Below the pieces are notes generated by a model. That model searched no databases. It worked only from the letters and a program-made list of their open reading frames with translations, and was not told the DNA's origin. This document shows, one piece after another, positions 1-64,000 of a stretch of DNA of 64,000 nt (within the stretch, counting starts at the first letter, position 1; every line of letters starts with the position of its first letter). Origin of the DNA: Streptomyces sp. PCS3-D2 (lineage in GTDB: Bacteria > Actinomycetota > Actinomycetes > Streptomycetales > Streptomycetaceae); contig NZ_CP097800.1 of the NCBI RefSeq assembly GCF_000612545.2, positions 5,034,501 through 5,098,500 of the forward strand. Direction: 5' to 3'. The position numbers were made by a program, and so were the translations under genes.

Positions 1-1
1 G

Positions 2-547
2 GCGCACAACGCGGCGGTGGCGCTGGCCGCGGTCGAGGCATTCTTCGGGGTCGGCGGGCAGCACGCCCGGGTGCTGGACGTGGAGACCGTGCGCAAGGCC
101 TTCGCCTCGGTGACCTCGCCCGGCCGCATGGAGGTCGTGCGGCGCAGCCCGACGGTGATCCTGGACGCGGCGCACAACCCGGCGGGGGCGGCGGTCACCG
201 CGGAAGCGGTCACCGAGGCGTTCGGCTTCAGCCGGCTCATCGGCGTGGTGGCCGCGAGCGAGGACAAGGACGTCCGCGGGGTGCTGGAGGCCTTCGAGCC
301 GATCTTCGCCGAAGTCGTGGTCACGCAGAACTCCAGTCACCGGTCGATGGGCGCGGACGAGCTGGCGGCCGTGGCCGTGGAGGTCTTCGGCTCGGACCGG
401 GTGCAGGTGGAGCCGCGGCTGGACGACGCCCTGGAGGCGGCGATCACGCTGGCGGAGGAAGAGGCCGAGTACGGAGGGGCCGGGGTCCTGGTGACCGGTT
501 CCGTGATCACGGTGGGCGAGGCCCGCCTGCTGCTGAAGAGGGGTTGA
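2..547 (+). CDS. folC: Folylpolyglutamate synthase / dihydrofolate synthase, C-terminal part (5' truncated by window)
   Basis: Only the 3' part is present; the frame is open from base 2 and begins inside the conserved AHNAAVAL stretch. FolC joins glutamate to dihydropteroate and to folates in the cytoplasm. The visible part is mostly the C-terminal Mur-ligase-like domain, with the family signature LDAAHNPAGA (DAAHNP variant of DGAHNP) and the following VVAASEDKDV segment. The stop lies 4 nt before the DUF4233 gene, so the two are probably co-transcribed; these two families are commonly adjacent in actinobacteria. The true start is outside the window. Confidence 0.93.
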   Translation, partial: AHNAAVALAAVEAFFGVGGQHARVLDVETVRKAFASVTSPGRMEVVRRSPTVILDAAHNPAGAAVTAEAVTEAFGFSRLIGVVAASEDKDVRGVLEAFEPIFAEVVVTQNSSHRSMGADELAAVAVEVFGSDRVQVEPRLDDALEAAITLAEEEAEYGGAGVLVTGSVITVGEARLLLKRG

Positions 548-551
548 GGGG

Positions 552-920
552 ATGCGCACGCTGTGTGCGAGCACGCTGATCGGCGAGTTCTTCGTGATCG
601 GCTTCGCCGGACTGGTCGCCATGAAGGACCCGGACCTGAGCCAGGCCGCGGTCTGGACGGTGTGCGGGGTCTCGATGCTGCTGTCGGTGCTGCTGTGCGG
701 CATGCTCGCGCGCCCCGGGGCGGTGCAGCTGGGCTGGGCCCTGCAGATCGGTCTGATCGCGAGCGGTTTCGTCGTCCCGACGATGTTCTTCCTCGGCGCG
801 GTGTTCGCCGGGCTGTGGTGGTGCTCCGTGCACTACGGCCGGAAGGTCGACTCGATCAAGGAGCGCTGGGCCGCCGCGCAGGAGGCCGCCGCCGCGTCCG
901 GGGCGCCCGACACCGCCTGA
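552..920 (+). CDS. DUF4233 family small membrane protein
   Basis: A 122-residue protein with about four hydrophobic segments (about residues 7-24, 31-50, 58-77 and 80-95), followed by a charged, Ala-rich cytoplasmic tail. The pattern and the position directly after folC match the actinobacterial DUF4233 family, whose function is unknown to me. The ATG at 552 follows a GGGTTGAGGGG purine run that overlaps the folC stop, so translation may be coupled. Being next to folC suggests, but does not prove, a link to folate metabolism. Confidence 0.85.
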   Translation: MRTLCASTLIGEFFVIGFAGLVAMKDPDLSQAAVWTVCGVSMLLSVLLCGMLARPGAVQLGWALQIGLIASGFVVPTMFFLGAVFAGLWWCSVHYGRKVDSIKERWAAAQEAAAASGAPDTA

Positions 921-1010
921 CGGATCCCCGGACCACCCGGGCGGCGAGGCCGCCCCGGACGGCCCTGTAGATTCGCCCTACCGCACCCGTATGCCGCAAG
1001 GAGCCGCAAC

Positions 1011-1421
1011 ATGACCCAGCGCACCCTCGTCCTGCTCAAGCCCGACGCCGTCCGTCGCGGCCTGGTCGGCGAGATCATCGGCCGCATCGAGCGGAAGGCC
1101 GGCTGGACCATCCCCGCACTGGAGCTGCGTACGCTCGACCAGGAGACCCTGGATGCGCACTACGGCGAGCACAAGGGCAAGCCCTTCTACGAGCCGCTCA
1201 TGGGCTTCATGTCCAGCGGGCCGGTCGTGGCGCTGGTCGTCGAGGGGGAGCGGGTCATCGAGGGCGTCCGCCAGCTGGCCGGTCCCACCGACCCGATCGC
1301 CGCGGCGCCCGGCTCCATCCGGGGCGACTTCGGCACCATCACCCGGGAGAACCTGATCCACGCCTCGGACTCCGAGGAGTCCGCCGAGCGCGAGCTGAAG
1401 CTCTTCTTCCCCGCGCTCTGA
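1011..1421 (+). CDS. ndk: Nucleoside diphosphate kinase
   Basis: A 136-residue protein of the usual bacterial Ndk length. It transfers the gamma-phosphate of ATP to NDPs through a phosphohistidine. The start MTQRTLVLLKPDAV is typical, and the catalytic histidine is His117 in the motif NLIHASDS. The start ATG is preceded by AAGGAG with about 9 nt spacing, and a TAGATT box (967-972) may be the -10. A strong hairpin follows the gene, so it is probably monocistronic. Confidence 0.97.
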   Translation: MTQRTLVLLKPDAVRRGLVGEIIGRIERKAGWTIPALELRTLDQETLDAHYGEHKGKPFYEPLMGFMSSGPVVALVVEGERVIEGVRQLAGPTDPIAAAPGSIRGDFGTITRENLIHASDSEESAERELKLFFPAL

Positions 1422-1465
1422 TCAGTCCCTCCTGACGAGACATCAGCCGAATAGCGCTCATGACC

Positions 1466-1496
1466 TGGGGCGACCGAAGTAATTTCGGTCGCCCCA
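1466..1496 (+). terminator. Terminator hairpin after ndk
   Basis: A 12-13 bp perfect stem (left arm from 1466/1467 to 1478, right arm 1484-1496) with a 5-nt loop GTAAT. It lies 45 nt after the ndk stop and has no long U-tract, as is common for Streptomyces terminators. It separates ndk from the mreB promoter region. Between it and mreB (about 220 nt) I see only promoter-like sequence, such as TACGAT at 1618-1623. Confidence 0.8.
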
Positions 1497-1717
1497 AGGT
1501 ATTTCCGGGCCCGGGCGGGAACGCCTGGGCAGGACACGTCGTCACCAGTAAGGGGGCGGGTATCCATTCCGGCGGGATTGCCGGAGTCCCGTCGCGCGGT
1601 GTCGGTACAACCGTGACTACGATGGGGCCTCCACCCACACACCCACCTCGCCGACCTGACAGCAGCCGCTATCAACTGGAAGGCCAGACGCTCCTCATGG
1701 GGAACAAGGGGAACAAC

Positions 1718-2737
1718 ATGTCGTTCATCGGCCGTGACATGGCGATCGACCTCGGGACCGCCAACACGCTGGTGTACGTGAGGGGCCGGGGGATCGTCCT
1801 GAACGAGCCGTCCGTGGTCGCCATCAACACGAACACCGGCGGCATCCTGGCGGTCGGCTCGGAGGCGAAGAAGATGATCGGGCGCACGCCCGGCAACATC
1901 GTCGCCGTACGGCCCCTCAAGGACGGCGTGATCGCCGACTTCGAGATCACCGAGCGTATGCTCCGGTACTTCATCCTCAAGATCCACAAGCGCCGCTACC
2001 TGGCCCGTCCGCGCGTCGTGGTCTGCGTGCCCTCCGGCATCACGGGAGTCGAGCGCCGCGCGGTCATCGAGGCGTCCACGCAGGCCGGCGCCCGCCAGGT
2101 GCACATCATCGAAGAGCCCATGGCCGCCGCCATCGGCTCGGGCCTGCCCGTCCACGAGGCCACCGGCAACATGGTCGTGGACATCGGCGGCGGCACCACC
2201 GAGGTCGCCGTCATCTCCCTCGGCGGAATCGTCACGGCACAGTCCATCCGGGTGGCCGGCGACGAGCTCGACAACGCGATCATCCAGCACATCAAGAAGG
2301 AGTACTCCCTCCTCCTCGGTGAGCGGACGGCCGAACAGATCAAGATCACCATCGGCTCGGCGTACGACCTCGACAAGGACGAGCACACCGAGATCCGCGG
2401 CCGGGACCTGGTCTCGGGCCTGCCGAAGACGGTCGTCATCTCGGCCGCCGAGGTCCGCAAGGCCATCGAGGAGCCGGTCAACTCCATCGTCGACGCGGTC
2501 AAGACGACGCTCGACAAGTGCCCGCCGGAGCTCTCGGGCGACATCATGGACCGCGGCATCGTCCTGACCGGCGGCGGCGCCCTGCTCCGCGGCCTCGACG
2601 AGCGGCTGCGCCGTGAGACCGGCATGCCGATCCACATCGCCGAGGACCCCCTCGACTCCGTCGCGCTCGGCTCCGGCAAGTGCGTCGAGGAGTTCGAGGC
2701 CCTCCAGCAGGTCCTGGACGCCCAGCCCCGTCGCTGA
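1718..2737 (+). CDS. mreB: Actin-like rod/spore-shape protein MreB
   Basis: A 339-residue MreB. It polymerises under the membrane and organises wall synthesis; in Streptomyces it acts mainly in spore wall formation. ATP-site signatures are present: phosphate-1 loop [11 protein letters not shown] (residues 11-21), phosphate-2 loop [13 protein letters not shown] and the adenosine motif [13 protein letters not shown] chose ATG 1718 because AAGGGG lies 7 nt upstream; an in-frame ATG at 1697 (seven more residues, MGNKGNN) has a poorer GGAAGG site 12 nt away but is also plausible. It heads mreB-mreC-mreD-PBP2-rodA, with a terminator-like hairpin before mreC. Confidence 0.96.
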
Positions 2738-2776
2738 CCGCCCTCCCGCCGGGGGAGGGACTGAGCGGAACACAAG

Positions 2777-2816
2777 GATCCGCCGTACGGGTGCTACCGG
2801 GCCCGTACGGCGGATC
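2777..2816 (+). terminator. 15-bp perfect inverted repeat between mreB and mreC
   Basis: The arms 2777-2791 (gatccgccgtacggg) and 2802-2816 are exactly complementary, with a 10-nt loop and GTTGATATA after the stem. It lies 40 nt past the mreB stop and 54 nt before mreC. It is probably a partial terminator or RNA processing/stability site giving more mreB than mreCD-PBP-rodA mRNA. Confidence 0.75.
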
Positions 2817-2869
2817 GTTGATATACAGGCAAAACGAGAATTCCGACGAGGAAGGCACGGCCGCCGCAC

Positions 2870-3817
2870 GTGAGGGACACACGAGAAAGCCGGCTGCTCC
2901 TGGTGCTTCTGATCGCCATCGCGTTCGCGTTGATCACGGTGGACATCAGGGCAGGCGAGGAGTCGCCGGTCGACGGTGCCCGACAGGCCGCCGCAGCGGT
3001 CTTCGGGCCGGTCGAGGAAGGTGTGGCGACCGCGGTCGATCCGGTCGCCAACGCCATAGGGGCGGTCAGGGACTCCGGGAAGCGCCACAACCGCATCGCC
3101 GCACTGGAGCGCGAGAACGCGGCCCTGAAGGCCAAGCTCGGCAGCGAGGACCAGACCCGCAGCCGTATCCACGAGCTCGACGAGATGCTCAAGCGGGCCG
3201 GCGCGGGACAGTACGGCATCAAGGGCGCCGAGGTCATTGCCATAGGAGCGGCCCAGGGCTTCTCCTGGACCGTCACCATCGACGCCGGCAGCAAGGACGG
3301 CATCGAACGCGACATGACCGTCCTCAACGGCGACGGGCTCGTCGGCCGCGTCACCACCGTCGGACCCGACACCTCCACCGTCGTCCTCGCCAACGACCCC
3401 GACTTCACCGTCGGCACGCGCCTGGAGAAGACCGGCGAACTCGGCTTCGCCACCGGACAGGGCGATCGCGCCCTGTCCGTCCAGATGCTCAACGGCAAGG
3501 CCAAGGTCAGCCCCGGCGACCGGCTCGTCACCTTCGGCTCGCGCGGCAACAAGCCCTTCGTGCCCGGCGTCCCGATCGGCGAGGTCGTCAAGGTCGACCC
3601 CTCGCGCGGCGACCTGACCCGCACCGTCTGGGTCCGGCCGTTCGTCGGCTTCTCGCGCCTGGACATCGTCGGGGTCGTGGTCATGCCGCCGCGCGAGGAC
3701 CCGCGCGACGCCGTCCTGCCGCCCAAGCCCGAGGCCCCCAAGCCCATCCCGACGGTCACCGTCACGGTCACCCCGTCCGGGTCCGCCAGCCGGCTCGCCC
3801 AGCCGGCCGACGACTAG
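2870..3817 (+). CDS. mreC: Rod shape-determining protein MreC
   Basis: A 315-residue bitopic membrane protein. A short cytoplasmic N-terminus (MRDTRESR) is followed by one transmembrane helix (about residues 8-25), a coiled-coil segment (about 65-110, HNRIAALERENAALKAKL) and the extracytoplasmic double beta-barrel domain (about 115-275). The tail is Pro-rich. MreC links MreB to the PBP2/RodA synthase. The GTG start has GAGGAAGG about 14 nt upstream, and the following VRDTRESRLLLVL matches what I recall of other Streptomyces MreC proteins. mreD starts 13 nt after the stop. Confidence 0.95.
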   Translation: MRDTRESRLLLVLLIAIAFALITVDIRAGEESPVDGARQAAAAVFGPVEEGVATAVDPVANAIGAVRDSGKRHNRIAALERENAALKAKLGSEDQTRSRIHELDEMLKRAGAGQYGIKGAEVIAIGAAQGFSWTVTIDAGSKDGIERDMTVLNGDGLVGRVTTVGPDTSTVVLANDPDFTVGTRLEKTGELGFATGQGDRALSVQMLNGKAKVSPGDRLVTFGSRGNKPFVPGVPIGEVVKVDPSRGDLTRTVWVRPFVGFSRLDIVGVVVMPPREDPRDAVLPPKPEAPKPIPTVTVTVTPSGSASRLAQPADD

Positions 3818-3830
3818 GAGCCGACCCCGC

Positions 3831-4538
3831 ATGCGCTTCAACCGGATCCTGCTCTCGGCCACGCTCGTCGTGGTCGCCCTCGTCATCCAGGTCACCGTTT
3901 TGGGCCGGCTCCAACTGCCCGGCGCCGTACCCGACCTGCTGCTCCTCACCGTGGTGTCCCTCGCACTCGTGTACGGGCACGTCAGCGGCGCGCTCATCGG
4001 CTTCGGCGCCGGACTCCTCGCCGACCTGGCACCGCCCGCCGACCACGCGGTCGGCCGGTACGCGCTCGTCCTGTGCGTCATCGGCTACGTCGTCGGACTG
4101 GTCCGGCCCGACGGCGGCCGGTTCCGCTCCGCCTGGGGCCCGATGCTGGCCGTCGTCGCCGCCGCGATCGGCTCCACGCTGCTCTACGCCAGCGTGGGTG
4201 CGCTGGTCGGCGACACCGCCGCCCGCCACGTCGGCCTGACCGGGCTGATGTTCACCGCCACCCTCTACGACCTGCTGCTCGCTCCGTTCACCGTGCCGTG
4301 GATCATGGCGCTGGCCCGCAAGGCCGAGAACGACCCGATGGCCGTCGAGGCGGGTGGCGGCCCCGGCAACAAGACCGCCGACGTCTCCGCCGGCTGGCTG
4401 GCCGGCGGTACCGGCCTGAGCATCGGCAACCAGCGCGGCGGCCTGCGCATGAAGACCGCGCGGTCCCGCGCCAACAAGGCGGTCCGCATAAAGGGCGTCA
4501 AGCCGGCCAAGGGTGTGAAGAGCGCCAAGAAGCTGTGA
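3831..4538 (+). CDS. mreD: Rod shape-determining membrane protein MreD
   Basis: A 235-residue integral membrane protein with about five hydrophobic helices between residues 5 and 160, where MreD proteins are usually about 160-190 residues. The extra C-terminal part (about 165-235) is hydrophilic and strongly basic, ending in repeated Lys-containing segments (GVKPAKGVKSAKKL), and is probably cytoplasmic. MreD is a poorly understood partner of MreC and RodA-PBP2. The gene lies 13 nt after mreC and 13 nt before the PBP gene, so operon structure is clear. Confidence 0.93.
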   Translation: MRFNRILLSATLVVVALVIQVTVLGRLQLPGAVPDLLLLTVVSLALVYGHVSGALIGFGAGLLADLAPPADHAVGRYALVLCVIGYVVGLVRPDGGRFRSAWGPMLAVVAAAIGSTLLYASVGALVGDTAARHVGLTGLMFTATLYDLLLAPFTVPWIMALARKAENDPMAVEAGGGPGNKTADVSAGWLAGGTGLSIGNQRGGLRMKTARSRANKAVRIKGVKPAKGVKSAKKL

Positions 4539-4551
4539 GGGAGGAGCAGAC

Positions 4552-6723
4552 GTGACCAACGTCCCGGAGACCGGCCGCACCTCCCGGGTGCAGATCAGGC
4601 TCGTCATCATGCAGGTCCTCGTCTTCTCGATGCTCGTCACCCTCGGCGGCCGGCTCTGGTTCCTCCAGATCCGCAACGGCGCGGAGTACTACCACGAGGC
4701 CAAGAGCAACCACGTCCAGCGGGTGGTCCAGCCCGCCGTGCGCGGCTCGATCCTCGACGCCCGCGGGGTCCCGCTCGCCGACAACGAGACCCGCCTGGTC
4801 GTCTCCGCCAGCCGCACCGCGCTGATGAAGATGAAGGACAAGGGCAAGGGCGTGATGACCCGCCTCGCCGACGTCCTGGACATGACCCCCAAGGAGGTCA
4901 TGGACAAGGTCCGGCTCTGCGACTCCCAGACCCCCAAGCCCTGCTGGAACGGTTCGCCCTACCAGCCGATCCCGGTCACCCTCGAAGCCACCACCCAGCA
5001 GGCGCTCCAGCTGCGCGAGCGCCCGGAGGAGTTCCCCGGCATCACCGCGGAGCCCACCGCCGTCCGCCGCTATCCCGCCCCCGGCGGCGCCCGTACCTCG
5101 CAGGTGCTCGGCTACCTCTCGCCCGTCACCGACGACGAGATCCAGAAGGCCAAGGACACCGACTCCCCGCACCTGCGCTCCGACCAGGTCGGCCGCTCCG
5201 GGATCGAGCGCACCTACGACCGGGAGCTGCGCGGCAAGGCACAGGTCACCTCCTACGAGGTCGACAACCTCGGCCGGGTCATGGGACAGACCAGGTCCGA
5301 TCCCGGAATCGCCGGATCCACCCTCGTCACCAGCATCGACGCCCGGGTCCAGGCCGTCGCCGAGTTCGAGCTCCAGCAGGCCATGAAGGTCGTCCGCAAC
5401 GAGACCGACAACATCACCGGCCGCAAGTACGAGGCCGACTCGGGCGCCGTCGTCGTCATGGAGGCCAAGACGGGCCGCATCGTCGCTATGGCCTCCCAGC
5501 CCGACTACGACCCGAACGCCTGGGTCGGGGGCATCTCCGGCACCGACTACGCCAAGCTCACCAGCAAGAGCTCCAACTACCCGCTGCTCAACCGGGCCAT
5601 CCAGGGCATGGCCCCCGCCGGCTCCATCTTCAAGGTGGTCTCCGCGAGTGCCGCCGTCCGGGCCGGCTACAAGTTCAACGACAAGTACAACTGCAGCAGC
5701 TCCTACAGCCTCGGCGGCCGCAGCTTCGCGAACTTCGAGTCCAAGGGCCACGGCCCCATCACCCTCGGCGAGGCCCTCAAGTTCTCCTGCAACACCGTCT
5801 TCTACGCCCTCGGGCACAAGGAGTGGCAGCGCGACGGAGGGCTCAGCCCCAAGAAGGACGCCCACGACTGGTTCTACCGGACCGCCCGCGAGTTCGGGCT
5901 CGGCTCCGAGACCGGGGTCGACCTGCCGAACGAGGTCAAGGGCCGCATCCCCGACCGCCAGTGGAAGCAGAGCTTCTGGGCGGCCAACAAGGACTCCTGG
6001 TGCAAGCAGGGCAAGCGGGGCGGCACCTACGTCGAGCAGATCGCCTACGAGAGCTGCCTCGAAGGCAACCAGCTCAAGGCCTACGACAGCATCAACTTCG
6101 CCATCGGCCAGGGAGACGTCCTGGTCACCCCCATCCAGATGGCCACCGCCTACTCCGCCATCAGCAACGGCGGCACCCTCTACAACCCCACCGTCGGCAA
6201 GGCCGTGATCAGCCCGGACGGCAAGCGCATCGAGATGATCAAGCCCCAGTCCCACGGCAGGCTGCCGATCGGCGCCCAGACCATCGCGGACCTCGACAAA
6301 GGGTTGCGCATGGTCGTCGAGCCCGGCGGCACCGCCGCCTGGCGCTTCGGAGGCTGGCCCCAGGACAAGATCCCGATGCACGCGAAGACCGGTACCGCCC
6401 AGGTCTACGGCAAGCAGACCACCTCGTGGCTGGCGACCTACACCAAGGACTTCACGATCGTCATGACGATCTCCCAGGGCGGCACCGGCTCCGGAGCCTC
6501 CGGACCCGCCGTCCGCAACCTCTACAACGCCCTCTACGGTCTGACCATGGACGGGAAGCAGGACCTGAAGACGGCCCTGCTGCCGGCCCCGGAGGCGAAA
6601 CTGCCCAGGATCAACCCCGACGGCTCCATCGATTCCCCGGAGATCCGGCCGTACGTACCGCCGTCCCCGGAGGAACCGGAACCGCCGGCACTCGCCGGGC
6701 CTCCCCCGACACGGCACGACTGA
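4552..6723 (+). CDS. mrdA: Class B penicillin-binding protein (PBP2, transpeptidase)
   Basis: A 723-residue peptidoglycan transpeptidase. An N-terminal transmembrane helix (about residues 17-40) precedes the dimerisation domain and the transpeptidase domain. The catalytic triad motifs are all visible: SIFK with Ser358, SCN at 412-414 and KTG at 612-614. It ends with a Pro/Glu-rich tail. It cross-links glycan made by its partner RodA, encoded 15 nt downstream. The GTG start follows GAGGGAGGAG. The position in the mre cluster separates it from the division PBP FtsI. Confidence 0.95.
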   Translation: MTNVPETGRTSRVQIRLVIMQVLVFSMLVTLGGRLWFLQIRNGAEYYHEAKSNHVQRVVQPAVRGSILDARGVPLADNETRLVVSASRTALMKMKDKGKGVMTRLADVLDMTPKEVMDKVRLCDSQTPKPCWNGSPYQPIPVTLEATTQQALQLRERPEEFPGITAEPTAVRRYPAPGGARTSQVLGYLSPVTDDEIQKAKDTDSPHLRSDQVGRSGIERTYDRELRGKAQVTSYEVDNLGRVMGQTRSDPGIAGSTLVTSIDARVQAVAEFELQQAMKVVRNETDNITGRKYEADSGAVVVMEAKTGRIVAMASQPDYDPNAWVGGISGTDYAKLTSKSSNYPLLNRAIQGMAPAGSIFKVVSASAAVRAGYKFNDKYNCSSSYSLGGRSFANFESKGHGPITLGEALKFSCNTVFYALGHKEWQRDGGLSPKKDAHDWFYRTAREFGLGSETGVDLPNEVKGRIPDRQWKQSFWAANKDSWCKQGKRGGTYVEQIAYESCLEGNQLKAYDSINFAIGQGDVLVTPIQMATAYSAISNGGTLYNPTVGKAVISPDGKRIEMIKPQSHGRLPIGAQTIADLDKGLRMVVEPGGTAAWRFGGWPQDKIPMHAKTGTAQVYGKQTTSWLATYTKDFTIVMTISQGGTGSGASGPAVRNLYNALYGLTMDGKQDLKTALLPAPEAKLPRINPDGSIDSPEIRPYVPPSPEEPEPPALAGPPPTRHD

Positions 6724-6738
6724 GGACCCCATACCGAC

Positions 6739-7938
6739 ATGCCAACCGCCAACAAGTTCTCCGTCTCCCGCTACGCGCCCGAGCGCGGCCCGATGGCCAG
6801 GCTCACCGCCCGTGACTCCGTGCTGCGCCGGCTCGACTGGCCGATCCTGCTCTCGTCGCTCGCCCTGTCCTGCCTCGGCGCCCTGCTCGTGTGGTCGGCC
6901 ACCCGCAACAGGACCAGCCTGAACCAGGGCGACCCCTACTACTTCCTCGCCCGGCACGCCCTGAACACCGGCATCGGCCTGGTGCTGATGATCGGCACCG
7001 TCTGGCTCGGCCACCGCACCCTGCGCGGGGCCGTGCCCGTCCTCTACGGGCTCTCGCTGGTGCTCATCCTGGCCGTGCTGACCCCGCTCGGCGCCACCAT
7101 CAACGGCGCCCACGCGTGGATCGTGGTCGGCGGCGGATTCTCCCTCCAGCCGTCCGAGTTCGTGAAGATCACGATCATCCTGGTCATGGCGATGCTGCTC
7201 GCCACCCGGGTGGACGCCGGCGACCTCGCCCATCCCGACCACCGCACCGTCGTCAAGGCGCTCTGCCTGGCCGCGGCCCCGATGGGCATCGTCATGCTGA
7301 TGCCCGACCTCGGCTCCGTCATGGTCATGGTCGTCATCGTGCTCGGCGTGCTGCTCGCTTCCGGAGCCTCCAACCGCTGGGTGATCGGCCTGCTCGGCTC
7401 CGGCGTGGCCGGAGCCGTCCTGATATGGCAGCTCGGCGTCCTGGACGAGTACCAGATCAACCGCTTCGCGGCCTTCGCCAACCCCGAGCTCGACCCCGCC
7501 GGTGTCGGCTACAACACCAACCAGGCGCGCATCGCCATCGGCTCCGGCGGCCTGACCGGCTCCGGGCTCTTCAAGGGCTCGCAGACCACCGGCCAGTTCG
7601 TGCCCGAGCAGCAGACGGACTTCGTCTTCACCGTGGCGGGCGAGGAGCTCGGCTTCGTCGGGGCCGGGCTGATCCTCGTCCTGCTCGGCGTCATCCTCTG
7701 GCGGGCCTGCGTGATCGCCCGGGAGACCACCGAGCTGTACGGGACCATCGTGTGCGCCGGCATCATCGCCTGGTTCGCCTTCCAGTCCTTCGAGAACATC
7801 GGGATGACCCTCGGCATCATGCCCGTGGCCGGGTTGCCGCTGCCGTTCGTGTCCTACGGAGGCTCGTCGATGTTCGCCGTGTGGATAGCGGTCGGACTCC
7901 TCCAGTCGATCAAGGTGCAACGGCCATTGTCGGCCTGA
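6739..7938 (+). CDS. rodA: SEDS glycosyltransferase RodA
   Basis: A 399-residue polytopic membrane protein with about ten hydrophobic helices, of the FtsW/RodA/SpoVE family that polymerises lipid II. The conserved C-terminal signature GIMPVAGLPLPFVSYGGSSM is present near residues 359-378, as is the NGAHAWI-GG-FSLQPSEFVK region after the fourth helix. Being last in the mre operon next to PBP2 supports RodA rather than FtsW. No terminator hairpin is evident before the next gene, 50 nt away. Confidence 0.95.
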   Translation: MPTANKFSVSRYAPERGPMARLTARDSVLRRLDWPILLSSLALSCLGALLVWSATRNRTSLNQGDPYYFLARHALNTGIGLVLMIGTVWLGHRTLRGAVPVLYGLSLVLILAVLTPLGATINGAHAWIVVGGGFSLQPSEFVKITIILVMAMLLATRVDAGDLAHPDHRTVVKALCLAAAPMGIVMLMPDLGSVMVMVVIVLGVLLASGASNRWVIGLLGSGVAGAVLIWQLGVLDEYQINRFAAFANPELDPAGVGYNTNQARIAIGSGGLTGSGLFKGSQTTGQFVPEQQTDFVFTVAGEELGFVGAGLILVLLGVILWRACVIARETTELYGTIVCAGIIAWFAFQSFENIGMTLGIMPVAGLPLPFVSYGGSSMFAVWIAVGLLQSIKVQRPLSA

Positions 7939-7975
7939 TGTTCCGTTCATCCTGCATACGTGTTCCGTTCAGGAC

Positions 7976-7981
7976 TAAGTT
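7976..7981 (+). promoter_or_regulatory. Candidate -10 box, leaderless start of CYTH/CHAD gene
   Basis: TAAGTT lies 6 nt before the ATG at 7988 and no Shine-Dalgarno sequence fits, so transcription would start at or next to the start codon. No clear -35 is visible. Confidence 0.5.
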
Positions 7982-7987
7982 CGGTAC

Positions 7988-9505
7988 ATGGCGGACACAA
8001 AGCGCGAGATCGAGCGCAAATTCGAGTTCTCCAAGGCCGCATCTGCCCGGCGCGGGGTGCCGGACCTGACGGGGACGGCCGCGATCGCGGCCGTCACCGA
8101 CCAGGGCACCGTCGACCTCGACGCCGTCTACTACGACACCCCCGACCAGCGGCTCGCCGCCGACGGGCTCACCCTCCGACGCAGAACGGGCGGCGCGGAC
8201 GAGGGCTGGCACCTCAAACTGCCCGTCTCCCCGGGCGTGCGCGACGAGGTCGGCGCCGCGCTCAGCGACACGGTCCCGCCCGCCCTCGCCGCCCTCGTCC
8301 GCTCCCGCGTCCGCGACGCCGGGCTCGGGCCGCAGGTCCGACTGGTCTCCTCGCGCCGTGTCAGCCACCTGCTCGATGCCGACGGAGCACTCCTCGCCGA
8401 ACTGAGCACCGACGAGGTCCTGGCCGAACGCGGCGACGCCACCGCCGCCTGGACCGAGGTCGAAGTGGAACTCGCCGACGGTGTCGGCCCCGAACTGCTG
8501 GACGCCGTCGCGAAGACATTCCGCAAGGGCGGGCTCCGGGTCTCCGACGCCCCCTCGAAGCTCGCGCGGGCCCTCGCCGAGACCGGCGCCGAACCCCCGA
8601 CCCGGCCGGCCGGAGGCGGCCCCGGAGGCACCGCCGGCGCGTACGTCGTCGCGTACCTGGCCGAGCAGCGCGACGCCCTGGTCGCCCAGGACCCGGCCGT
8701 GCGGCGGAACCTGCCGGACTCCGTGCACCAGATGCGGGTCGCCACCCGCCGGCTGCGCAGCGCCTTCACGACCTACCGCAAGGTCCTCGACCGCGGGGTC
8801 ACCGACCCGCTCGGCGAGGAGCTGCGCTGGCTGGCCGCCGAACTCGGCGTCGACCGCGACCAGGAAGTCCTGATGGAACGGCTCCAGGCCCAGCTCGGCG
8901 AACTGCCCCGCACCCTGCTGTCCGGCCCCCTCCGCAGCCGGCTCCGGACCTGGAACACGGGCCGGCGCTCCCGATCGCGCCGCAGGACCCTGGCCGCACT
9001 CGACAGCGACCGCTACGTCACCCTGTTGAACTCCCTTGACGCCTTGTTGGACGCGCCCCCGCTGCTCGACGCCGCCGCGGGATCCCCCGAGAAGGTGCTC
9101 CGCAAGGCGGTGCTCCGCGACTACGCCCGCCTCGCCGGCCGGATCGACGCAGCCCTCGCGCTCGACGCGGGCAAGGAACGGGACCTGGCCCTGCACGGGG
9201 CCCGCAAATCGGCCAAACGCGTCCGGTACGCGGCGGAGTCCGCCGTGCCCGAGTTCGGCAAGCCGGCGAAACGCCTGGCCAAGGCCATGAAGGAGGTCCA
9301 GAACCTGCTCGGCGACCACCAGGACAGCGTCGTGGCCCGGGACGCCCTGCGCGGCCTCGCGGCCCAGGCGGCGGACGCGGGGGAGGACTCCTTCACCTGG
9401 GGTGTGCTCTACGGCCGCGAGGAGGCCCTGGCCGAGCGGCGCGAACGGGAACTTCCGGACCTCTGGGCGAAGGCCTCGGCCCCTGCCCTGCGGGCGGCCC
9501 TGTAG
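7988..9505 (+). CDS. CYTH and CHAD domain protein
   Basis: A 505-residue protein with two polyphosphate-related domains. The N-terminal CYTH domain (about residues 1-200) starts with the EIERKF metal/phosphate signature (residues 7-12) and has the alternating basic and acidic strands of the triphosphate tunnel fold. The C-terminal CHAD domain (about 215-500) is helical and rich in conserved His/Arg (VHQMRVATRRLRSAF and HGARKSAKRVRYAAE). CHAD domains bind inorganic polyphosphate; the CYTH half may hydrolyse triphosphates. The exact substrate cannot be read from sequence. Confidence 0.9.
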   Translation: MADTKREIERKFEFSKAASARRGVPDLTGTAAIAAVTDQGTVDLDAVYYDTPDQRLAADGLTLRRRTGGADEGWHLKLPVSPGVRDEVGAALSDTVPPALAALVRSRVRDAGLGPQVRLVSSRRVSHLLDADGALLAELSTDEVLAERGDATAAWTEVEVELADGVGPELLDAVAKTFRKGGLRVSDAPSKLARALAETGAEPPTRPAGGGPGGTAGAYVVAYLAEQRDALVAQDPAVRRNLPDSVHQMRVATRRLRSAFTTYRKVLDRGVTDPLGEELRWLAAELGVDRDQEVLMERLQAQLGELPRTLLSGPLRSRLRTWNTGRRSRSRRRTLAALDSDRYVTLLNSLDALLDAPPLLDAAAGSPEKVLRKAVLRDYARLAGRIDAALALDAGKERDLALHGARKSAKRVRYAAESAVPEFGKPAKRLAKAMKEVQNLLGDHQDSVVARDALRGLAAQAADAGEDSFTWGVLYGREEALAERRERELPDLWAKASAPALRAAL

Positions 9506-9581
9506 TGATCATGCGGGTGGGGGCGGCTGGGCCGTCGGGGTACGCTAGATAGCTGCCCCCTGCCCGCTTCACGAAAGTCGC

Positions 9582-11507
9582 GTGATGACCGAGTCGGTCT
9601 TCCCTCAGCTTGAGGCCCTGCTTCCGCACGTGCAGAAGCCCATCCAGTACGTCGGCGGTGAACTCAACTCCACGGTCAAGGAGTGGGAGAGCTGCGACGT
9701 CCGCTGGGCCCTCATGTACCCGGACGCATACGAAGTCGGGCTGCCCAACCAGGGCGTCATGATCCTGTACGAAGTGCTCAACGAGCGCGAGGGCGTCCTC
9801 GCCGAGCGCACCTACAGCGTCTGGCCGGACCTCGAAGAGCTGATGCGCGAGCACAAGGTGCCGCAGTTCACCGTGGACAGCCACCGCCCGGTCTCCGCCT
9901 TCGACGTGTTCGGCCTGTCCTTCTCCACCGAGCTGGGCTACACCAACATGCTGACGGCCCTGGACCTCGCGGGCATCCCGCTCGAGTCCAGGAACCGCAC
10001 GGTGGACCACCCGATCGTCCTCGCGGGCGGCCACGCGGCCTTCAACCCGGAGCCGATCGCGGAGTTCATCGACTGCGCGGTCATCGGCGACGGCGAGCAG
10101 GCCGTCCTCGACATGACCGAGATCATCCGCACCTGGAAGGCCGAGGGCCGGCCCGGCGGCCGCGAAGAGGTCCTCCTCCGCCTCGCCAAGACCGGCAACG
10201 TCTACGTCCCCGGCTTCTACGACGTCGAGTACCTGCCGGACGGCCGCATCGGCCGCGTCGTGCCCAACCGGTCCGGCGTGCCGTGGCGGGTGTCGAAGCA
10301 CACCGTCATGGACCTCGACGAGTGGCCGTACCCCAAGCAGCCCCTCGTCCCGCTCGCGGAGACCGTCCACGAGCGCATGTCCGTCGAGATCTTCCGCGGC
10401 TGCACCCGCGGCTGCCGTTTCTGCCAGGCCGGCATGATCACGCGCCCCGTGCGGGAGCGAAGCATCACCGGCATCGGCGAGATGGTCGAGAAGGGTCTCA
10501 AGGCGACCGGCTTCGAGGAGGTCGGCCTGCTCTCGCTGTCCTCCGCGGACCACACCGAGATCGCCGACATCGCCAAGGGACTGGCCGACCGGTACTCGGA
10601 CGACAAGGTGGGCCTGTCCCTGCCGTCCACCCGCGTGGACGCCTTCAACGTGGACCTGGCCAACGAGCTGACCCGCAACGGTCGCCGCTCCGGCCTGACC
10701 TTCGCCCCCGAGGGCGGCTCCGAGCGCATGCGCAAGGTCATCAACAAGATGGTCTCGGAGGAGGACCTGATCCGGACCGTCGCCACCGCCTACGGCAACG
10801 GCTGGCGCCAGGTGAAGCTGTACTTCATGTGCGGCCTGCCCACCGAGACCGACGAGGACGTGCTCCAGATCGGCGACATGGCGGTCAACGTCATCGCCAA
10901 GGGCCGCGAGGTCTCCGGCCAGAACGACATCCGCTGCACCGTGTCGATCGGCGGGTTCGTCCCCAAGCCGCACACCCCGTTCCAGTGGGCGCCGCAGCTG
11001 TCGGCGGAGGAGACGGACGCCCGCCTCGGCAAGCTCCGCGACAAGATCCGGGGCGACAAGAAGTACGGCCGCTCCATCGGCTTCCGCTACCACGACGGCA
11101 AGCCGGGCATCGTCGAGGGCCTGCTCTCGCGCGGCGACCGCCGCATCGGCGACGTGATCCGCGCCGTCTACGAGGACGGCGGCCGCTTCGACGGCTGGCG
11201 CGAGCACTTCAGCTACGACCGCTGGATGCGGGCCGCGGACAAGACGCTGCCCGCCTACGGCGTGGACGTGGCCTGGTACACCACGCGCGAGCGCACCTAC
11301 GAGGAGGTCCTGCCCTGGGACCACCTGGACTCCGGTCTCGACAAGGACTGGCTCTGGGAGGACTGGCAGGACGCCCTCGACGAGACCGAGGTCGACGACT
11401 GCCGCTGGACCCCGTGCTTCGACTGCGGTGTCTGCCCGCAGATGCAGACCGAGATCCAGATCGGCCCCACCGGCAAGAAGCTGCTGCCGCTGTCGGTCGT
11501 GAAGTAG
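9582..11507 (+). CDS. B12-binding-type radical SAM protein, TIGR03960 family
   Basis: A 641-residue protein. The N-terminal ~220 residues resemble a cobalamin-binding-like domain. The radical SAM core follows, with the [4Fe-4S] motif CTRGCRFC at Cys274, Cys278 and Cys281. A second Cys cluster near the C-terminus (CRWTPCFDCGVCPQM) may bind another metal cluster. The family is paired with the DUF2344 protein encoded next, a pairing seen widely in actinobacteria; the reaction is unknown to me. GTG 9582 and ATG 9585 are adjacent alternative starts. TACGCT at 9542-9547 is a plausible -10. Confidence 0.9.
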   Translation: MMTESVFPQLEALLPHVQKPIQYVGGELNSTVKEWESCDVRWALMYPDAYEVGLPNQGVMILYEVLNEREGVLAERTYSVWPDLEELMREHKVPQFTVDSHRPVSAFDVFGLSFSTELGYTNMLTALDLAGIPLESRNRTVDHPIVLAGGHAAFNPEPIAEFIDCAVIGDGEQAVLDMTEIIRTWKAEGRPGGREEVLLRLAKTGNVYVPGFYDVEYLPDGRIGRVVPNRSGVPWRVSKHTVMDLDEWPYPKQPLVPLAETVHERMSVEIFRGCTRGCRFCQAGMITRPVRERSITGIGEMVEKGLKATGFEEVGLLSLSSADHTEIADIAKGLADRYSDDKVGLSLPSTRVDAFNVDLANELTRNGRRSGLTFAPEGGSERMRKVINKMVSEEDLIRTVATAYGNGWRQVKLYFMCGLPTETDEDVLQIGDMAVNVIAKGREVSGQNDIRCTVSIGGFVPKPHTPFQWAPQLSAEETDARLGKLRDKIRGDKKYGRSIGFRYHDGKPGIVEGLLSRGDRRIGDVIRAVYEDGGRFDGWREHFSYDRWMRAADKTLPAYGVDVAWYTTRERTYEEVLPWDHLDSGLDKDWLWEDWQDALDETEVDDCRWTPCFDCGVCPQMQTEIQIGPTGKKLLPLSVVK

Positions 11508-11542
11508 CCGGCCCCGCCGGCCACGTGCACTCCGGGTCACGA

Positions 11543-11573
11543 GAGGCCCCCTCCCGCAACGGGTGGGGGCCTC
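11543..11573 (+). terminator. Terminator hairpin after radical SAM gene
   Basis: Arms 11543-11555 and 11561-11573 pair over 13 bp with one mismatch and a 5-nt loop (GCAAC), 36 nt after the stop. The rest of the 320-nt gap to the next gene holds the pyrimidine-rich repeat at 11578-11645 and a probable promoter region, with no gene I can support. Confidence 0.7.
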
Positions 11574-11577
11574 CGGC

Positions 11578-11645
11578 GTTTCCCCGGGCGTCTCCTCCGG
11601 CGTCTCCTCCGCGTCCTCCTCCGCCGTCTCCTCCTCCGCATCGAA
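11578..11645 (+). repeat. Imperfect pyrimidine-rich direct repeats
   Basis: Short units related to gcgtctcctccg recur about five times with insertions of tcc, giving a C/T-rich top strand. It lies between the hairpin after the radical SAM gene and the DUF2344 gene. It may be replication-slippage sequence; no function is evident. Confidence 0.5.
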
Positions 11646-11826
11646 GCGGACGGGCGGCCCCCGTCGGCGTCGGGTACGGCACGGAGCGGACCCGGGCCAC
11701 CGTGCACCGCGCGGTCCCCGGTGCTCCTCCCGTGGAACCGGCGAGGTCACGGGCGCGTACTCTGGGTAGTACGACAGCCGCCGACGCGGCACCCGCTGAC
11801 GAGATCTCCCTGCCCCGAGGACAGGG

Positions 11827-12720
11827 GTGAGCCGGAGCGGGTCGACAGACCTCAGGGCGAAGCGCGAGCCGCGGAGCCCCGCACAAGGAGAAGAACCCCT
11901 GGGCAAGCGACAGCCCGAAGGCCCGCCTCCCGCACCGGTGGTGCAGCGCATCCGACTGCGCTACACCAAGCGCGGCCGCCTCCGGTTCACCAGCCACCGA
12001 GACTTCCAGCGCGCCTTCGAGCGGGCCCTGCGCCGCGCCGAGGTGCCGATGGCGTACTCGGCGGGTTTCACCCCGCACCCGCGCGTCTCGTACGCGAACG
12101 CCGCCCCGACCGGGACCGGCAGCGAGGCCGAGTACCTGGAGATCGGCCTCGCCGCGCCGCGCGATCCCGAGAGGCTCCGCGAGCTGCTCGACGAGTCGAT
12201 GCCGGCGGGCCTCGACATCATCGAAGCCGTCGAGGCCCGCACCTCGGGCCTGGCCGACCGGCTGACCGCCTCCGTGTGGGAGCTGCGCCTGGACGGCGTG
12301 GAGCCCGCCGAGGCCGAGCGGGCCGTGACGGCCTTCCTGGCCGCCGAGGCCGTCGAGGTGCAGCGCAAGACCAAGAACGGCGTGCGCACCTTCGACACCC
12401 GCGGGGCGGTCGTCAGCCTCGAAGCGTTTCCCGCGCCGGCTGATAGGCCGCTGGACAATGCCTGTGCGATACTGCGGCTGGTTGTTCGGCATCTGACACC
12501 TGCCGTGCGACCCGACGACGTCCTGTCCGGTCTCCGAGCTGTGGCCGACCTGGCGCCGCCGGTCCCCTCTGCGGTGACCAGGCTGGCGCAGGGGCTCTTC
12601 GACGAGGAGTCCGGCACGGTGACCGACCCGCTCGCGCCCGACCGCGAGGCAGACACGGCCGCCCCACCCACGGTCGCCGTGACCGCCGACGCGAAGGCGC
12701 CGGAAGGTCCCGCCGCGTAA
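11827..12720 (+). CDS. TIGR03936 / DUF2344 radical SAM-associated protein
   Basis: A conserved domain of about 230 residues begins at VQRIRLRYTKRGRLRFTSH and includes GFTPHPRVSYANA, the signature of the DUF2344 partner of TIGR03960 radical SAM enzymes. In some genomes the two are fused. Two starts are possible. GTG 11827 gives 297 residues, with a low-quality N-terminus and weak GAGGAC upstream. CTG 11899 gives 273 residues and has a perfect AAGGAG 8 nt upstream, starting at the protein-like GKRQPEG. I give the longest frame but suspect CTG. The Ala/Pro-rich C-terminal tail (about 60 residues) looks disordered. Confidence 0.85.
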   Translation: MSRSGSTDLRAKREPRSPAQGEEPLGKRQPEGPPPAPVVQRIRLRYTKRGRLRFTSHRDFQRAFERALRRAEVPMAYSAGFTPHPRVSYANAAPTGTGSEAEYLEIGLAAPRDPERLRELLDESMPAGLDIIEAVEARTSGLADRLTASVWELRLDGVEPAEAERAVTAFLAAEAVEVQRKTKNGVRTFDTRGAVVSLEAFPAPADRPLDNACAILRLVVRHLTPAVRPDDVLSGLRAVADLAPPVPSAVTRLAQGLFDEESGTVTDPLAPDREADTAAPPTVAVTADAKAPEGPAA

Positions 12721-12800
12721 GGACCGTCGTCGTCGCGCAGCCCTGGTACTCGGGAGCCACCTGGGTCGGGCCGCGTACAGACCTGAAGACTTCCGCCAGG

Positions 12801-12898
12801 CCGTACGGACAACACGTACGGAACCGGCGGCCATGGACTACAGCTCCCGTGTGGCGAACGCGCCCCGGAGGCCGGCTCCGCGCCATCGTGCGGAGCCG
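12801..12898 (+). promoter_or_regulatory. Structured 5' untranslated region of the RNase E gene
   Basis: Two perfect hairpins lie in the 235-nt gap before rne: 12801-12807 with 12815-12821 (7 bp), and 12873-12881 with 12890-12898 (9 bp, 8-nt loop). RNase E genes elsewhere are autoregulated through their 5' UTR; whether these stems do so here is inference. Confidence 0.4.
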
Positions 12899-12954
12899 CG
12901 CCGGACCGGAAGTCAGCCGCGGCGCCCGGGAGCGTGACGGGAGAACCGCCCGCA

Positions 12955-15900
12955 ATGCTCAGTAACGAAAACGACACCACCACCCCCGCCGGCGCCGACA
13001 GCGGCAGCCCCAGTGACAACCTGCCCCCGCGCAGGCGTCGCCGCGCCGCTTCCCGGCCGGCCGGTCCGCCCGGCGGCGCCCCCGCCGCCGAGGTGACGCC
13101 GGCGGCGGAGCCCGCCCCCGCCGAGGAGGCCGCTCCGGCCGCCGCCCCCGCCCGCCCCCGCCGCCGTGCGACCCGCGCGGTGGCCGCTCCGAAGACCCAG
13201 GCCGCGGAGGCCGTCGTCGTCGAATCCGCTGCCGAGGCTGCTGCTGTGGTGGAGGAGGAGGCTGCTCCGGCTGCGGCTCCGCGTGCCCGCCGTCGTGCGA
13301 CGCGTGCCGCGGCCGCGCCGGTCGCCGAGGCTGCGGAGGTTGCCGTGGTGGAGGCTCCGGCTGCTGCCGAGGCCGCTGCTGTGGAGGAGGCTGCTCCGGC
13401 TCCGGCTCCGCGTGCCCGCCGCCGTGCGACGCGTGCCGCGGCCGCGCCGGTCGCCGAGGCTGCGGAGGTTGCCGTGGTGGAGGCTCCGGCTGCTGCCGAG
13501 GCCGCTGCTGTGGAGGAGGCTGCTCCGGCTCCGGCTCCGCGTGCCCGCCGCCGTGCCACCCGCGCCGTCGCCGCCCCGGCCGCCGAGGCCCCGGCCGCGG
13601 AGACCCCCGCCGAGCCCGCTCCCGCCGCCGAGGAGGCCCCCAAGGCCGCCCGCGCCGTGACCGTCGCCGACGCCGTGGACGCCCCCAAGCGCGGCCGCCG
13701 CCGTGCCACCCGCTCCACCACGACCACGACCACGACCGCGGCCGCCGCCCCGCAGCAGCCCGCCGCCGAGCCCGAGGCCGCCGAAGCGCCCGCCGCTCCG
13801 GCCCGTGCCCGCCGTGCGGCGCGTCCCGCCGTGGCCGTCTTCCAGGCACCGGTCTTCACCGAGCCGATGTTCCAGACCCCCGAGACCGCGGCGATGGCCG
13901 CCGCTGCCGCCGCGGCCGCGATCGAGGCCGAGGAGGCCGAGGAGGAGGAAGAGGTCGAGCCCGTCGCTCCCGCCGAGCCCGCGCAGCCGGCCGGCCGCCG
14001 CCGTCGCCGTGGCCGCGGCGCCGCCGAGACCGCGCCGGTCTCCCTTCCCGAGGTGCTCGCGGAGGAGGAGCCGGAGGCCGAGGCCCCCGGGCTCGAAGAG
14101 GAGTCGGCCGAGTCCGCCGAAGCAGCGGAGTTCGACGAGGGCGACGAGTCGGGCGAGCGTCCCTCGCGCCGCCGTCGCCGCGGCGGCCGTCGTCGCCGTC
14201 GCGGTGAGGCAGCCGACCTCGACGAGTCCGCCGACGAAGAGGCCGAGGCGGAGTCTGCCGAGCAGGACGCCGAGGAGGAAGAGGAGGACACCGAGGAGGC
14301 CCTCGGCTCCACCTCCAGCCGCCGCCGTCGCCGTCGCCGCCGCCGCAGCGGTGAGCCCGCCGACGCCGCCGAGTCCGCCGGCGACGAGGACGGTGTGCGC
14401 ACCGTCGTCAAGGTCCGAGAGCCGCGCCCGGCGCGCGAGAAGGCCGAGCCGTCCGACGAGGTCCAGTCCATCAAGGGCTCGACCCGCCTGGAGGCGAAGA
14501 AGCAGCGCCGCCGCGAGGGCCGCGAGCAGGGCCGCCGCCGCGTCCCGATCATCACCGAGGCCGAGTTCCTGGCCCGCCGCGAGGCCGTCGAGCGCGTGAT
14601 GGTCGTCCGCCAGAGCGGCGAGCGCACCCAGATCGGGGTCCTTGAGGACAACGTGCTCGTCGAGCACTACGTCAACAAGGAAGAGGCCACCTCGTACGTC
14701 GGCAACGTCTACCTGGGCAAGGTCCAGAACGTGCTGCCGTCGATGGAGGCCGCCTTCATCGACATCGGCAAGGGCCGCAACGCGGTCCTGTACGCCGGCG
14801 AGGTCAACTTCGAGGCGCTCGGCATGGCCAACGGGCCGCGCCGGATCGAGTCCGCCCTCAAGTCCGGCCAGTCGGTCCTCGTGCAGGTGACCAAGGACCC
14901 GATCGGCCACAAGGGCGCCCGTCTGACCAGCCAGGTCTCGCTGCCCGGCCGCTACCTGGTCTACGTGCCCGAGGGCTCGATGACCGGCATCAGCCGCAAG
15001 CTGCCCGACACCGAGCGCGCGCGTCTGAAGACCATCCTCAAGAAGATCGTCCCCGAGGACGCGGGCGTCATCGTCCGCACCGCCGCCGAGGGCGCGAGCG
15101 AGGACGAGCTGCGCCGCGACGTCGAGCGCCTGCAGGCCCAGTGGGCGGACATCCAGAAGAAGTCGAAGCAGATCACGACCTCTTCCCCGTCCCTCCTGTA
15201 CGGCGAGCCGGACATGACCGTCCGCGTGGTGCGCGACATCTTCAACGAGGACTTCTCGAAGGTCATCGTCAGCGGCGACGGCGCCTGGGAGACCATCCAC
15301 GGCTACGTCTCGCACGTGGCCCCGGACCTGGCCGACCGGCTCCAGCGCTGGACCTCCGAGGTCGACGTCTTCGCGACGTACCGGATCGACGAGCAGCTCG
15401 CCAAGGCGCTCGACCGCAAGGTGTGGCTGCCCTCCGGCGGCTCCCTCGTGATCGACAAGACCGAGGCGATGATCGTCATCGACGTCAACACCGGCAAGTT
15501 CACCGGTCAGGGCGGCAACCTTGAGGAGACCGTCACCAGGAACAACCTGGAGGCGGCCGAGGAGATCGTGCGCCAGCTGCGGCTGCGCGACCTCGGCGGC
15601 ATCGTCGTGATCGACTTCATCGACATGGTCCTGGAGTCCAACCGCGACCTGGTCCTGCGCCGCATGCTGGAGTGCCTGGGCCGCGACCGCACCAAGCACC
15701 AGGTCGCCGAGGTCACCTCGCTGGGTCTGGTCCAGATGACCCGCAAGCGGGTCGGCCAGGGCCTGCTGGAGTCCTTCTCCGAGACCTGTGTCCACTGCAA
15801 CGGCCGCGGTGTCATCGTCCACATGGAGACGGCGGCCGCGATCGGCGGCGGTGGCAACGGCAAGCGCTCGAAGCGCCGTGGCGGCCGCGCCGAGTTCGAC

Positions 15901-16917
15901 CAGCACGACCACGAGGTCGAGACCGTCGAGACGGCCGGGCCCGACGCCTTCGAATCCGAGTCCGAGGCCGAGGTGGCTGCCGAGGCCGCCGCGCCCAAGG
16001 CGCTGCCCGAGCCGGAGTTCGTCGCGGGCGAGGAGCTCTACAGCTCCCCGGCCGAGGCCGAGGCCGCGGCCGGCGTGAGTGGACGCCGCAACCGGCGCCG
16101 TGCCACCCGCAAGGCCACCGCTCCCGCGGGTGCCCCGCGAGGTGAGGCCGCCGCGGTGCAGGCCCCGGCCCCCGTGGCCGAGGACGTCGCCGAGCCGGTG
16201 ACCGAGCCGGTGACCGAGCCGGCCGACACGGTCCTGGTGCCGGCCCCCGAGGTCGTCGCCGAGGCCGCTGCGGTCGAGGAGCCGGTCGAGGCCGCCCCGG
16301 CCGCTCCGGTCGAGGAGGCCGCGCCGAAGGGTCGTACCCGTCGCCGGGCGACCCGCAAGGCCACCGCGCCCGTGCCGGTCGCCGCGGAGCCCGCCGCGGA
16401 GCCGGAGGCCGAGCCGGCCCCGGAGCCCGCCGCGGAGCCGGAGGCCGAGCCGGCCCCGGAGCCCGTCGTGGCCGCCGAGCCCGAGCCCGAGCCCGCGCCC
16501 GTCGTCGAGCCCGAGTCGGCCGCCGCGGTTGAGGAGGCCCCGGTGGCGGAGGCCGCACCGGCCCGTCCGAGGCGTCGCGCCACCCGCAAGGCCACCGCTC
16601 CCGCCGGTTCCCCGGCCGGTGCGGCGGAGGCCGCCGTGGTGGTCGTCGAGGCCCCGGTCACCGAGCCGGCGGCGCCGACCGGGGAAGCCGGGTCCACCGA
16701 GGAGCCCGCACCGGCCAAGAAGGCCACCCGCAAGGCTCCGGCCAAGAAGGCGACCGCGGCGAAGAAGGCCCCGGCCAAGAAGGCGGCGACCGCCAAGAAG
16801 ACCGCGGCCAAGAAGACGGCCACGACCAAGAAGACCGCGACGAAGCGGGCGACGAAGAAGACCGCGGCGGCGGAGCAGCAGGCTGCCCCGTCCGTCTCGG
16901 CTCCCGCCGAAGCCTGA
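12955..16917 (+). CDS. rne: Ribonuclease E/G family endoribonuclease with long Ala/Pro/Glu-rich arms
   Basis: A 1320-residue protein for mRNA decay and rRNA/tRNA processing. The catalytic core is central: S1 domain about residues 555-650, DNase I-like region with metal-binding aspartates near D843 (VIDVNTGKFTGQGG) and D887 (VIDFIDM), and the Zn-link CVHC at 945-948. Both flanks are low complexity. Residues 1-540 are Ala/Pro/Glu and Arg-rich and contain two 43-residue tandem repeats. Residues ~1040-1320 are similar and end in a Lys-Ala tail resembling histone H1. ATG 12955 (MLSNEND) was chosen over GTG 12934, which has no spacing for a ribosome site. Confidence 0.95.
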   Translation: MLSNENDTTTPAGADSGSPSDNLPPRRRRRAASRPAGPPGGAPAAEVTPAAEPAPAEEAAPAAAPARPRRRATRAVAAPKTQAAEAVVVESAAEAAAVVEEEAAPAAAPRARRRATRAAAAPVAEAAEVAVVEAPAAAEAAAVEEAAPAPAPRARRRATRAAAAPVAEAAEVAVVEAPAAAEAAAVEEAAPAPAPRARRRATRAVAAPAAEAPAAETPAEPAPAAEEAPKAARAVTVADAVDAPKRGRRRATRSTTTTTTTAAAAPQQPAAEPEAAEAPAAPARARRAARPAVAVFQAPVFTEPMFQTPETAAMAAAAAAAAIEAEEAEEEEEVEPVAPAEPAQPAGRRRRRGRGAAETAPVSLPEVLAEEEPEAEAPGLEEESAESAEAAEFDEGDESGERPSRRRRRGGRRRRRGEAADLDESADEEAEAESAEQDAEEEEEDTEEALGSTSSRRRRRRRRRSGEPADAAESAGDEDGVRTVVKVREPRPAREKAEPSDEVQSIKGSTRLEAKKQRRREGREQGRRRVPIITEAEFLARREAVERVMVVRQSGERTQIGVLEDNVLVEHYVNKEEATSYVGNVYLGKVQNVLPSMEAAFIDIGKGRNAVLYAGEVNFEALGMANGPRRIESALKSGQSVLVQVTKDPIGHKGARLTSQVSLPGRYLVYVPEGSMTGISRKLPDTERARLKTILKKIVPEDAGVIVRTAAEGASEDELRRDVERLQAQWADIQKKSKQITTSSPSLLYGEPDMTVRVVRDIFNEDFSKVIVSGDGAWETIHGYVSHVAPDLADRLQRWTSEVDVFATYRIDEQLAKALDRKVWLPSGGSLVIDKTEAMIVIDVNTGKFTGQGGNLEETVTRNNLEAAEEIVRQLRLRDLGGIVVIDFIDMVLESNRDLVLRRMLECLGRDRTKHQVAEVTSLGLVQMTRKRVGQGLLESFSETCVHCNGRGVIVHMETAAAIGGGGNGKRSKRRGGRAEFDQHDHEVETVETAGPDAFESESEAEVAAEAAAPKALPEPEFVAGEELYSSPAEAEAAAGVSGRRNRRRATRKATAPAGAPRGEAAAVQAPAPVAEDVAEPVTEPVTEPADTVLVPAPEVVAEAAAVEEPVEAAPAAPVEEAAPKGRTRRRATRKATAPVPVAAEPAAEPEAEPAPEPAAEPEAEPAPEPVVAAEPEPEPAPVVEPESAAAVEEAPVAEAAPARPRRRATRKATAPAGSPAGAAEAAVVVVEAPVTEPAAPTGEAGSTEEPAPAKKATRKAPAKKATAAKKAPAKKAATAKKTAAKKTATTKKTATKRATKKTAAAEQQAAPSVSAPAEA
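13261..13560 (+). repeat. 129-bp tandem repeat within rne
   Basis: Two near-identical 129-bp units (13261-13389 and 13390-13518) are followed by a partial third copy that diverges after about 13560. Each unit encodes 43 residues, beginning AAPA(P/A)APRARRRATRA. Codon use shifts to GCT and GTT here, unlike the GCC-rich flanks, which suggests recent duplication. Confidence 0.9.
16387..16458 (+). repeat. Exact 36-bp tandem duplication within rne
   Basis: Units 16387-16422 and 16423-16458 are identical and encode EPAAEPEAEPAP twice, in the C-terminal disordered arm of the RNase E protein. Confidence 0.88.
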
Positions 16918-16927
16918 TCGGTCACGT

Positions 16928-16963
16928 GGCCGTGGGCCCCGCCGTTCGGCGGGGCCCACGGCC
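16928..16963 (+). terminator. 16-bp perfect terminator hairpin after rne
   Basis: Arms 16928-16943 and 16948-16963 are exactly complementary with a GTTC loop, 10 nt after the rne stop. It insulates rne from the rplU promoter that starts 15 nt later. Confidence 0.88.
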
Positions 16964-16977
16964 GTGCGGGGCCCGGT

Positions 16978-17006
16978 TTGACCCTCCGGAACCGGCCCCG
17001 TAACCT
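16978..17006 (+). promoter_or_regulatory. rplU-rpmA promoter
   Basis: TTGACC (16978-16983), a 17-nt spacer and TAACCT (17001-17006) form a very good vegetative (HrdB-type) promoter. It predicts a leader of about 165 nt before rplU. Confidence 0.8.
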
Positions 17007-17050
17007 AGACCGTCGGCGTGTCCTGTACGCGCCGCGCTCCTGAGCACCTT

Positions 17051-17088
17051 CCTCCCGCGTCCCGCGCGCAAGCGCGCGTACGGGAGAG
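17051..17088 (+). promoter_or_regulatory. rplU leader hairpin (candidate ribosomal protein leader)
   Basis: A perfect 7-bp stem (17063-17069 with 17072-17078, only AA between arms) sits inside an outer stem of CTCCCG (17052-17057) with CGGGAG (17081-17086). It lies in the long 5' leader of the L21-L27 operon, where autoregulatory structures are common. Binding by L21 is inference. Confidence 0.45.
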
Positions 17089-17178
17089 GCCGCTCGTCCA
17101 TTCCGGATCAGCGTGGGCCCCGGCCCGCCTGAGCGGCTGGCTTCAGGAGCATCCGTCCCGAGTGAGAGAGAGATCCGC

Positions 17179-17499
17179 GTGTACGCCATCGTGCGCAGCG
17201 GTGGTCGCCAGCACAAGGTTGCTGTCGGCGACATCGTTGAGGTTGACAAGATTTCCACTGCCAAGGTTGGCGACACGGTCGAGCTCTCGACCCTGCTCGT
17301 TGTCGACGGCGACGCCGTGACCAGCGACCCGTGGGTCCTGGCCGGTATCAAGGTCACGGCCGAGGTCGTGGACCACCACAAGGGCGCCAAGATCGACATC
17401 CTGCGCTACAAGAACAAGACCGGCTACCGCCGTCGCCAGGGTCACCGCCAGCAGTACACGGCGATCAAGGTCACCGGTATCCCCGCGGCTGCGAAGTAA
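17179..17499 (+). CDS. rplU: 50S ribosomal protein L21
   Basis: A 106-residue protein, the normal length for L21, binding 23S rRNA in the large subunit. The start [14 protein letters not shown] is diagnostic, and the C-terminal [14 protein letters not shown] is the conserved rRNA-binding region. GTG 17179 is chosen because the family begins exactly here; GAGAGAGAG upstream is the ribosome site. rpmA starts 13 nt after the stop. Confidence 0.98.
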
Positions 17500-17512
17500 G
17501 AGGGACTGAGAC

Positions 17513-17767
17513 ATGGCACACAAGAAGGGCGCATCGTCCACCCGGAACGGGCGCGACTCCAATGCCCAGCGGCTCGGCGTGAAGCGCTTCGGCGGTCAGG
17601 TCGTCTCCGCCGGCGAGATCCTCGTCCGCCAGCGCGGCACCCACTTCCACCCGGGCTCGGGTGTCGGTCGTGGTGGCGACGACACGCTGTTCGCGCTGCA
17701 GGCCGGTGCCGTGCAGTTCGGCACGCACCGTGGCCGCAAGGTCGTCAACATCGTTCCGGCCGCCTGA
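17513..17767 (+). CDS. rpmA: 50S ribosomal protein L27
   Basis: An 84-residue L27, located near the peptidyl transferase centre. The N-terminus [16 protein letters not shown] is the canonical unprocessed form without the extra leader peptide found in Firmicutes. The ribosome site is AGAGGGA. It is co-transcribed with rplU and followed by a large terminator. Confidence 0.98.
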
Positions 17768-17801
17768 TCCGGCTCCGGCCGATCGAGCGTTCGTAACTTC
17801 C

Positions 17802-17856
17802 CGAGGGCGGATCTCAGCTCTTCCCGGCGCAGGCCGGGAAGAGAGGTCCGCCCTCG
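17802..17856 (+). terminator. Long terminator hairpin after rpmA
   Basis: The inner stem 17818-17828 with 17833-17843 (11 bp, loop GCAG) is extended by an outer 13-bp stem, 17802-17814 with 17844-17856, that includes one G-U pair. It starts 35 nt past the rpmA stop. Confidence 0.85.
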
Positions 17857-17943
17857 GCGCGTTGTCGCATAGACACGTTTAATGGGCAGCAAGGCCTGCC
17901 ACCGGACTTTCCGGACGATTCCGCTGTATCTGGAGGAACAACC

Positions 17944-19389
17944 ATGACCACCTTCGTGGACCGCGTCGAGCTGCACGTCGCCGCGGGTAACGGAGGCCAC
18001 GGCTGCGCCTCCGTGCACCGGGAGAAGTTCAAGCCGCTCGGCGGCCCCGACGGCGGCAACGGTGGCCGTGGCGGCGACGTCATCCTGGTGGTGGAGCAGG
18101 CGATCACCACCCTGCTGGACTACCACCACAGCCCCCACCGCAAGGCCACCAACGGCAAGCCCGGAGAGGGCGGCAACCGATCCGGCAAGGACGGCCAGGA
18201 CCTGATCCTGCCCGTCCCGGACGGCACCGTGGTCCTCGACAAGCAGGGCAACGTCCTCGCCGACCTCGTCGGCCAGGGCACCACCTACGTGGCCGCCGAG
18301 GGCGGCCGCGGCGGCCTCGGCAACGCCGCGCTCGCCTCCGCCCGCCGCAAGGCCCCCGGCTTCGCGCTCCTCGGCGTCCCCGGCACCACCGGCGACATCG
18401 TCCTGGAGCTCAAGACCGTCGCGGACGTGGCGCTGGTCGGATTCCCGAGCGCCGGCAAGTCCTCGCTGATCTCGGTGCTCTCCTCCGCCAAGCCGAAGAT
18501 CGCGGACTACCCCTTCACCACCCTCGTCCCGAACCTGGGCGTCGTCACCGCCGGCTCGACCGTCTACACGATCGCCGACGTCCCGGGCCTCATCCCCGGC
18601 GCCAGCCAGGGCCGGGGCCTCGGCCTGGAATTCCTGCGCCACGTCGAGCGCTGCTCGGTGCTCGTGCACGTCCTGGACACCGCCACCCTGGAGACCGACC
18701 GCGATCCGATCGCCGACCTCGACGTCATCGAGGAGGAGCTCAAGCTCTACGGCGGCGGCCTGGAGAAGCGCCCCCGTCTGGTGGTCCTCAACAAGGTCGA
18801 CATCCCCGACGGCCAGGAACTGGCCGACATGGTGCGCCCCGATCTGGAGGCACGCGGCTACAAGGTCTTCGAGGTCTCCGCAGTGGCCCGCACCGGTCTG
18901 AAGGAGCTCTCCTACTTCCTCGCCGAGGTCATCGCCAAGGCCCGCGCCCGCAAGCCGAAGGAGGAGGCGACCCGTATCGTCATCCGCCCGAAGGCCGTGG
19001 ACGACGCCGGCTTCACCGTCACCTACGACGAGGTCGAGGACGTGTACGTGGTGCGCGGCGAGAAGCCGGAGCGCTGGGTCCGCCAGACCGACTTCAACAA
19101 CGACGAGGCCGTCGGCTACCTGGCCGACCGGCTCAACCGCCTCGGTGTCGAGGACGCGCTCAAGAAGGCGGGAGCCCGTGCCGGCGACGGTGTGGCCATC
19201 GGCTCCGACGAGAACGCCGTCGTCTTCGACTGGGAGCCGACCATGATGGCCGGTGCCGAGATGCTGGGCCGCCGCGGTGAGGACCACCGCATGGAGGCAC
19301 CCCGCCCGGCCACCCAGCGCCGCAAGGAGCGCGAGGCCCGCCGCGGGGACTCCGCGCAGCAGGAGTACGACGAATTCCGGCCGTTCTGA
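17944..19389 (+). CDS. obgE: Obg GTPase
   Basis: A 481-residue GTPase for 50S maturation; in Streptomyces it is also known to affect the onset of differentiation. The glycine-rich Obg fold occupies residues 1-159. The G domain follows, with P-loop GFPSAGKSS (166-174), G3 DVPG and G4 NKVD. The OCT domain spans about 350-430, and a charged tail ends the protein. A GGAGG ribosome site precedes the ATG. Gene order rplU-rpmA-obg is widely conserved; here proB follows only after a 8.5-kb glycan block. Confidence 0.97.
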
Positions 19390-19446
19390 TCCGCTCCCGG
19401 GGCCGTGTGCCCCGGAGGGTTTGAGGGCGTCTTTACACGGGTCGCC

Positions 19447-19452
19447 TAGGAT
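19447..19452 (+). promoter_or_regulatory. -10 box for leaderless GT2 transcript
   Basis: TAGGAT is followed by 7 nt and then GTG 19460. TTGAGG at 19421-19426 could be the -35 but with a long 20-nt spacer. No ribosome site is seen, so the mRNA is probably leaderless. Confidence 0.65.
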
Positions 19453-19459
19453 CCTGCGG

Positions 19460-21076
19460 GTGAACAGCAGCAACCCCCCGACGGTCTCCGTCGTGGTCAT
19501 CGCGTACAACGACGCCGGGCTCGTGGGCGACGCCGTCTCCTCGGCGCTCGCCCAGGGCCCGGTGGTCACCGAGGTCATCGCGGTGAACGACGCCTCCTCC
19601 GACGGCACCGCGCGGGTGCTGGACGAGCTGGCCTCGGTCCACCCCCGCCTCAAGGTCGTGCACCGGACGGAGAACAGCGGGGGGTGCGGTACTCCGCGCA
19701 ACGACGGGATCGCCGCCGCGTCCGGCCGGTACGTGCTCTTCCTCGACAGCGACGACATCCTGCCGCCGGGCGCGGCGGACGCCCTCGTGGGCACCGCCGA
19801 GCGGCACCGCGCCCCGGTCACCGTCGGCGCGGCCGTGCGGCGCGAGCTGCCCCAGCACCACGACGTGCCGTGGATGCCGGGTCTCTACACCCCCGGTGAC
19901 GTCATCGAGCGCCCGGCGGACCGGCCCGAGCTCGTCCGCGACACCCTGTGCGTCAACAAGCTCTACGAGCGGGCCTTCCTCCAGGAGCACGGCCTGCGCT
20001 TCCCGGACGGCCGGTTCGTCTACGAGGACTTCGTCTTCACCTCCCGGGTGCTCGCCGCGGCCCCCCGCATCGCCGTCACCGGCGACCTCGTCTACGTCTG
20101 GCACGTGCGCCGCGGCGCCGCCCAGGTGTCCATCTCCCTGGACCGCAAGGACGTCGGGAACTGGCGCTCCCGCATCGAGGCCCACCGCACGGCCGCCCGG
20201 ATCCTCACCGCCGCCTCCCCGGTGCTGGGCAGCGCCTGCCAGGTGAAGTTCCTCGAATACGACCTGCGCATGTACCTGCGCGAGCTCGGCCGCGACCCCG
20301 GCTACCAGGCGGCCTGGTGGACCCTGACCCGTGACTACGTCGAGACTTTCGCGGCGGCCGACGTCGAGGCCGCCGCGGCGAAGGCCCGCTGGATCGTCCG
20401 GGTGCTGCGGGCCACCGCGTCCCCGCCCGCCGACGTCGAGCGGCTCACCCGGCTGGCCGCCGAACCGCCGCTGCTGCTGCCCCCGTACGCGGTCGGCGAC
20501 TCGGGCGAGCCGGTGTGGAGCGACGAGTTCCCGGTCGAGCTGGACGGCCTGTCGACGCTGCCGGTCGAGGAGCTGCCCGTCACCGTCGACGCCGAGCCGG
20601 CCGGCCGCGGCGCGGTCCGGATCCGCGTGCACGACCTCTACGGGCGCCTCGCCGGGGCCGGCCCGCAGACCGCCCGCCTGAGCTTCGTGCCCCGCGCCGG
20701 CGGCGAGCCCGTCCTCGCACCCCCCGTCGAGCTGCTGCCCGACCGGGGCGGTGGCTGGATGGCCGTGCTGCCGTTCCCCCTCGCCGAACTGGCCGTCACC
20801 GGCCGCCGCCAGGGGCTGCGCAGGATGCAGGCGTGGAGCGTCGGGGTGGGCGTGCGGTGTGCCGACGGGAGCTCGGTGTTCACCTCCCTGCGCCCCCGGG
20901 GCCGGCTGCTCCGCCGTCGGGCGCTGCCCAGCAGCCGGTACGGTGTTCTGCTGGCGCAGCCCTACCGGACGGGGACCGGTGCCCTCGCGCTGCGCCTCGC
21001 GCCGGGTCCCGGGGGAGCCCTCTACCTCGTACGCAACCGGTTCCACCGGGCCCGCGCAGCCCGGGGGTCGGGCTGA
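19460..21076 (+). CDS. Glycosyltransferase family 2 protein
   Basis: A 538-residue cytoplasmic or membrane-associated GT-A enzyme. The GT2 domain covers about residues 7-230, with VVVIAYNDA, the NSGGCGTPRN motif, the metal-binding DSDD and YEDFVF. A helical region follows to about 340, then a beta-rich C-terminal region of about 190 residues without a recognised fold. The first 300 residues are clearly paralogous to the N-terminus of the GT2-TagF fusion at 23421-26300. Start GTG 19460 fits the -10 box 7 nt upstream. It is followed 59 nt later by galE. Donor and acceptor cannot be read from sequence. Confidence 0.85.
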   Translation: MNSSNPPTVSVVVIAYNDAGLVGDAVSSALAQGPVVTEVIAVNDASSDGTARVLDELASVHPRLKVVHRTENSGGCGTPRNDGIAAASGRYVLFLDSDDILPPGAADALVGTAERHRAPVTVGAAVRRELPQHHDVPWMPGLYTPGDVIERPADRPELVRDTLCVNKLYERAFLQEHGLRFPDGRFVYEDFVFTSRVLAAAPRIAVTGDLVYVWHVRRGAAQVSISLDRKDVGNWRSRIEAHRTAARILTAASPVLGSACQVKFLEYDLRMYLRELGRDPGYQAAWWTLTRDYVETFAAADVEAAAAKARWIVRVLRATASPPADVERLTRLAAEPPLLLPPYAVGDSGEPVWSDEFPVELDGLSTLPVEELPVTVDAEPAGRGAVRIRVHDLYGRLAGAGPQTARLSFVPRAGGEPVLAPPVELLPDRGGGWMAVLPFPLAELAVTGRRQGLRRMQAWSVGVGVRCADGSSVFTSLRPRGRLLRRRALPSSRYGVLLAQPYRTGTGALALRLAPGPGGALYLVRNRFHRARAARGSG

Positions 21077-21135
21077 ACCCGATGCGCCCCGCAGCGCTTT
21101 CCGCACCGAAGTCGGACAGGACCAAGGAGATACAC

Positions 21136-22149
21136 ATGACGTTTCTGATCACCGGTGGCGCCGGATACATCGGCGCGCACGTCGTCCGCGCGATGCTGCT
21201 CGCGGGGGAGAAGGTCGTCGTCCTCGACGACCTGTCCACGGGCAACGAGGACCGCGTTCCGGAGGGCGTCCCGCTGGTGGTCGGCTCCGTCCTGGACCGG
21301 CTGGTGCTGGAGAAGACCCTCCGCGAACACAAGATCACGGGCGTGGTGCACCTGGCCGGCAAGAAGCAGGTCGGAGAGTCCGTCGAGAAGCCTCTGTACT
21401 ACTACCACGAGAACGTCCAGGGCCTGACGGTCCTGCTCCAGGCGGTGGCCGACGCGGGGGTGCGCAACTTCCTCTTCTCCTCCTCCGCATCCGTGTACGG
21501 CATGCCCGACGTGGACCTGGTCACCGAGGAGACCCCGTGCGCGCCGCTGAGCCCGTACGGCGAGACCAAGCTGGCCGGAGAGTGGCTGGTGCGGGCGGCG
21601 GGTAAGGCGCACGGCATCTCCACCGCCTGCCTGCGCTACTTCAACGTGGCGGGCGCGGCGACCCCGGAGCTCGCGGACACCGGCGTCTTCAACCTGGTGC
21701 CGATGGTCTTCGAGCGGTACGACGCCGGCCAGGGCGCCAAGATCTTCGGTGACGACTACCCGACGCCGGACGGCACCTGCATCCGCGACTACATCCACGT
21801 CGAGGACCTCGCGGAAGCCCACGTGGCGGCCGCCCGCAAGCTGGCCGAGTGGGCCGCGGCCGAGGACTACAAGGACCTCACCGTCAACATCGGGCGCGGC
21901 GAGGGCGTCTCGGTCGCCGAGATGGTCGAGCTCCTGAACAAGGGCACCGGACACGACTACGCCCCGGTGATCAGCCCGCGCCGTCCCGGCGACCCGGCGA
22001 AGGTCGTGGCCTCCGCCGACCGCATCAACACCGTGCTGGGCTGGCAGGCCCGCCACGACGTCAGCGAGATGGTCACCTCCGCCTGGGCGGGCTGGGAGGC
22101 CAACAAGGTGGCCCGCGGCGAGGCGCACCGCGACGTCCACAAGGCCTGA
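21136..22149 (+). CDS. galE: UDP-glucose 4-epimerase
   Basis: A 337-residue extended short-chain dehydrogenase interconverting UDP-glucose and UDP-galactose. The NAD site GGAGYIGAH is at residues 7-15. Also present are the catalytic SSSASVYG serine region and YGETK (Tyr/Lys). ATG 21136 has AAGGAG 6-9 nt upstream. Its place inside a glycosyltransferase block suggests it supplies UDP-galactose (or UDP-GalNAc) for an envelope glycan rather than Leloir catabolism, for which no galK or galT is nearby. Confidence 0.93.
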   Translation: MTFLITGGAGYIGAHVVRAMLLAGEKVVVLDDLSTGNEDRVPEGVPLVVGSVLDRLVLEKTLREHKITGVVHLAGKKQVGESVEKPLYYYHENVQGLTVLLQAVADAGVRNFLFSSSASVYGMPDVDLVTEETPCAPLSPYGETKLAGEWLVRAAGKAHGISTACLRYFNVAGAATPELADTGVFNLVPMVFERYDAGQGAKIFGDDYPTPDGTCIRDYIHVEDLAEAHVAAARKLAEWAAAEDYKDLTVNIGRGEGVSVAEMVELLNKGTGHDYAPVISPRRPGDPAKVVASADRINTVLGWQARHDVSEMVTSAWAGWEANKVARGEAHRDVHKA

Positions 22150-22200
22150 CACTCCCGCCCCGCCCGGCCCGGCCCGGCTGTTCGGCGAGGCGCCGGCGCT

Positions 22201-22250
22201 ACGGCGAGGCCGCCCGCCCCGGATCTCCCCGGGGCGGGCGGCCTCGCCGT
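22201..22250. terminator. 20-bp perfect bidirectional terminator
   Basis: Arms 22201-22220 and 22231-22250 are exactly complementary with a 10-nt loop. It lies between the convergent galE (+) and GT4 (-) genes and would serve both. Confidence 0.88.
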
Positions 22251-22275
22251 GCCGTGTGTACGGCCGCGCCGCCGG

Positions 22276-23424
22276 TCAGCGCTCCAGGAAGGAGAACAGG
22301 TCCTCCCACCGGTCGGTGATCTCGGCGCTGGAGTAGCGCTTCACCGAACGGAAGGCGTTGTCCCCGAGCCGGTCGCGCAGCTCACGGTCGGACATCAGCG
22401 CGTCCAGGTGCCCGGCGAGCTCCATGGTGTTGCCGAGCCGGGCCAGCAGCCCGTCCTCACCGTGCTCGACGATCTCCCGTACGCCCGGCGCGCAGTCGAA
22501 GGCGGCAGGAGCCACGCCCGCCGCCATCGCCTCCAGCAGCGTGATCGGGAAGCCCTCGGCGCGCGAGGCCTGCGCGAAGACCGAGGCCTCGCGCAGCGCG
22601 CCCAGCACGTCGTCGGTGCTGCCCATCCACCGGACGGAGTCGTCGAGCCCGAGTGCGGTGCAGTGCGCCCGCAGCGCGGCCTCCTCCACACCCGCGCCGT
22701 AGATCCTCAAGACCCAGTCGGGGTGCTGCGGGGCCGCGTCCGCCCATGCGTCGAGCAGCAGGTCGACGCCCTTCTCGAAGGCGAGGCGGCCGACGCTGGC
22801 CACGACCTTCCCGGTGCGCGGAGCCGGGGTGTCGGGCATGAAGGGGATCGGGTTCGGCATGCTGGCGACGTTCTCCATGCCCGCCCGGATCCACAGGTCC
22901 GCGTCCTCGGGAGTCAACACCAGCAGCCGGTCCACGTCCCGGTAGAACCGGCGGACCCGCTCGCCGCGGGTGGACTTCTGGCTGGCCTCGAACGACTCGT
23001 GGCTCATGCCGATGACGGACAGCCCCTTGGTGTCGGCGAGCGCCACCCACTCCATCGCCCAGACCTGGGTGACGATGACGACCCCGCCCGGACGTGCCGT
23101 GCGCAGCAGTTCGCCGAGCCGGTCCGCCTTGGCCTGCATCTGCGCCCGCCGGGCCGCCTGGCGGCGCCGCTCGGGCGCATTCAGCCGGCCCTTGATGCCG
23201 CGCAGGCGGCGGGCCGACGGCGGGTGGGTCTCGTACAGCGTGGTCGTGCCGTACGGCAGGTCCTGCGGCAGCTTCTGCCGGATCTCCTCGGCGACCGGCG
23301 CGATGCCGACGATGTGCACGCAGTGCCCGCGGTCGCTGAAGTGCCGGGCCATCTGGTGCGACCAGGTGGTCACGCCGCCGATCTCGTCGACGCTGTTGGA
23401 GACGATGAAGATGTCCCGGCTCAC
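22276..23424 (-). CDS. Glycosyltransferase family 4 (GT-B)
   Basis: A 382-residue GT-B transferase. The N-terminal acceptor domain has the GGVTTWSHQMARHF motif. The C-terminal nucleotide-sugar domain has RLAFEKGVDLLLDAW and RAEGFPITLLEAMA, the EX7E-type donor-binding signature of GT4. The GTG start overlaps the stop of the upstream GT2-TagF gene as GTGA, so translation is coupled. It probably adds a sugar to the glycopolymer made with its partner; the linkage is unknown. Confidence 0.88.
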   Translation of the reverse strand: MSRDIFIVSNSVDEIGGVTTWSHQMARHFSDRGHCVHIVGIAPVAEEIRQKLPQDLPYGTTTLYETHPPSARRLRGIKGRLNAPERRRQAARRAQMQAKADRLGELLRTARPGGVVIVTQVWAMEWVALADTKGLSVIGMSHESFEASQKSTRGERVRRFYRDVDRLLVLTPEDADLWIRAGMENVASMPNPIPFMPDTPAPRTGKVVASVGRLAFEKGVDLLLDAWADAAPQHPDWVLRIYGAGVEEAALRAHCTALGLDDSVRWMGSTDDVLGALREASVFAQASRAEGFPITLLEAMAAGVAPAAFDCAPGVREIVEHGEDGLLARLGNTMELAGHLDALMSDRELRDRLGDNAFRSVKRYSSAEITDRWEDLFSFLER

Positions 23425-26300
23425 TTGCCGCTCCCGGTGAAGAACTTCTCGACGATCTGGCGGGCGGCGTCCCCGCGGTCGTACTCGCCGAACTCGGTGA
23501 GGAAACGCTGCCGCGCCTCCGCGTACTTGGCGTCCGCCTCCTCGAAGGCAGCCAGCGCCTGCAGGAGTTCGTCCGCGGTGGCCACCACCGGGCCCGGGGC
23601 CTTCTCCTTCAGGTCGAAGTACGTGCCGCGGATGTCGGTGGCGTACTCCTCGTAGTCGTAGGCGAAGAACACCATCGGCCGGTCCAGGACCGCGTAGTCG
23701 AACATCACGGACGAGTAGTCGGTGATCAGTCCGTCGGCGAGGGCCAGCAGCGGGGTGATGTCGTGGTGCCGCGACACGTCGACGACCCGGCCGGCGACCG
23801 ACGGCGGCAGCGACACGCTGTTGAGGTAGTGGGTCCGCACCAGCAGCGTGAAGCGGTCGCCGAGCCGGTCCGCGAACTCCTCCACGTCGAAGGGGAAGGT
23901 GAAGCCCTCCACCGTGCCGTCCGCGCCCGCCCGGAAGGTCGGCGCGTACAGCAGCACCTTCTTGTCCGGGTCGATGCCGAGTTCGGCGGCGAGGGAGCCG
24001 CGGACCCGCTCGCCGCTGTCGGCCTCGGTCCGGTGCGCCTCGACGAGGGCGTCGTTGCGCGGGTAGCCGGTGCGCAGCAGCACCTCGTCGCGCAGTCGGA
24101 AGCCCTTGGCGAGGGTGCGGGCGTCGTGCTCGGAGCGGATCAGGAAGTGGTCGAAGCGGTCCACGGCCGCCTGGAAGCGGTCCTGGCCGGCCCGGCCCTG
24201 CGCCTTGGTGCGGGGCTCGTGGAAGCCCATCCGCTTGAGCGCGGAGCCGTGCCAGGTCTGGATGTACGTGGTGCCCGGGCGCTTGGTGAGGGCCAGCGGG
24301 AAGCCCTGGTTGTCGATCCAGTACTCGGCCTGGGCCAGGGCGCGCAGGTACTGCCAGCTCCAGCGCTTGACCAGGGTGGCCTCCTTCGGGAAGCCGGTGG
24401 GCTTGGCACCCGCGTAGGACCAGATCGCCTCGAAGGCCACGCCCTGGCGGACCATCTCCTCGTAGACCGCCTTCGGGCTGTCGCTGTACTGCTTGCCCAT
24501 GTGGCTCTCGAAGACGACCGTGCCCTTCTTGACGGGCAGTTTCGAGAAGACCTCGTGGTAGATCTTCACCTTCTGCTCGCCGGAGCCCAGGTTCCGGCGA
24601 GCCCGCAGCGCCTTGCGCAGACCCCGCTTGACCACGCCCGCCGCCCTGCCCTGTATGGCGTTGTTGATCAGCGACTGGGTGCGGACGGCTGCCGCGCCCT
24701 CCGCGGTCAGGACGTAGGAGAGATTGCCCTTCTTGGTCATCTGCGCGGCGAAGCGGTCGGAGACCAGGCGGGTCAGCCGGGGCCGGACGCGCAGCCGGGC
24801 CGCCGAGTCCAGGTCGAGGCCGCCGACCGCGACGCGGGTGGTGATCCGCTCACCCCCGGCGGTCAGCTTGAGGCGGACGTCCCAGACGGCGTCGACGATG
24901 CCCAGGGGGCGCACGGTGCCGCCGATGTCCGCCGTGGTGCGCCACTCGATCGTGTCACCGGTGTGGCGCACGGACGCCACCGGGAAGCTGAAGGAGCGCA
25001 CGCCGATCTGCCGGCGGGCCCGGAGCTCCAGGGTGGCCTTCAGCTCCGCGTCCTCGGCGATGCGGCCCAGCGGGTTCACGACCGTGCCGGACAGTGTCAC
25101 CGTGCCGCGCCCGTCGTCCTCGTAGGAGGTGAGGCGGTTGCCCAGGGTGAGGGAGGAGAGCGGGGTGGTGTGGAAAGCTTCCTCGGTGACGTCCAGTATC
25201 CGGCGGGCCTCGGCGGCGTCGGGGCCGTCGATGTGCTGCGCGCACCAGTAGACGCGGCCGTCGCGCTCGGCGAGCGGGGAGGTCAGCCGCCCCTTGTTGA
25301 CCATGGCGTCGGCGGCCGGGAGCAGGTTCTCCCAGTCCTCCTGGCCCAGCAGGTACGCGCAGATCGCCTGGAGGCGGGTGACGTGCTCGTAGGCCTCCGG
25401 ATCGATGCCGGCGAGGTAGCCGTTGGCGAGGCCCGCGAACTCCCGGCGGTACTCGTCGCTCAGCAGCGGCAGGTCACGCAGGTGCAGGACCAGGTCGTGC
25501 TTGAGGAACTTGGCGTCCTTCGCGGACTTGATGTCCGTGTGGCCCTTGGCCGCCAGCAGCTCGTCGACACGCCGGTGGATCTCCATCCGGTGGACGAAGT
25601 TCGCGATCTCGTGGCGCCGGTTGCTGATCGACTTGGCCGCGGCCTTCTCGACCACGTTCCAGAAGTAGACGTGGTTGGGGATCAGCGTGATGCGCCGGGC
25701 CGCCACGTACGCCTGCGCCGAGAACAGCAGGTCCTCGTAGTGGATGCCGACCGGGAACTCCAGACCCTGCTCCAGCAGGAACGCGCGCCGGTAGCACTTG
25801 TTCGTGGAGAGGGTGTCGTAGACCAGCAGGTCCGGGAACTCGGTGATCGACTCCAGGGTGCGGGTGCGCGCGTAGATCCAGGGGTACCACTCGGTGGTCT
25901 TGCCCCACCGGTTGTCGAGGTGCACCCGTACGCACATGCCCGAGACCAGGTCGGAGCCGGTCCGCTCGGCTGCGGCCAGCATGTTCCGGCAGGCGTTGCG
26001 CTCCAGCACGTCGTCGCTGTCGAGGAACATCACGTACGTTCCGGTGGCCTGCTGGACACCGTGGTTGCGCGGGGCCCCGCAGCCGCCGCTGTTCTGCGGC
26101 AGCTGGAAGGCGCGCACCCTGCCCGGATGCGCGGACTCCAGTTCCTGGGCGACCGCGAAGGAGCGGTCCTGGCTGCAGTCGTCCACGATCACGACCTCGA
26201 CACCCTGGAGTGTCTGGTCGAGAACCGACTGGACTGCTGTCGACAGACGCTCTGCGTCGTTGTAGACGATGACGACCACGGAGACGTCGGGCACGTGCAC
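23421..26300 (-). CDS. Bifunctional GT2 - CDP-glycerol glycerophosphotransferase (TagF-like)
   Basis: A 959-residue two-enzyme fusion. Residues 1-230 form a GT2 domain (VVVIVYNDA, NSGGCGAPRN, DSDD, YEDLLF), with a helical extension to about 340. A beta-rich linker spans about 370-510. From about 580 it matches TagF/TagB-type poly(glycerol-phosphate) polymerases: FESHMGKQYSDSPKAVYE, QTWHGSALKRMG with its catalytic-type His, GYPRNDAL, and DYSSVMFDYAVLDRP. It probably builds a sugar/glycerol-phosphate wall polymer from CDP-linked precursors at the inner membrane face. The start codon is GTG with GAAGGG 6 nt upstream. A GT4 gene is coupled downstream. Confidence 0.9.
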   Translation of the reverse strand: MHVPDVSVVVIVYNDAERLSTAVQSVLDQTLQGVEVVIVDDCSQDRSFAVAQELESAHPGRVRAFQLPQNSGGCGAPRNHGVQQATGTYVMFLDSDDVLERNACRNMLAAAERTGSDLVSGMCVRVHLDNRWGKTTEWYPWIYARTRTLESITEFPDLLVYDTLSTNKCYRRAFLLEQGLEFPVGIHYEDLLFSAQAYVAARRITLIPNHVYFWNVVEKAAAKSISNRRHEIANFVHRMEIHRRVDELLAAKGHTDIKSAKDAKFLKHDLVLHLRDLPLLSDEYRREFAGLANGYLAGIDPEAYEHVTRLQAICAYLLGQEDWENLLPAADAMVNKGRLTSPLAERDGRVYWCAQHIDGPDAAEARRILDVTEEAFHTTPLSSLTLGNRLTSYEDDGRGTVTLSGTVVNPLGRIAEDAELKATLELRARRQIGVRSFSFPVASVRHTGDTIEWRTTADIGGTVRPLGIVDAVWDVRLKLTAGGERITTRVAVGGLDLDSAARLRVRPRLTRLVSDRFAAQMTKKGNLSYVLTAEGAAAVRTQSLINNAIQGRAAGVVKRGLRKALRARRNLGSGEQKVKIYHEVFSKLPVKKGTVVFESHMGKQYSDSPKAVYEEMVRQGVAFEAIWSYAGAKPTGFPKEATLVKRWSWQYLRALAQAEYWIDNQGFPLALTKRPGTTYIQTWHGSALKRMGFHEPRTKAQGRAGQDRFQAAVDRFDHFLIRSEHDARTLAKGFRLRDEVLLRTGYPRNDALVEAHRTEADSGERVRGSLAAELGIDPDKKVLLYAPTFRAGADGTVEGFTFPFDVEEFADRLGDRFTLLVRTHYLNSVSLPPSVAGRVVDVSRHHDITPLLALADGLITDYSSVMFDYAVLDRPMVFFAYDYEEYATDIRGTYFDLKEKAPGPVVATADELLQALAAFEEADAKYAEARQRFLTEFGEYDRGDAARQIVEKFFTGSGK

Positions 26301-26476
26301 CTCGATCCCTTCGTTGCGTTCCGCTCATTCCGCTTATCCCGTCAAAGCTACCGTGTGCCGCCGTCGGCTCCGGCAGGGCGACTCTCGGTAGTCGCTCGCC
26401 GTGCATACTTCTAAGGAAGGTGGGAGGCGGCCCCGACCGTCGACAATCACCCGTTCGGATCCAGCAGGAAGTGTTC

Positions 26477-27469
26477 ATGACGAAGCTGTCCGTAGTTGTT
26501 CCCTGCTACAACGAAGAAGCCGTCATCGACAGCTTCGACACGGAGATCCGCAAGGTGCTGGACACCCTCCCCGTCGAGTACGAGGTCTGCTACGTCGACG
26601 ACGGAAGCCGCGACGGGACCCTCGACAAGCTCCGGAAGATCGCCGCGGGACACGGGGAGCGGACCCGCTACGTCTCCTTCAGCCGCAACTTCGGCAAGGA
26701 GGCCGGCATGCTCGCGGGCCTGCGCGAGGCCACCGGCGACGCCGTCGTGATCATGGACGCCGACCTTCAGCACCCGCCGGAACTCATCGCCACCATGCTG
26801 GAGCACTACCGGCAGGGCCACGACCAGATCATCGCCCGCCGCACCCGCGAGGGCGACAAGAAGGTGCGCTCCGCGCTGAGCCGCCTCTACTACCGGGGCG
26901 TCAACCGCTGGGTCGACGTCGAGCTGACCGACGGCGTCGGCGACTTCCGCATGCTGTCGCGCCCCGCCGTGGACGCCCTGCTGTCCCTGCCGGAGTACAA
27001 CCGCTTCTCCAAGGGCCTGTTCTCCTGGATCGGCTTCGACACCGTCCACTTCGACTACCGCAACGCGCAGCGCGAGGCCGGCGAGACCAAGTGGAAGTTC
27101 GGCTCCCTGTTGAACTACGGCATGGACGGCCTGATCTCCTTCAACAACCGGCCGCTGCGGATCGGCATCTGGTTCGGCGTGTCACTGGTCGCCCTGACCG
27201 GCCTCTACGCGCTGTGGATCACCGTCATGGCGATCACCAACGGTGTGGACTCCCCGGGCTACGTCACCCTGGTGGCCATCATCACGGGCCTGGGCGGTGT
27301 GCAGCTGATCATGCTGGGCCTCGTCGGCGAGTACATCGGCCGCATCTACTACGAGACCAAACGGCGGCCGCACTTCCTGGTGAAGGAGTCGCACGGCCGC
27401 GAGTCCCTCCCGCGGACCGCCGTTACCGCGGCGGCGGAGCCGGCGGTCCGGGAGCGCAGCAGCCGATGA
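26477..27469 (+). CDS. GT2 polyprenol-phosphate sugar transferase (GtrB/DPM1-like)
   Basis: A 330-residue enzyme. The N-terminal GT2 domain has LSVVVPCYNEEAVI, the DDGSRDGT loop and DADLQHPPELI, which are typical of polyprenyl-phosphate hexose synthases. Two C-terminal transmembrane helices follow (about 235-258 and 268-290). It would load a sugar from a nucleotide donor onto polyprenyl phosphate. The stop overlaps the GtrA start as ATGA, a classic GtrB-GtrA pair for moving sugars across the membrane. It is transcribed divergently from the GT2-TagF gene. Confidence 0.88.
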   Translation: MTKLSVVVPCYNEEAVIDSFDTEIRKVLDTLPVEYEVCYVDDGSRDGTLDKLRKIAAGHGERTRYVSFSRNFGKEAGMLAGLREATGDAVVIMDADLQHPPELIATMLEHYRQGHDQIIARRTREGDKKVRSALSRLYYRGVNRWVDVELTDGVGDFRMLSRPAVDALLSLPEYNRFSKGLFSWIGFDTVHFDYRNAQREAGETKWKFGSLLNYGMDGLISFNNRPLRIGIWFGVSLVALTGLYALWITVMAITNGVDSPGYVTLVAIITGLGGVQLIMLGLVGEYIGRIYYETKRRPHFLVKESHGRESLPRTAVTAAAEPAVRERSSR

Positions 27470-27906
27470 CCCGCGCAGAACAGCTCGGCCAGGTATTCCG
27501 CTTCGCCCTCGTGGGCGGAGTCAACACCGGCACCTTCTTCGGCATCTACCTCCTGCTGCACCCGTGGATGCCGTACTTCGCCGCCTACTCGCTCGCCTTC
27601 GTGCTGGCGATGGTCGGCTCGTTCTTCATGAACACCTACTTCACCTACCGGACCCGGCCGACCTGGAAGAAGTTCCTCCTCTTCCCGCTGACGAACGTGA
27701 CCAACTACGTCATCCAGTCCGCCGGCCTGTACGCCCTGGTGGCCTGGGCCGGGTTGGACACCCGGATCGCCCCGCTGGTCGCGGCGGTCGTGGCCATCCC
27801 GTTCACCTTCCTGCTCTCGCGCAAGATCCTCGTCCCGGGTGCGGCCCGCGCCGCCGCCGAGCAGGAAGAGGGCCAGGGGCGGGCCAGGACCTCGTCCACG
27901 GTCTGA
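27466..27906 (+). CDS. GtrA family membrane protein (lipid-linked sugar flippase)
   Basis: A 146-residue protein with four predicted transmembrane helices (about residues 10-32, 37-60, 74-97 and 100-123). The motif FALVGGVNTGTFFGIYLLL near the start and FMNTYFTYR after helix 2 are typical of GtrA. The ATG overlaps the GtrB-like stop, so they are coupled. GtrA proteins are thought to flip polyprenyl-phosphate sugars outward for a GT-C transferase; no GT-C gene is in this window. The short tail is polar. Confidence 0.88.
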   Translation: MTRAEQLGQVFRFALVGGVNTGTFFGIYLLLHPWMPYFAAYSLAFVLAMVGSFFMNTYFTYRTRPTWKKFLLFPLTNVTNYVIQSAGLYALVAWAGLDTRIAPLVAAVVAIPFTFLLSRKILVPGAARAAAEQEEGQGRARTSSTV

Positions 27907-27983
27907 AACCCCGGAGCGGCTGCCGCCCGCCACCCCGTAGATTGAGGTGGCAGGCATTGACGGCAAGGGGCAAGGGGAAGAAC

Positions 27984-29111
27984 GTGTCAGCGGCTAGGCA
28001 AGGTGTCGTGGACGCCCGCAGGATCGTGGTCAAGGTCGGCTCCTCCTCCCTGACCACGGCGGCCGGCGGACTCGACGCCGACCGGGTGGACGCGCTCGTC
28101 GACGTCCTGGCCAAGGCCCGCAGCGGCGGTGAGAAGGAGATCGTCCTGGTCTCCAGCGGAGCCATCGCCGCCGGGCTCTCCCCGCTGGGCCTGCGCCGCA
28201 GGCCGAAGGACCTGGCCCGCCAGCAGGCCGCCGCCAGCGTCGGCCAGGGCCTCCTCGTCGCGCGCTACACCGCCTCCTTCGCGCGGTACGGTCTGCGCGT
28301 CGGCCAGGTGCTGCTCACCACCGACGACACCAGCCGCCGCGCCCACTACCGCAACGCGTACCGGACCCTCGACCAGCTGCTGGCCATGGGAGCCCTCCCA
28401 GTCGTCAACGAGAACGACACCGTCGCCACGGACGAGATCCGCTTCGGCGACAACGACCGGCTCGCCGCCCTCGTCGCCCACCTCGTCCGCGCGGACCTCC
28501 TCGTCCTGCTCTCCGACGTCGACGGCCTCTACGACGGCGACCCGTCCCAGCCGGGCACCACCCGCATCGACGAGGTCCACGGGCCCGCGGACATCGCGCA
28601 CGTCTCCATCGGCAGCGCGGGCAAGGCGGGGGTGGGCACCGGCGGCATGGTCACCAAGGTCGAGGCGGCCCGGATCGCGGCAGCCGCCGGGATCCCGGTG
28701 GTGCTCACCTCCGCCAGCCAGGCCGCAGACGCCCTGGCGGGACGCGGGACCGGAACGTTCTTCCACGCCACCGGGCGCCGCTCCGCGGACCGGCTGCTCT
28801 GGCTCCAGCACGCCTCGACCCCGCAGGGCCACCTGGTCCTCGACGACGGGGCGGTCAGGGCCGTGACCCAGCGCGGCAGCTCGCTGCTGCCCGCGGGCAT
28901 CGCGGCCGTCGAGGGCGACTTCGCGGCCGGAGACCCGGTGGAGCTGCGCTCCGCCGACGGCCGCGCCGTGGCCCGGGGGCTCGTCAACTTCGACGCCAAG
29001 GAACTCCCGCAGCTCCTCGGCCGCTCCACTCGCGAGCTCGCGCGGGAACTCGGACCCGCGTACGAGCGGGAGGTCGTCCACCGTGACGATCTGGTCCTGC
29101 TCCAGGGCTGA
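27984..29111 (+). CDS. proB: Glutamate 5-kinase
   Basis: A 375-residue enzyme of the first step of proline synthesis. The amino-acid kinase domain (about 1-260) has VVKVGSSSLT, VSSGAIAAG and NENDTVATDEIRFGDND. A C-terminal PUA domain (about 280-370) is present, as in the longer bacterial ProB. GTG 27984 follows AAGGGGAAG. In many streptomycetes proB follows obg closely; here the glycan block lies between them. proA lies 640 nt downstream after one small gene. Confidence 0.96.
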   Translation: MSAARQGVVDARRIVVKVGSSSLTTAAGGLDADRVDALVDVLAKARSGGEKEIVLVSSGAIAAGLSPLGLRRRPKDLARQQAAASVGQGLLVARYTASFARYGLRVGQVLLTTDDTSRRAHYRNAYRTLDQLLAMGALPVVNENDTVATDEIRFGDNDRLAALVAHLVRADLLVLLSDVDGLYDGDPSQPGTTRIDEVHGPADIAHVSIGSAGKAGVGTGGMVTKVEAARIAAAAGIPVVLTSASQAADALAGRGTGTFFHATGRRSADRLLWLQHASTPQGHLVLDDGAVRAVTQRGSSLLPAGIAAVEGDFAAGDPVELRSADGRAVARGLVNFDAKELPQLLGRSTRELARELGPAYEREVVHRDDLVLLQG

Positions 29112-29204
29112 GGTTCGGCAAAACCGCAGCGCGGCCGCCCGGGGACTGGTCAACTGTGAGGGGCGGGGCAGGCGGACACGCGTAGCGGAGACAGGAGGCG
29201 GCTG

Positions 29205-29612
29205 GTGAGACGAGCGCTGACCAGCGTCGGTCCCGGGGACGGTGACGGCGGCGGGTACGAGGAGGACGAGGCCTCGCGCCTGTGGCACGTGACCCTGAGC
29301 GTCTCCGGCAAGCCGGCCCCGCTGTCCGAGGTCCGGCGGGGACTGGAGCAACTGGCCCACGACCACCCCTTCCTCCTGACCAGCCGGTACGCCGACGACC
29401 ACGCGGAGATCCGCTACTGGGAAGAGGCACGCGACCTCCACGACGCGGCGGCCGTCGCCCTGCGCCTGTGGGGCGAGCACCGCTCCTCGGCGCAGTTGCC
29501 GCCGTGGGAGATCGTCGGCCTGGAGGTCATCGACCGCGCCACCTATCACCTGCGCGTCGCGGAGGGCTACGGACCGCCTCCCGCCCACCCGGTGGGCGTC
29601 CACCCGTACTGA
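29205..29612 (+). CDS. Conserved hypothetical protein between proB and proA
   Basis: A 135-residue soluble protein without signal peptide or membrane segment. After an acidic, glycine-rich start, residues 26-115 look like a compact alpha/beta fold (HVTLSVSGKPAPLSEVRRGL, HPFLLTSRYADDHAEIRYWE). GTG 29205 has a strong AGGAGG 6 nt upstream and codon bias is coding-like, so the gene is real. I do not recognise a family. Its position between proB and proA is the only hint of function. Confidence 0.8.
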   Translation: MRRALTSVGPGDGDGGGYEEDEASRLWHVTLSVSGKPAPLSEVRRGLEQLAHDHPFLLTSRYADDHAEIRYWEEARDLHDAAAVALRLWGEHRSSAQLPPWEIVGLEVIDRATYHLRVAEGYGPPPAHPVGVHPY

Positions 29613-29740
29613 CCTGACGTGCCCGAACCCCCGCCGGTGACCGCGGCGCGGGTGGCGGCTGCGCACCGGGGCGGGCGGAGCCGGGCCCGGAGCCCGTCTC
29701 GTGGTGTGGAAGCCCCGTCGGCCGGGCTCCGGCGTGGGCT

Positions 29741-29746
29741 TACCCT
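29741..29746 (+). promoter_or_regulatory. -10 box for leaderless proA transcript
   Basis: TACCCT lies 6 nt before the proA ATG, and there is no Shine-Dalgarno sequence. This suggests proA has its own promoter, separate from proB. Confidence 0.6.
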
Positions 29747-29752
29747 GGCCGC

Positions 29753-31036
29753 ATGACCTCGCTCGACGACGCCACCGCCACCTCGCCCGTCCTCGCCACC
29801 GCGCGCCGCGCCCGGACCGCCGCCGCGGCCATCGCACCACTCCCGCGGTCCGCCAAGGACGCGGCCCTGCTGGCGATCGCCGACGCGCTGGAGGCCCGTA
29901 CCGCCGAGATCATCACGGCCAACGCCGCGGACACCGACAAGGCCCGAGCTGCCGGCACCAGCGAGACCGTCATCGACCGTCTCACCCTGACCCCGGAGCG
30001 GGTCGCCGCCATCGCCTCCGACGTCCGCGACGTCGCCGCCCTCCCCGACCCCGTCGGGGAGGTCGTCCGCGGCAGCACCTTGCCCAACGGCATCGACCTG
30101 CGGCAGATCCGCGTTCCCCTCGGCGTCGTCGGCATCATCTACGAGGCCCGCCCCAACGTCACCGTCGACGCCGCCGCCCTCTGCCTCAAGTCCGGCAACG
30201 CCGTCCTCCTGCGCGGCAGCTCCTCCGCCTACGCCTCCAACACCGCCCTCGTCGCCATCCTCCGCGACGCCGTCGAGAGCGCCGGCCTGCCCGCCGACGC
30301 GATCCAGCTCGTCCCCGGCGAGTCCCGGGACTCCGTACGCGAGCTGATGCGCGCCCGCGGCCTCGTCGACGTGCTGATCCCGCGCGGCGGCGCCTCCCTC
30401 ATCAAGACCGTGGTCGAGGAGTCCACCGTCCCGGTCATCGAGACCGGTACCGGCAACTGCCACGTCTACGTCGACGCCCAGGCCGACCTCGACATGGCCG
30501 TGGAGATCCTCGTCAACTCCAAGGCCCAGCGGCCCTCCGTCTGCAACGCCGCCGAAACCCTCCTCGTCCACCGCGAGATCGCCGGCGCCTTCCTGCCGCG
30601 CGCCCTCGACGCGCTCGCCGAGGCCGGCGTCACCGTCCACGGCGACGAGGCCGTCCTCGCCGCCGCCGAAGGCACCAAGGCCACCGCTCTGCCCGCCACG
30701 GACGAGGACTGGGCCGCCGAGTACCTGTCCTACGACATCGCCGCGGCGGTGGTGGACTCGCTCGACGACGCCGTCGCCCACATCCGCCGCTGGACCTCCG
30801 GGCACACCGAGGCGATCGTCACCACCTCGCAGGCCGCCGCGCGCCGCTTCACCCAGCTGGTCGACTCCACCACCGTCGCCGTGAATGCATCCACTCGGTT
30901 CACCGACGGTGGTCAGTTCGGTTTCGGCGCAGAGATCGGCATCTCCACGCAGAAGCTGCACGCCCGGGGTCCGATGGGGCTTCCCGAGCTCACCTCCACC
31001 AAGTACATCGTCACCGGCGACGGTCACGTTCGGTAG
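29753..31036 (+). CDS. proA: Gamma-glutamyl phosphate reductase
   Basis: A 427-residue aldehyde dehydrogenase-fold enzyme that reduces gamma-glutamyl phosphate to glutamate semialdehyde, the second step of proline synthesis. The catalytic cysteine lies in [15 protein letters not shown]. The signature [17 protein letters not shown] and the C-terminal [20 protein letters not shown] are diagnostic. The start is leaderless in appearance. Confidence 0.96.
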
Positions 31037-31102
31037 AGCGGCCGCCCACCTCGTGTGGCCGGAATTCGCCGAACAGCCTGCCCAAAGGCTCCCCCCCAGG
31101 TC

Positions 31103-31108
31103 TAGGCT
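31103..31108 (+). promoter_or_regulatory. -10 box for leaderless membrane protein transcript
   Basis: TAGGCT is followed by 6 nt and GTG 31115, without a ribosome site. Confidence 0.6.
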
Positions 31109-31114
31109 GTTCCC

Positions 31115-31681
31115 GTGCCGGACGACGTGGGGAGCAAGCCGTTCCCGGACGACGGGGAGCCCGACGACGACCGCGGAGGCGCGGAAGAGTACTTCGCCTC
31201 CGTGGTGTTCGACGAGGACTTCGTCCGGAACGCCGAGATCCGTGAACCGAGCGCCGCCGAGCGCCAGCGGGCGGCCGACCGGGCGCGGGCCGAGGCGGAG
31301 GCCGCCCGGGCCGTCGCCGCCGGCTGGACGGGCGACGACGACCATGACGGCTACGGCTACGGCCACCCCGACGGGTACGGCACCGACGACTACGGCTGGG
31401 AGCGCGGCGGTGACCACGAGCCCGGCCACGGCTCCCCGGACGGCCCCTACGGGGCCTACGGAGGCAGCCTGCGCCCCTACCGGGGCCGCGCCCCCTGGCT
31501 GCGGCCCGTCGCCTGGGTGCTCGCCTTCGTGATGGGCCTGGGCATGGTCGCGCTCGCCTTCAGCGCCGTCTACCGCAGCGCCTCGGGTGAGGCGGACCCC
31601 GCTCCGGCTCCCTCCAGCACCCCCGGGCGTGAAGTCACCGGCGTCGGCGCGTTTACGTACCCTTCAGTACGCCAACCCTGA
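31115..31681 (+). CDS. Single-pass membrane protein with VVFDEDFVR motif (paralogue 1)
   Basis: A 188-residue protein. The acidic cytoplasmic N-terminus contains EYFASVVFDEDFVRNAEI (about residues 25-42). A Tyr/Gly/Asp-rich linker (YGYGHPDGYGTDDYGW) follows, then one transmembrane helix (about 130-152) and a short Pro/Ser-rich outer tail. The next gene encodes a larger protein with the same N-terminal motif and topology, so they probably share a partner. No enzymatic domain is visible. The function is unknown; context suggests the cell envelope. Confidence 0.82.
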   Translation: MPDDVGSKPFPDDGEPDDDRGGAEEYFASVVFDEDFVRNAEIREPSAAERQRAADRARAEAEAARAVAAGWTGDDDHDGYGYGHPDGYGTDDYGWERGGDHEPGHGSPDGPYGAYGGSLRPYRGRAPWLRPVAWVLAFVMGLGMVALAFSAVYRSASGEADPAPAPSSTPGREVTGVGAFTYPSVRQP

Positions 31682-31749
31682 AGGTACGACCCCACTCGCG
31701 ACCGCCGGAGCTGGGGGCTTCTCTGAAGCGGGGACAGCGGGGAGAAGCG

Positions 31750-32883
31750 ATGGCCGTGCCAGGAGATCCACCCGACAGCACTCCCGACGGCACCGGCGGG
31801 GGCGACGAGGAGTTCCGGTCGGACGAGTACCGATCGGTGGTGTTCGACGAGGATTTCGTCCGCGCCGCCCGGCTCCAGGAGTACTCCGCCCAGGAACGCA
31901 TGGGCGAGCACGCCCGGGCCGTGCGCAGCCGGTCCATCTGGTCGGGCGGCGGCGCACCCCGCACCAGCACTCCCGGCCGCGGCGCCCGCCAGGGCATGCT
32001 GCTCGTGCTGCTCATCGCCACGGCCTTCGCCGTCGCCGTCTACCTGGGGCTGCGCAACCCCTACGTGCCGCCGGCCGGCGGCACCGCCCAGGCGCTCACC
32101 AGCACCGTCGTCCCGCTCGCGCCCACCGCCGCCGTGTCCGGCGGGCTGCCGCCGGAGCTGTTCGCGAAGAGCCCCGCCGCCGACTACCGGGTCGGGGCGG
32201 CCGGGATCACCCTGCCTGCGGTGCGCCGCACGCACCACTTCACCGACGCCCAGGTCCTCACCGCGCTGTCGATCGCCAAGGACTACCTGGTGCAGTCCTC
32301 GCTGGACCCCGATGTGCTGGCCGGATCCGCCACCCGGCCGGTGCGGGTCCTGCTCGACCCCGACCAGCTGGCACAATTCGACCGCAGCATGACCGCCCCT
32401 GCCGGGGACGGCTGGCACGCCGCCACCGGCTGGCTGGTCCGCCTCGACCCGGCCACCGCCGTCATGGCCGACTCCCGGGTCCGGGTGAGCGGCACCCTCG
32501 CCTTCGAGGAGGTGGCCCAGGACGTGCTGGAGGTCACCACCGATCACACCTTCGTGTACGCCGTGCGGCCGGCCACCGGGGCCGTGGCCGAGGGCGCTTC
32601 GCTGTTCACCGTCCGGCGCGAGCTGCGGATGCGCTTCGACCGGGACGACCTGGGCGCCCGGCGGCTGGAGCTGGCATCGGCCTACGTGATGGCAGGGCCG
32701 CAGGACTGCTCCGCCGACCCGGCCGGGGGCTTCCGCCCGCTTCTGGCCGGGGCCGGTCCCACCACCGTGGGACCGGCCGCGAGCGACCCGTACGCCAGCG
32801 GCCACCCGAGGCGCTCGGCCGGGTTGTGCGGCGTACTGGCGCCCGCCGCGACTCCGGGCGCCCCGGTCAGCCCCGCTCCGTAG
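31750..32883 (+). CDS. Single-pass membrane protein with VVFDEDFVR motif and extracytoplasmic domain (paralogue 2)
   Basis: A 377-residue protein. The N-terminal cytoplasmic segment carries EYRSVVFDEDFVRAARLQEY, matching the preceding protein. One transmembrane helix lies at about 82-102. An extracytoplasmic domain (about 145-320) follows, with mixed alpha/beta character (DAQVLTALSIAKDYLVQSS, RVSGTLAFEEVAQDVLEV), and then a low-complexity tail. I do not recognise the outer domain. The ATG has GGGGAG upstream. The last 17 nt overlap the convergent M48 protease gene. Confidence 0.85.
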   Translation: MAVPGDPPDSTPDGTGGGDEEFRSDEYRSVVFDEDFVRAARLQEYSAQERMGEHARAVRSRSIWSGGGAPRTSTPGRGARQGMLLVLLIATAFAVAVYLGLRNPYVPPAGGTAQALTSTVVPLAPTAAVSGGLPPELFAKSPAADYRVGAAGITLPAVRRTHHFTDAQVLTALSIAKDYLVQSSLDPDVLAGSATRPVRVLLDPDQLAQFDRSMTAPAGDGWHAATGWLVRLDPATAVMADSRVRVSGTLAFEEVAQDVLEVTTDHTFVYAVRPATGAVAEGASLFTVRRELRMRFDRDDLGARRLELASAYVMAGPQDCSADPAGGFRPLLAGAGPTTVGPAASDPYASGHPRRSAGLCGVLAPAATPGAPVSPAP

Positions 32884-33955
32884 CTCCTGCCCCTCCCTTG
32901 CCGTCCGAGCCGGTGTCCGGACCGGAACCGCCCCCGGCGCCGGTGAACTTGTCACGCAGCCTGCCGCCCATGTCGGCCGCACCGCCCGCGATGTCGCCCA
33001 CCAGCTTGAACAGCGGGTCCTTGCTGCTGCGCACCGAGTCGGCGTAGTGCGCGGCCGACTCCCGGAAGGAGTCGGTGACCGAGGTGTCCTTGTCCTCCTC
33101 GCGGCGCGGGTAGTGGCCGTCCACGATCCGCTGGTAGTCCCGGCTCTCCGACCACTTCTTCAGCTCGGCCGCCCGGACCGTGGTGAAGGGGTGCGTGCGC
33201 GGCAGCATGTTGAGGATCTTGAGCACGGAATCCCGCAGGTCGCCGCCCTTCTCGTACTCGTCGGCCTGCTCCAGGAAGGCGTCCACGTTCATCTCGTGCA
33301 GGTGGTTGCCGCCCGCCAGCTTCATCAGCCCGCGCATCGAGGCCATCACGTCCTGCCCCACCAGCAGGCCCGCCCGGTCGGCTGACAGCTCCGACTTGCG
33401 GAACCATTCCCGCAGCGCGGTCACGATCGTCATGATCGCCACATTGCCCAGCGGAATCCACGCGACCTTCACCGCCAGGCTCGTCAGGAACAGCAGGATC
33501 GTGCGGTACACGGAGTGTCCCGACAGCGCGTGGCCCACCTCGTGGCCGACCACCGCCCGCATCTCCTCCTCGTCGAGCAGCTCGACGAGGCTCGTGGTCA
33601 CCACGATGATCGGCTCGTCCAGCCCGATGCACATGGCATTGGGGCGCGGGTCCTGCTGCACGTACATCTGCGGGACCTTCTCCAGGTCCAGGATGGAGCA
33701 GGCGTCGCGGAGCATCGCGTACAGGTGGGGGAACTGGGTCTCGCCCACCCGCACGGAGTCCGACAGGAACAGCAGCCGCAGGCTCCGCTCCGGGAGCAGC
33801 CCGCTCAGGGTCTTGAAGACCGTGTCGAAGCCGGTCAGCCTGCGCAGCGCCACCAGGGCCGACCGGTCCGCCGGATGCTCGTAGGCACGCGAGGAGATGC
33901 CGGGGAACCTCCTGCGGTCCCGCGCCGGCACCTTCTCGAATCCCGTCTCCGTCAT
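32867..33955 (-). CDS. M48 family metalloprotease (HtpX-like)
   Basis: A 362-residue membrane-associated zinc protease. The catalytic HExxH is in VVGHEVGHALSGH, followed by hydrophobic helices (TILLFLTSLAVKVAWI) and the downstream zinc-ligand region SELSADRAGLL. The C-terminus (about 290-362) is soluble and Gly-rich. The ATG at 33955 has GGGAGGG 3-5 nt upstream. The reading frame is open far upstream, but that part is antisense to nadD and other genes and is not coding. M48 proteases degrade misfolded membrane proteins; the substrate is unknown. Confidence 0.9.
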   Translation of the reverse strand: MTETGFEKVPARDRRRFPGISSRAYEHPADRSALVALRRLTGFDTVFKTLSGLLPERSLRLLFLSDSVRVGETQFPHLYAMLRDACSILDLEKVPQMYVQQDPRPNAMCIGLDEPIIVVTTSLVELLDEEEMRAVVGHEVGHALSGHSVYRTILLFLTSLAVKVAWIPLGNVAIMTIVTALREWFRKSELSADRAGLLVGQDVMASMRGLMKLAGGNHLHEMNVDAFLEQADEYEKGGDLRDSVLKILNMLPRTHPFTTVRAAELKKWSESRDYQRIVDGHYPRREEDKDTSVTDSFRESAAHYADSVRSSKDPLFKLVGDIAGGAADMGGRLRDKFTGAGGGSGPDTGSDGKGGAGATERG

Positions 33956-34093
33956 GCGCCCTCCCCTGATGGAACTGCTCGACCTTGCGTCTATCCTCTC
34001 CAACGCCTGAGTCGGCGCGAGCGTGCCCGGGGCGCCCGCATACGATGTGGGCGAAGTCTCCGACAGCTCCCCGACTCGATAGGTACCTGCCTG

Positions 34094-34261
34094 ATGAGCC
34101 TCTCCTCCACCGCCCACAACCTGGTCGTCCTCGCCTCGGAGGGGGCCGAACAGCACGGCGGCAACCACGACAGCCTCAACCCCTACCTGACCGGCGGCGC
34201 CGCCTTCGTCATCCTGATGCTGATGCTCTGGGTCACCACGCGCCTGAACCGCGACCGCTAG
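34094..34261 (+). CDS. Small membrane protein, 55 aa
   Basis: MSLSSTAHNLVVLASEG begins a 55-residue protein with one transmembrane helix (about residues 33-48, GGAAFVILMLMLWV) and a short basic tail (TTRLNRDR). It ends 36 nt before nadD and is divergent from the M48 protease gene. The hydrophobic pattern and clean stop make it credible. I do not know its function. Confidence 0.72.
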   Translation: MSLSSTAHNLVVLASEGAEQHGGNHDSLNPYLTGGAAFVILMLMLWVTTRLNRDR

Positions 34262-34283
34262 TCGGACCGGTCCGCCGGGCCAG

Positions 34284-34289
34284 TAGGCT
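34284..34289 (+). promoter_or_regulatory. -10 box upstream of nadD
   Basis: TAGGCT is followed by 8 nt and ATG 34298, so the transcript has at most one or two leader bases. Confidence 0.55.
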
Positions 34290-34297
34290 CTGCGCTC

Positions 34298-34915
34298 ATG
34301 GGAGAGCAGGAGACGCCTACCGGTCCGGTCAAGCGCCGGCTCGGCGTGATGGGCGGGACATTCGACCCGATCCACCACGGACACCTGGTGGCCGCCAGCG
34401 AGGTGGCCGCCCTTTTCCACCTCGACGAGGTGGTGTTCGTGCCGACGGGCGAGCCCTGGCAGAAGTCCCAGCGGGCCGTCTCGCCCGCCGAGGACCGCTA
34501 CCTGATGACGGTCATCGCCACGGCCTCGAACCCGCAGTTCTCGGTGAGCCGCATCGACATCGACCGCGGCGGGCCGACCTACACGATCGACACCCTCCGG
34601 GACCTGAAGGCGCTGAACGACGACGCCGACCTGTTCTTCATCACCGGTGCCGACGCCCTCGCCCAGATCCTGACCTGGCGCAATGCCGACGAGCTCTTCT
34701 CGCTCGCCCACTTCATCGGAGTCACCCGGCCGGGCCACGTGCTCACCGACGACGGGCTCCCCGAGGGCGGCGTCTCCCTGGTCGAGGTGCCCGCACTGGC
34801 GATCTCGTCCACGGACTGCCGCGCGCGCGTCGCCCAGGGCGATCCCGTCTGGTACCTGGTGCCGGACGGCGTGGTGCGCTACATCGACAAGCGTGAGCTG
34901 TACCGGGGAGCCTGA
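34298..34915 (+). CDS. nadD: Nicotinate-nucleotide adenylyltransferase
   Basis: A 205-residue nucleotidyltransferase that makes deamido-NAD from nicotinate mononucleotide and ATP. The [12 protein letters not shown] motif carries the HxGH ATP site. The C-terminal AISSTDCR corresponds to the ISSTxIR signature. The LCP/LytR_C gene and rsfS follow; the nadD-...-rsfS order is common in Actinobacteria. Confidence 0.96.
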
Positions 34916-34939
34916 GCTTCCGGAGAGAGGGGCCCCGCG

Positions 34940-36616
34940 GTGAACGACCGACAGGATCCGTACGACCCGTACGCCGCCCACGAGCAGCAGCTCATCGGCT
35001 ACGACGCGTACGGGCGGCCGGTGTACGGCCAGGCGCCCGCGCAGCCCGCCCACCAGTACGAGCAGCAGGGCTACGGCTACGACTACCAGGGCTACGACCA
35101 GCCCCAGCAGTACTACCAGCAGCAGCCGGCGGCCCAGGAGTACGGGCAGCAGGAGTACCCCCAGGCGCCCTCCTACGGCTACGACGCGCAGCACGGCGGC
35201 CGGCCCCCGCAGCAGGCCCAGCACCAGCAGTGGATCCCGCAGCAGCAGGCTCCCGAGCCTCCGGCGGCCGAGCAGCCCTCGGCCCCGGCGGAGCGGGCGT
35301 CCGGCCAGGTCCCCGAGCCGCGCCGGTCCGAGGACGGCTCCGAGGCGGGCCGGGACTACCGCACCGAGATGTTCGCGTTCATCGACCAGCCGGACGAGGA
35401 CTCCGAGGACGTCATCGACTGGCTCAAGTTCACCGAGAGCCGCACCGAGCGCCGCGAGGAGGCACGCCGCCGCGGGCGCAACCGGGTGGTCGCGCTGATC
35501 GTGGCCCTCGCCGTATTCGTCGTCGCGGGCCTGGGCTACCTCTGGTACGCGGGCAAGCTGCCGTTCCTCGACGGCCCCGGCGGGAAGAAGACCGCCGCCA
35601 CCGCGGACGCCGCGGCGCAGAAGCGCGACATGATCGTCGTGCACCTGCACAACACCAAGAAGGGCGGTACCTCCTCGGCACTGCTCGTCGACAACGTCAC
35701 CACCGGGCAGGGCGCCACCGTCCTGTTGCCGAACGCCCTCGCCGTCACCGGCCAGGACGGCACCGCCACGGCCCTGGGCAAGGCGGTCGAGGAGGGCGGC
35801 CTCGGCACCCGCGAGGCCCTCGACTCCGTGCTCGGCACCCGGATCGGCGGTACCTGGCGCCTGGACACCCCCTTCCTGGAGAACCTGGTCGAGCTGGTCG
35901 GCGGCATCGAGGTCGACACCGACACCGCGGTCCCGGCCGACGACGCGGCGAAGACCCCAGCCGTGGGGCAGGGCCCGAAGCAGAGCCTGAGCGGCCCGAT
36001 GGCCGTCGCGTACGCCACGTACCGGGCGCAGGGCGAACCGGAGGCCAAGCAGCTGGAACGCACGGGCAAGGTGCTCCACGGCGTCCTGCGCAAGTTCCCG
36101 GGCGACCCGAAGGCCGGGGCCGTCACAGTCGAGAGCATCGGCCAGATCCTCGATCCCGCGCTGAACGCCCAGACCCTCGGGGCCCTGCTGTCCAAGCTCG
36201 GCGCGCACGCCAAGGTGGGCGCGTACCGCACCGACGTCGTCGCGGTGAAGGCGGACGGGACGCTCACGGACGAGGCCAACAAGAAGGTGGTCAAGGAGGT
36301 GCTCGGCGGCTCCGCGGACTCGGCCCGGCCCGGCGCCGTCCCGCGCGTCGGACTCAAGGACGCCAGCGGCGACGAGAAGGCGCAGGTCGCGGCGAAGGCG
36401 GCGCTGCTGAACGGCGGCTACACCTTCGTGGACGGCGGCAAGGCCGACAAGACCGCGGCCGCCTCGCAGATCACCTACCAGGACGACGCCCAGCGCGACC
36501 GCGCGATCGAGGTCGCCAAGACCCTGGGCCTGCCCGAGACGGTCGTGAAGAAGGCCGAGAACGCGGTGAACGCCGAGGTCGTGGTGATCCTCGGGAAGGA
36601 CTACAAGCAGTCCTGA
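34940..36616 (+). CDS. LCP-like / LytR_C membrane protein, probably catalytically degenerate
   Basis: A 558-residue protein. The cytoplasmic part (1-180) is a Gln/Tyr/Pro-rich disordered region with repeated YGYD/QQ patterns, then an acidic and basic helix. One transmembrane helix spans about 187-207. The region 230-385 resembles a LytR-CpsA-Psr domain in spacing (NLVELVGGIEVDTD, LSGPMAVAYATYR). However, the usual lipid-phosphate-binding Arg residues are missing: the SIPRD position reads LLPNA, and the RxRxxxDxGRxxRQ block is not kept. A LytR_C domain ends the protein (about 455-555). GTG 34940 follows GAGAGGGG. It may be a scaffold in wall glycopolymer attachment rather than an enzyme. Confidence 0.82.
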   Translation: MNDRQDPYDPYAAHEQQLIGYDAYGRPVYGQAPAQPAHQYEQQGYGYDYQGYDQPQQYYQQQPAAQEYGQQEYPQAPSYGYDAQHGGRPPQQAQHQQWIPQQQAPEPPAAEQPSAPAERASGQVPEPRRSEDGSEAGRDYRTEMFAFIDQPDEDSEDVIDWLKFTESRTERREEARRRGRNRVVALIVALAVFVVAGLGYLWYAGKLPFLDGPGGKKTAATADAAAQKRDMIVVHLHNTKKGGTSSALLVDNVTTGQGATVLLPNALAVTGQDGTATALGKAVEEGGLGTREALDSVLGTRIGGTWRLDTPFLENLVELVGGIEVDTDTAVPADDAAKTPAVGQGPKQSLSGPMAVAYATYRAQGEPEAKQLERTGKVLHGVLRKFPGDPKAGAVTVESIGQILDPALNAQTLGALLSKLGAHAKVGAYRTDVVAVKADGTLTDEANKKVVKEVLGGSADSARPGAVPRVGLKDASGDEKAQVAAKAALLNGGYTFVDGGKADKTAAASQITYQDDAQRDRAIEVAKTLGLPETVVKKAENAVNAEVVVILGKDYKQS

Positions 36617-36648
36617 CCGGGCCGCGGCCCGGCCGGGCGAGGGCGTTC

Positions 36649-36678
36649 GCGCCCGCGCGGAACGTTCCGCGCGGGCGC
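36649..36678 (+). terminator. 30-bp perfect palindrome after LCP-like gene
   Basis: The two 15-nt halves 36649-36663 and 36664-36678 are exactly complementary; folded, they give an 11-13 bp stem with a small GAACGTTC-centred loop. It lies 33 nt past the stop and before the rsfS start, acting as a probable terminator. Confidence 0.72.
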
Positions 36679-36736
36679 TGTCGGCGGTACATGAGACCCT
36701 TGTAAGGATCTGCCCGCCAACCCGAAAGCATGGCCA

Positions 36737-37183
36737 GTGACCGCCACGGACCGCTCCATCGAGCTCATCACCACCGCTGCCCAGGCCGCGGCCGACCGGC
36801 TCGCACACGACATCATCGCGTACGACGTCAGCGACGTGCTGTCGATCACCGACGCCTTCCTGCTCGCCTCGGCGCCCAACGACCGCCAGGTCAAGTCGAT
36901 CGTCGACGAGATCGAGGAGCGCCTGCAGAAGGAGCTCGGCGCCAAGCCGGTGCGCCGTGAGGGCGACCGCGACGCCCGCTGGATCCTGCTCGACTACGTC
37001 GACATCGTCGTCCACGTCCAGCACAGCGAGGAGCGGGTCTTCTACGCGCTGGAGCGCCTGTGGAAGGACTGCCCCGAGATCGAGCTCCCCGAGGACGCCA
37101 AGCTCACCATCGGCAAGGCCGAGGAGCACGCCAAGCTGCGCGAGGCGCAGGGCGACGAGGACCTGGACGGTGATCTGTTCTGA
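36737..37183 (+). CDS. rsfS: Ribosome silencing factor RsfS
   Basis: A 148-residue DUF143/Oligomerisation-type protein that binds L14 and blocks 30S-50S joining in stationary phase. Diagnostic segments are DVLSITDAFLLASAPNDRQV and GEGDRDARW-ILLDYVDIVVHVQH in the expected order. The start is GTG 36737 with a poor ribosome site; TAAGGAT about 30 nt upstream may be part of its promoter. The stop overlaps the CTG start of the phosphatase gene. Confidence 0.93.
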   Translation: MTATDRSIELITTAAQAAADRLAHDIIAYDVSDVLSITDAFLLASAPNDRQVKSIVDEIEERLQKELGAKPVRREGDRDARWILLDYVDIVVHVQHSEERVFYALERLWKDCPEIELPEDAKLTIGKAEEHAKLREAQGDEDLDGDLF

Positions 37184-37836
37184 GCGCGACCACCTCGGGC
37201 CGGGCCGGCAGGAAGATCGTTCTCTGGAGGCACGGCCAGACCGCGTGGAACCTGGAACGGCGCTTCCAGGGATCGACGGACATCGAGCTGACCGAGACGG
37301 GCCTGGCACAGGCGCGCCGGTCCGCGCGACTGCTCGCCTCGCTGCGGCCGGACGCCATCGTCGCGTCCGATCTGAAGCGGGCCGCGGCCACCGCGGCCGA
37401 GCTGTCCGCCGTCACGGGCCTGCCCGTGACGCACGCGGAGGCGCTGCGCGAGACGTACGCGGGCGAGTGGCAGGGCCTGACGCACGAGGAGATCGTCGAG
37501 AAGTACGGCGAGCAGTACGCGGCGTGGAAGCGCGGCGAGCCGGTCCGCCGGGGCGGCGGTGAGCTGGAGACCGAGGTCGCCGACCGCGCCGCGCCCGTGG
37601 TGCTGGAGCACACCGGCCGACTGCCGGCGAACGGCACCCTCGTCGTGGTCAGCCACGGCGGCACCATCCGCACCACCATCGGGCGTCTGCTGGGCCTGGA
37701 GGCGCACTCCTGGGAGAGCCTGGGCGGACTCTCCAACTGCTGCTGGTCCGTGCTCGGCGAGGGCGCGCGCGGCTGGCGCCTGCTGGAGCACAACGCCGGC
37801 ACGCTGCCCGAACCGGTGCTCGGCGACGACGACTGA
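37180..37836 (+). CDS. Histidine phosphatase family protein, CTG start
   Basis: A 218-residue phosphoglycerate-mutase-like phosphatase. The catalytic RHG is in VLWRHGQTAWNLERRFQG at about residues 14-31, and the second His is in VVSHGGTIRTT. The first in-frame ATG, GTG or TTG is GTG 37426, after the RHG motif, and an in-frame TGA at 37171-37173 closes the frame upstream. The only credible start is CTG 37180, whose last two bases overlap the rsfS TGA (CTGA), a coupled arrangement like ATGA or GTGA. The substrate is unknown. Confidence 0.88.
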   Translation: MSATTSGRAGRKIVLWRHGQTAWNLERRFQGSTDIELTETGLAQARRSARLLASLRPDAIVASDLKRAAATAAELSAVTGLPVTHAEALRETYAGEWQGLTHEEIVEKYGEQYAAWKRGEPVRRGGGELETEVADRAAPVVLEHTGRLPANGTLVVVSHGGTIRTTIGRLLGLEAHSWESLGGLSNCCWSVLGEGARGWRLLEHNAGTLPEPVLGDDD

Positions 37837-37877
37837 GCGGGCTCCCTGCCGCTTCCCGACGGGTCGCCGACCCGGAT

Positions 37878-37907
37878 TTCACTTTCCGGCTGGTCGCAGG
37901 CTAGAGT
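37878..37907 (+). promoter_or_regulatory. Promoter of first tRNA-Ala
   Basis: TTCACT (37878-37883), an 18-nt spacer and TAGAGT (37902-37907) lie about 54 nt upstream of the mature tRNA. Confidence 0.5.
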
Positions 37908-37960
37908 TCTTCTTGTTCGCAGCGAAGAACACCGGAGACGGGGGAAGCGCAGCGGAGAGC

Positions 37961-38033
37961 GGGGCTATAGCTCAGTTGGTAGAGCGCCTGCATGGCATGC
38001 AGGAGGTCAGGAGTTCAATTCTCCTTAGCTCCA
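37961..38033 (+). tRNA. tRNA-Ala (anticodon GGC), copy 1
   Basis: A 73-nt cloverleaf. The acceptor GGGGCTA pairs with TAGCTCC, the D-arm is GCTC/GAGC, the anticodon stem CCTGC/GCAGG holds loop ATGGCAT with anticodon GGC, and the T-arm is AGGAG/CTCCT with TTCAATT. The discriminator base is A and no CCA is encoded. It has its own promoter and a U-tract terminator. The sequence is identical to the second copy 508 nt downstream. Confidence 0.97.
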
Positions 38034-38039
38034 CAATCA

Positions 38040-38077
38040 GGATCCCGTCCCCAAGTGGGGGCGGGATCCCTGTTTTT
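38040..38077 (+). terminator. Intrinsic terminator of first tRNA-Ala
   Basis: The 13-bp stem 38040-38052 with 38057-38069 (one G-U pair, loop AAGT) is followed by CTGTTTTT, a rare textbook U-tract terminator for this genome type. Confidence 0.9.
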
Positions 38078-38176
38078 GTACCCTTTGCGTTTGCTGACCC
38101 TGCACGCACCGGCGTGGCAGAATCGGACCGCCGGAGGGGGAGTCGACGGCCCGACGCGGGAGGGAGTCGCGAACGG

Positions 38177-38410
38177 ATGGGTGCACACCGGCGCCGGTGC
38201 GACTGGTGCAACAACGGGACGCCGATCGTGCGGGACATGGACCCGGTCAACCCCGACTACCAGTACTGGTGCGAGGAATGCGCGCGGGCGCTGATCATAA
38301 AGGGCGACCCGATCGAGACGTACCGCGAGCTGGAAGGGGAGCCGATCTACGGTCGGCTGCTCGATGAGCACTGCACGCTCAAGCGGTTCTACCAGTTCGC
38401 GAGAGCGTGA
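38177..38410 (+). CDS. Small four-cysteine (zinc-ribbon-like) hypothetical protein
   Basis: A 77-residue protein. Two CxxC pairs, C8/C11 (CDWCNNG) and C32/C35 (WCEECA), are spaced 20 residues apart as in a zinc ribbon. The rest is acidic with a conserved-looking DMDPVNPDYQYW segment. The GGGAGGGAG purine run lies about 10 nt before ATG 38177. It sits alone between two identical tRNA-Ala genes. Its size and Cys pairs suggest a metal-stabilised regulatory or binding protein; the function is unknown. Confidence 0.78.
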   Translation: MGAHRRRCDWCNNGTPIVRDMDPVNPDYQYWCEECARALIIKGDPIETYRELEGEPIYGRLLDEHCTLKRFYQFARA

Positions 38411-38421
38411 CGGATCGATGT

Positions 38422-38474
38422 AAATCGGACATGGCCCGTGGTTCGCAGAAACCGATTTTTGGACCAGGGCCATG
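38422..38474 (+). promoter_or_regulatory. Overlapping alternative hairpins after the four-Cys gene
   Basis: AAATCGG (38422-38428) pairs with CCGATTT (38453-38459), which runs into TTTTT. Alternatively CATGGCCC (38430-38437) pairs with GGGCCATG (38467-38474). The two interleave as a pseudoknot-like pair. The first would be the terminator of the small gene; the second overlaps the next tRNA promoter. Confidence 0.45.
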
Positions 38475-38486
38475 ACCGTGTAATGT
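38459..38486 (+). promoter_or_regulatory. Promoter of second tRNA-Ala
   Basis: TTGGAC (38459-38464), a 16-nt spacer and TAATGT (38481-38486) form a good vegetative promoter 55 nt before the tRNA. Confidence 0.7.
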
Positions 38487-38541
38487 TTGGGACGTCGCCA
38501 AGGGGAACCGGCAAGGGAAACCGAAGCGGCAAGCAAGGCAA

Positions 38542-38614
38542 GGGGCTATAGCTCAGTTGGTAGAGCGCCTGCATGGCATGCAGGAGGTCAGGAGTTCAAT
38601 TCTCCTTAGCTCCA
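38542..38614 (+). tRNA. tRNA-Ala (anticodon GGC), copy 2
   Basis: Base-for-base identical to the copy at 37961-38033 over 73 nt, with the same cloverleaf and GGC anticodon. The flanks differ except for the following CA, so each copy has independent expression signals. It is followed at once by a strong hairpin. Confidence 0.97.
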
Positions 38615-38620
38615 CAGTGA

Positions 38621-38655
38621 AGAAGCGGGCCACCCGGATCGGGTGGCCCGCTTCT
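38621..38655 (+). terminator. Terminator of second tRNA-Ala
   Basis: A 15-bp perfect stem, 38621-38635 with 38641-38655, loop GGATC. It begins 6 nt after the tRNA. Confidence 0.88.
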
Positions 38656-38704
38656 CGTGGTACCACCGGGTGGAACGGCCGAGCGTCGGCGGGGGCCGCT
38701 GCGG

Positions 38705-38710
38705 TACCCT
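38705..38710 (+). promoter_or_regulatory. -10 box of leuS leader transcript
   Basis: TACCCT lies 6 nt before the ATG of the leader peptide, so the leader peptide would be translated from a leaderless mRNA. Confidence 0.6.
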
Positions 38711-38716
38711 GACGCC

Positions 38717-38755
38717 ATGCGTGCCGTACGCCTCCTGCTTACCGAGCCGCGCTGA
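38717..38755 (+). CDS. leuS leader peptide (12 aa, three consecutive Leu codons)
   Basis: A 12-codon frame reading MRAVRLLLTEPR then TGA, with CTC CTG CTT in a row. It begins 6 nt after a -10 box and ends about 40 nt before a U-tract terminator placed ahead of leuS. The arrangement is that of ribosome-mediated transcription attenuation: scarce Leu-tRNA(Leu) would stall the ribosome on the Leu codons and let leuS be transcribed. It is too short to be found by normal gene calling. This is direct sequence reading plus inference; no expression data are seen here. Confidence 0.7.
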   Translation: MRAVRLLLTEPR

Positions 38756-38761
38756 TCAGTG

Positions 38762-38819
38762 CCGACCGTCGAAACGGTCGGACCCGGCGCGGCGCCCCCT
38801 CCTGTGCGAGGGGTTTTTT
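38762..38819 (+). promoter_or_regulatory. leuS attenuator (hairpins and U-tract terminator)
   Basis: Hairpin A is a perfect 8-bp stem, 38762-38769 with 38774-38781, loop CGAA. Hairpin B is the terminator, CCCCTC (38796-38801) with GAGGGG (38808-38813), followed by six T. An alternative pairing, GCCGCGC (38746-38752, end of the leader peptide) with GCGCGGC (38787-38793), could compete. Together these would switch leuS transcription with leader translation. The exact antiterminator is not proven. Confidence 0.62.
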
Positions 38820-38869
38820 CGTTTGGGCAGGCAGAGACGGCAGAGACGATCGATGGAGCTTCAGAAATC

Positions 38870-41734
38870 ATGAGCGAGACGAACACCCCGGCCCCCGAGG
38901 CGGCCGAGGCGCACCGCTACACGGCTGCCATGGCCGCCGACATCGAGGCACGCTGGCAGGACGTATGGGACGCGCAGGGCACGTACGAAGCCCCGAACCC
39001 GACCGGTGACCTCGCCGGGGACCCCGCGATCGTCGCCCGGCCCAAGAAGTTCATCATGGACATGTTCCCGTACCCCTCCGGTGCGGGCCTGCACGTCGGC
39101 CACCCGCTCGGGTACATCGCCACCGACGTCTACGCCCGCCACCAGCGGATGACCGGCCACAACGTCCTGCACACCCTGGGATTCGACGCCTTCGGCCTGC
39201 CGGCCGAGCAGTACGCCGTGCAGACCGGCACGCACCCGCGCGTGTCGACCGAGGCGAACATCGAGAACATGAAGCTCCAGCTGCGCCGGCTGGGCCTGGG
39301 CCACGACAAGCGCCGGTCCTTCGCCACGATCGACCCCGAGTACTACAAGTGGACCCAGTGGATCTTCCTGCAGATCTACAACTCCTGGTACGACGCGGAC
39401 GCGCAGAAGGCCCGGCCCGTCGCCGAGCTGGTCGCCGCCTTCGAGGACGGCTCCCGTGAGGTCCCGGGCGGCCGCGCCTGGTCCGGCCTGACCGCGGCCG
39501 AGCGCGCCGACGTGCTGAACGGCTTCCGCCTGGCGTACTCCTCCGACGCGCCCGTCAACTGGTGCCCCGGGCTGGGCACCGTACTGGCCAATGAGGAGGT
39601 CACCGCCGACGGCCGTTCCGAGCGCGGCAACTTCCCGGTCTTCAAGTCCAGGCTGAGCCAGTGGAACATGCGGATCACCGCGTACGCCGACCGACTGCTC
39701 GACGACCTGGACGCGCTGGACTGGCCCGAGGCCATCAAGCTGCAGCAGCGCAACTGGATCGGCCGCAGCGAGGGAGCCCGCGTCGACTTCGCGCTGGGCG
39801 ACGAGGCCATCACCGTCTTCACCACCCGCCCGGACACCCTGTTCGGCGCCACCTACATGGTGCTGGCGCCCGAGCACCCGCTGGTCGAGAAGTTCATCCC
39901 GGCCGCCTGGCCCGAGGGCACCCACGACGTGTGGACGGGCGGTTACGCCACCCCGGCCGAGGCCGTCGCCGCCTACCGCGGGCAGGCCGCCGCCAAGTCG
40001 GACGTCGAGCGCCAGGCCGAGGCCAAGGACAAGACCGGCGTCTTCACCGGCGAGTACGCGACCAACCCGGTCAGCGGCGACAAGGTCCCGGTCTTCATCG
40101 CCGACTACGTGCTGATGGGCTACGGCACCGGCGCGATCATGGCCGTTCCCGCGCACGACAGCCGTGACTTCGAGTTCGCGCGCGCCTTCGAGCTGCCGAT
40201 GCGCTGTGTCGTGCAGCCCTCGGACGGGCGCGGAACCGACCCGGCCGAGTGGGACGACGCCTTCGCCTCGTACGACGCGAAGCTGGTCAACTCCACGGGC
40301 GAGGGCATCTCGCTGGACGGCCTGGGCGTCGTCGAGGCCAAGGCCGCGATCACCGAATGGCTGGCCGAGCGCGGCATCGGTGAGGGGACGGTCAACTTCC
40401 GTCTGCGCGACTGGCTGTTCAGCCGGCAGCGCTACTGGGGCGAGCCCTTCCCGATCGTCTACGACGAGGACGGCGTCGCGCACTCCCTGCCCGAGTCGAT
40501 GCTGCCGCTGGAGCTGCCGGAGGTCGAGGACTACGCGCCGCGCACCTTCGAGCCGGACGACGCGGACTCGCAGCCGGAGACCCCGCTGTCGCGCAAGGCC
40601 GACTGGGTCAATGTCGAGCTGGACCTGGGCGACGGCGTGAAGTCCTACCGGCGCGAGACCAACACCATGCCCAACTGGGCCGGTTCCTGCTGGTACGAGC
40701 TGCGCTACCTGGACCCGAACAACGCCTCCGCACTGGTCGACCCGGAGATCGAGCAGTACTGGATGGGCCCGCGCGAGGGCGCTCCGCACGGCGGTGTCGA
40801 CCTGTACGTGGGCGGCGCCGAGCACGCGGTGCTGCACCTGCTGTACGCCCGCTTCTGGTCGAAGGTCCTCTTCGACCTGGGGCACGTGTCGTCGGTCGAG
40901 CCGTTCCACAAGCTCTTCAACCAGGGCATGATCCAGGCCTACGTCTACCGTGACGAGCGCGGCTTCCCGGTCACGGCCACCGAGGTCGAGGAGCGCGACG
41001 GCGCGTTCTTCTTCGAGGGCGAGCAGGTCAAGCGCGAGCTGGGCAAGATGGGCAAGTCCCTGAAGAACGCCGTCACGCCGGACGAGATCTGCACGGAGTA
41101 CGGCGCCGACACGCTGCGCCTGTACGAGATGGCGATGGGCCCCCTGGACGTCTCCCGCCCGTGGGACACCCGCGCGGTCGTCGGCCAGTACCGCCTGCTG
41201 CAGCGCCTGTGGCGCAACATCGTGGACGAGGAGACCGGCGCGGTCACCGTCGTGGACGCGGAACCCGCCGAGGACACCCTGCGTGCGTTGCACAAGGCCA
41301 TCGACGGGGCGGGCTCGGACATGGCGGGGCTGCGGTTCAACACCGCCATCGCCAAGATCACCGAGCTGAACAACGCCCTGACGAAGGCGGGCCGCCCGCT
41401 GGAGCGCTCGGTCGCCGAGCGGCTGGTCCTGCTGGTCGCGCCGCTTGCCCCGCACATCGCGGAGGAGCTGTGGCACCGGCTGGGTCACAGCGAGTCGGTG
41501 GTCCACCAGGACTTCCCCGTAGCGGACCCGGCGTACGTCGTGGACGAGAGCGTGACGTGCGTGGTGCAGGTCAAGGGCAAGGTCAAGGCGCGGCTGGAGG
41601 TGCCGCCGACGATCACGGACGCCGAGCTGGAGCAGCTGGCCGTGACCGACGCCGCCGTGGTGGCGGCCCTGGGCGGCGCGGAGATCCGCAAGGTGATCGT
41701 GCGTGCGCCGAAGCTGGTGAACATCGTCGTCTGA
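38870..41734 (+). CDS. leuS: Leucyl-tRNA synthetase
   Basis: A 954-residue class Ia synthetase charging tRNA-Leu. The HIGH-type signature is [15 protein letters not shown] (about residues 65-79), and the KMSKS loop reads KMGKS at 726-730. The CP1 editing domain (about 250-450) includes [23 protein letters not shown] 38870 is the natural family start; GGAGCTTCAG lies upstream. Expression is probably controlled by the leader peptide/terminator described above. Confidence 0.97.
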
Positions 41735-41764
41735 GGGCGCACCCCCGTATGAGGGGGATCCCGT

Positions 41765-41807
41765 ACGGGCAGGTTGGGGGTTCGAAGGGAACCCCCGACC
41801 TGCCCGT
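41765..41807 (+). terminator. 19-bp terminator hairpin after leuS
   Basis: Arms 41765-41783 and 41789-41807 pair fully with one G-U and a 5-nt loop. It starts 31 nt past the leuS stop. Confidence 0.85.
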
Positions 41808-41856
41808 GGCGTTTACGGTGGAGGGGAAGAGCGGACGCCTGGGGAAAGGGGCCGTC

Positions 41857-42582
41857 ATGGAGGCCGCGTTGATCATCTTCGCGCTGATGCTGCTGGCCAT
41901 GGTCGGCCTCGGCGCGTACCTCACGGTCAAGGCGGTGGGCGCGGCCAAGCGGGGCGTGGAGCGCACCGTCGCCCAGGCGCGACGCAGCGTGGAGGACACC
42001 ACGCTGCGCGCCAAGAGCTTCGGCCAGGTCGGCGTTGCGGGCGCGCTGGCGCAGCTGCGGCTGGACCTGCGCACGTCCATGCGCGCCACCCAGCAGGCGC
42101 TGGCCGAGGGAGCCCGGACGGACGCCTCGCTGCGGGAGTCCCTCGGGCTGTTCGAGCGGCTCAGCGCCCACGGGCACGAGCTCGACGGGGAGCTGAAGCG
42201 GCTGGAGCAGGAGCCCGACCGGCGGCGCACCGCCGAGCTGCTGCCGGATCTGCGCGAGCGCACCGCCAGGATCATCGAGGCGGCGGACTCGCTGCGGTGG
42301 GCCGCCCGCGACCGGGCCCGCCGCTTCGCGGAGGACGAGCTGTCCCTGCTGTCCGAGCAGATCGAGATGGAGTCGGGCGCGCTGCGCGACTGGTCGCGCG
42401 AGCCGGTGGACGGCCTGGCGACGGCGGCCGCCGAGTGGGACGCGGCCCAGGCCACGCCCACCGCCCCCGGGCCGGCGGCCCCGAAGCCGGCGACCGCACC
42501 CCCGCAGGCGGCCCTGAACCCGCCGACCCCGACGATGCAGTACCCGTGGCAGAAGACCGCCCGCCCGGAAAGCGCGGGCTGA
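41857..42582 (+). CDS. Membrane-anchored coiled-coil protein (function unknown)
   Basis: A 241-residue protein. An N-terminal transmembrane helix (about residues 4-26, IIFALMLLAMVGLGAYLTV) is followed by a long Arg/Glu/Leu-rich helical, probably coiled-coil region (about 30-180) and a Pro/Ala-rich tail. The topology resembles DUF948-type or ATP-synthase-b-like scaffold proteins, but I do not recognise a specific family. GGGGAAAGGGG precedes the ATG. It is monocistronic between the leuS terminator and the G-rich gap. Confidence 0.8.
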   Translation: MEAALIIFALMLLAMVGLGAYLTVKAVGAAKRGVERTVAQARRSVEDTTLRAKSFGQVGVAGALAQLRLDLRTSMRATQQALAEGARTDASLRESLGLFERLSAHGHELDGELKRLEQEPDRRRTAELLPDLRERTARIIEAADSLRWAARDRARRFAEDELSLLSEQIEMESGALRDWSREPVDGLATAAAEWDAAQATPTAPGPAAPKPATAPPQAALNPPTPTMQYPWQKTARPESAG

Positions 42583-42895
42583 GCGGAACCGGCGGCTGAG
42601 CGGAACCACCGCCCGGGGAACGGGGTCGGGACCGGGGCGTGGGTCCCTGGGGCGTGGGCCTGTGTGGCCGCGGACCTGTGTGGGGCGTGGGCCTGCGTCG
42701 GGCGTGGCTCCCGGCTGTGGCCCCGGGGCGAGTTTCCGGTGCGGCCAAAGGGCCGGGGCGGGGAGGCGCGGCAGCGACCCCGGGAGGCGGCCCGCGGCCC
42801 CCGATCCGTAGGATCTGACCGCCGCGGCCGAAGCCGAGCGGTGCCCGTCCCGCCCCAGCCCGGGGCCCCGGCTGCCGTACCGCCCCCACGGGCGG
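42583..42895. other. Intergenic region with G-rich direct repeats
   Basis: The first 140 nt contain imperfect repeats of ggggcgtgggcctgtgtgg (42634-42711), with runs of three or four G suitable for quadruplex formation. I see no gene. A TAGGAT at 42808-42813 and the TAACCT at 42896 are the only promoter-like boxes. Confidence 0.5.
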
Positions 42896-42901
42896 TAACC
42901 T
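42896..42901 (+). promoter_or_regulatory. -10 box for leaderless degV-family transcript
   Basis: TAACCT is followed by 7 nt and ATG 42909; no ribosome site. Confidence 0.6.
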
Positions 42902-42908
42902 CCGCCTC

Positions 42909-43754
42909 ATGTCCCGCCATGTCGCCATCGTCACCGATTCCACGGCCTACCTGCCCCGTCCGGCCATGGCGCGGCACGGAATCACCTCCGTCCCGCTCAC
43001 CGTGGTGCTCGGCGGCGAGGCGCTCGAAGAAGGCACCGAGATCTCGGCGCGCAGCCTGGCCCTCGCCTTGCAGAAGCGCCGCCCGGTCACCACCTCCCGC
43101 CCCGGCCCGGAGGAGTTCGTACGTGCCTACCGGGAGGCGGCGGACGCCGGGGCGACCGGCGTGGTCAGCCTGCACCTGTCCGCCGAGTTCTCGGGGACCT
43201 ATGACGCCGCCGTGCTGGCGGCCAGGACCGCACCCGTGCCGGTGCGCGTCGTGGACACCGGCATGGTCGCGATGGCCCTCGGGTTCTGCGCGCTCGCCGC
43301 GGCCGAGGCCGCCGAGGCCGGCGGCTCCGTGGACGAGGCCGTGGCGGCCGCCGAGAAGCGGGCGGCGGACATGGCCGCGTACTTCTACGTGGACACCCTC
43401 GACTATCTGCGCCGCGGCGGCCGGATCGGGGCCGCGCAGGCGCTCCTCGGCTCGGCCCTGGCGGTGAAGCCGCTGCTGACCCTGGACGGCGGGCGTATCG
43501 AGATGCTGGAGAAGGTGCGTACGGCCTCCAAGGCCATCGCCCGTCTGGAGGAGCTGGCCGTCGAGCGCGCCGGCTCCGCGGAGGTGGACGTGGCGGTGCA
43601 TCACCTGGCGGCACCGGAGCGGGCCGAGAAGCTCGCCGAGCGGCTCCGCGAGCGGATTCCCGGCCTGGTCGAGCTGCACGTCAGCGAGGTCGGCGCGGTG
43701 ATCGGCGCGCACACCGGACCGGGGCTCCTGGCGGCGGTCGTCTCGCCCCGCTGA
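42909..43754 (+). CDS. DegV family fatty-acid-binding protein
   Basis: A 281-residue two-domain protein. DegV proteins bind fatty acids and, as FakB, present them to the FakA kinase. The N-terminal VTDSTAYLP motif carries the Ser that contacts the carboxylate, and VVDTGMVAMALGF and YLRRGGRIGAAQALLGSALAVKPLL are characteristic. The Ala-rich central helices are long. No fakA is in the window, so its partner must be elsewhere. Confidence 0.93.
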   Translation: MSRHVAIVTDSTAYLPRPAMARHGITSVPLTVVLGGEALEEGTEISARSLALALQKRRPVTTSRPGPEEFVRAYREAADAGATGVVSLHLSAEFSGTYDAAVLAARTAPVPVRVVDTGMVAMALGFCALAAAEAAEAGGSVDEAVAAAEKRAADMAAYFYVDTLDYLRRGGRIGAAQALLGSALAVKPLLTLDGGRIEMLEKVRTASKAIARLEELAVERAGSAEVDVAVHHLAAPERAEKLAERLRERIPGLVELHVSEVGAVIGAHTGPGLLAAVVSPR

Positions 43755-43840
43755 TCACCGGAACGAGTGGCGCGGTTTTCCACAACAGGGCCGATATCCA
43801 CCGGAATTGAAGGATCCGGACGGTGGTCGGGATCTGTCTC

Positions 43841-43846
43841 TACGGT
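43841..43846 (+). promoter_or_regulatory. -10 box for leaderless comEA transcript
   Basis: TACGGT lies 6 nt before ATG 43853, without a ribosome site. Two DnaA-box-like nonamers (43776-43784, 43794-43802) lie just upstream. Confidence 0.5.
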
Positions 43847-43852
43847 CGTGGC

Positions 43853-44896
43853 ATGACTCTTCGAACCCGTATCGCGTATCCGTCGGGCGCCACCAGTGGC
43901 CCGGGCCGTACCCGTCTCTCCGACAGCCGCCTGCGGCGCGGCGGTGGCGGCGGCAGGCGCCGCAACGGCCTCCGCGGCGCGCCCGCACGTCCTCGTCGGG
44001 GGCCGCTCCCTGGGCCGGACGAGGGGTCGGGTCCCGACCCGGGTCCCGACCCGGGTCCCGACCCGGGTCCCGACCCGGGGCCGGACGCGGTGCGGCGGAG
44101 GGCCGAAGCCCTGCTCGGCGGTGCCGGCCCGCCGGAGTCGGCGGTCAGCCAGCCGTCGCCCCTGCAGCCGTTGCTCCCGTCGCCGTCGGCCGCGGAGGAT
44201 CCGCCGGCACCGTCCGGCGGTGCGGTGGCCGGCGCCCTGACCGCCGGTGCCGCGCGGAGGCTGGCGGTGCGGGAGCGGCTGCCGGTATGGCTGCAGGCCC
44301 GTTGCGCGGTGGAGCCGCGCTCGGTGGCTGCGGTCGGGGTGGTCCTGGTCGCCGCCGTGTGCTTCGCCGCGCAGCAGTACTGGTCGGCCCGGCCGCAGGG
44401 CGTGACCGCCCCCGCCCCGGCGGTGCTGCCGGCCGTGGCCGCGGCGCCGGCCGCGGCAGGGGGAGGGGGCGGCGCGGGGCCCGCGGGGACCGTGGTCGTC
44501 GATGTCGGCGGGAAGGTCAGGGACCCCGGAGTGCGGCGCCTGCCAGCCGGGTCCCGGGTCGAGGACGCGCTGGCCGCCGCCGGGGGAGTGCGTCCGGGTA
44601 CGGACACCACCGGGCTGAACCGGGCCCGGGTGCTGGTGGACGGCGAGCAGGTGCTGGTGGGCGCGACGGCGCCGCCGGGAGCGGCCGCGGGCGGTCCGGC
44701 CGCCGGGCCGCTCAGTCTGGGCTCCGCCACCGTCGAGCAGTTGGACGCCCTCCCCGGGGTGGGGCCGGTCCTGGCCCAGCACATCGTCGACTTCCGCACC
44801 GCCCGCGGTGGATTCCGGTCCGTGGAGGAGCTCCGCCAGGTCAACGGCATCGGCGAGCGGCGCTTCGCCGACCTGCGCACGCTGGTGCGGCCGTGA
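43853..44896 (+). CDS. comEA: ComEA-type helix-hairpin-helix DNA-binding protein
   Basis: A 347-residue membrane protein. The long N-terminal cytoplasmic part contains the (GPDP)n tract encoded by a 12-bp repeat. One transmembrane helix lies at about residues 160-180. A SLBB-like domain follows (VVVDVGGKVRDPGVRRLPAG) and then a double HhH motif at the C-terminus (QLDALPGVGPVLAQHIV, QVNGIGERRFADL), which binds DNA. In competent bacteria ComEA hands DNA to the ComEC channel. The stop overlaps the comEC start as GTGA. Natural competence is not established for Streptomyces. Confidence 0.9.
   Translation: MTLRTRIAYPSGATSGPGRTRLSDSRLRRGGGGGRRRNGLRGAPARPRRGPLPGPDEGSGPDPGPDPGPDPGPDPGPDAVRRRAEALLGGAGPPESAVSQPSPLQPLLPSPSAAEDPPAPSGGAVAGALTAGAARRLAVRERLPVWLQARCAVEPRSVAAVGVVLVAAVCFAAQQYWSARPQGVTAPAPAVLPAVAAAPAAAGGGGGAGPAGTVVVDVGGKVRDPGVRRLPAGSRVEDALAAAGGVRPGTDTTGLNRARVLVDGEQVLVGATAPPGAAAGGPAAGPLSLGSATVEQLDALPGVGPVLAQHIVDFRTARGGFRSVEELRQVNGIGERRFADLRTLVRP
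44031..44078 (+). repeat. Four tandem 12-bp repeats in comEA
   Basis: The unit gtcccgacccgg occurs four times exactly and encodes repeated Gly-Pro-Asp-Pro in the N-terminal linker of ComEA. Copy number may vary between strains through slippage without changing frame. Confidence 0.92.
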
Positions 44897-47800
44897 ACCG
44901 CGGGGAGGGGGCGGGGCCTGCGGATCTGCGGCTCGCGGTGCCGGCCGTGGCCGCCTGGGCGGCGGCCGCCCTCGCCCTCGACTCACCCGTGGGGGCGACC
45001 GCCCTCGGTGCGGGGCTGGCGGTGGCCGCCGCGGGGCTGCTGCTGGTCCGAGGAGGGCGTCAGGGGGCCCGGTGGGGGGTCGGTCCGGCCGTGGCGGCGG
45101 CCCTGCTGGCCGCGGCGGCCGGAGCCTGTGTCGCGGGGCTCCAGTCGGCCGAGGCGCGGGCCGGGCCGGTCGCCGGGCTGGCGCGGGAGCACGCCCGGGT
45201 CCTCGCGGAGCTCACCGTCGCATCCGACCCCAGGACCGCGCGGAGCGGGAGCGGGCCGCCGGTGGTGGTGCTGGACGCGGTGGTGACCCGGGTGACCGGG
45301 CCCGACGGTGCGGGGAGTCGGGTCGCGACGCCGGTGCGGGTGCTGGCCGGACACGCGGGATGGGCCCGCCTCCTGCCCTCCACCCGGGTGGAGGTGGCCG
45401 CCCGGCTGGCCCCGGCGCGGGACGGGGAGCGGGCCGTGGCGCTGCTCCGCCCGGCCGGTGACACGCCGCCGGGGGTGACCGGTGGCCCGGATGCCGCTCA
45501 GCGGCTGGCGGGGCGGCTGCGGGCCGGGCTGCGCCGGGCTACCGATGGGCTCGCACCGGATGCTCGGGCCCTGCTGCCGGGACTGGTCGTCGGGGACACG
45601 TCCAGGGTCCCGCCCGACCTGCACGAGGCCTTCCGGGCCACCGATCTGCTCCATTTGCTGGCCGTTTCCGGGTCGAACCTGACCGTGGTGCTGTTCCTGC
45701 TCATCGGGCCCCCGGGCCGCGCCCAGCAGGCCGAGCGGCGGGGGCTGGCGCCCCGGCTGGGGCTTTCGCTGCGGGCGACCGCCGTGTGCGGGGCGGCCCT
45801 GACGCTGGCCTTCGTGGTGGTGTGCCGTCCGGAGCCGAGCGTGCTGCGGGCGGCGGCCTGCGGGGCGGTCACCCTGCTGGCCATCGCCACCGGCCGGCGC
45901 CGGTCCCTGATTCCTGCGCTGGGCGCCGCCGTGCTGCTGCTGGTGCTCTACGACCCGTGGCTGGCCCGCAGTCCCGGCTTCCTGCTCTCGGTCCTGGCCA
46001 CGGGGGCGCTGCTGACCCTCGCTCCGCGGTGGAGCGGGGCCCTGCGGCGGCGCGGGGCGGGACCCCGGCTCGCCGAGGCGCTGGGGGCTGCCGCCGCCGC
46101 CCAGGCGGTGTGCGCGCCCGTCGTCGCCGTGCTCGCGGCCCGGGTCAGCCTGGTGGCGGTGCCGTGCAACCTGCTGGCCGAGCTGGCCGCCGGTCCGGCG
46201 ACCGTCCTCGGCTTCGCCACCCTGGCCGCGGCCCCGCTCTCGATGCCCGCCGCGGAGGTGCTCGCCCGGTGCGCCGGGGTGCCCGCGGGGTGGATCGCGG
46301 CCGTCGCGCGGGCCGGGGCGGGGCTTCCCGGCGCCGAGCTCTCCTGGCCGGGCGGACTCGCCGGCGGCCTGCTGCTGACCGCCGCCACCCTGACGGCCGT
46401 GGTTCTCGGTGCCCGGTGGAGGCGGCGGCGGTGGCTGTGCTCCGCGCTGGCGGTGCTGCTGCTCCTCGCGGTACTGCGGCCGCCGCAGCTCACCCGCACG
46501 CTCACCGGCTGGCCTCCGCCCGACTGGAGTTACGTCCAGTGCGCCGTGGGGCAGGGGGACGCCGGCGTTCTGGCCGTCGGCCCGGGGGAGGCGCTGGTGG
46601 TGGATGCGGGCGCGGAGCCCGGGCCGGTGGACGAGTGCCTGCGCGGGCTGGGGGTGCGCCGGGTGCCGATGCTGCTGCTGACGCACTTCCACGCCGACCA
46701 TGTGGGAGGGCTGCGGGGCGTGCTGCGGGGCCGCTCCGTGGGGGTGGTCCAGACCACCGTGCTGGAGGAGCCGCCGGGGCAGGCCGCGTTCGTCCGCCGG
46801 ACCGCCGCGGCCGCCGGGGTGCCGGTGGTACGCGCCGTACAGGGGGAGCGGCGCCGAGCCGGGCCGCTGGAATGGCAGGTGCTGTGGCCCCCGCCGGGCG
46901 GCTCGCCCTTCCCGGGGCCCAACGACGCGAGCGTCGTCCTGCTGGTGCGCGCCGCGGGGCTGACCCTGCTCCTGCTCGGAGACCTCGAACCGGCCGCGCA
47001 GCAGGCCCTCCTGAGGGAGCATCCGCAGCTGGGGCCGGTCGATGTCCTCAAGGTCGCCCACCACGGCTCCGCGCACCAGGATCCCGGGCTGTACGAGCGG
47101 GTCCGGCCCAGGCTCGCGATTGTTCCCGTCGGGACAAAAAACCGGTACGGGCACCCCGCGCCGGGTACGCTCACCCGCCTGCGGGCCGTGGGTGCGACGG
47201 TGCTGCGCACCGACACCGACGGCTCGATCGCCGTCAGTGGATCCGGCGTTCGGCTGCGTGCGTTTCCGGCCAGGAGGCGGCGTGACCGACGCGGCCATAC
47301 CGGGCGCGAGTGTTCTGTTTGCCCACAACCCGACAGCATGATCGAATGCGTCTTCGCCAGAACGGTCCCAGTCCACACAGCACGGGGGTGCACACGTCAT
47401 GTTCGGTCGCCGACGGGGGATGGAGTCGGCCGGAAGTTCCAGCCCGCACACATCCGCGACACTGACGCTGCCGCCGACGGCGCGTCTGCTCAGCTGCCGA
47501 GTCCTCGACACGGTCCACCGGCCCATCCGGCAGGCCGCGTTCGAGGTGACGGATCCGATCGGCCGCCGGATCGTCGGCGGCGAGACCGACCCGTTCGGCG
47601 GCTTCACCGCCACCGTTCCGGAAGGGGAGTACCGGCTCTCCGTCACCGCAGAGGGGTACACGCCGTTCCACGGGGTCACGCTCGTGGGAGACCCCGCGCA
47701 GCCCGGTACGGCGGAGATCGTCCTCGACGCGGTGGAGCCCCCGGTCCTGCCGCAGCCCGGTCACTGGGAGATCGACCCGACGCACTCGTCCATCGGTTTC

Positions 47801-47946
47801 ACGGCCCGCCACATCGGCCTGGCCCGCATCAACGGGCGCTTCAACACGTTCGCCGGGGCGGTGCGGATAGCGGACCGCATGGAGGACTCCTCCATGCACG
47901 TGATCATCGATGCTGCGAGCATCGACACCGGGGTGCGGCTGCGTGA
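44893..47946 (+). CDS. comEC: ComEC/Rec2 DNA channel protein with C-terminal read-on into yceI
   Basis: A polytopic protein with many transmembrane helices, a Competence domain (about 220-500, LLHLLAVSGSNLTVVLFLL) and a C-terminal metallo-beta-lactamase domain (LLLTHFHADHVGGL, AHHGSAHQDPG) up to about residue 795. The homologous part ends near 47275. No stop occurs in this frame until 47944, so the frame is 1017 codons long and overlaps yceI by 548 nt. The last ~220 residues are Arg/His/Gly-rich and look like an out-of-frame reading of yceI. The GTG start is coupled to comEA. Confidence 0.85.
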   Translation: MNRGEGAGPADLRLAVPAVAAWAAAALALDSPVGATALGAGLAVAAAGLLLVRGGRQGARWGVGPAVAAALLAAAAGACVAGLQSAEARAGPVAGLAREHARVLAELTVASDPRTARSGSGPPVVVLDAVVTRVTGPDGAGSRVATPVRVLAGHAGWARLLPSTRVEVAARLAPARDGERAVALLRPAGDTPPGVTGGPDAAQRLAGRLRAGLRRATDGLAPDARALLPGLVVGDTSRVPPDLHEAFRATDLLHLLAVSGSNLTVVLFLLIGPPGRAQQAERRGLAPRLGLSLRATAVCGAALTLAFVVVCRPEPSVLRAAACGAVTLLAIATGRRRSLIPALGAAVLLLVLYDPWLARSPGFLLSVLATGALLTLAPRWSGALRRRGAGPRLAEALGAAAAAQAVCAPVVAVLAARVSLVAVPCNLLAELAAGPATVLGFATLAAAPLSMPAAEVLARCAGVPAGWIAAVARAGAGLPGAELSWPGGLAGGLLLTAATLTAVVLGARWRRRRWLCSALAVLLLLAVLRPPQLTRTLTGWPPPDWSYVQCAVGQGDAGVLAVGPGEALVVDAGAEPGPVDECLRGLGVRRVPMLLLTHFHADHVGGLRGVLRGRSVGVVQTTVLEEPPGQAAFVRRTAAAAGVPVVRAVQGERRRAGPLEWQVLWPPPGGSPFPGPNDASVVLLVRAAGLTLLLLGDLEPAAQQALLREHPQLGPVDVLKVAHHGSAHQDPGLYERVRPRLAIVPVGTKNRYGHPAPGTLTRLRAVGATVLRTDTDGSIAVSGSGVRLRAFPARRRRDRRGHTGRECSVCPQPDSMIECVFARTVPVHTARGCTRHVRSPTGDGVGRKFQPAHIRDTDAAADGASAQLPSPRHGPPAHPAGRVRGDGSDRPPDRRRRDRPVRRLHRHRSGRGVPALRHRRGVHAVPRGHARGRPRAARYGGDRPRRGGAPGPAAARSLGDRPDALVHRFHGPPHRPGPHQRALQHVRRGGADSGPHGGLLHARDHRCCEHRHRGAAA

Positions 47947-48280
47947 CGACCACCTGCGGTCGGGCGACTTCCTGGACGCGGCCCGCCACCCCACGGTGGA
48001 GTTCTACAGCGAACGCTTCATGCACCGCAGCGGCAGCCGCTGGGCCGTTGCCGGTGCGCTGACCCTGCACGGAGTGAGCCGGTCCGTGACCCTGGACACC
48101 CAGTACCTGGGCCTCGGGACGGGCATGGAGGGTGAGGTGCGGGCGGCCTGCCGGGCCACCGCCGAGCTGCACCGCGAGGACTTCACCCTCAACTGGCAGT
48201 CGATGCTGGCGCACGGGATCGCGGCGATCGGGTCCAGCGTGGACATCACGCTGGACGTCCAGATCGTGCACAAGGCCTGA
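47399..48280 (+). CDS. YceI family protein with N-terminal carboxypeptidase-regulatory-like domain
   Basis: A 293-residue protein. Residues 30-115 form a beta-sandwich like carboxypeptidase regulatory domains (RLLSCRVLDTVHRPI, GGFTATVPEGEYRLSVTAEGYTPF). Residues 120-293 are a YceI lipocalin-like domain (HWEIDPTHSSIGFTARHIG, LTLHGVSRSVTLD), which binds isoprenoid-like lipids. No signal peptide is seen, so it is cytoplasmic. Codon bias clearly supports this frame over the overlapping comEC read-on. GGGGGTG lies about 12 nt before the ATG. Confidence 0.92.
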   Translation: MFGRRRGMESAGSSSPHTSATLTLPPTARLLSCRVLDTVHRPIRQAAFEVTDPIGRRIVGGETDPFGGFTATVPEGEYRLSVTAEGYTPFHGVTLVGDPAQPGTAEIVLDAVEPPVLPQPGHWEIDPTHSSIGFTARHIGLARINGRFNTFAGAVRIADRMEDSSMHVIIDAASIDTGVRLRDDHLRSGDFLDAARHPTVEFYSERFMHRSGSRWAVAGALTLHGVSRSVTLDTQYLGLGTGMEGEVRAACRATAELHREDFTLNWQSMLAHGIAAIGSSVDITLDVQIVHKA

Positions 48281-48306
48281 CCTCCGCCCCCCGGCCCGGG
48301 CGGGGC

Positions 48307-48549
48307 TCAGGGGGCCTCCAGCCAGCCTTCGTACTCGGCGGCGAGGCCGTCCAGAGCGGTGGCGTCGAGCCGTTCCCGCGGATCCTCGACGACGACCAGC
48401 CACTGGGCGTCCTCGGCGTCGTCCTCGCCGGCCAGCGCGTCGCGTACCAACTGCGGCTCCTCCGGGAGACCGAAGCGGTCGACGGCCTCCTGGGCCACCT
48501 CCTCGGCGGCGTCGCGGTCGGGCAGGACGAGTACATGTCGCACGTTCAC
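48307..48549 (-). CDS. Small RraB-like protein (putative RNase E regulator)
   Basis: An 80-residue acidic protein beginning MNVRHVLVLPDRDAAEEV. The C-terminal LAAEYEGWLEAP resembles the conserved EYDGW end of RraB, an inhibitor of RNase E, and the length of the core fits, but similarity is weak by eye. GTG 48549 lies 6 nt after GACAAT (-10-like); GTG 48543 is an alternative start. It is convergent with yceI and divergent from holA. I am confident it is a gene and only moderately confident of the family. Confidence 0.72.
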   Translation of the reverse strand: MNVRHVLVLPDRDAAEEVAQEAVDRFGLPEEPQLVRDALAGEDDAEDAQWLVVVEDPRERLDATALDGLAAEYEGWLEAP

Positions 48550-48625
48550 CGGGCCATTGTCGAACACCCGGTGGAGGGGGCCGGGGCGCGGGGGGCTGTC
48601 AGCGCGGCGTGGGATGCTGGGGGCG

Positions 48626-49618
48626 ATGGCCACCAGGAAGAACTCCACCGACGATCCCCTCGCCCCGATCACCCTCGCGGTGGGGCAGGAGGAACTGCTG
48701 CTCGACCGCGCTGTGCGGGAGGTGGTGGCGGCCGCCCGGGCCGCCGACGCCGACACCGACGTCCGCGATCTCACCTCCGACCAGCTCCAGCCCGGCACCC
48801 TGGCCGAGCTGGCCAGCCCCTCGCTCTTCTCCGAGCGCAAGGTGCTGGTCGTGCGCAACGCGCAGGACCTCTCCGCCGACACGGTCAAGGAGGTCAAGGC
48901 CTACCTCGCCGCGCCCTACGAGGAGATCACGCTGGTCCTGCTCCACGCGGGCGGAGTCAAGGGCAAGGGCCTGCTGGACGCCGCCCGCAAGGCGGGCGCC
49001 CGGGAGATCGCCTGCCCGAAGATGACGAAGGCGGCGGACCGGCTCGCCTTCGTGCGGGGCGAGTTCCGCACGCTGGGCCGGTCGGCCACCCCGGAGGCGT
49101 GTCAGACGCTGGTCGACGCGATCGGCAGCGACCTGCGGGAGCTGGCGAGCGCCGCGGCCCAGCTGTGCGCGGACGTCGAGGGAACCATCGACGAGGCCGT
49201 CGTCGGCCGCTACTACACCGGGCGCGCCGAGGCATCCAGCTTCACGGTCGCCGACCGTGCGGTCGAGGGGCGCGCGGCCGAGGCCCTGGAGGCCCTGCGC
49301 TGGTCCCTGGCCACCGGTGTGGCGCCGGTCCTGATCACCAGTGCGCTGGCCCAGGCGGTCCGCGCCATCGGCAAGCTCGCCGCGGCACCGCGCGGGGCCC
49401 GCCCCGGGGACCTGGCCCGTGAGCTCGGCATGCCACCGTGGAAGATCGACCGGGTCCGCCAGCAGATGCGGGGCTGGTCGGCGGACGGCGTCGCGGACGC
49501 CCTGCGCGCCGTGGCCGCCGCGGACGCGGGCGTCAAGGGCGGGGGCGACGATCCGGAGTACGCCCTGGAGAAGGCGGTCGTCGCGGTGGCCCGCGCGGCC
49601 CGCCCCCAGCGCCGCTGA
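48626..49618 (+). CDS. holA: DNA polymerase III subunit delta
   Basis: A 330-residue clamp-loader subunit that opens the beta clamp. The N-terminal domain begins ITLAVGQEELLLDRAVREVV and contains LASPSLFSERKVLVVRNAQ, the typical HolA beta-clamp-interacting region. The central and C-terminal helical domains follow (LRELASAAAQLCADV, SSFTVADRAVEGRAAEAL). ATG 48626 is preceded at 7 nt by GATGCT, a possible -10; an ATG at 48614 would add four residues. It is convergent with rpsT across a strong terminator. Confidence 0.93.
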   Translation: MATRKNSTDDPLAPITLAVGQEELLLDRAVREVVAAARAADADTDVRDLTSDQLQPGTLAELASPSLFSERKVLVVRNAQDLSADTVKEVKAYLAAPYEEITLVLLHAGGVKGKGLLDAARKAGAREIACPKMTKAADRLAFVRGEFRTLGRSATPEACQTLVDAIGSDLRELASAAAQLCADVEGTIDEAVVGRYYTGRAEASSFTVADRAVEGRAAEALEALRWSLATGVAPVLITSALAQAVRAIGKLAAAPRGARPGDLARELGMPPWKIDRVRQQMRGWSADGVADALRAVAAADAGVKGGGDDPEYALEKAVVAVARAARPQRR

Positions 49619-49663
49619 CCGCCGGCCCTGCCCCGCCCGTCCCGCTTTCCTGCCCGGGCTGCG

Positions 49664-49712
49664 CGAAGGCCCCGGTCGTCACCCTGGGGAAGGGGGACGA
49701 CCGGGGCCTTCG
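49664..49712. terminator. 17-bp bidirectional terminator between holA and rpsT
   Basis: Arms 49664-49680 and 49696-49712 are exactly complementary with a 15-nt loop. It lies 46 nt after holA and about 120 nt past the rpsT stop on the other strand. Confidence 0.85.
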
Positions 49713-49833
49713 GTCACTGCTCGGTTGCTCCGCACCCGCGTGGCGAACGCTTCGTGTGCGGAGCGGGTTGCCGGTCAGGAGCGGGAGAGAGGGCCCGCTG
49801 GGTCCGTTCCGGCGATCACATCGAGTGCGGAAC

Positions 49834-50094
49834 TCAGATGGCGGCAACCTTGGAGGCCAGCGCCGACTTCTTGTTGGCGGCGGCGTTCTTGTGGATGACA
49901 CCCTTCGAGACGGCCTTGTCCAGCTTCTTGGAAGCCAGGCGGGCCGCAGCGGTGGCCTTCTCCGCGTCGCCGGCGAGGATGGCCTCGTTGGCCTTGCGGA
50001 TGAAGGTGCGCAGCTCGGACTTGACCGACTTGTTGCGAAGGCGAGCCTTCTCGTTGGTCTTGTTCCGCTTGATCTGGGACTTGATGTTCGCCAC
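49834..50094 (-). CDS. rpsT: 30S ribosomal protein S20
   Basis: An 86-residue, Lys/Ala-rich helical protein binding 16S r[24 protein letters not shown] is diagnostic. The start codon is GTG with AAAAGG 8 nt upstream. holA-rpsT-lepA adjacency is common in Actinobacteria. It has its own promoter at 50199-50228 and a leader of about 95 nt with a small hairpin. Confidence 0.98.
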
Positions 50095-50198
50095 GAAAGA
50101 GCCTTTTCAGGTTCAGGGGTTGATCTTCGGATGGTGTCCCTCCCCCGGACTTCGTCCAGGGTCCCCCTGGTGAGAGGGCATGCGAGACACAGCTGCCC

Positions 50199-50228
50199 AG
50201 GCTACCAGGCACGCTCCCGGCGGCCCAA
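50199..50228 (-). promoter_or_regulatory. rpsT promoter
   Basis: On the minus strand, TTGGGC (50228-50223), an 18-nt spacer and TAGCCT (50204-50199) form a good vegetative promoter. Transcription would start near 50192, giving a ~95-nt leader that contains a 7-bp stem with a GAA loop around 50142-50158. Confidence 0.68.
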
Positions 50229-50374
50229 ACCGAGCGCACTGCCCCGTCCATGGGACCATGGGAGCCTGCGTATGGACCGACATCGTGCCGCCGAGAGCGA
50301 CCGGAGCCGGGCCGTCCGCTGCGACCGACGCTCCGAAGACGCTTCCGACTGCGACCCGAGAATCAGGACACTGC

Positions 50375-52240
50375 GTGCCCGCGATCCCCAGCCACGTGCC
50401 CGAGCCGAGCCGTACCGACCCGGCGCTGATCCGCAATTTCTGCATCATCGCGCACATCGACCACGGCAAGTCGACCCTTGCCGACCGGATGCTCCAGCTC
50501 ACCGGTGTCGTCGATCAGCGGCAGATGCGCGCCCAGTACCTCGACCGCATGGACATCGAGCGTGAGCGCGGCATCACGATCAAGTCCCAGGCGGTGCGAC
50601 TGCCCTGGGCGCCCACCACGGGCGAGGGTCAGGGCAGCACCCACATCCTCAACATGATCGACACCCCTGGGCACGTCGACTTCACCTACGAGGTCTCGCG
50701 CTCGCTCGCCGCGTGCGAGGGCACGATCCTGCTGGTGGACGCCGCCCAGGGCATCGAGGCGCAGACCCTCGCCAATCTGTACCTGGCGATGGAGAACGAC
50801 CTCGCGATCGTCCCGGTCCTCAACAAGATCGACCTGCCGGCCGCCCAGCCGGAGAAGTTCGCCGAGGAGCTCGCGAACCTGGTCGGCTGTGACCCCGACG
50901 ACGTGCTGCGCGTCTCGGCCAAGACCGGTATGGGCGTCGACGCCCTGCTGGACAAGGTCGTCGCCACCGTCCCGGCCCCGGTCGGCGTCAAGGACGCCCC
51001 CGCCCGCGCGATGATCTTCGACTCGGTCTACGACTCGTACCGCGGCGTCGTGACGTACGTCCGTGTGGTCGACGGCCAGCTCAACAAGCGCGAGCGCATC
51101 AAGATGATGTCCACCGGCGCCACCCACGAACTGCTGGAGATCGGTGTCTCCTCCCCGGAGATGACCCCGGCCGACGGCATCGGCGTCGGCGAGGTGGGCT
51201 ACATCATCACCGGCGTGAAGGATGTCCGCCAGTCCAAGGTCGGTGACACCATCACCAGCCTGAACAACGGCGCGACCGAAGCCCTCGGCGGCTACAAGGA
51301 CCCGAAGCCGATGGTCTTCTCGGGCCTCTACCCGCTGGACGGCTCCGACTACCCCGACCTGCGCGAGGCCCTGGACAAGCTCCAGCTCAACGACGCCGCG
51401 CTGGTCTACGAGCCCGAGACCTCGGCGGCGCTGGGCTTCGGCTTCCGCGTCGGCTTCCTCGGCCTGCTCCACCTGGACGTGGTCCGCGAGCGCCTGGAGC
51501 GCGAGTTCGGTCTCGACCTGATCGCCACCGCGCCCAACGTGGTCTACCGGGTGGTCCTGGAGGACGGCAAGGAAGTCACCGTCACCAACCCGAGCGAGTT
51601 CCCCGAAGGCAAGATCAAGGACGTCTTCGAGCCGGTCGTCCGGGCCACCGTGCTCGCCCCGACCGAGTTCATCGGCGCGATCATGGAGCTGTGCCAGCAG
51701 CGCCGCGGCACCCTCCTCGGCATGGACTACCTCTCCGAGGACCGCGTCGAGATCCGCTACACCCTCCCGCTCGCCGAGATCGTCTTCGACTTCTTCGACC
51801 AGCTGAAGTCCAAGACGCGCGGCTACGCCTCCCTCGACTACGAGCCCACCGGCGAGCAGGCCTCCAGCCTGGTCAAGGTCGACATCCTGCTGCACGGCGA
51901 CAAGGTCGACGCCTTCTCCGCCGTCTGCCACAAGGACGCCGCCTACGCCTATGGCGTGCGCCTCGTCGCCAAGCTGCGCGAGCTGATCCCGCGGCAGGCC
52001 TTCGAGGTGCCGGTCCAGGCCGCGATCGGCTCCCGCGTCATCGCCCGCGAGACCATCCGCGCCATCCGCAAGGACGTCCTCGCCAAGTGCTACGGCGGTG
52101 ACATCTCCCGCAAGCGGAAGCTGCTGGAGAAGCAGAAGGAAGGCAAGAAGCGCATGAAGATGGTCGGCTCCGTGGAGGTCCCGCAGGAGGCCTTCATCGC
52201 CGTCCTCTCCAGTGACGAGTCCGGCGGCAAGAAGAAGTAG
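50375..52240 (+). CDS. lepA: Elongation factor 4 (LepA)
   Basis: A 621-residue translational GTPase that acts on stalled or pre-translocation ribosomes. Motifs seen are G1 [11 protein letters not shown]2 GITIKSQ, G3 DTPGHVDF and G4 NKID, followed by the EF4-specific C-terminal domain. GTG 50375 has AGGA 7 nt upstream and gives [16 protein letters not shown] before the conserved [13 protein letters not shown]. The frame is open further upstream, but that part is intergenic in character. Confidence 0.96.
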
Positions 52241-52263
52241 CCGTCCCTCCGTCACCCGGCGTA

Positions 52264-52298
52264 CACAGGCCCCCGCGCATCGGCGCAGGGGCCTGTTT
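52264..52298 (+). terminator. Terminator after lepA
   Basis: CAGGCCCC (52266-52273) pairs with GGGGCCTG (52288-52295), and GCGC with GCGC inside; TTT follows. It is 25 nt past the lepA stop. Confidence 0.78.
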
Positions 52299-52365
52299 CG
52301 TTATGAACCGGCCGCTCACTGGCTCTTACGCGCACGCCGGAGGCGCTCTAGGCTGATCACTGCTC

Positions 52366-52390
52366 AACGGTTACTCGTCAGTTTAAAAAG
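52366..52390. promoter_or_regulatory. AT-rich operator-like site upstream of acyl-CoA ligase
   Basis: aacggttactcgtcagttta, followed by aaaag, is strikingly AT-rich for this genome and contains TTACT...AGT half-sites like those bound by TetR/FadR-type fatty-acid regulators. It lies about 90 nt before the acyl-CoA ligase gene. The regulator is unknown. Confidence 0.3.
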
Positions 52391-52474
52391 TCAGCGGCTG
52401 CAAACCCGCCAGTCCCAAGCGCACCCAGCGCCCCACGCCCACGCTCTGCCGCGTGGACCGGTCCGGAGGATGTC

Positions 52475-54367
<1,893 letters not shown>

Positions 54368-54386
54368 CGCCCGCTGCGGGCCCGGC

Positions 54387-54449
54387 GGTGCGGGGCGTCG
54401 GCCCGCACCCCGCGCCCCGCCCCCACGGCCGCCGGTGCGCCGGCGGCCG
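54387..54449 (+). terminator. Two hairpins after the acyl-CoA ligase gene
   Basis: Stem 1 is 54387-54394 with 54402-54409 (8 bp). Stem 2 is 54426-54435 with 54440-54449 (10 bp, loop TGCG). Both lie in the 128-nt gap before hemW; stem 1 begins 20 nt past the stop. Confidence 0.6.
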
Positions 54450-54495
54450 GAGGCGGGCGGGCAGGGCGGGCTGCCGGGTGCGGGATGATGGGGGT

Positions 54496-55728
54496 ATGCC
54501 TTCCGCACTCCCCGACGGTGAACCCATGCCCGAAGACGGCTCGCTGCCGTCGCACGCCCTGGCGGGCGCGGGGGAGCGGCCGCTCGGGTTCTACCTGCAC
54601 GTCCCGTACTGCGCCACACGCTGCGGGTACTGCGACTTCAACACCTACACGGCGACCGAGCTACGGGGCACGGGAGGCGTGCTCGCCTCCCGCGAGAACT
54701 ACGCCGCCACCCTGATCGACGAGGTCCGGCTCGCACGGAAGGTGCTCGGCGACGACCCGAGGTCCGTCCGCACCGTCTTCGTCGGCGGCGGCACGCCGAC
54801 GCTGCTGCCCGCCGGGGACCTCGTACAGATGCTCGCGGCGATCCGGGACGAGTTCGGCCTGGCCGACGACGCCGAGATCACCACGGAGGCCAATCCGGAG
54901 TCCGTGGACCCGGCCTACCTGGCGGAGCTGCGGGCCGGCGGCTTCAACCGGATCTCGTTCGGCATGCAGAGCGCCAAGCAGCACGTCCTGAAGGTCCTGG
55001 ACCGCACCCACACACCCGGGCGCCCCGAGGCGTGCGTGGCGGAGGCCCGCGCGGCGGGCTTCGAGCACGTCAACCTCGACCTGATCTACGGCACCCCGGG
55101 CGAGACGGACCAGGACTGGCGCGACTCCCTCGCCGCCGCCCTCGGGGCCGGCCCGGACCACGTCAGTGCCTACGCGCTGATCGTCGAGGAGGGCACCCAG
55201 CTGGCCCGCCGGATCCGCCGCGGTGAGGTCCCCATGACGGACGACGACGTCCACGCCGACCGCTACCTGATCGCCGACGAGGTCATGGCCCAGGCGGGGT
55301 ACTCCTGGTACGAGGTGTCGAACTGGGCCACCTCGGACGCCGGGCGCTGCCTGCACAACGAGCTGTACTGGCGCGGCGCCGACTGGTGGGGCGCCGGACC
55401 GGGGGCGCACTCGCATGTGGGCGGGGTGCGCTGGTGGAACGTCAAGCACCCCGGTGCCTACGCCGCCGCCCTCGCCGAGGGGCGCTCCCCGGGGGCGGGG
55501 CGCGAGCTGCTCTCGGCGGAGGACCGCCGCGTGGAGCGGATCCTGCTGGAGCTGCGCCTCGTGGACGGCGTCCCGCTGTCCCTGCTCGCCCCGGCCGGTC
55601 TGGCCGCTTCCCGCAAGGCCCTCGCCGACGAGCTGCTGGAGCCGGGCCCCTACGAGGCCGGGCGGGCTGTGCTGACCCTGCGTGGGCGGCTGCTGGCCGA
55701 TGCGGTGGTGCGGGACCTGGTGGACTGA
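54496..55728 (+). CDS. hemW: Radical SAM heme chaperone HemW
   Basis: A 410-residue protein formerly annotated as oxygen-independent coproporphyrinogen oxidase-like. The radical SAM motif is CATRCGYC at Cys39, Cys43 and Cys46, inside FYLHVPYCATRCGYCDFN. GGGTPTLL and the C-terminal HemW/HemN domain are present. HemW is thought to insert heme into target proteins. ATG 54496 lies 6 nt after GATGAT with no ribosome site. hemW upstream of hrcA-dnaJ is a widespread order. Confidence 0.93.
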   Translation: MPSALPDGEPMPEDGSLPSHALAGAGERPLGFYLHVPYCATRCGYCDFNTYTATELRGTGGVLASRENYAATLIDEVRLARKVLGDDPRSVRTVFVGGGTPTLLPAGDLVQMLAAIRDEFGLADDAEITTEANPESVDPAYLAELRAGGFNRISFGMQSAKQHVLKVLDRTHTPGRPEACVAEARAAGFEHVNLDLIYGTPGETDQDWRDSLAAALGAGPDHVSAYALIVEEGTQLARRIRRGEVPMTDDDVHADRYLIADEVMAQAGYSWYEVSNWATSDAGRCLHNELYWRGADWWGAGPGAHSHVGGVRWWNVKHPGAYAAALAEGRSPGAGRELLSAEDRRVERILLELRLVDGVPLSLLAPAGLAASRKALADELLEPGPYEAGRAVLTLRGRLLADAVVRDLVD

Positions 55729-55955
55729 TCACCCGCCGGGGTGAAGACCACCGGATCCTCGTTCGGACTGCCGACGCCGTCCCCGGGCCGCCGCCGACCC
55801 GTCGTCGCGCAGTGCGTCCCGCTGACGATCCCGGCCGGTCGGGGTAACGACGCCGTTCACCGCTCCCGGCGGGTCTCGGAGTGCGGCGAGCCGCTGCCGC
55901 CGGAACTGCTCGCCATCGAGCTGGACACGAGCGACTTCGGAAACCTTCGACGGCG

Positions 55956-56771
55956 TCAGGCCCCGCCGTCACCCGTGACGAAGTCGATGAGCTCCTCCAC
56001 GCGGCCCAGCAGGGTCGGCTCCAGGTCCTTGTAGGAGCCCACCCGGGACAGGATGTGCTGCCAGGCGGCCCCGGTGTTCTCCGGCCAGCCCAGGGCGCGG
56101 CAGACGCCCGTCTTCCAGTCCTGGCCGCGCGGGACCACCGGCCATGCGGCGATGCCCAGCGCGGAGGGCTTCACGGCCTGCCAGACGTCCACGTACGGAT
56201 GGCCGACCACCAGCACGTCGGGCGAGGTGGCGGCGACCGCGGCGGCGATACGGGACTCCTTCGAGCCCGGCACCAGGTGGTCCACCAGCACCCCCAGCCG
56301 GGCGTCCGGCGCCGGACCGAACTCCGCGACCACCGCGGGGAGGTCGTCGACGCCCTCCAGGTATTCGACCACGACGCCCTCGATGCGCAGGTCGTCGCCC
56401 CAGACCCGCTCCACCAGCTCGGCGTCGTGGCGGCCCTCCACGTAGATCCGGCCCGCTCGGGCCACCCGCGCCCGCGCGCCGGGGACGGCGATCGACCCCG
56501 ATGCCGTCCGGGCCGGCGCCGACGGGCCCCGCGACGGGCGGACCAGGGTGACCACCGCGCCGTCCAGCAGGAAGGCCCGCGGCTCCATGGGGAACACCCG
56601 GCGCTTGCCGAACCGGTCCTCCAGGGTCACCGTCCCCGCCTCGCAGGCCACCACCGCGCCGCAGAAGTCCGTACCCGCCACCTCGACGACCAGGTCCGGG
56701 TCCGCGGCGACCTCCGGGACGGCCTTGGGGCGCTTCCACTGCGGGGTCAGGTCGGGGGAGTACTCGCGCAT
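55956..56771 (-). CDS. DUF3097 domain protein
   Basis: A 271-residue cytoplasmic protein. The N-terminal part (about 20-90) is beta-rich (VVEVAGTDFCGAVVACEAG, FGKRRVFPMEPRAFLLDG). The C-terminal part has a Toprim-like look (RIYVEGRHDAELVERVWGDDL, LGVLVDHLVPGSKE, VLVVGHPYVDVWQAV). The length and pattern match the actinobacterial DUF3097 family as I know it; its function is unestablished. The start ATG 56771 is preceded by TAGTGT and 7 nt, so it is probably leaderless. Confidence 0.87.
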   Translation of the reverse strand: MREYSPDLTPQWKRPKAVPEVAADPDLVVEVAGTDFCGAVVACEAGTVTLEDRFGKRRVFPMEPRAFLLDGAVVTLVRPSRGPSAPARTASGSIAVPGARARVARAGRIYVEGRHDAELVERVWGDDLRIEGVVVEYLEGVDDLPAVVAEFGPAPDARLGVLVDHLVPGSKESRIAAAVAATSPDVLVVGHPYVDVWQAVKPSALGIAAWPVVPRGQDWKTGVCRALGWPENTGAAWQHILSRVGSYKDLEPTLLGRVEELIDFVTGDGGA

Positions 56772-56778
56772 CCGGTCG

Positions 56779-56784
56779 ACACTA
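56779..56784 (-). promoter_or_regulatory. -10 box for leaderless DUF3097 transcript
   Basis: On the minus strand TAGTGT is followed by 7 nt and the ATG at 56771. Confidence 0.58.
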
Positions 56785-56805
56785 GGAGAGCGGTGGCCCT
56801 CCCCG

Positions 56806-57525
56806 CTACGACACGCCGGAACGGGCCGCCAGTGTGGCGCGTTGCGCACGCACGAACCGCGCGTCGACCACTGCTCCGTGACCGGGTACGTACAGTGCGT
56901 CCTCGCCGCCCAGCGCCAGGAGCCGGTCCAGTGCCGCGGGCCACTGCCGCGGCACGGCGTCCGGGCCGGCCACCGGCTCGCCCGATTCCTCGACCAGGTC
57001 CCCGCAGAACACGGTCTCGCGGTCACCCGCGACGAAGACGGCCAGGTCGTGTCCGGTGTGCCCGGGCCCCACGTTGGCCAGCAGCACCTGCACCCCGCCC
57101 AGGTCCAGGGTCCACTCGCCCGACACCTGGTGGTCGGGCAGCACCAGGCGGTCCACCGCCTCGCTCGCCTCCGCCTGCGCGAGCCCGTGCCGCACCGCGT
57201 CCCGGCGCAGCTCCTCGCGGCCCGTGGCGAGCAGCGCGGCCAGCCCGACCGCGCCGAAGACCTGGGCCCCGGGGAAGGCGGACGCGCCCAGGACGTGATC
57301 GAAATGACCGTGCGTGAATGCGATATGGGTCACGCTCCGGCCCGTCAGCCGCTCGGCCTCGGCCCGCACCTCGGTGCCCTCGCGCACGCACGATCCGGGG
57401 TCGACGAGGAGGACGGACCCGTCCCCCACCACCAGTCCCACCGTGCAGTCCCACACCGGCAGACGCCGCCGGCCGGTCCTTGCGGTGAGCCGTTCCCAGC
57501 CCGCCTCTTCCCAATGCACGTCCAT
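56806..57525 (-). CDS. Metallo-beta-lactamase fold hydrolase
   Basis: A 239-residue MBL-fold protein with the metal motif THGHFDH (HxHxDH) near residues 71-77 and later His/Asp ligands ([26 protein letters not shown]). It resembles glyoxalase II/quorum-lactonase-type hydrolases, but the substrate is not evident. The ATG lies 6 nt after TAGCGT on the minus strand and is leaderless in appearance. It diverges from hrcA. Confidence 0.9.
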
Positions 57526-57531
57526 GCCGCG

Positions 57532-57537
57532 ACGCTA
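57532..57537 (-). promoter_or_regulatory. -10 box for leaderless MBL hydrolase transcript
   Basis: On the minus strand TAGCGT is followed by 6 nt and the ATG at 57525. Confidence 0.58.
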
Positions 57538-57553
57538 CCCTGGCGGGCCTCCC

Positions 57554-57584
57554 TTGCCACGGTCTCACCACCCGGCCGTACACT
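57554..57584 (+). promoter_or_regulatory. hrcA-dnaJ promoter
   Basis: TTGCCA (57554-57559), a 19-nt spacer and TACACT (57579-57584). The predicted start falls just before the CIRCE element, as expected for repressor control. Confidence 0.6.
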
Positions 57585-57597
57585 GAGCGGGGGATCT

Positions 57598-57624
57598 CTG
57601 GCACTCGAACGCACAGAGTGCCAA
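57598..57624 (+). promoter_or_regulatory. CIRCE operator (HrcA binding site)
   Basis: CTGGCACTC, a 9-nt spacer and GAGTGCCAA match the CIRCE consensus TTAGCACTC-N9-GAGTGCTAA, with 8-bp perfect arms (57599-57606 and 57616-57623). It lies between the promoter and hrcA, so the operon is self-repressed. Confidence 0.93.
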
Positions 57625-57668
57625 CGAACGGCAGAACACGGCAACGGATCAGGCTGGAGGTGTGCGCG

Positions 57669-58685
57669 ATGCTCAGCGAACGCAGACTCGAAGTGCTGCG
57701 CGCCATCGTCCAGGACTACGTCGGGACGGAGGAGCCGGTCGGCTCCAAGGCGCTCACCGAGCGGCACCGGCTCGGCGTCTCGCCCGCCACCGTGCGCAAC
57801 GACATGGCGGTGCTGGAGGAAGAGGGCTACATCGCCCAGCCCCACACCAGCGCCGGCCGGATCCCCACCGACAAGGGCTACCGCCTCTTCGTCGACAAGC
57901 TCGCGGGGGTCAAGCCGCTGTCGACGCCCGAGCGCCGCGCCATCCAGAACTTCCTCGACGGGGCCGTCGACCTCGACGACGTCGTCGGCCGTACGGTGCG
58001 TCTGCTCGCGCAGCTCACCCGTCAGGTCGCGGTCGTGCAGTACCCCAGCCTGACCCGGTCGACCGTCCGGCACGTGGAGCTGCTCTCGCTCGCCCCCGCG
58101 CGGCTGATGCTCGTACTGATCACGGACACCGGGCGCGTCGAGCAGCGGCTCGTCGACTGCCCGAGCCCTTTCGGCGAGGCCTCGCTGGCCGACCTGCGGG
58201 CCCGGCTCAACAGCCGGGTCGTCGGCCGGCGCTTCACCGATGTCCCCCCGCTCGTCCAGGACCTCCCCGAGTCCTTCGAGGCCGAGGACCGGGGCACGGT
58301 GTCCACCGTGCTCTCGACGCTCCTCGAAACCCTGGTCGAGGAGGCGGAGGAGCGGCTGATGATCGGCGGTACCGCCAATCTCACCCGCTTCGGACACGAT
58401 TTCCCCCTGACGATCAGGCCGGTGCTGGAGGCGCTGGAGGAGCAGGTCGTGCTCCTCAAGCTCCTCGGCGAGGCCAACGAGTCGGGAATGGCCGTAAGGA
58501 TCGGGCACGAGAACGCCTACGAGGGGCTCAACTCCACGTCGGTCGTCTCGGTCGGTTACGGTTCGGGCGGCGAAACCGTCGCCAAACTCGGCGTGGTCGG
58601 ACCGACCCGCATGGACTACCCCGGAACGATGGGAGCGGTACGCGCAGTGGCACGTTACGTCGGACAGATCCTGGCGGAGTCGTAA
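57669..58685 (+). CDS. hrcA: Heat-inducible transcription repressor HrcA
   Basis: A 338-residue repressor binding CIRCE, with activity tuned by GroEL. The N-terminal winged helix has [23 protein letters not shown] and [14 protein letters not shown]. The central and C-terminal domains include [11 protein letters not shown] and [21 protein letters not shown] 57669 has GGAGG 9 nt upstream; GTG 57660 is an alternative. A CIRCE site is present in its own leader. dnaJ starts at the base directly after the stop codon. Confidence 0.96.
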
Positions 58686-59822
58686 GTGGCCACGGACTAC
58701 TACGCCGTTCTCGGCGTGCGCCGCGACGCATCGCAGGACGAGATCAAGAAGGCCTTCCGGCGCCTCGCGCGTGAACTCCACCCGGATGTGAATCCGGACC
58801 CGAAGACGCAGGAGCGCTTCAAGGAGATCAACGCGGCCTACGAGGTGCTGTCGGACCCGCAGAAGAAGCAGGTCTACGACCTCGGCGGCGACCCGCTGTC
58901 CTCCTCGGGCGGCGGCGGGGCCGGCGGATTCGGGGCGGGCGGCTTCGGCAACTTCTCCGACATCATGGACGCCTTCTTCGGCCAGGCCTCGCAGCGCGGA
59001 CCGCGCTCGCGGACCCGGCGCGGCCAGGACGCCATGATCCGCCTCGACCTGGAGCTGGACGAGGCGGCCTTCGGGACGACCAAGGACATCCAGGTCGACA
59101 CGGCCGTCGTCTGCACCACCTGCTCCGGTGAGGGCGCGGCCCCCGGGACCTCGGCGCAGACCTGCGACATGTGCCGTGGACGCGGTGAGGTCTCCCAGGT
59201 CACCCGGTCCTTCCTGGGCCAGGTCATGACCTCGCGCCCCTGCCCCCAGTGCCAGGGCTTCGGCACCGTCGTCCCGACCCCGTGCCACGAGTGCGCGGGC
59301 GACGGCCGGATCCGCTCCCGCCGCAGCCTCACGGTCAAGATCCCGGCCGGTGTGGAGAACGGCACCCGGATCCAGCTCGCGGGCGAGGGCGAGGTCGGCC
59401 CCGGCGGCGGCCCCGCCGGCGACCTGTACGTGGAGATCCACGAACTGGCGCACCCGACCTTCCAGCGGCGCGGGGACGACCTGCACTGCACCGTCACCAT
59501 CCCGATGACGGCGGCCGCGCTCGGCACCAAATGTCCGCTGGAGACGTTGGACGGCCTGGAGGAGATCGACATCCGGCCCGGCACCGGGTCCGGCCAGGCG
59601 ATCCCGCTGCACGGGCGCGGCGTCACCCACCTGCGCGGCGGCGGGCGCGGAGACCTGATCGTCCACGTCGAGGTCACCACCCCGACCAAGCTGGACGCCC
59701 AGCAGGAGGAACTGCTGCGCCAGCTGGCGAAGCTGCGCGGTGAGGAGCGGCCCATGGGCCAGTTCGCGCCGGGCCAGCAGGGCCTCTTCAGCCGTCTGAA
59801 GGATGCTTTCAACGGTCGCTGA
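58686..59822 (+). CDS. dnaJ: Chaperone DnaJ (DnaJ2 type)
   Basis: A 378-residue DnaK co-chaperone. The J domain (1-70) has HPD in LARELHPDVNPDP. A Gly/Phe linker follows (GGAGGFGAGGFGNF). Four zinc-finger repeats are visible: CTTCSGEG, CDMCRGRG, CPQCQGFG and CHECAGDG. The C-terminal substrate-binding domain ends the protein. The GTG start comes directly after the hrcA stop. Being linked to hrcA and not to dnaK-grpE marks it as the second actinobacterial DnaJ, under HrcA control. Confidence 0.96.
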   Translation: MATDYYAVLGVRRDASQDEIKKAFRRLARELHPDVNPDPKTQERFKEINAAYEVLSDPQKKQVYDLGGDPLSSSGGGGAGGFGAGGFGNFSDIMDAFFGQASQRGPRSRTRRGQDAMIRLDLELDEAAFGTTKDIQVDTAVVCTTCSGEGAAPGTSAQTCDMCRGRGEVSQVTRSFLGQVMTSRPCPQCQGFGTVVPTPCHECAGDGRIRSRRSLTVKIPAGVENGTRIQLAGEGEVGPGGGPAGDLYVEIHELAHPTFQRRGDDLHCTVTIPMTAAALGTKCPLETLDGLEEIDIRPGTGSGQAIPLHGRGVTHLRGGGRGDLIVHVEVTTPTKLDAQQEELLRQLAKLRGEERPMGQFAPGQQGLFSRLKDAFNGR

Positions 59823-59844
59823 CCGCACGGCGGACGCCGCTTTC

Positions 59845-59877
59845 GAGCCCGGTCCGGGGACACCCCGGGCCGGGCTC
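59845..59877 (+). terminator. Terminator of hrcA-dnaJ operon
   Basis: Arms 59845-59859 and 59863-59877 pair over 15 bp with one G-U and a 3-nt loop, 22 nt after the dnaJ stop; TTCG follows. Confidence 0.85.
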
Positions 59878-59979
59878 TTCGCGTGCCCGCGAGGCCGGCC
59901 GTCCGCCCGCCGGGAACGGGACTATGCCAGGCGAATGCGGTGATTCGGCGCCCTGGGCGGGACGTGGCACGATGCAGCC

Positions 59980-61071
59980 ATGTCCACCGCCGCGAACGGT
60001 CTCTCCCTCCATCCGATCGTGCAGGCTCCCATGGCCGGCGGCGCTTCCTGCCCGCCGCTCGTCGCCGCCGTGTGCGAGGCGGGCGCGCTGGGTTTCCTGG
60101 CCGGCGGCTACAAGACCGCCGACGGGATGTACCAGGAGATCAAGCAGGTGCGGGCGCTCACCCGGCACCGCTTCGGCGTCAACCTCTTCATGCCGCAGAC
60201 CGGGTACGTCGACCCGGCCGCGGTGGAGGCGTACCGCGGGCAGCTGGCCGGCGAGGCCAGCTGGTACGAGATCTCGCTCGCCGAGGAGGACGTCATCGGC
60301 ACCAGCGACGACGGCTACGACGCCAAGCTCGCCATCCTGCTGGAGGACCCGGTCCCGGTCGTGTCGTTCACCTTCGGCTGTCCCGCCCCCGAGGTCCTCG
60401 CCGCCCTGCGCAAGGCCGGGACCCACACCATCGTCACGGCGACCTCCGCGGAGGAGGCCCGCAGCGCCCAGCGGGCGGGCGCCGACGCCGTGTGCGTGCA
60501 GGGCGTCGAGGCGGGCGGCCACCAGGGCACCCACCGGGACGACCCGCAGATGGACGGCACGGCGGCGGTCGGACTGCTGGCGCTGGTGGCGCAGGTACGG
60601 GAGGCGGTCGCCCTGCCGATCGTCGCCGCGGGCGGGGTCATGCGCGGCGCGCAGATCGCCGCCCTGCTGGCGGCCGGCGCGGCGGCGGCGCAGCTCGGGA
60701 CGGCCTTCCTGGCGTGTCCGGAGTCGGGCGCCGACCCCGTGCACAAGAAGGCGCTGACCGACCCGCTCTTCGTCCGGACGGAGCTGACCCGGGCCTTCTC
60801 CGGGAGGCCGGCGCGGGGGCTGGTCAACCGTTTCGTGCGGGAGCACGGCCCCTACGCCCCGGCCGCCTACCCCCAGGTCCACCACCTGACCTCGGGGCTG
60901 CGCAAGGCGGCCGCGGCGGCCGGCGACCCGCAGGGCATGGCCCTGTGGGCGGGCCAGGGGCACCGGCTCGCGCGGGCGCTGCCGGCGGCGCAGCTGGTGG
61001 AGGTACTGGCAGCCGAACTGGCGCAGGCACAGGCGATGTTGAAGGAAATGAAGATGAGGAGTGCGTCATGA
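59980..61071 (+). CDS. Nitronate monooxygenase family flavoprotein
   Basis: A 363-residue FMN TIM-barrel protein. PIVQAPMAGGAS at the start, CVQGVEAGGHQGTHR with the likely catalytic His, and the phosphate-binding VAAGGVMRG and AQLGTAFL motifs match the 2-nitropropane dioxygenase/NMO family. It oxidises nitronates such as propionate-3-nitronate. The ATG lies 6 nt after CACGAT. The stop overlaps the rsmE start (ATGA). Confidence 0.92.
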   Translation: MSTAANGLSLHPIVQAPMAGGASCPPLVAAVCEAGALGFLAGGYKTADGMYQEIKQVRALTRHRFGVNLFMPQTGYVDPAAVEAYRGQLAGEASWYEISLAEEDVIGTSDDGYDAKLAILLEDPVPVVSFTFGCPAPEVLAALRKAGTHTIVTATSAEEARSAQRAGADAVCVQGVEAGGHQGTHRDDPQMDGTAAVGLLALVAQVREAVALPIVAAGGVMRGAQIAALLAAGAAAAQLGTAFLACPESGADPVHKKALTDPLFVRTELTRAFSGRPARGLVNRFVREHGPYAPAAYPQVHHLTSGLRKAAAAAGDPQGMALWAGQGHRLARALPAAQLVEVLAAELAQAQAMLKEMKMRSAS

Positions 61072-61811
61072 CGGCCCCGGTGTTCGTGGTCGAAGAGGTC
61101 CCCGCGGGGGCGGAGTTCGTCCTGGACGGCCCGGAGGGCCGGCACGCGGTGTCCGTGAAGCGGCTGAACCCGGGTGAGCAGGTGGTCCTGACGGACGGCC
61201 GCGGCGGCTGGGCGGAGGCGGTGGTCGAGGCGGCCGAGGGCAAGGACCGACTCGTCGTGGCGGTCGCCGCCGCCGGGCGGGAGGAGGAGCCCGCGCTCCG
61301 CATCACCGTGGTCCAGGCCCTGCCCAAGGGGGACCGGGGCGAGCTGGCCGTCGAGACCATGACCGAGACCGGCGTGGACGCGATCGTGCCCTGGCAGGCC
61401 TCGCGCTGCATCACGCAGTGGCGTGGCGACCGCGGGGCCAAGTCCCTCGCCAAGTGGCGGGCCACGGCCCGCGAGGCGGGCAAGCAGTCCCGCCGGGTCC
61501 GCTTCCCGGAGGTGGCCGAGGCCCTGTCCACGAAGCAGGTCGCGGCGCTGCTGGCGGACGCCGATCTGGCGATGGTCCTGCACGAGGACCGCGACACCCC
61601 CTCGCAGGCCCTGGCCACGGCCGAGCTGCCCGTCACCGGCTCCGTCGTCCTGGTGGTCGGCCCGGAGGGCGGGGTCTCCCCGGAGGAGCTCGCGGTCTTC
61701 GCCGCGGCGGGGGCGCACCCCTACCGCCTGGGCCGTTCTGTCCTGCGGACCTCCACGGCCGGCACCGCGGCCGTGGCGGTCCTGCTGGCCCGGACCGGAC
61801 GCTGGGCCTGA
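61068..61811 (+). CDS. rsmE: 16S rRNA (uracil-1498-N3)-methyltransferase
   Basis: A 247-residue SPOUT methyltransferase modifying U1498 of 16S rRNA. The N-terminal PUA-like domain (about 1-75) contains LDGPEGRHAVSVKRLNPGE. The SPOUT domain has VVQALPKGDRGELAVETMTE, VVGPEGGVSPEEL and the knot-forming LGRSVLRTSTAGTAAVAVLL. ATG 61068 is coupled to the previous stop. The last codons lie in the first of three 17-bp tandem repeats. Confidence 0.95.
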   Translation: MTAPVFVVEEVPAGAEFVLDGPEGRHAVSVKRLNPGEQVVLTDGRGGWAEAVVEAAEGKDRLVVAVAAAGREEEPALRITVVQALPKGDRGELAVETMTETGVDAIVPWQASRCITQWRGDRGAKSLAKWRATAREAGKQSRRVRFPEVAEALSTKQVAALLADADLAMVLHEDRDTPSQALATAELPVTGSVVLVVGPEGGVSPEELAVFAAAGAHPYRLGRSVLRTSTAGTAAVAVLLARTGRWA

Positions 61812-61845
61812 TCAAACGCTGGGCCTGACGGGACGCTGGGCCTGA
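61799..61845 (+). repeat. Three tandem 17-bp repeats at the rsmE stop
   Basis: acgctgggcctga occurs at 61799, 61816 and 61833, each followed by four variable bases (TCAA, CGGG; CCGG after the third). The first copy supplies the RsmE C-terminus and stop codon. The array probably arose by slippage. Confidence 0.92.
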
Positions 61846-61923
61846 CCGGCCGGAACGCACGCCCGCCGCCGGCCCCGGCTGGATACGATGCCCAAACCGA
61901 TCAACGTCACGGGAGGGTGCGCA

Positions 61924-62283
61924 ATGGCCGGGGAACCGCAGGCCGACTGCCTGTTCTGCAAGATCGTCGAGGGGTCCATCCCGGCGACCGTGGTCCGGGA
62001 GACCGAAACCACCGTCGCCTTCCGGGACATCAACCCGCAGGCGCCCACACACGTGCTCGTCATCCCCAAGGTGCACTACCCCGACGCCGCGTCGCTCGCG
62101 GCCGCCGAGCCGGGCGTCGCCGCCGACATACTGCGTGAGGCCGCACGGGTCGCCGCCGACGAGAAGATCGACGACCACGGCTACCGGATCGTCTTCAACA
62201 CCGGCTCCGGGGCCGGCCAGACCGTATGGCACGCCCACGCGCACGTCCTGGGCGGCCGCGGCCTCCAGTGGCCCCCGGGATAG
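61924..62283 (+). CDS. HIT family (histidine triad) protein
   Basis: A 119-residue HINT-like nucleotide hydrolase or transferase. CLFCKIVEGSIPATVV is the N-terminal family start, and the triad WHAHAHVLGGRGLQWPPG (HxHxHxx) ends the protein. Such enzymes hydrolyse AMP-lysine or similar purine phosphoramidates. ATG 61924 is chosen because GGGAGGG lies 6 nt upstream; TACGAT about 35 nt upstream is a good -10. The RNase Z gene follows 3 nt later. Confidence 0.95.
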   Translation: MAGEPQADCLFCKIVEGSIPATVVRETETTVAFRDINPQAPTHVLVIPKVHYPDAASLAAAEPGVAADILREAARVAADEKIDDHGYRIVFNTGSGAGQTVWHAHAHVLGGRGLQWPPG

Positions 62284-62286
62284 CGC

Positions 62287-63192
62287 GTGTCCGTCAGGGA
62301 GTTCGTGGTGCTGGGCACCGCCAGCCAGGTGCCCACCCGCCACCGCAACCACAACGGCTACCTGCTGCGCTGGGACGGCGAGGGCATCCTCTTCGACCCG
62401 GGCGAGGGCACGCAGCGGCAGATGCTGCGTGCCGGGGTGGCCGCGCACGACATCAACCGGATCTGCATCACCCATTTCCACGGTGACCACAGCCTCGGCC
62501 TCGCCGGGGTGATCCAGCGGATCAACCTCGACCAGGTCCCGCACCCGGTCGCCGCGCACTACCCGGCGTCGGGGCAGAAGTTCTTCGACCGGCTCCGGTA
62601 CGCCACGGCCTACCGCGAGACCGTGCCGATCCGCGAGGAGCCGGTGGCCGCGGACGGAACCGTGGCGCACGGGGCCTCCTACGTCCTGGAGACCCGGCGG
62701 CTCTCGCACCCGGTGGAGTCCTTCGGCTACCGGATCACCGAGCCCGACGGGCGCCGGATGGTGCCCGAACTGCTCGCCCGGCACGGGATCAAGGGCCCCG
62801 ACGTGGGCCGGATCCAGCGGGACGGGCACATCGGCGGCGTCACGTTGGAGGAGGTCAGCGAGCCCCGGCCCGGGCAGCGCTTCGCGTTCGTGATGGACAC
62901 CCGGCTCTGCACCGGTGTGAGCGAGCTCGCCGAGGGCTGCGACATGCTGGTGATCGAGTCGACCTTCCTCGACGAGGACGAACGGCTGGCCACCGACCAC
63001 GGGCACCTCACCGCCGGCCAGGCGGCGCGGGCGGCGCGGGACGCGGGTGTACGGCACCTCGTGCTGACGCACTTCTCGCAGCGCTACACCGACCCGGCCG
63101 CATTCGAGCGCCAGGCCCGGGCGGCGGGTTTCGAGGGCGAACTCACCGTGGCCGCGGACCTGACGCGGGTGCCTCTGCCGAAGCGGGGCTGA
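62287..63192 (+). CDS. rnz: Ribonuclease Z family MBL protein
   Basis: A 301-residue short-form RNase Z / ElaC-like protein that trims tRNA 3' ends. The metal motif [13 protein letters not shown] (HxHxDH), FVMDTR, ESTF and the C-terminal THFSQRY are present, which match the tRNase Z pattern. The start is GTG 62287, right after the HIT stop, so the two are probably one operon. Since the tRNA genes here lack CCA, such an enzyme is expected. Confidence 0.92.
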
Positions 63193-63371
63193 CACGGGCG
63201 GCCCCGGGTGGCACGGTGCCCGGGCCCGACCCTCCGCGGCTCCCCGAGCCTGGGCCGCACGGCACGTTGTGGGTGACCTGCGCCACACTGGGTTTGGATC
63301 CCGCCCCGGGTGGGGATGCCTCGCAGATTTCACCGAGAAACGGCCCTTCGAGATCAACAGGGGAGACCACC

Positions 63372-64000
63372 GTGACCAGTCGGGACCCTGACAGCCGCAC
63401 CGCAGCCGTGGACCCGCTCGGTCCGCTGCGCGACCCGGAGGACCCGGGCTGCGACGTCTTCCTGACCGGTACGGTCTTCCTCGACATCATCTTCACCGGC
63501 CTGGACTCGGCACCGGTCCGCGGTACGGAGTCCTGGGCGCGCGGCATGGGTTCGAGTCCCGGCGGCGTCGCCAACATGGCCACCGCCCTGGCCCGGCTGG
63601 GTCTGCGCACCTCGCTGGCCGCTGCCTTCGGCGACGACCACTACGGGGAGTACTGCTGGGACGCCCTGGAACAGGGCGAGGGCATCGACCTGTCCATGTC
63701 CCGGACCGTCCCCGGCTGGCACAGCCCCGTCACGGTCTCGATGGCCTACGAGGGCGAGCGCACGATGGTCTCGCACGGCCACGAGGCCCCGCCGCCGGCC
63801 GGCTCCGGGCCCTTCCCGCAGTGCCCGCCGAGAGCCCGCGCCGCCGTGGCATCCCTGGGGCCCGGCCGCGGCGAGGAGTGGATCGGCGAGGCGGCCCGGC
63901 GCGGTTCGCGGGTCTTCGCGGACGTGGGCTGGGACGAGAGCGGGCGGTGGGACCTGGGGGCCCTGGCCGACCTGGAGCACTGCGAGGCCTTCCTGCCGAA
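63372..64000 (+). CDS. PfkB-type carbohydrate kinase, 3' end outside window
   Basis: The frame is open from GTG 63372 to the window edge (209 codons seen). GGGGAG lies about 7 nt upstream. Residues 30-90 show the ribokinase/PfkB start: DVFLTGTVFLDIIFTGLD, then SSPGGVANMATALARLGLRT, the first PfkB signature, and AAFGDDHYGEYC. The catalytic second signature (DTxGAGD-like) would lie beyond the edge. The substrate is probably a sugar or nucleoside but cannot be told from this part. Confidence 0.88.
   Translation, partial: MTSRDPDSRTAAVDPLGPLRDPEDPGCDVFLTGTVFLDIIFTGLDSAPVRGTESWARGMGSSPGGVANMATALARLGLRTSLAAAFGDDHYGEYCWDALEQGEGIDLSMSRTVPGWHSPVTVSMAYEGERTMVSHGHEAPPPAGSGPFPQCPPRARAAVASLGPGRGEEWIGEAARRGSRVFADVGWDESGRWDLGALADLEHCEAFLP

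Follow-up and report, generated by a model that had tools for sequence, protein, structure and literature searches.

A leucine-codon leader and a stem abutting the terminator before leuS of Streptomyces and other actinobacteria: a candidate ribosome-mediated transcription attenuator

The window analysed here, the whole stretch of 64,000 nucleotides from Streptomyces sp. PCS3-D2, contains leuS preceded by a compact leader with a -10 box, a short frame carrying three consecutive Leu codons, two hairpins and a tract of six T (Table 1). All of these parts had been placed by an earlier sequence-only reading of the same DNA, and our analysis recovered each of them base for base at the same positions. 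Shortly 5' of the leader lie two tRNA-Ala(GGC) genes (37961-38034 and 38542-38615), about 580 bp apart, whose Rfam scores and alignments are equal. At the other end, a six-codon frame, MELQKS (38853-38873), has a stop that overlaps the leuS start (ATGA); this overlap is probably ordinary, since only 9 of 66 relatives have it.

Table 1. Parts of the leuS leader in the window of Streptomyces sp. PCS3-D2.
Feature	Position	Strand	Remarks
-10 box TACCCT	38705..38710	+	6 nt 5' of the leader ATG; predicted leaderless transcript
Leader frame MRAVRLLLTEPR + TGA	38717..38755	+	ATG at 38717
Leu run CTC CTG CTT in leader frame	38732-38740	+	
Stem P1, 5' strand	38746..38754	+	end of leader frame into stop codon; starts 5 nt past the last Leu codon
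Inner 8-bp hairpin	38762..38781 (arms 38762-38769/38774-38781)	+	variable and dispensable across relatives
Stem P1, 3' strand (region 2)	38785..38793	+	ends 2 nt 5' of the terminator
Intrinsic terminator	38796..38819	+	6-bp stem 38796-38801/38808-38813, then six T 38814-38819
leuS, leucine--tRNA ligase (putative controlled gene)	38870..41734	+	TIGR00396 leuS_bact, 899.3 bits (cut-off 548.4)

Stem P1 is 9 bp long in the window and extends a pairing, 38746-38752 with 38787-38793, that the sequence-only reading had described as competing. The pairing itself exists and covaries (see below), but the competition does not hold up: P1 surrounds the first hairpin, finishes 2 nt short of the terminator and shares no bases with the latter, so that it competes with neither hairpin and folds alongside the terminator. 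The minimum-energy fold of the leader in the window contains P1, the inner hairpin and the terminator all at once.

To evaluate how widely this leader occurs, we scanned named genomes and found it in 74 of the best 80 leuS loci, these 74 coming from Streptomyces, from Streptantibioticus and from two records under the bare name 'Actinobacteria bacterium'. Conservation of the frame and its Leu codons among relatives was the check that the sequence-only reading had set for its attenuator, and with this result the idea survived. Two of the other six loci, from Kibdelosporangium (L076) and Lentzea (L081), carry a comparable leader that includes both the stem and the terminator, and the remaining four showed no leader in the stretch searched. 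Counted by its DNA pattern, the leader occurs in 319 of 395 family genomes, a few of these matches being chance coding sequence. All 30 family genomes examined among those without the pattern have a LeuS match, and 28 of these 30 carry a variant leader (e.g., MCAVRLLL, MRAVLLLTGPR, MRAVRLVLTGPR, and forms with GTG starts). L150 and L151 (genomes G353 and G360, of one genus) lack a leader; their sole strong LeuS match has an identity of 46%, and the best match of these genomes to the covariance model introduced below is the leuA leader. It appears that both have had their native-type leuS replaced. Two contigs from genomes labelled Planctomycetota (L078 and L079) hold LeuS pieces 70% and 66% identical to that of the window, reflecting either mis-binning or transfer. 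The set of 132 family sequences used in what follows was compiled after five loci (L101, L107, L109, L110 and L111) had been dropped as chance coding matches; L081 and L136 lie outside this set and inside the 38-sequence alignment A1.

From A1 we built a covariance model of P1 plus terminator, which at E up to 0.01 (the E-values being rough) matched 163 of 394 class genomes in 66 of 137 genera and, by our own count, 30 of 48 family labels, usually with one match per genome. Because the other 231 of the 394 are unmatched at E 0.01, many relatives must either lack the element or carry diverged forms of it. Inspecting 40 of the matches, from 38 genomes, by tblastn revealed that LeuS adjoins 38 of them, the exceptions being one match at a contig end (L202) and a second, weak match without LeuS (L225) that is false. 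The LeuS proteins beside the element fall into two groups by identity to that of the window, with 16 loci at 63-74% and 22 at 33-44%, and leuS_bact was the best family match for five low-identity pieces (L186, L191, L205, L214 and the leaderless-locus piece L150, which has no such element beside it), for a high-identity one (L195) and for one from another class (L226). One leader element before two divergent LeuS groups suggests either an old element or movement of the leader or the gene. In a sample of the phylum, 8 of 119 matched at E 0.001, of which two lie outside the class: L226 precedes LeuS, and L227 (E 9.5e-4) does not, its neighbour being a protein that presumably resembles acetolactate synthase.

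The sequence-only reading had further supposed that leuS is controlled here without a T-box, and our Rfam searches agree. No T-box match appeared at E up to 1 in the window stretch 36000-42500, where Rfam matched nothing but the two tRNAs, plus two sub-threshold hits overlapping these, and 20 class loci gave no Rfam match of any kind, T-box included, at E up to 1. As a separate observation, 15 of 35 class loci (L186-L224) have a motif close to TG[TC]C[CAT]G beyond the T tract, about 10 nt past the terminator arm, against a mean of 2.0 and at most 7 in 300 shuffles.

Evaluating which features of these leaders are constrained, we found the leaderless start, the Leu run, P1, its junction with the terminator and the stop codon to be among them. 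A TANNNT box lies exactly 6 nt 5' of the start in 122 of the 132 family leaders and 6-7 nt 5' of the ATG or GTG in all 37 class leaders, a set that leaves out L194 (wrong strand), L190 (cut by a contig end) and the false match L225. The last Leu codon is CTT in 164 of 169 leaders and CTC in the other 5, and within leuS itself CTT accounts for 4 of 3603 Leu codons at the 74 loci and 6 of 467 at the class loci (0.1-1.3%). From the end of this codon to P1 the spacing is exactly 5 nt in 37 of 38 class matches, with the false match L225 as the exception; we took this figure from the 38-locus count, which is not anchored on the Leu codon and in which the P1 partner of L192 is misassigned, because the 37 class leaders in the set of 169 had been anchored on a Leu codon. 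The stop codon occupies P1 bases 8-10 in 159 of the 169 leaders; in 6 it precedes that site, with its final base on P1 base 1, and in 4 it lies elsewhere or was not found. Downstream, the P1-terminator unit was located in 167 of 169 (none found in L209 and L215), and 0-2 unpaired nt separate stem and terminator in 164 of these 167. In the family sequences region 2 stands exactly 2 nt from CCCCTC in 123 of 132, three with GGCGGC being mis-anchored and scored as 0 nt. The distance between the two P1 strands ranges from 2 to 100 nt (median 30), and the first hairpin, enclosed between them, varies in sequence and length and is missing from several genera. Within this genome the terminator unit gave one exact match, at the leuS locus, and three at 3 mismatches, the backward-pattern control giving 15.

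The pairing in P1 is likewise constrained. Its first ten positions form standard pairs in 98.3% of cases across the 132 sequences, compared with 20.9-58.3% when the strands are slid by 1-4 nt. In A1, 11 cells changed on both sides of P1 versus 2.6 in shuffles, and the covariation score was reached by none of 500 shuffles, with two measures that count P1 pairs and types being reached by 15 and 11 of 500; these shuffles ignore kinship, and P1 had been chosen from these very sequences. Across the class matches, P1 pairs 5-8 occur in several Watson-Crick types, whereas the five pairs nearest the terminator are almost invariant and so offer little evidence of covariation.

Since leuS is preceded by a terminator and by a Leu leader peptide that is both conserved and leaderless, an attenuator is the best reading of the locus, as the sequence-only reading had proposed, and judging from the sequence comparison the element likely acts by leucyl-tRNA-controlled attenuation. 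Two broad marks of an attenuator are present outright, namely a frame with a Leu run and a terminator between that frame and leuS; a third, a conserved stem placed for control by ribosome position, is present as far as geometry goes, in the 5-nt spacing and the site of the stop codon. On this observed anatomy, conservation, covariation and spacing we base the following scheme, in which the stalling, the direction of the response and, more than either, the steric step are what we infer. The mRNA would begin at the leader AUG, and a ribosome would initiate at once. With ample Leu-tRNA, this ribosome would reach the stop codon and cover the 5' strand of P1 while RNA polymerase makes the terminator, which would then form and stop transcription. 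With scarce Leu-tRNA (probably the isoacceptor reading CUU/CUC), the ribosome would stall on the Leu codons and leave P1 free to fold ahead of the terminator, and the abutment at 0-2 nt would prevent the terminator from closing completely inside the exit channel of RNA polymerase, such that leuS would be transcribed.

Several geometrical points bear on this scheme. A spacer of about 5 nt past the A-site codon corresponds roughly to the mRNA entry of the ribosome, as in the spacers of frameshifting signals, and since P1 starts 5 nt past the A-site Leu codon a stalled ribosome would not disturb it. One that has run on to the stop codon would sit over the 5' strand of P1, and starvation should therefore favour P1; because more LeuS is expected under starvation, P1 should in turn oppose termination. 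The fixed junction between P1 and terminator suggests that it does so by steric hindrance in the exit channel. This step, in which P1 hinders completion of the terminator it abuts, is a tentative part of the scheme, and our literature search found no precedent for steric antitermination by an adjacent stem. To the explanation as a whole, a ribosome-mediated transcription attenuator of leuS in which P1 acts as the steric hindrance, we assign a probability of about one half. The model predicts that abolishing initiation at the leader would raise readthrough, whereas in classical attenuators the response is the opposite and loss of initiation lowers it. A point against the scheme is that mutants of the related S. 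coelicolor ilvB and leuA leaders, according to passages of PMC1262725, did not behave as classical attenuators. A more far-reaching proposal, that actinobacteria at large share a new design in which a starvation stem blocks the terminator by contact without strand sharing, loss of leader translation raises readthrough and one rare-codon Leu-tRNA isoacceptor is sensed, is more speculative still.

The main comparison is with the classical four-strand attenuators known from trp, his and leu of enterobacteria and trpE of Streptomyces, in which a ribosome on hungry codons decides whether the terminator forms, as we propose for leuS, but in which antiterminator and terminator share bases, while P1 shares none with the leuS terminator. 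A switch of this trp type would have a sequestering antiterminator pair with the terminator arm or loop, with P1 or the ribosome deciding the outcome. We listed helices of at least 5 bp between upstream sequence and terminator in the 132 sequences and, together with competing folds, found no sequestering antiterminator kept across genera. Candidates do exist, such as the pairing of region 2 GCGCGG to loop CUGUGC or of GGAG..GGCG to CGUC..CUCC; a helix of region 2 with the loop occurs in about 88 of 132, and the competing fold, at -8.1 kcal/mol in the window, attains -8.7 in certain relatives, versus about -10 for the terminator. The commonest helices, however, joining the leader end to the loop (88), region 2 to the loop (77+6+5) and CGUACG to the loop (66), are weak, depend on G-U pairs or are confined to some genera. 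Pairing of the Leu codons with the 3' arm of the terminator (GCUCCUU with GAGGGGC and the like) was seen in 24 of 132 (10+8+3+3), fails if the second Leu codon is CTG, and leaves the preference for CTT over CTC unexplained. Over 87 distinct sequences, region 2 paired with the 5' arm and loop of the terminator at -5.1 kcal/mol in natural versus -6.2 in shuffled sequences (mean z +0.54, sd 0.77), and is thus the weaker in nature. A sequestering switch would moreover need region 2 to be covered, which a ribosome at the stop codon would not reach. Since the predicted folds of the family sequences contain P1 and the terminator at the same time, P1 is no antiterminator by free energy alone; with no conserved helix and region 2 pairing below the shuffled level, the textbook switch is not supported, and we regard it as unlikely, even though the S. 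coelicolor and S. avermitilis cases were termed classical by the 2005 authors in the text available from PMC1262725.

The same end-to-end arrangement of P1 and terminator, with its near-fixed gap and joint folding, could also mean that P1 aids termination, as a pause stem or by coaxial stacking, in which case a stall would lower leuS or the response would be to general translation; the direction would then be the reverse of that seen in other regulated synthetase genes, namely T-box genes and pheST, which makes this reading improbable. A nascent-chain arrest peptide responding to a signal other than Leu-tRNA, such as a translation inhibitor, would account for a peptide, MRAVRLLL[ST][EG]PR, that is nearly fixed within Streptomyces. 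Across the class, however, the peptide outside the Leu run is not kept, the residues before the run and the length change freely, and some leaders have their stop two codons past the run, with Leu codons, spacing and P1 still kept; an arrest peptide is thus very improbable. Control by leucine is argued from sequence comparison, so that one might suppose a constitutive terminator beside a chance frame and no regulation at all, but throughout the class the frame, its rare codon, the spacing and the stem are all conserved, which makes this scarcely credible.

In kind, the finding is known, because a leuS attenuator has been predicted (PMC1262725) and its leader peptide reported (PMC8079986) in the text accessible from these sources. 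For S. avermitilis and S. coelicolor, Seliverstov et al. (2005, PMC1262725) predicted that attenuators precede leuS, and in the accessible parts of that paper these share with our element the gene, the Leu-codon leader peptide, the stems and the terminator; the window element is almost certainly the same. That paper calls it classical, gives it an antiterminator hairpin and a terminator hairpin and attributes it to 'some Streptomyces'; the class-wide spread, leaderless start, codon bias and fixed P1-terminator gap go beyond those portions of its text. In S. lividans TK24, LeuL2 (MRAVRLLLSEPR) before leuS is leaderless by RNA-seq and followed by a hairpin and a uridine stretch (2021, PMC8079986); the window peptide is one residue apart, with T for S, and the account, as far as its accessible sections go, comes without structure comparison or mechanism. 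The LEU element of leuA likewise has a run of Leu codons followed by a stem, but in the sections consulted of PMC1262725 it has a pseudoknot, a base stem with a Shine-Dalgarno box and no terminator, whereas our element has a terminator and precedes leuS, and so is not a LEU element of this kind. The leuS model gives weak matches (E 0.012 and 0.015) to two leuA leaders, L228 and L229, and kinship of the leuA and leuS elements is possible. In the leuA leader MRFGLLLLSRRGEGL the Leu run lies shortly 5' of a GC-rich strand. Cys-responsive leaderless short frames of mycobacteria, reportedly named attenuators by Canestrari in 2020, are alike in being short and leaderless and differ in the amino acid, cysteine, and in the genes concerned. 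A 2010 comparison by Lopatovskaya and colleagues, on attenuators in genes for amino acids and aminoacyl-tRNAs, may hold more. In the accessible text of the open literature, including PMC4833913, PMC13236596, PMC2965389 and PMC3896937, we came upon no description of the element beyond Streptomyces.

Taken together, the element is real and conserved, and to the case already proposed for Streptomyces we add its class-wide spread, the preference for a rare codon, a covarying P1 and a non-overlapping design with a fixed junction. Its layout lends itself to testing, sharply and at little cost, whether antitermination can be brought about by a stem that lies beside an intrinsic terminator and has no bases in common with it, and its leaderless starts, 6-7 nt past the -10 box, offer a clean system for transcription-translation coupling on leaderless mRNA. 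For the cell, the leuS leader probably serves to make more of the enzyme when leucine-tRNA is scarce, as the sequence features would suggest, and because it occurs in many actinobacterial families and before two divergent LeuS lineages, leucyl-tRNA synthetase may be controlled chiefly by this element in much of the group.
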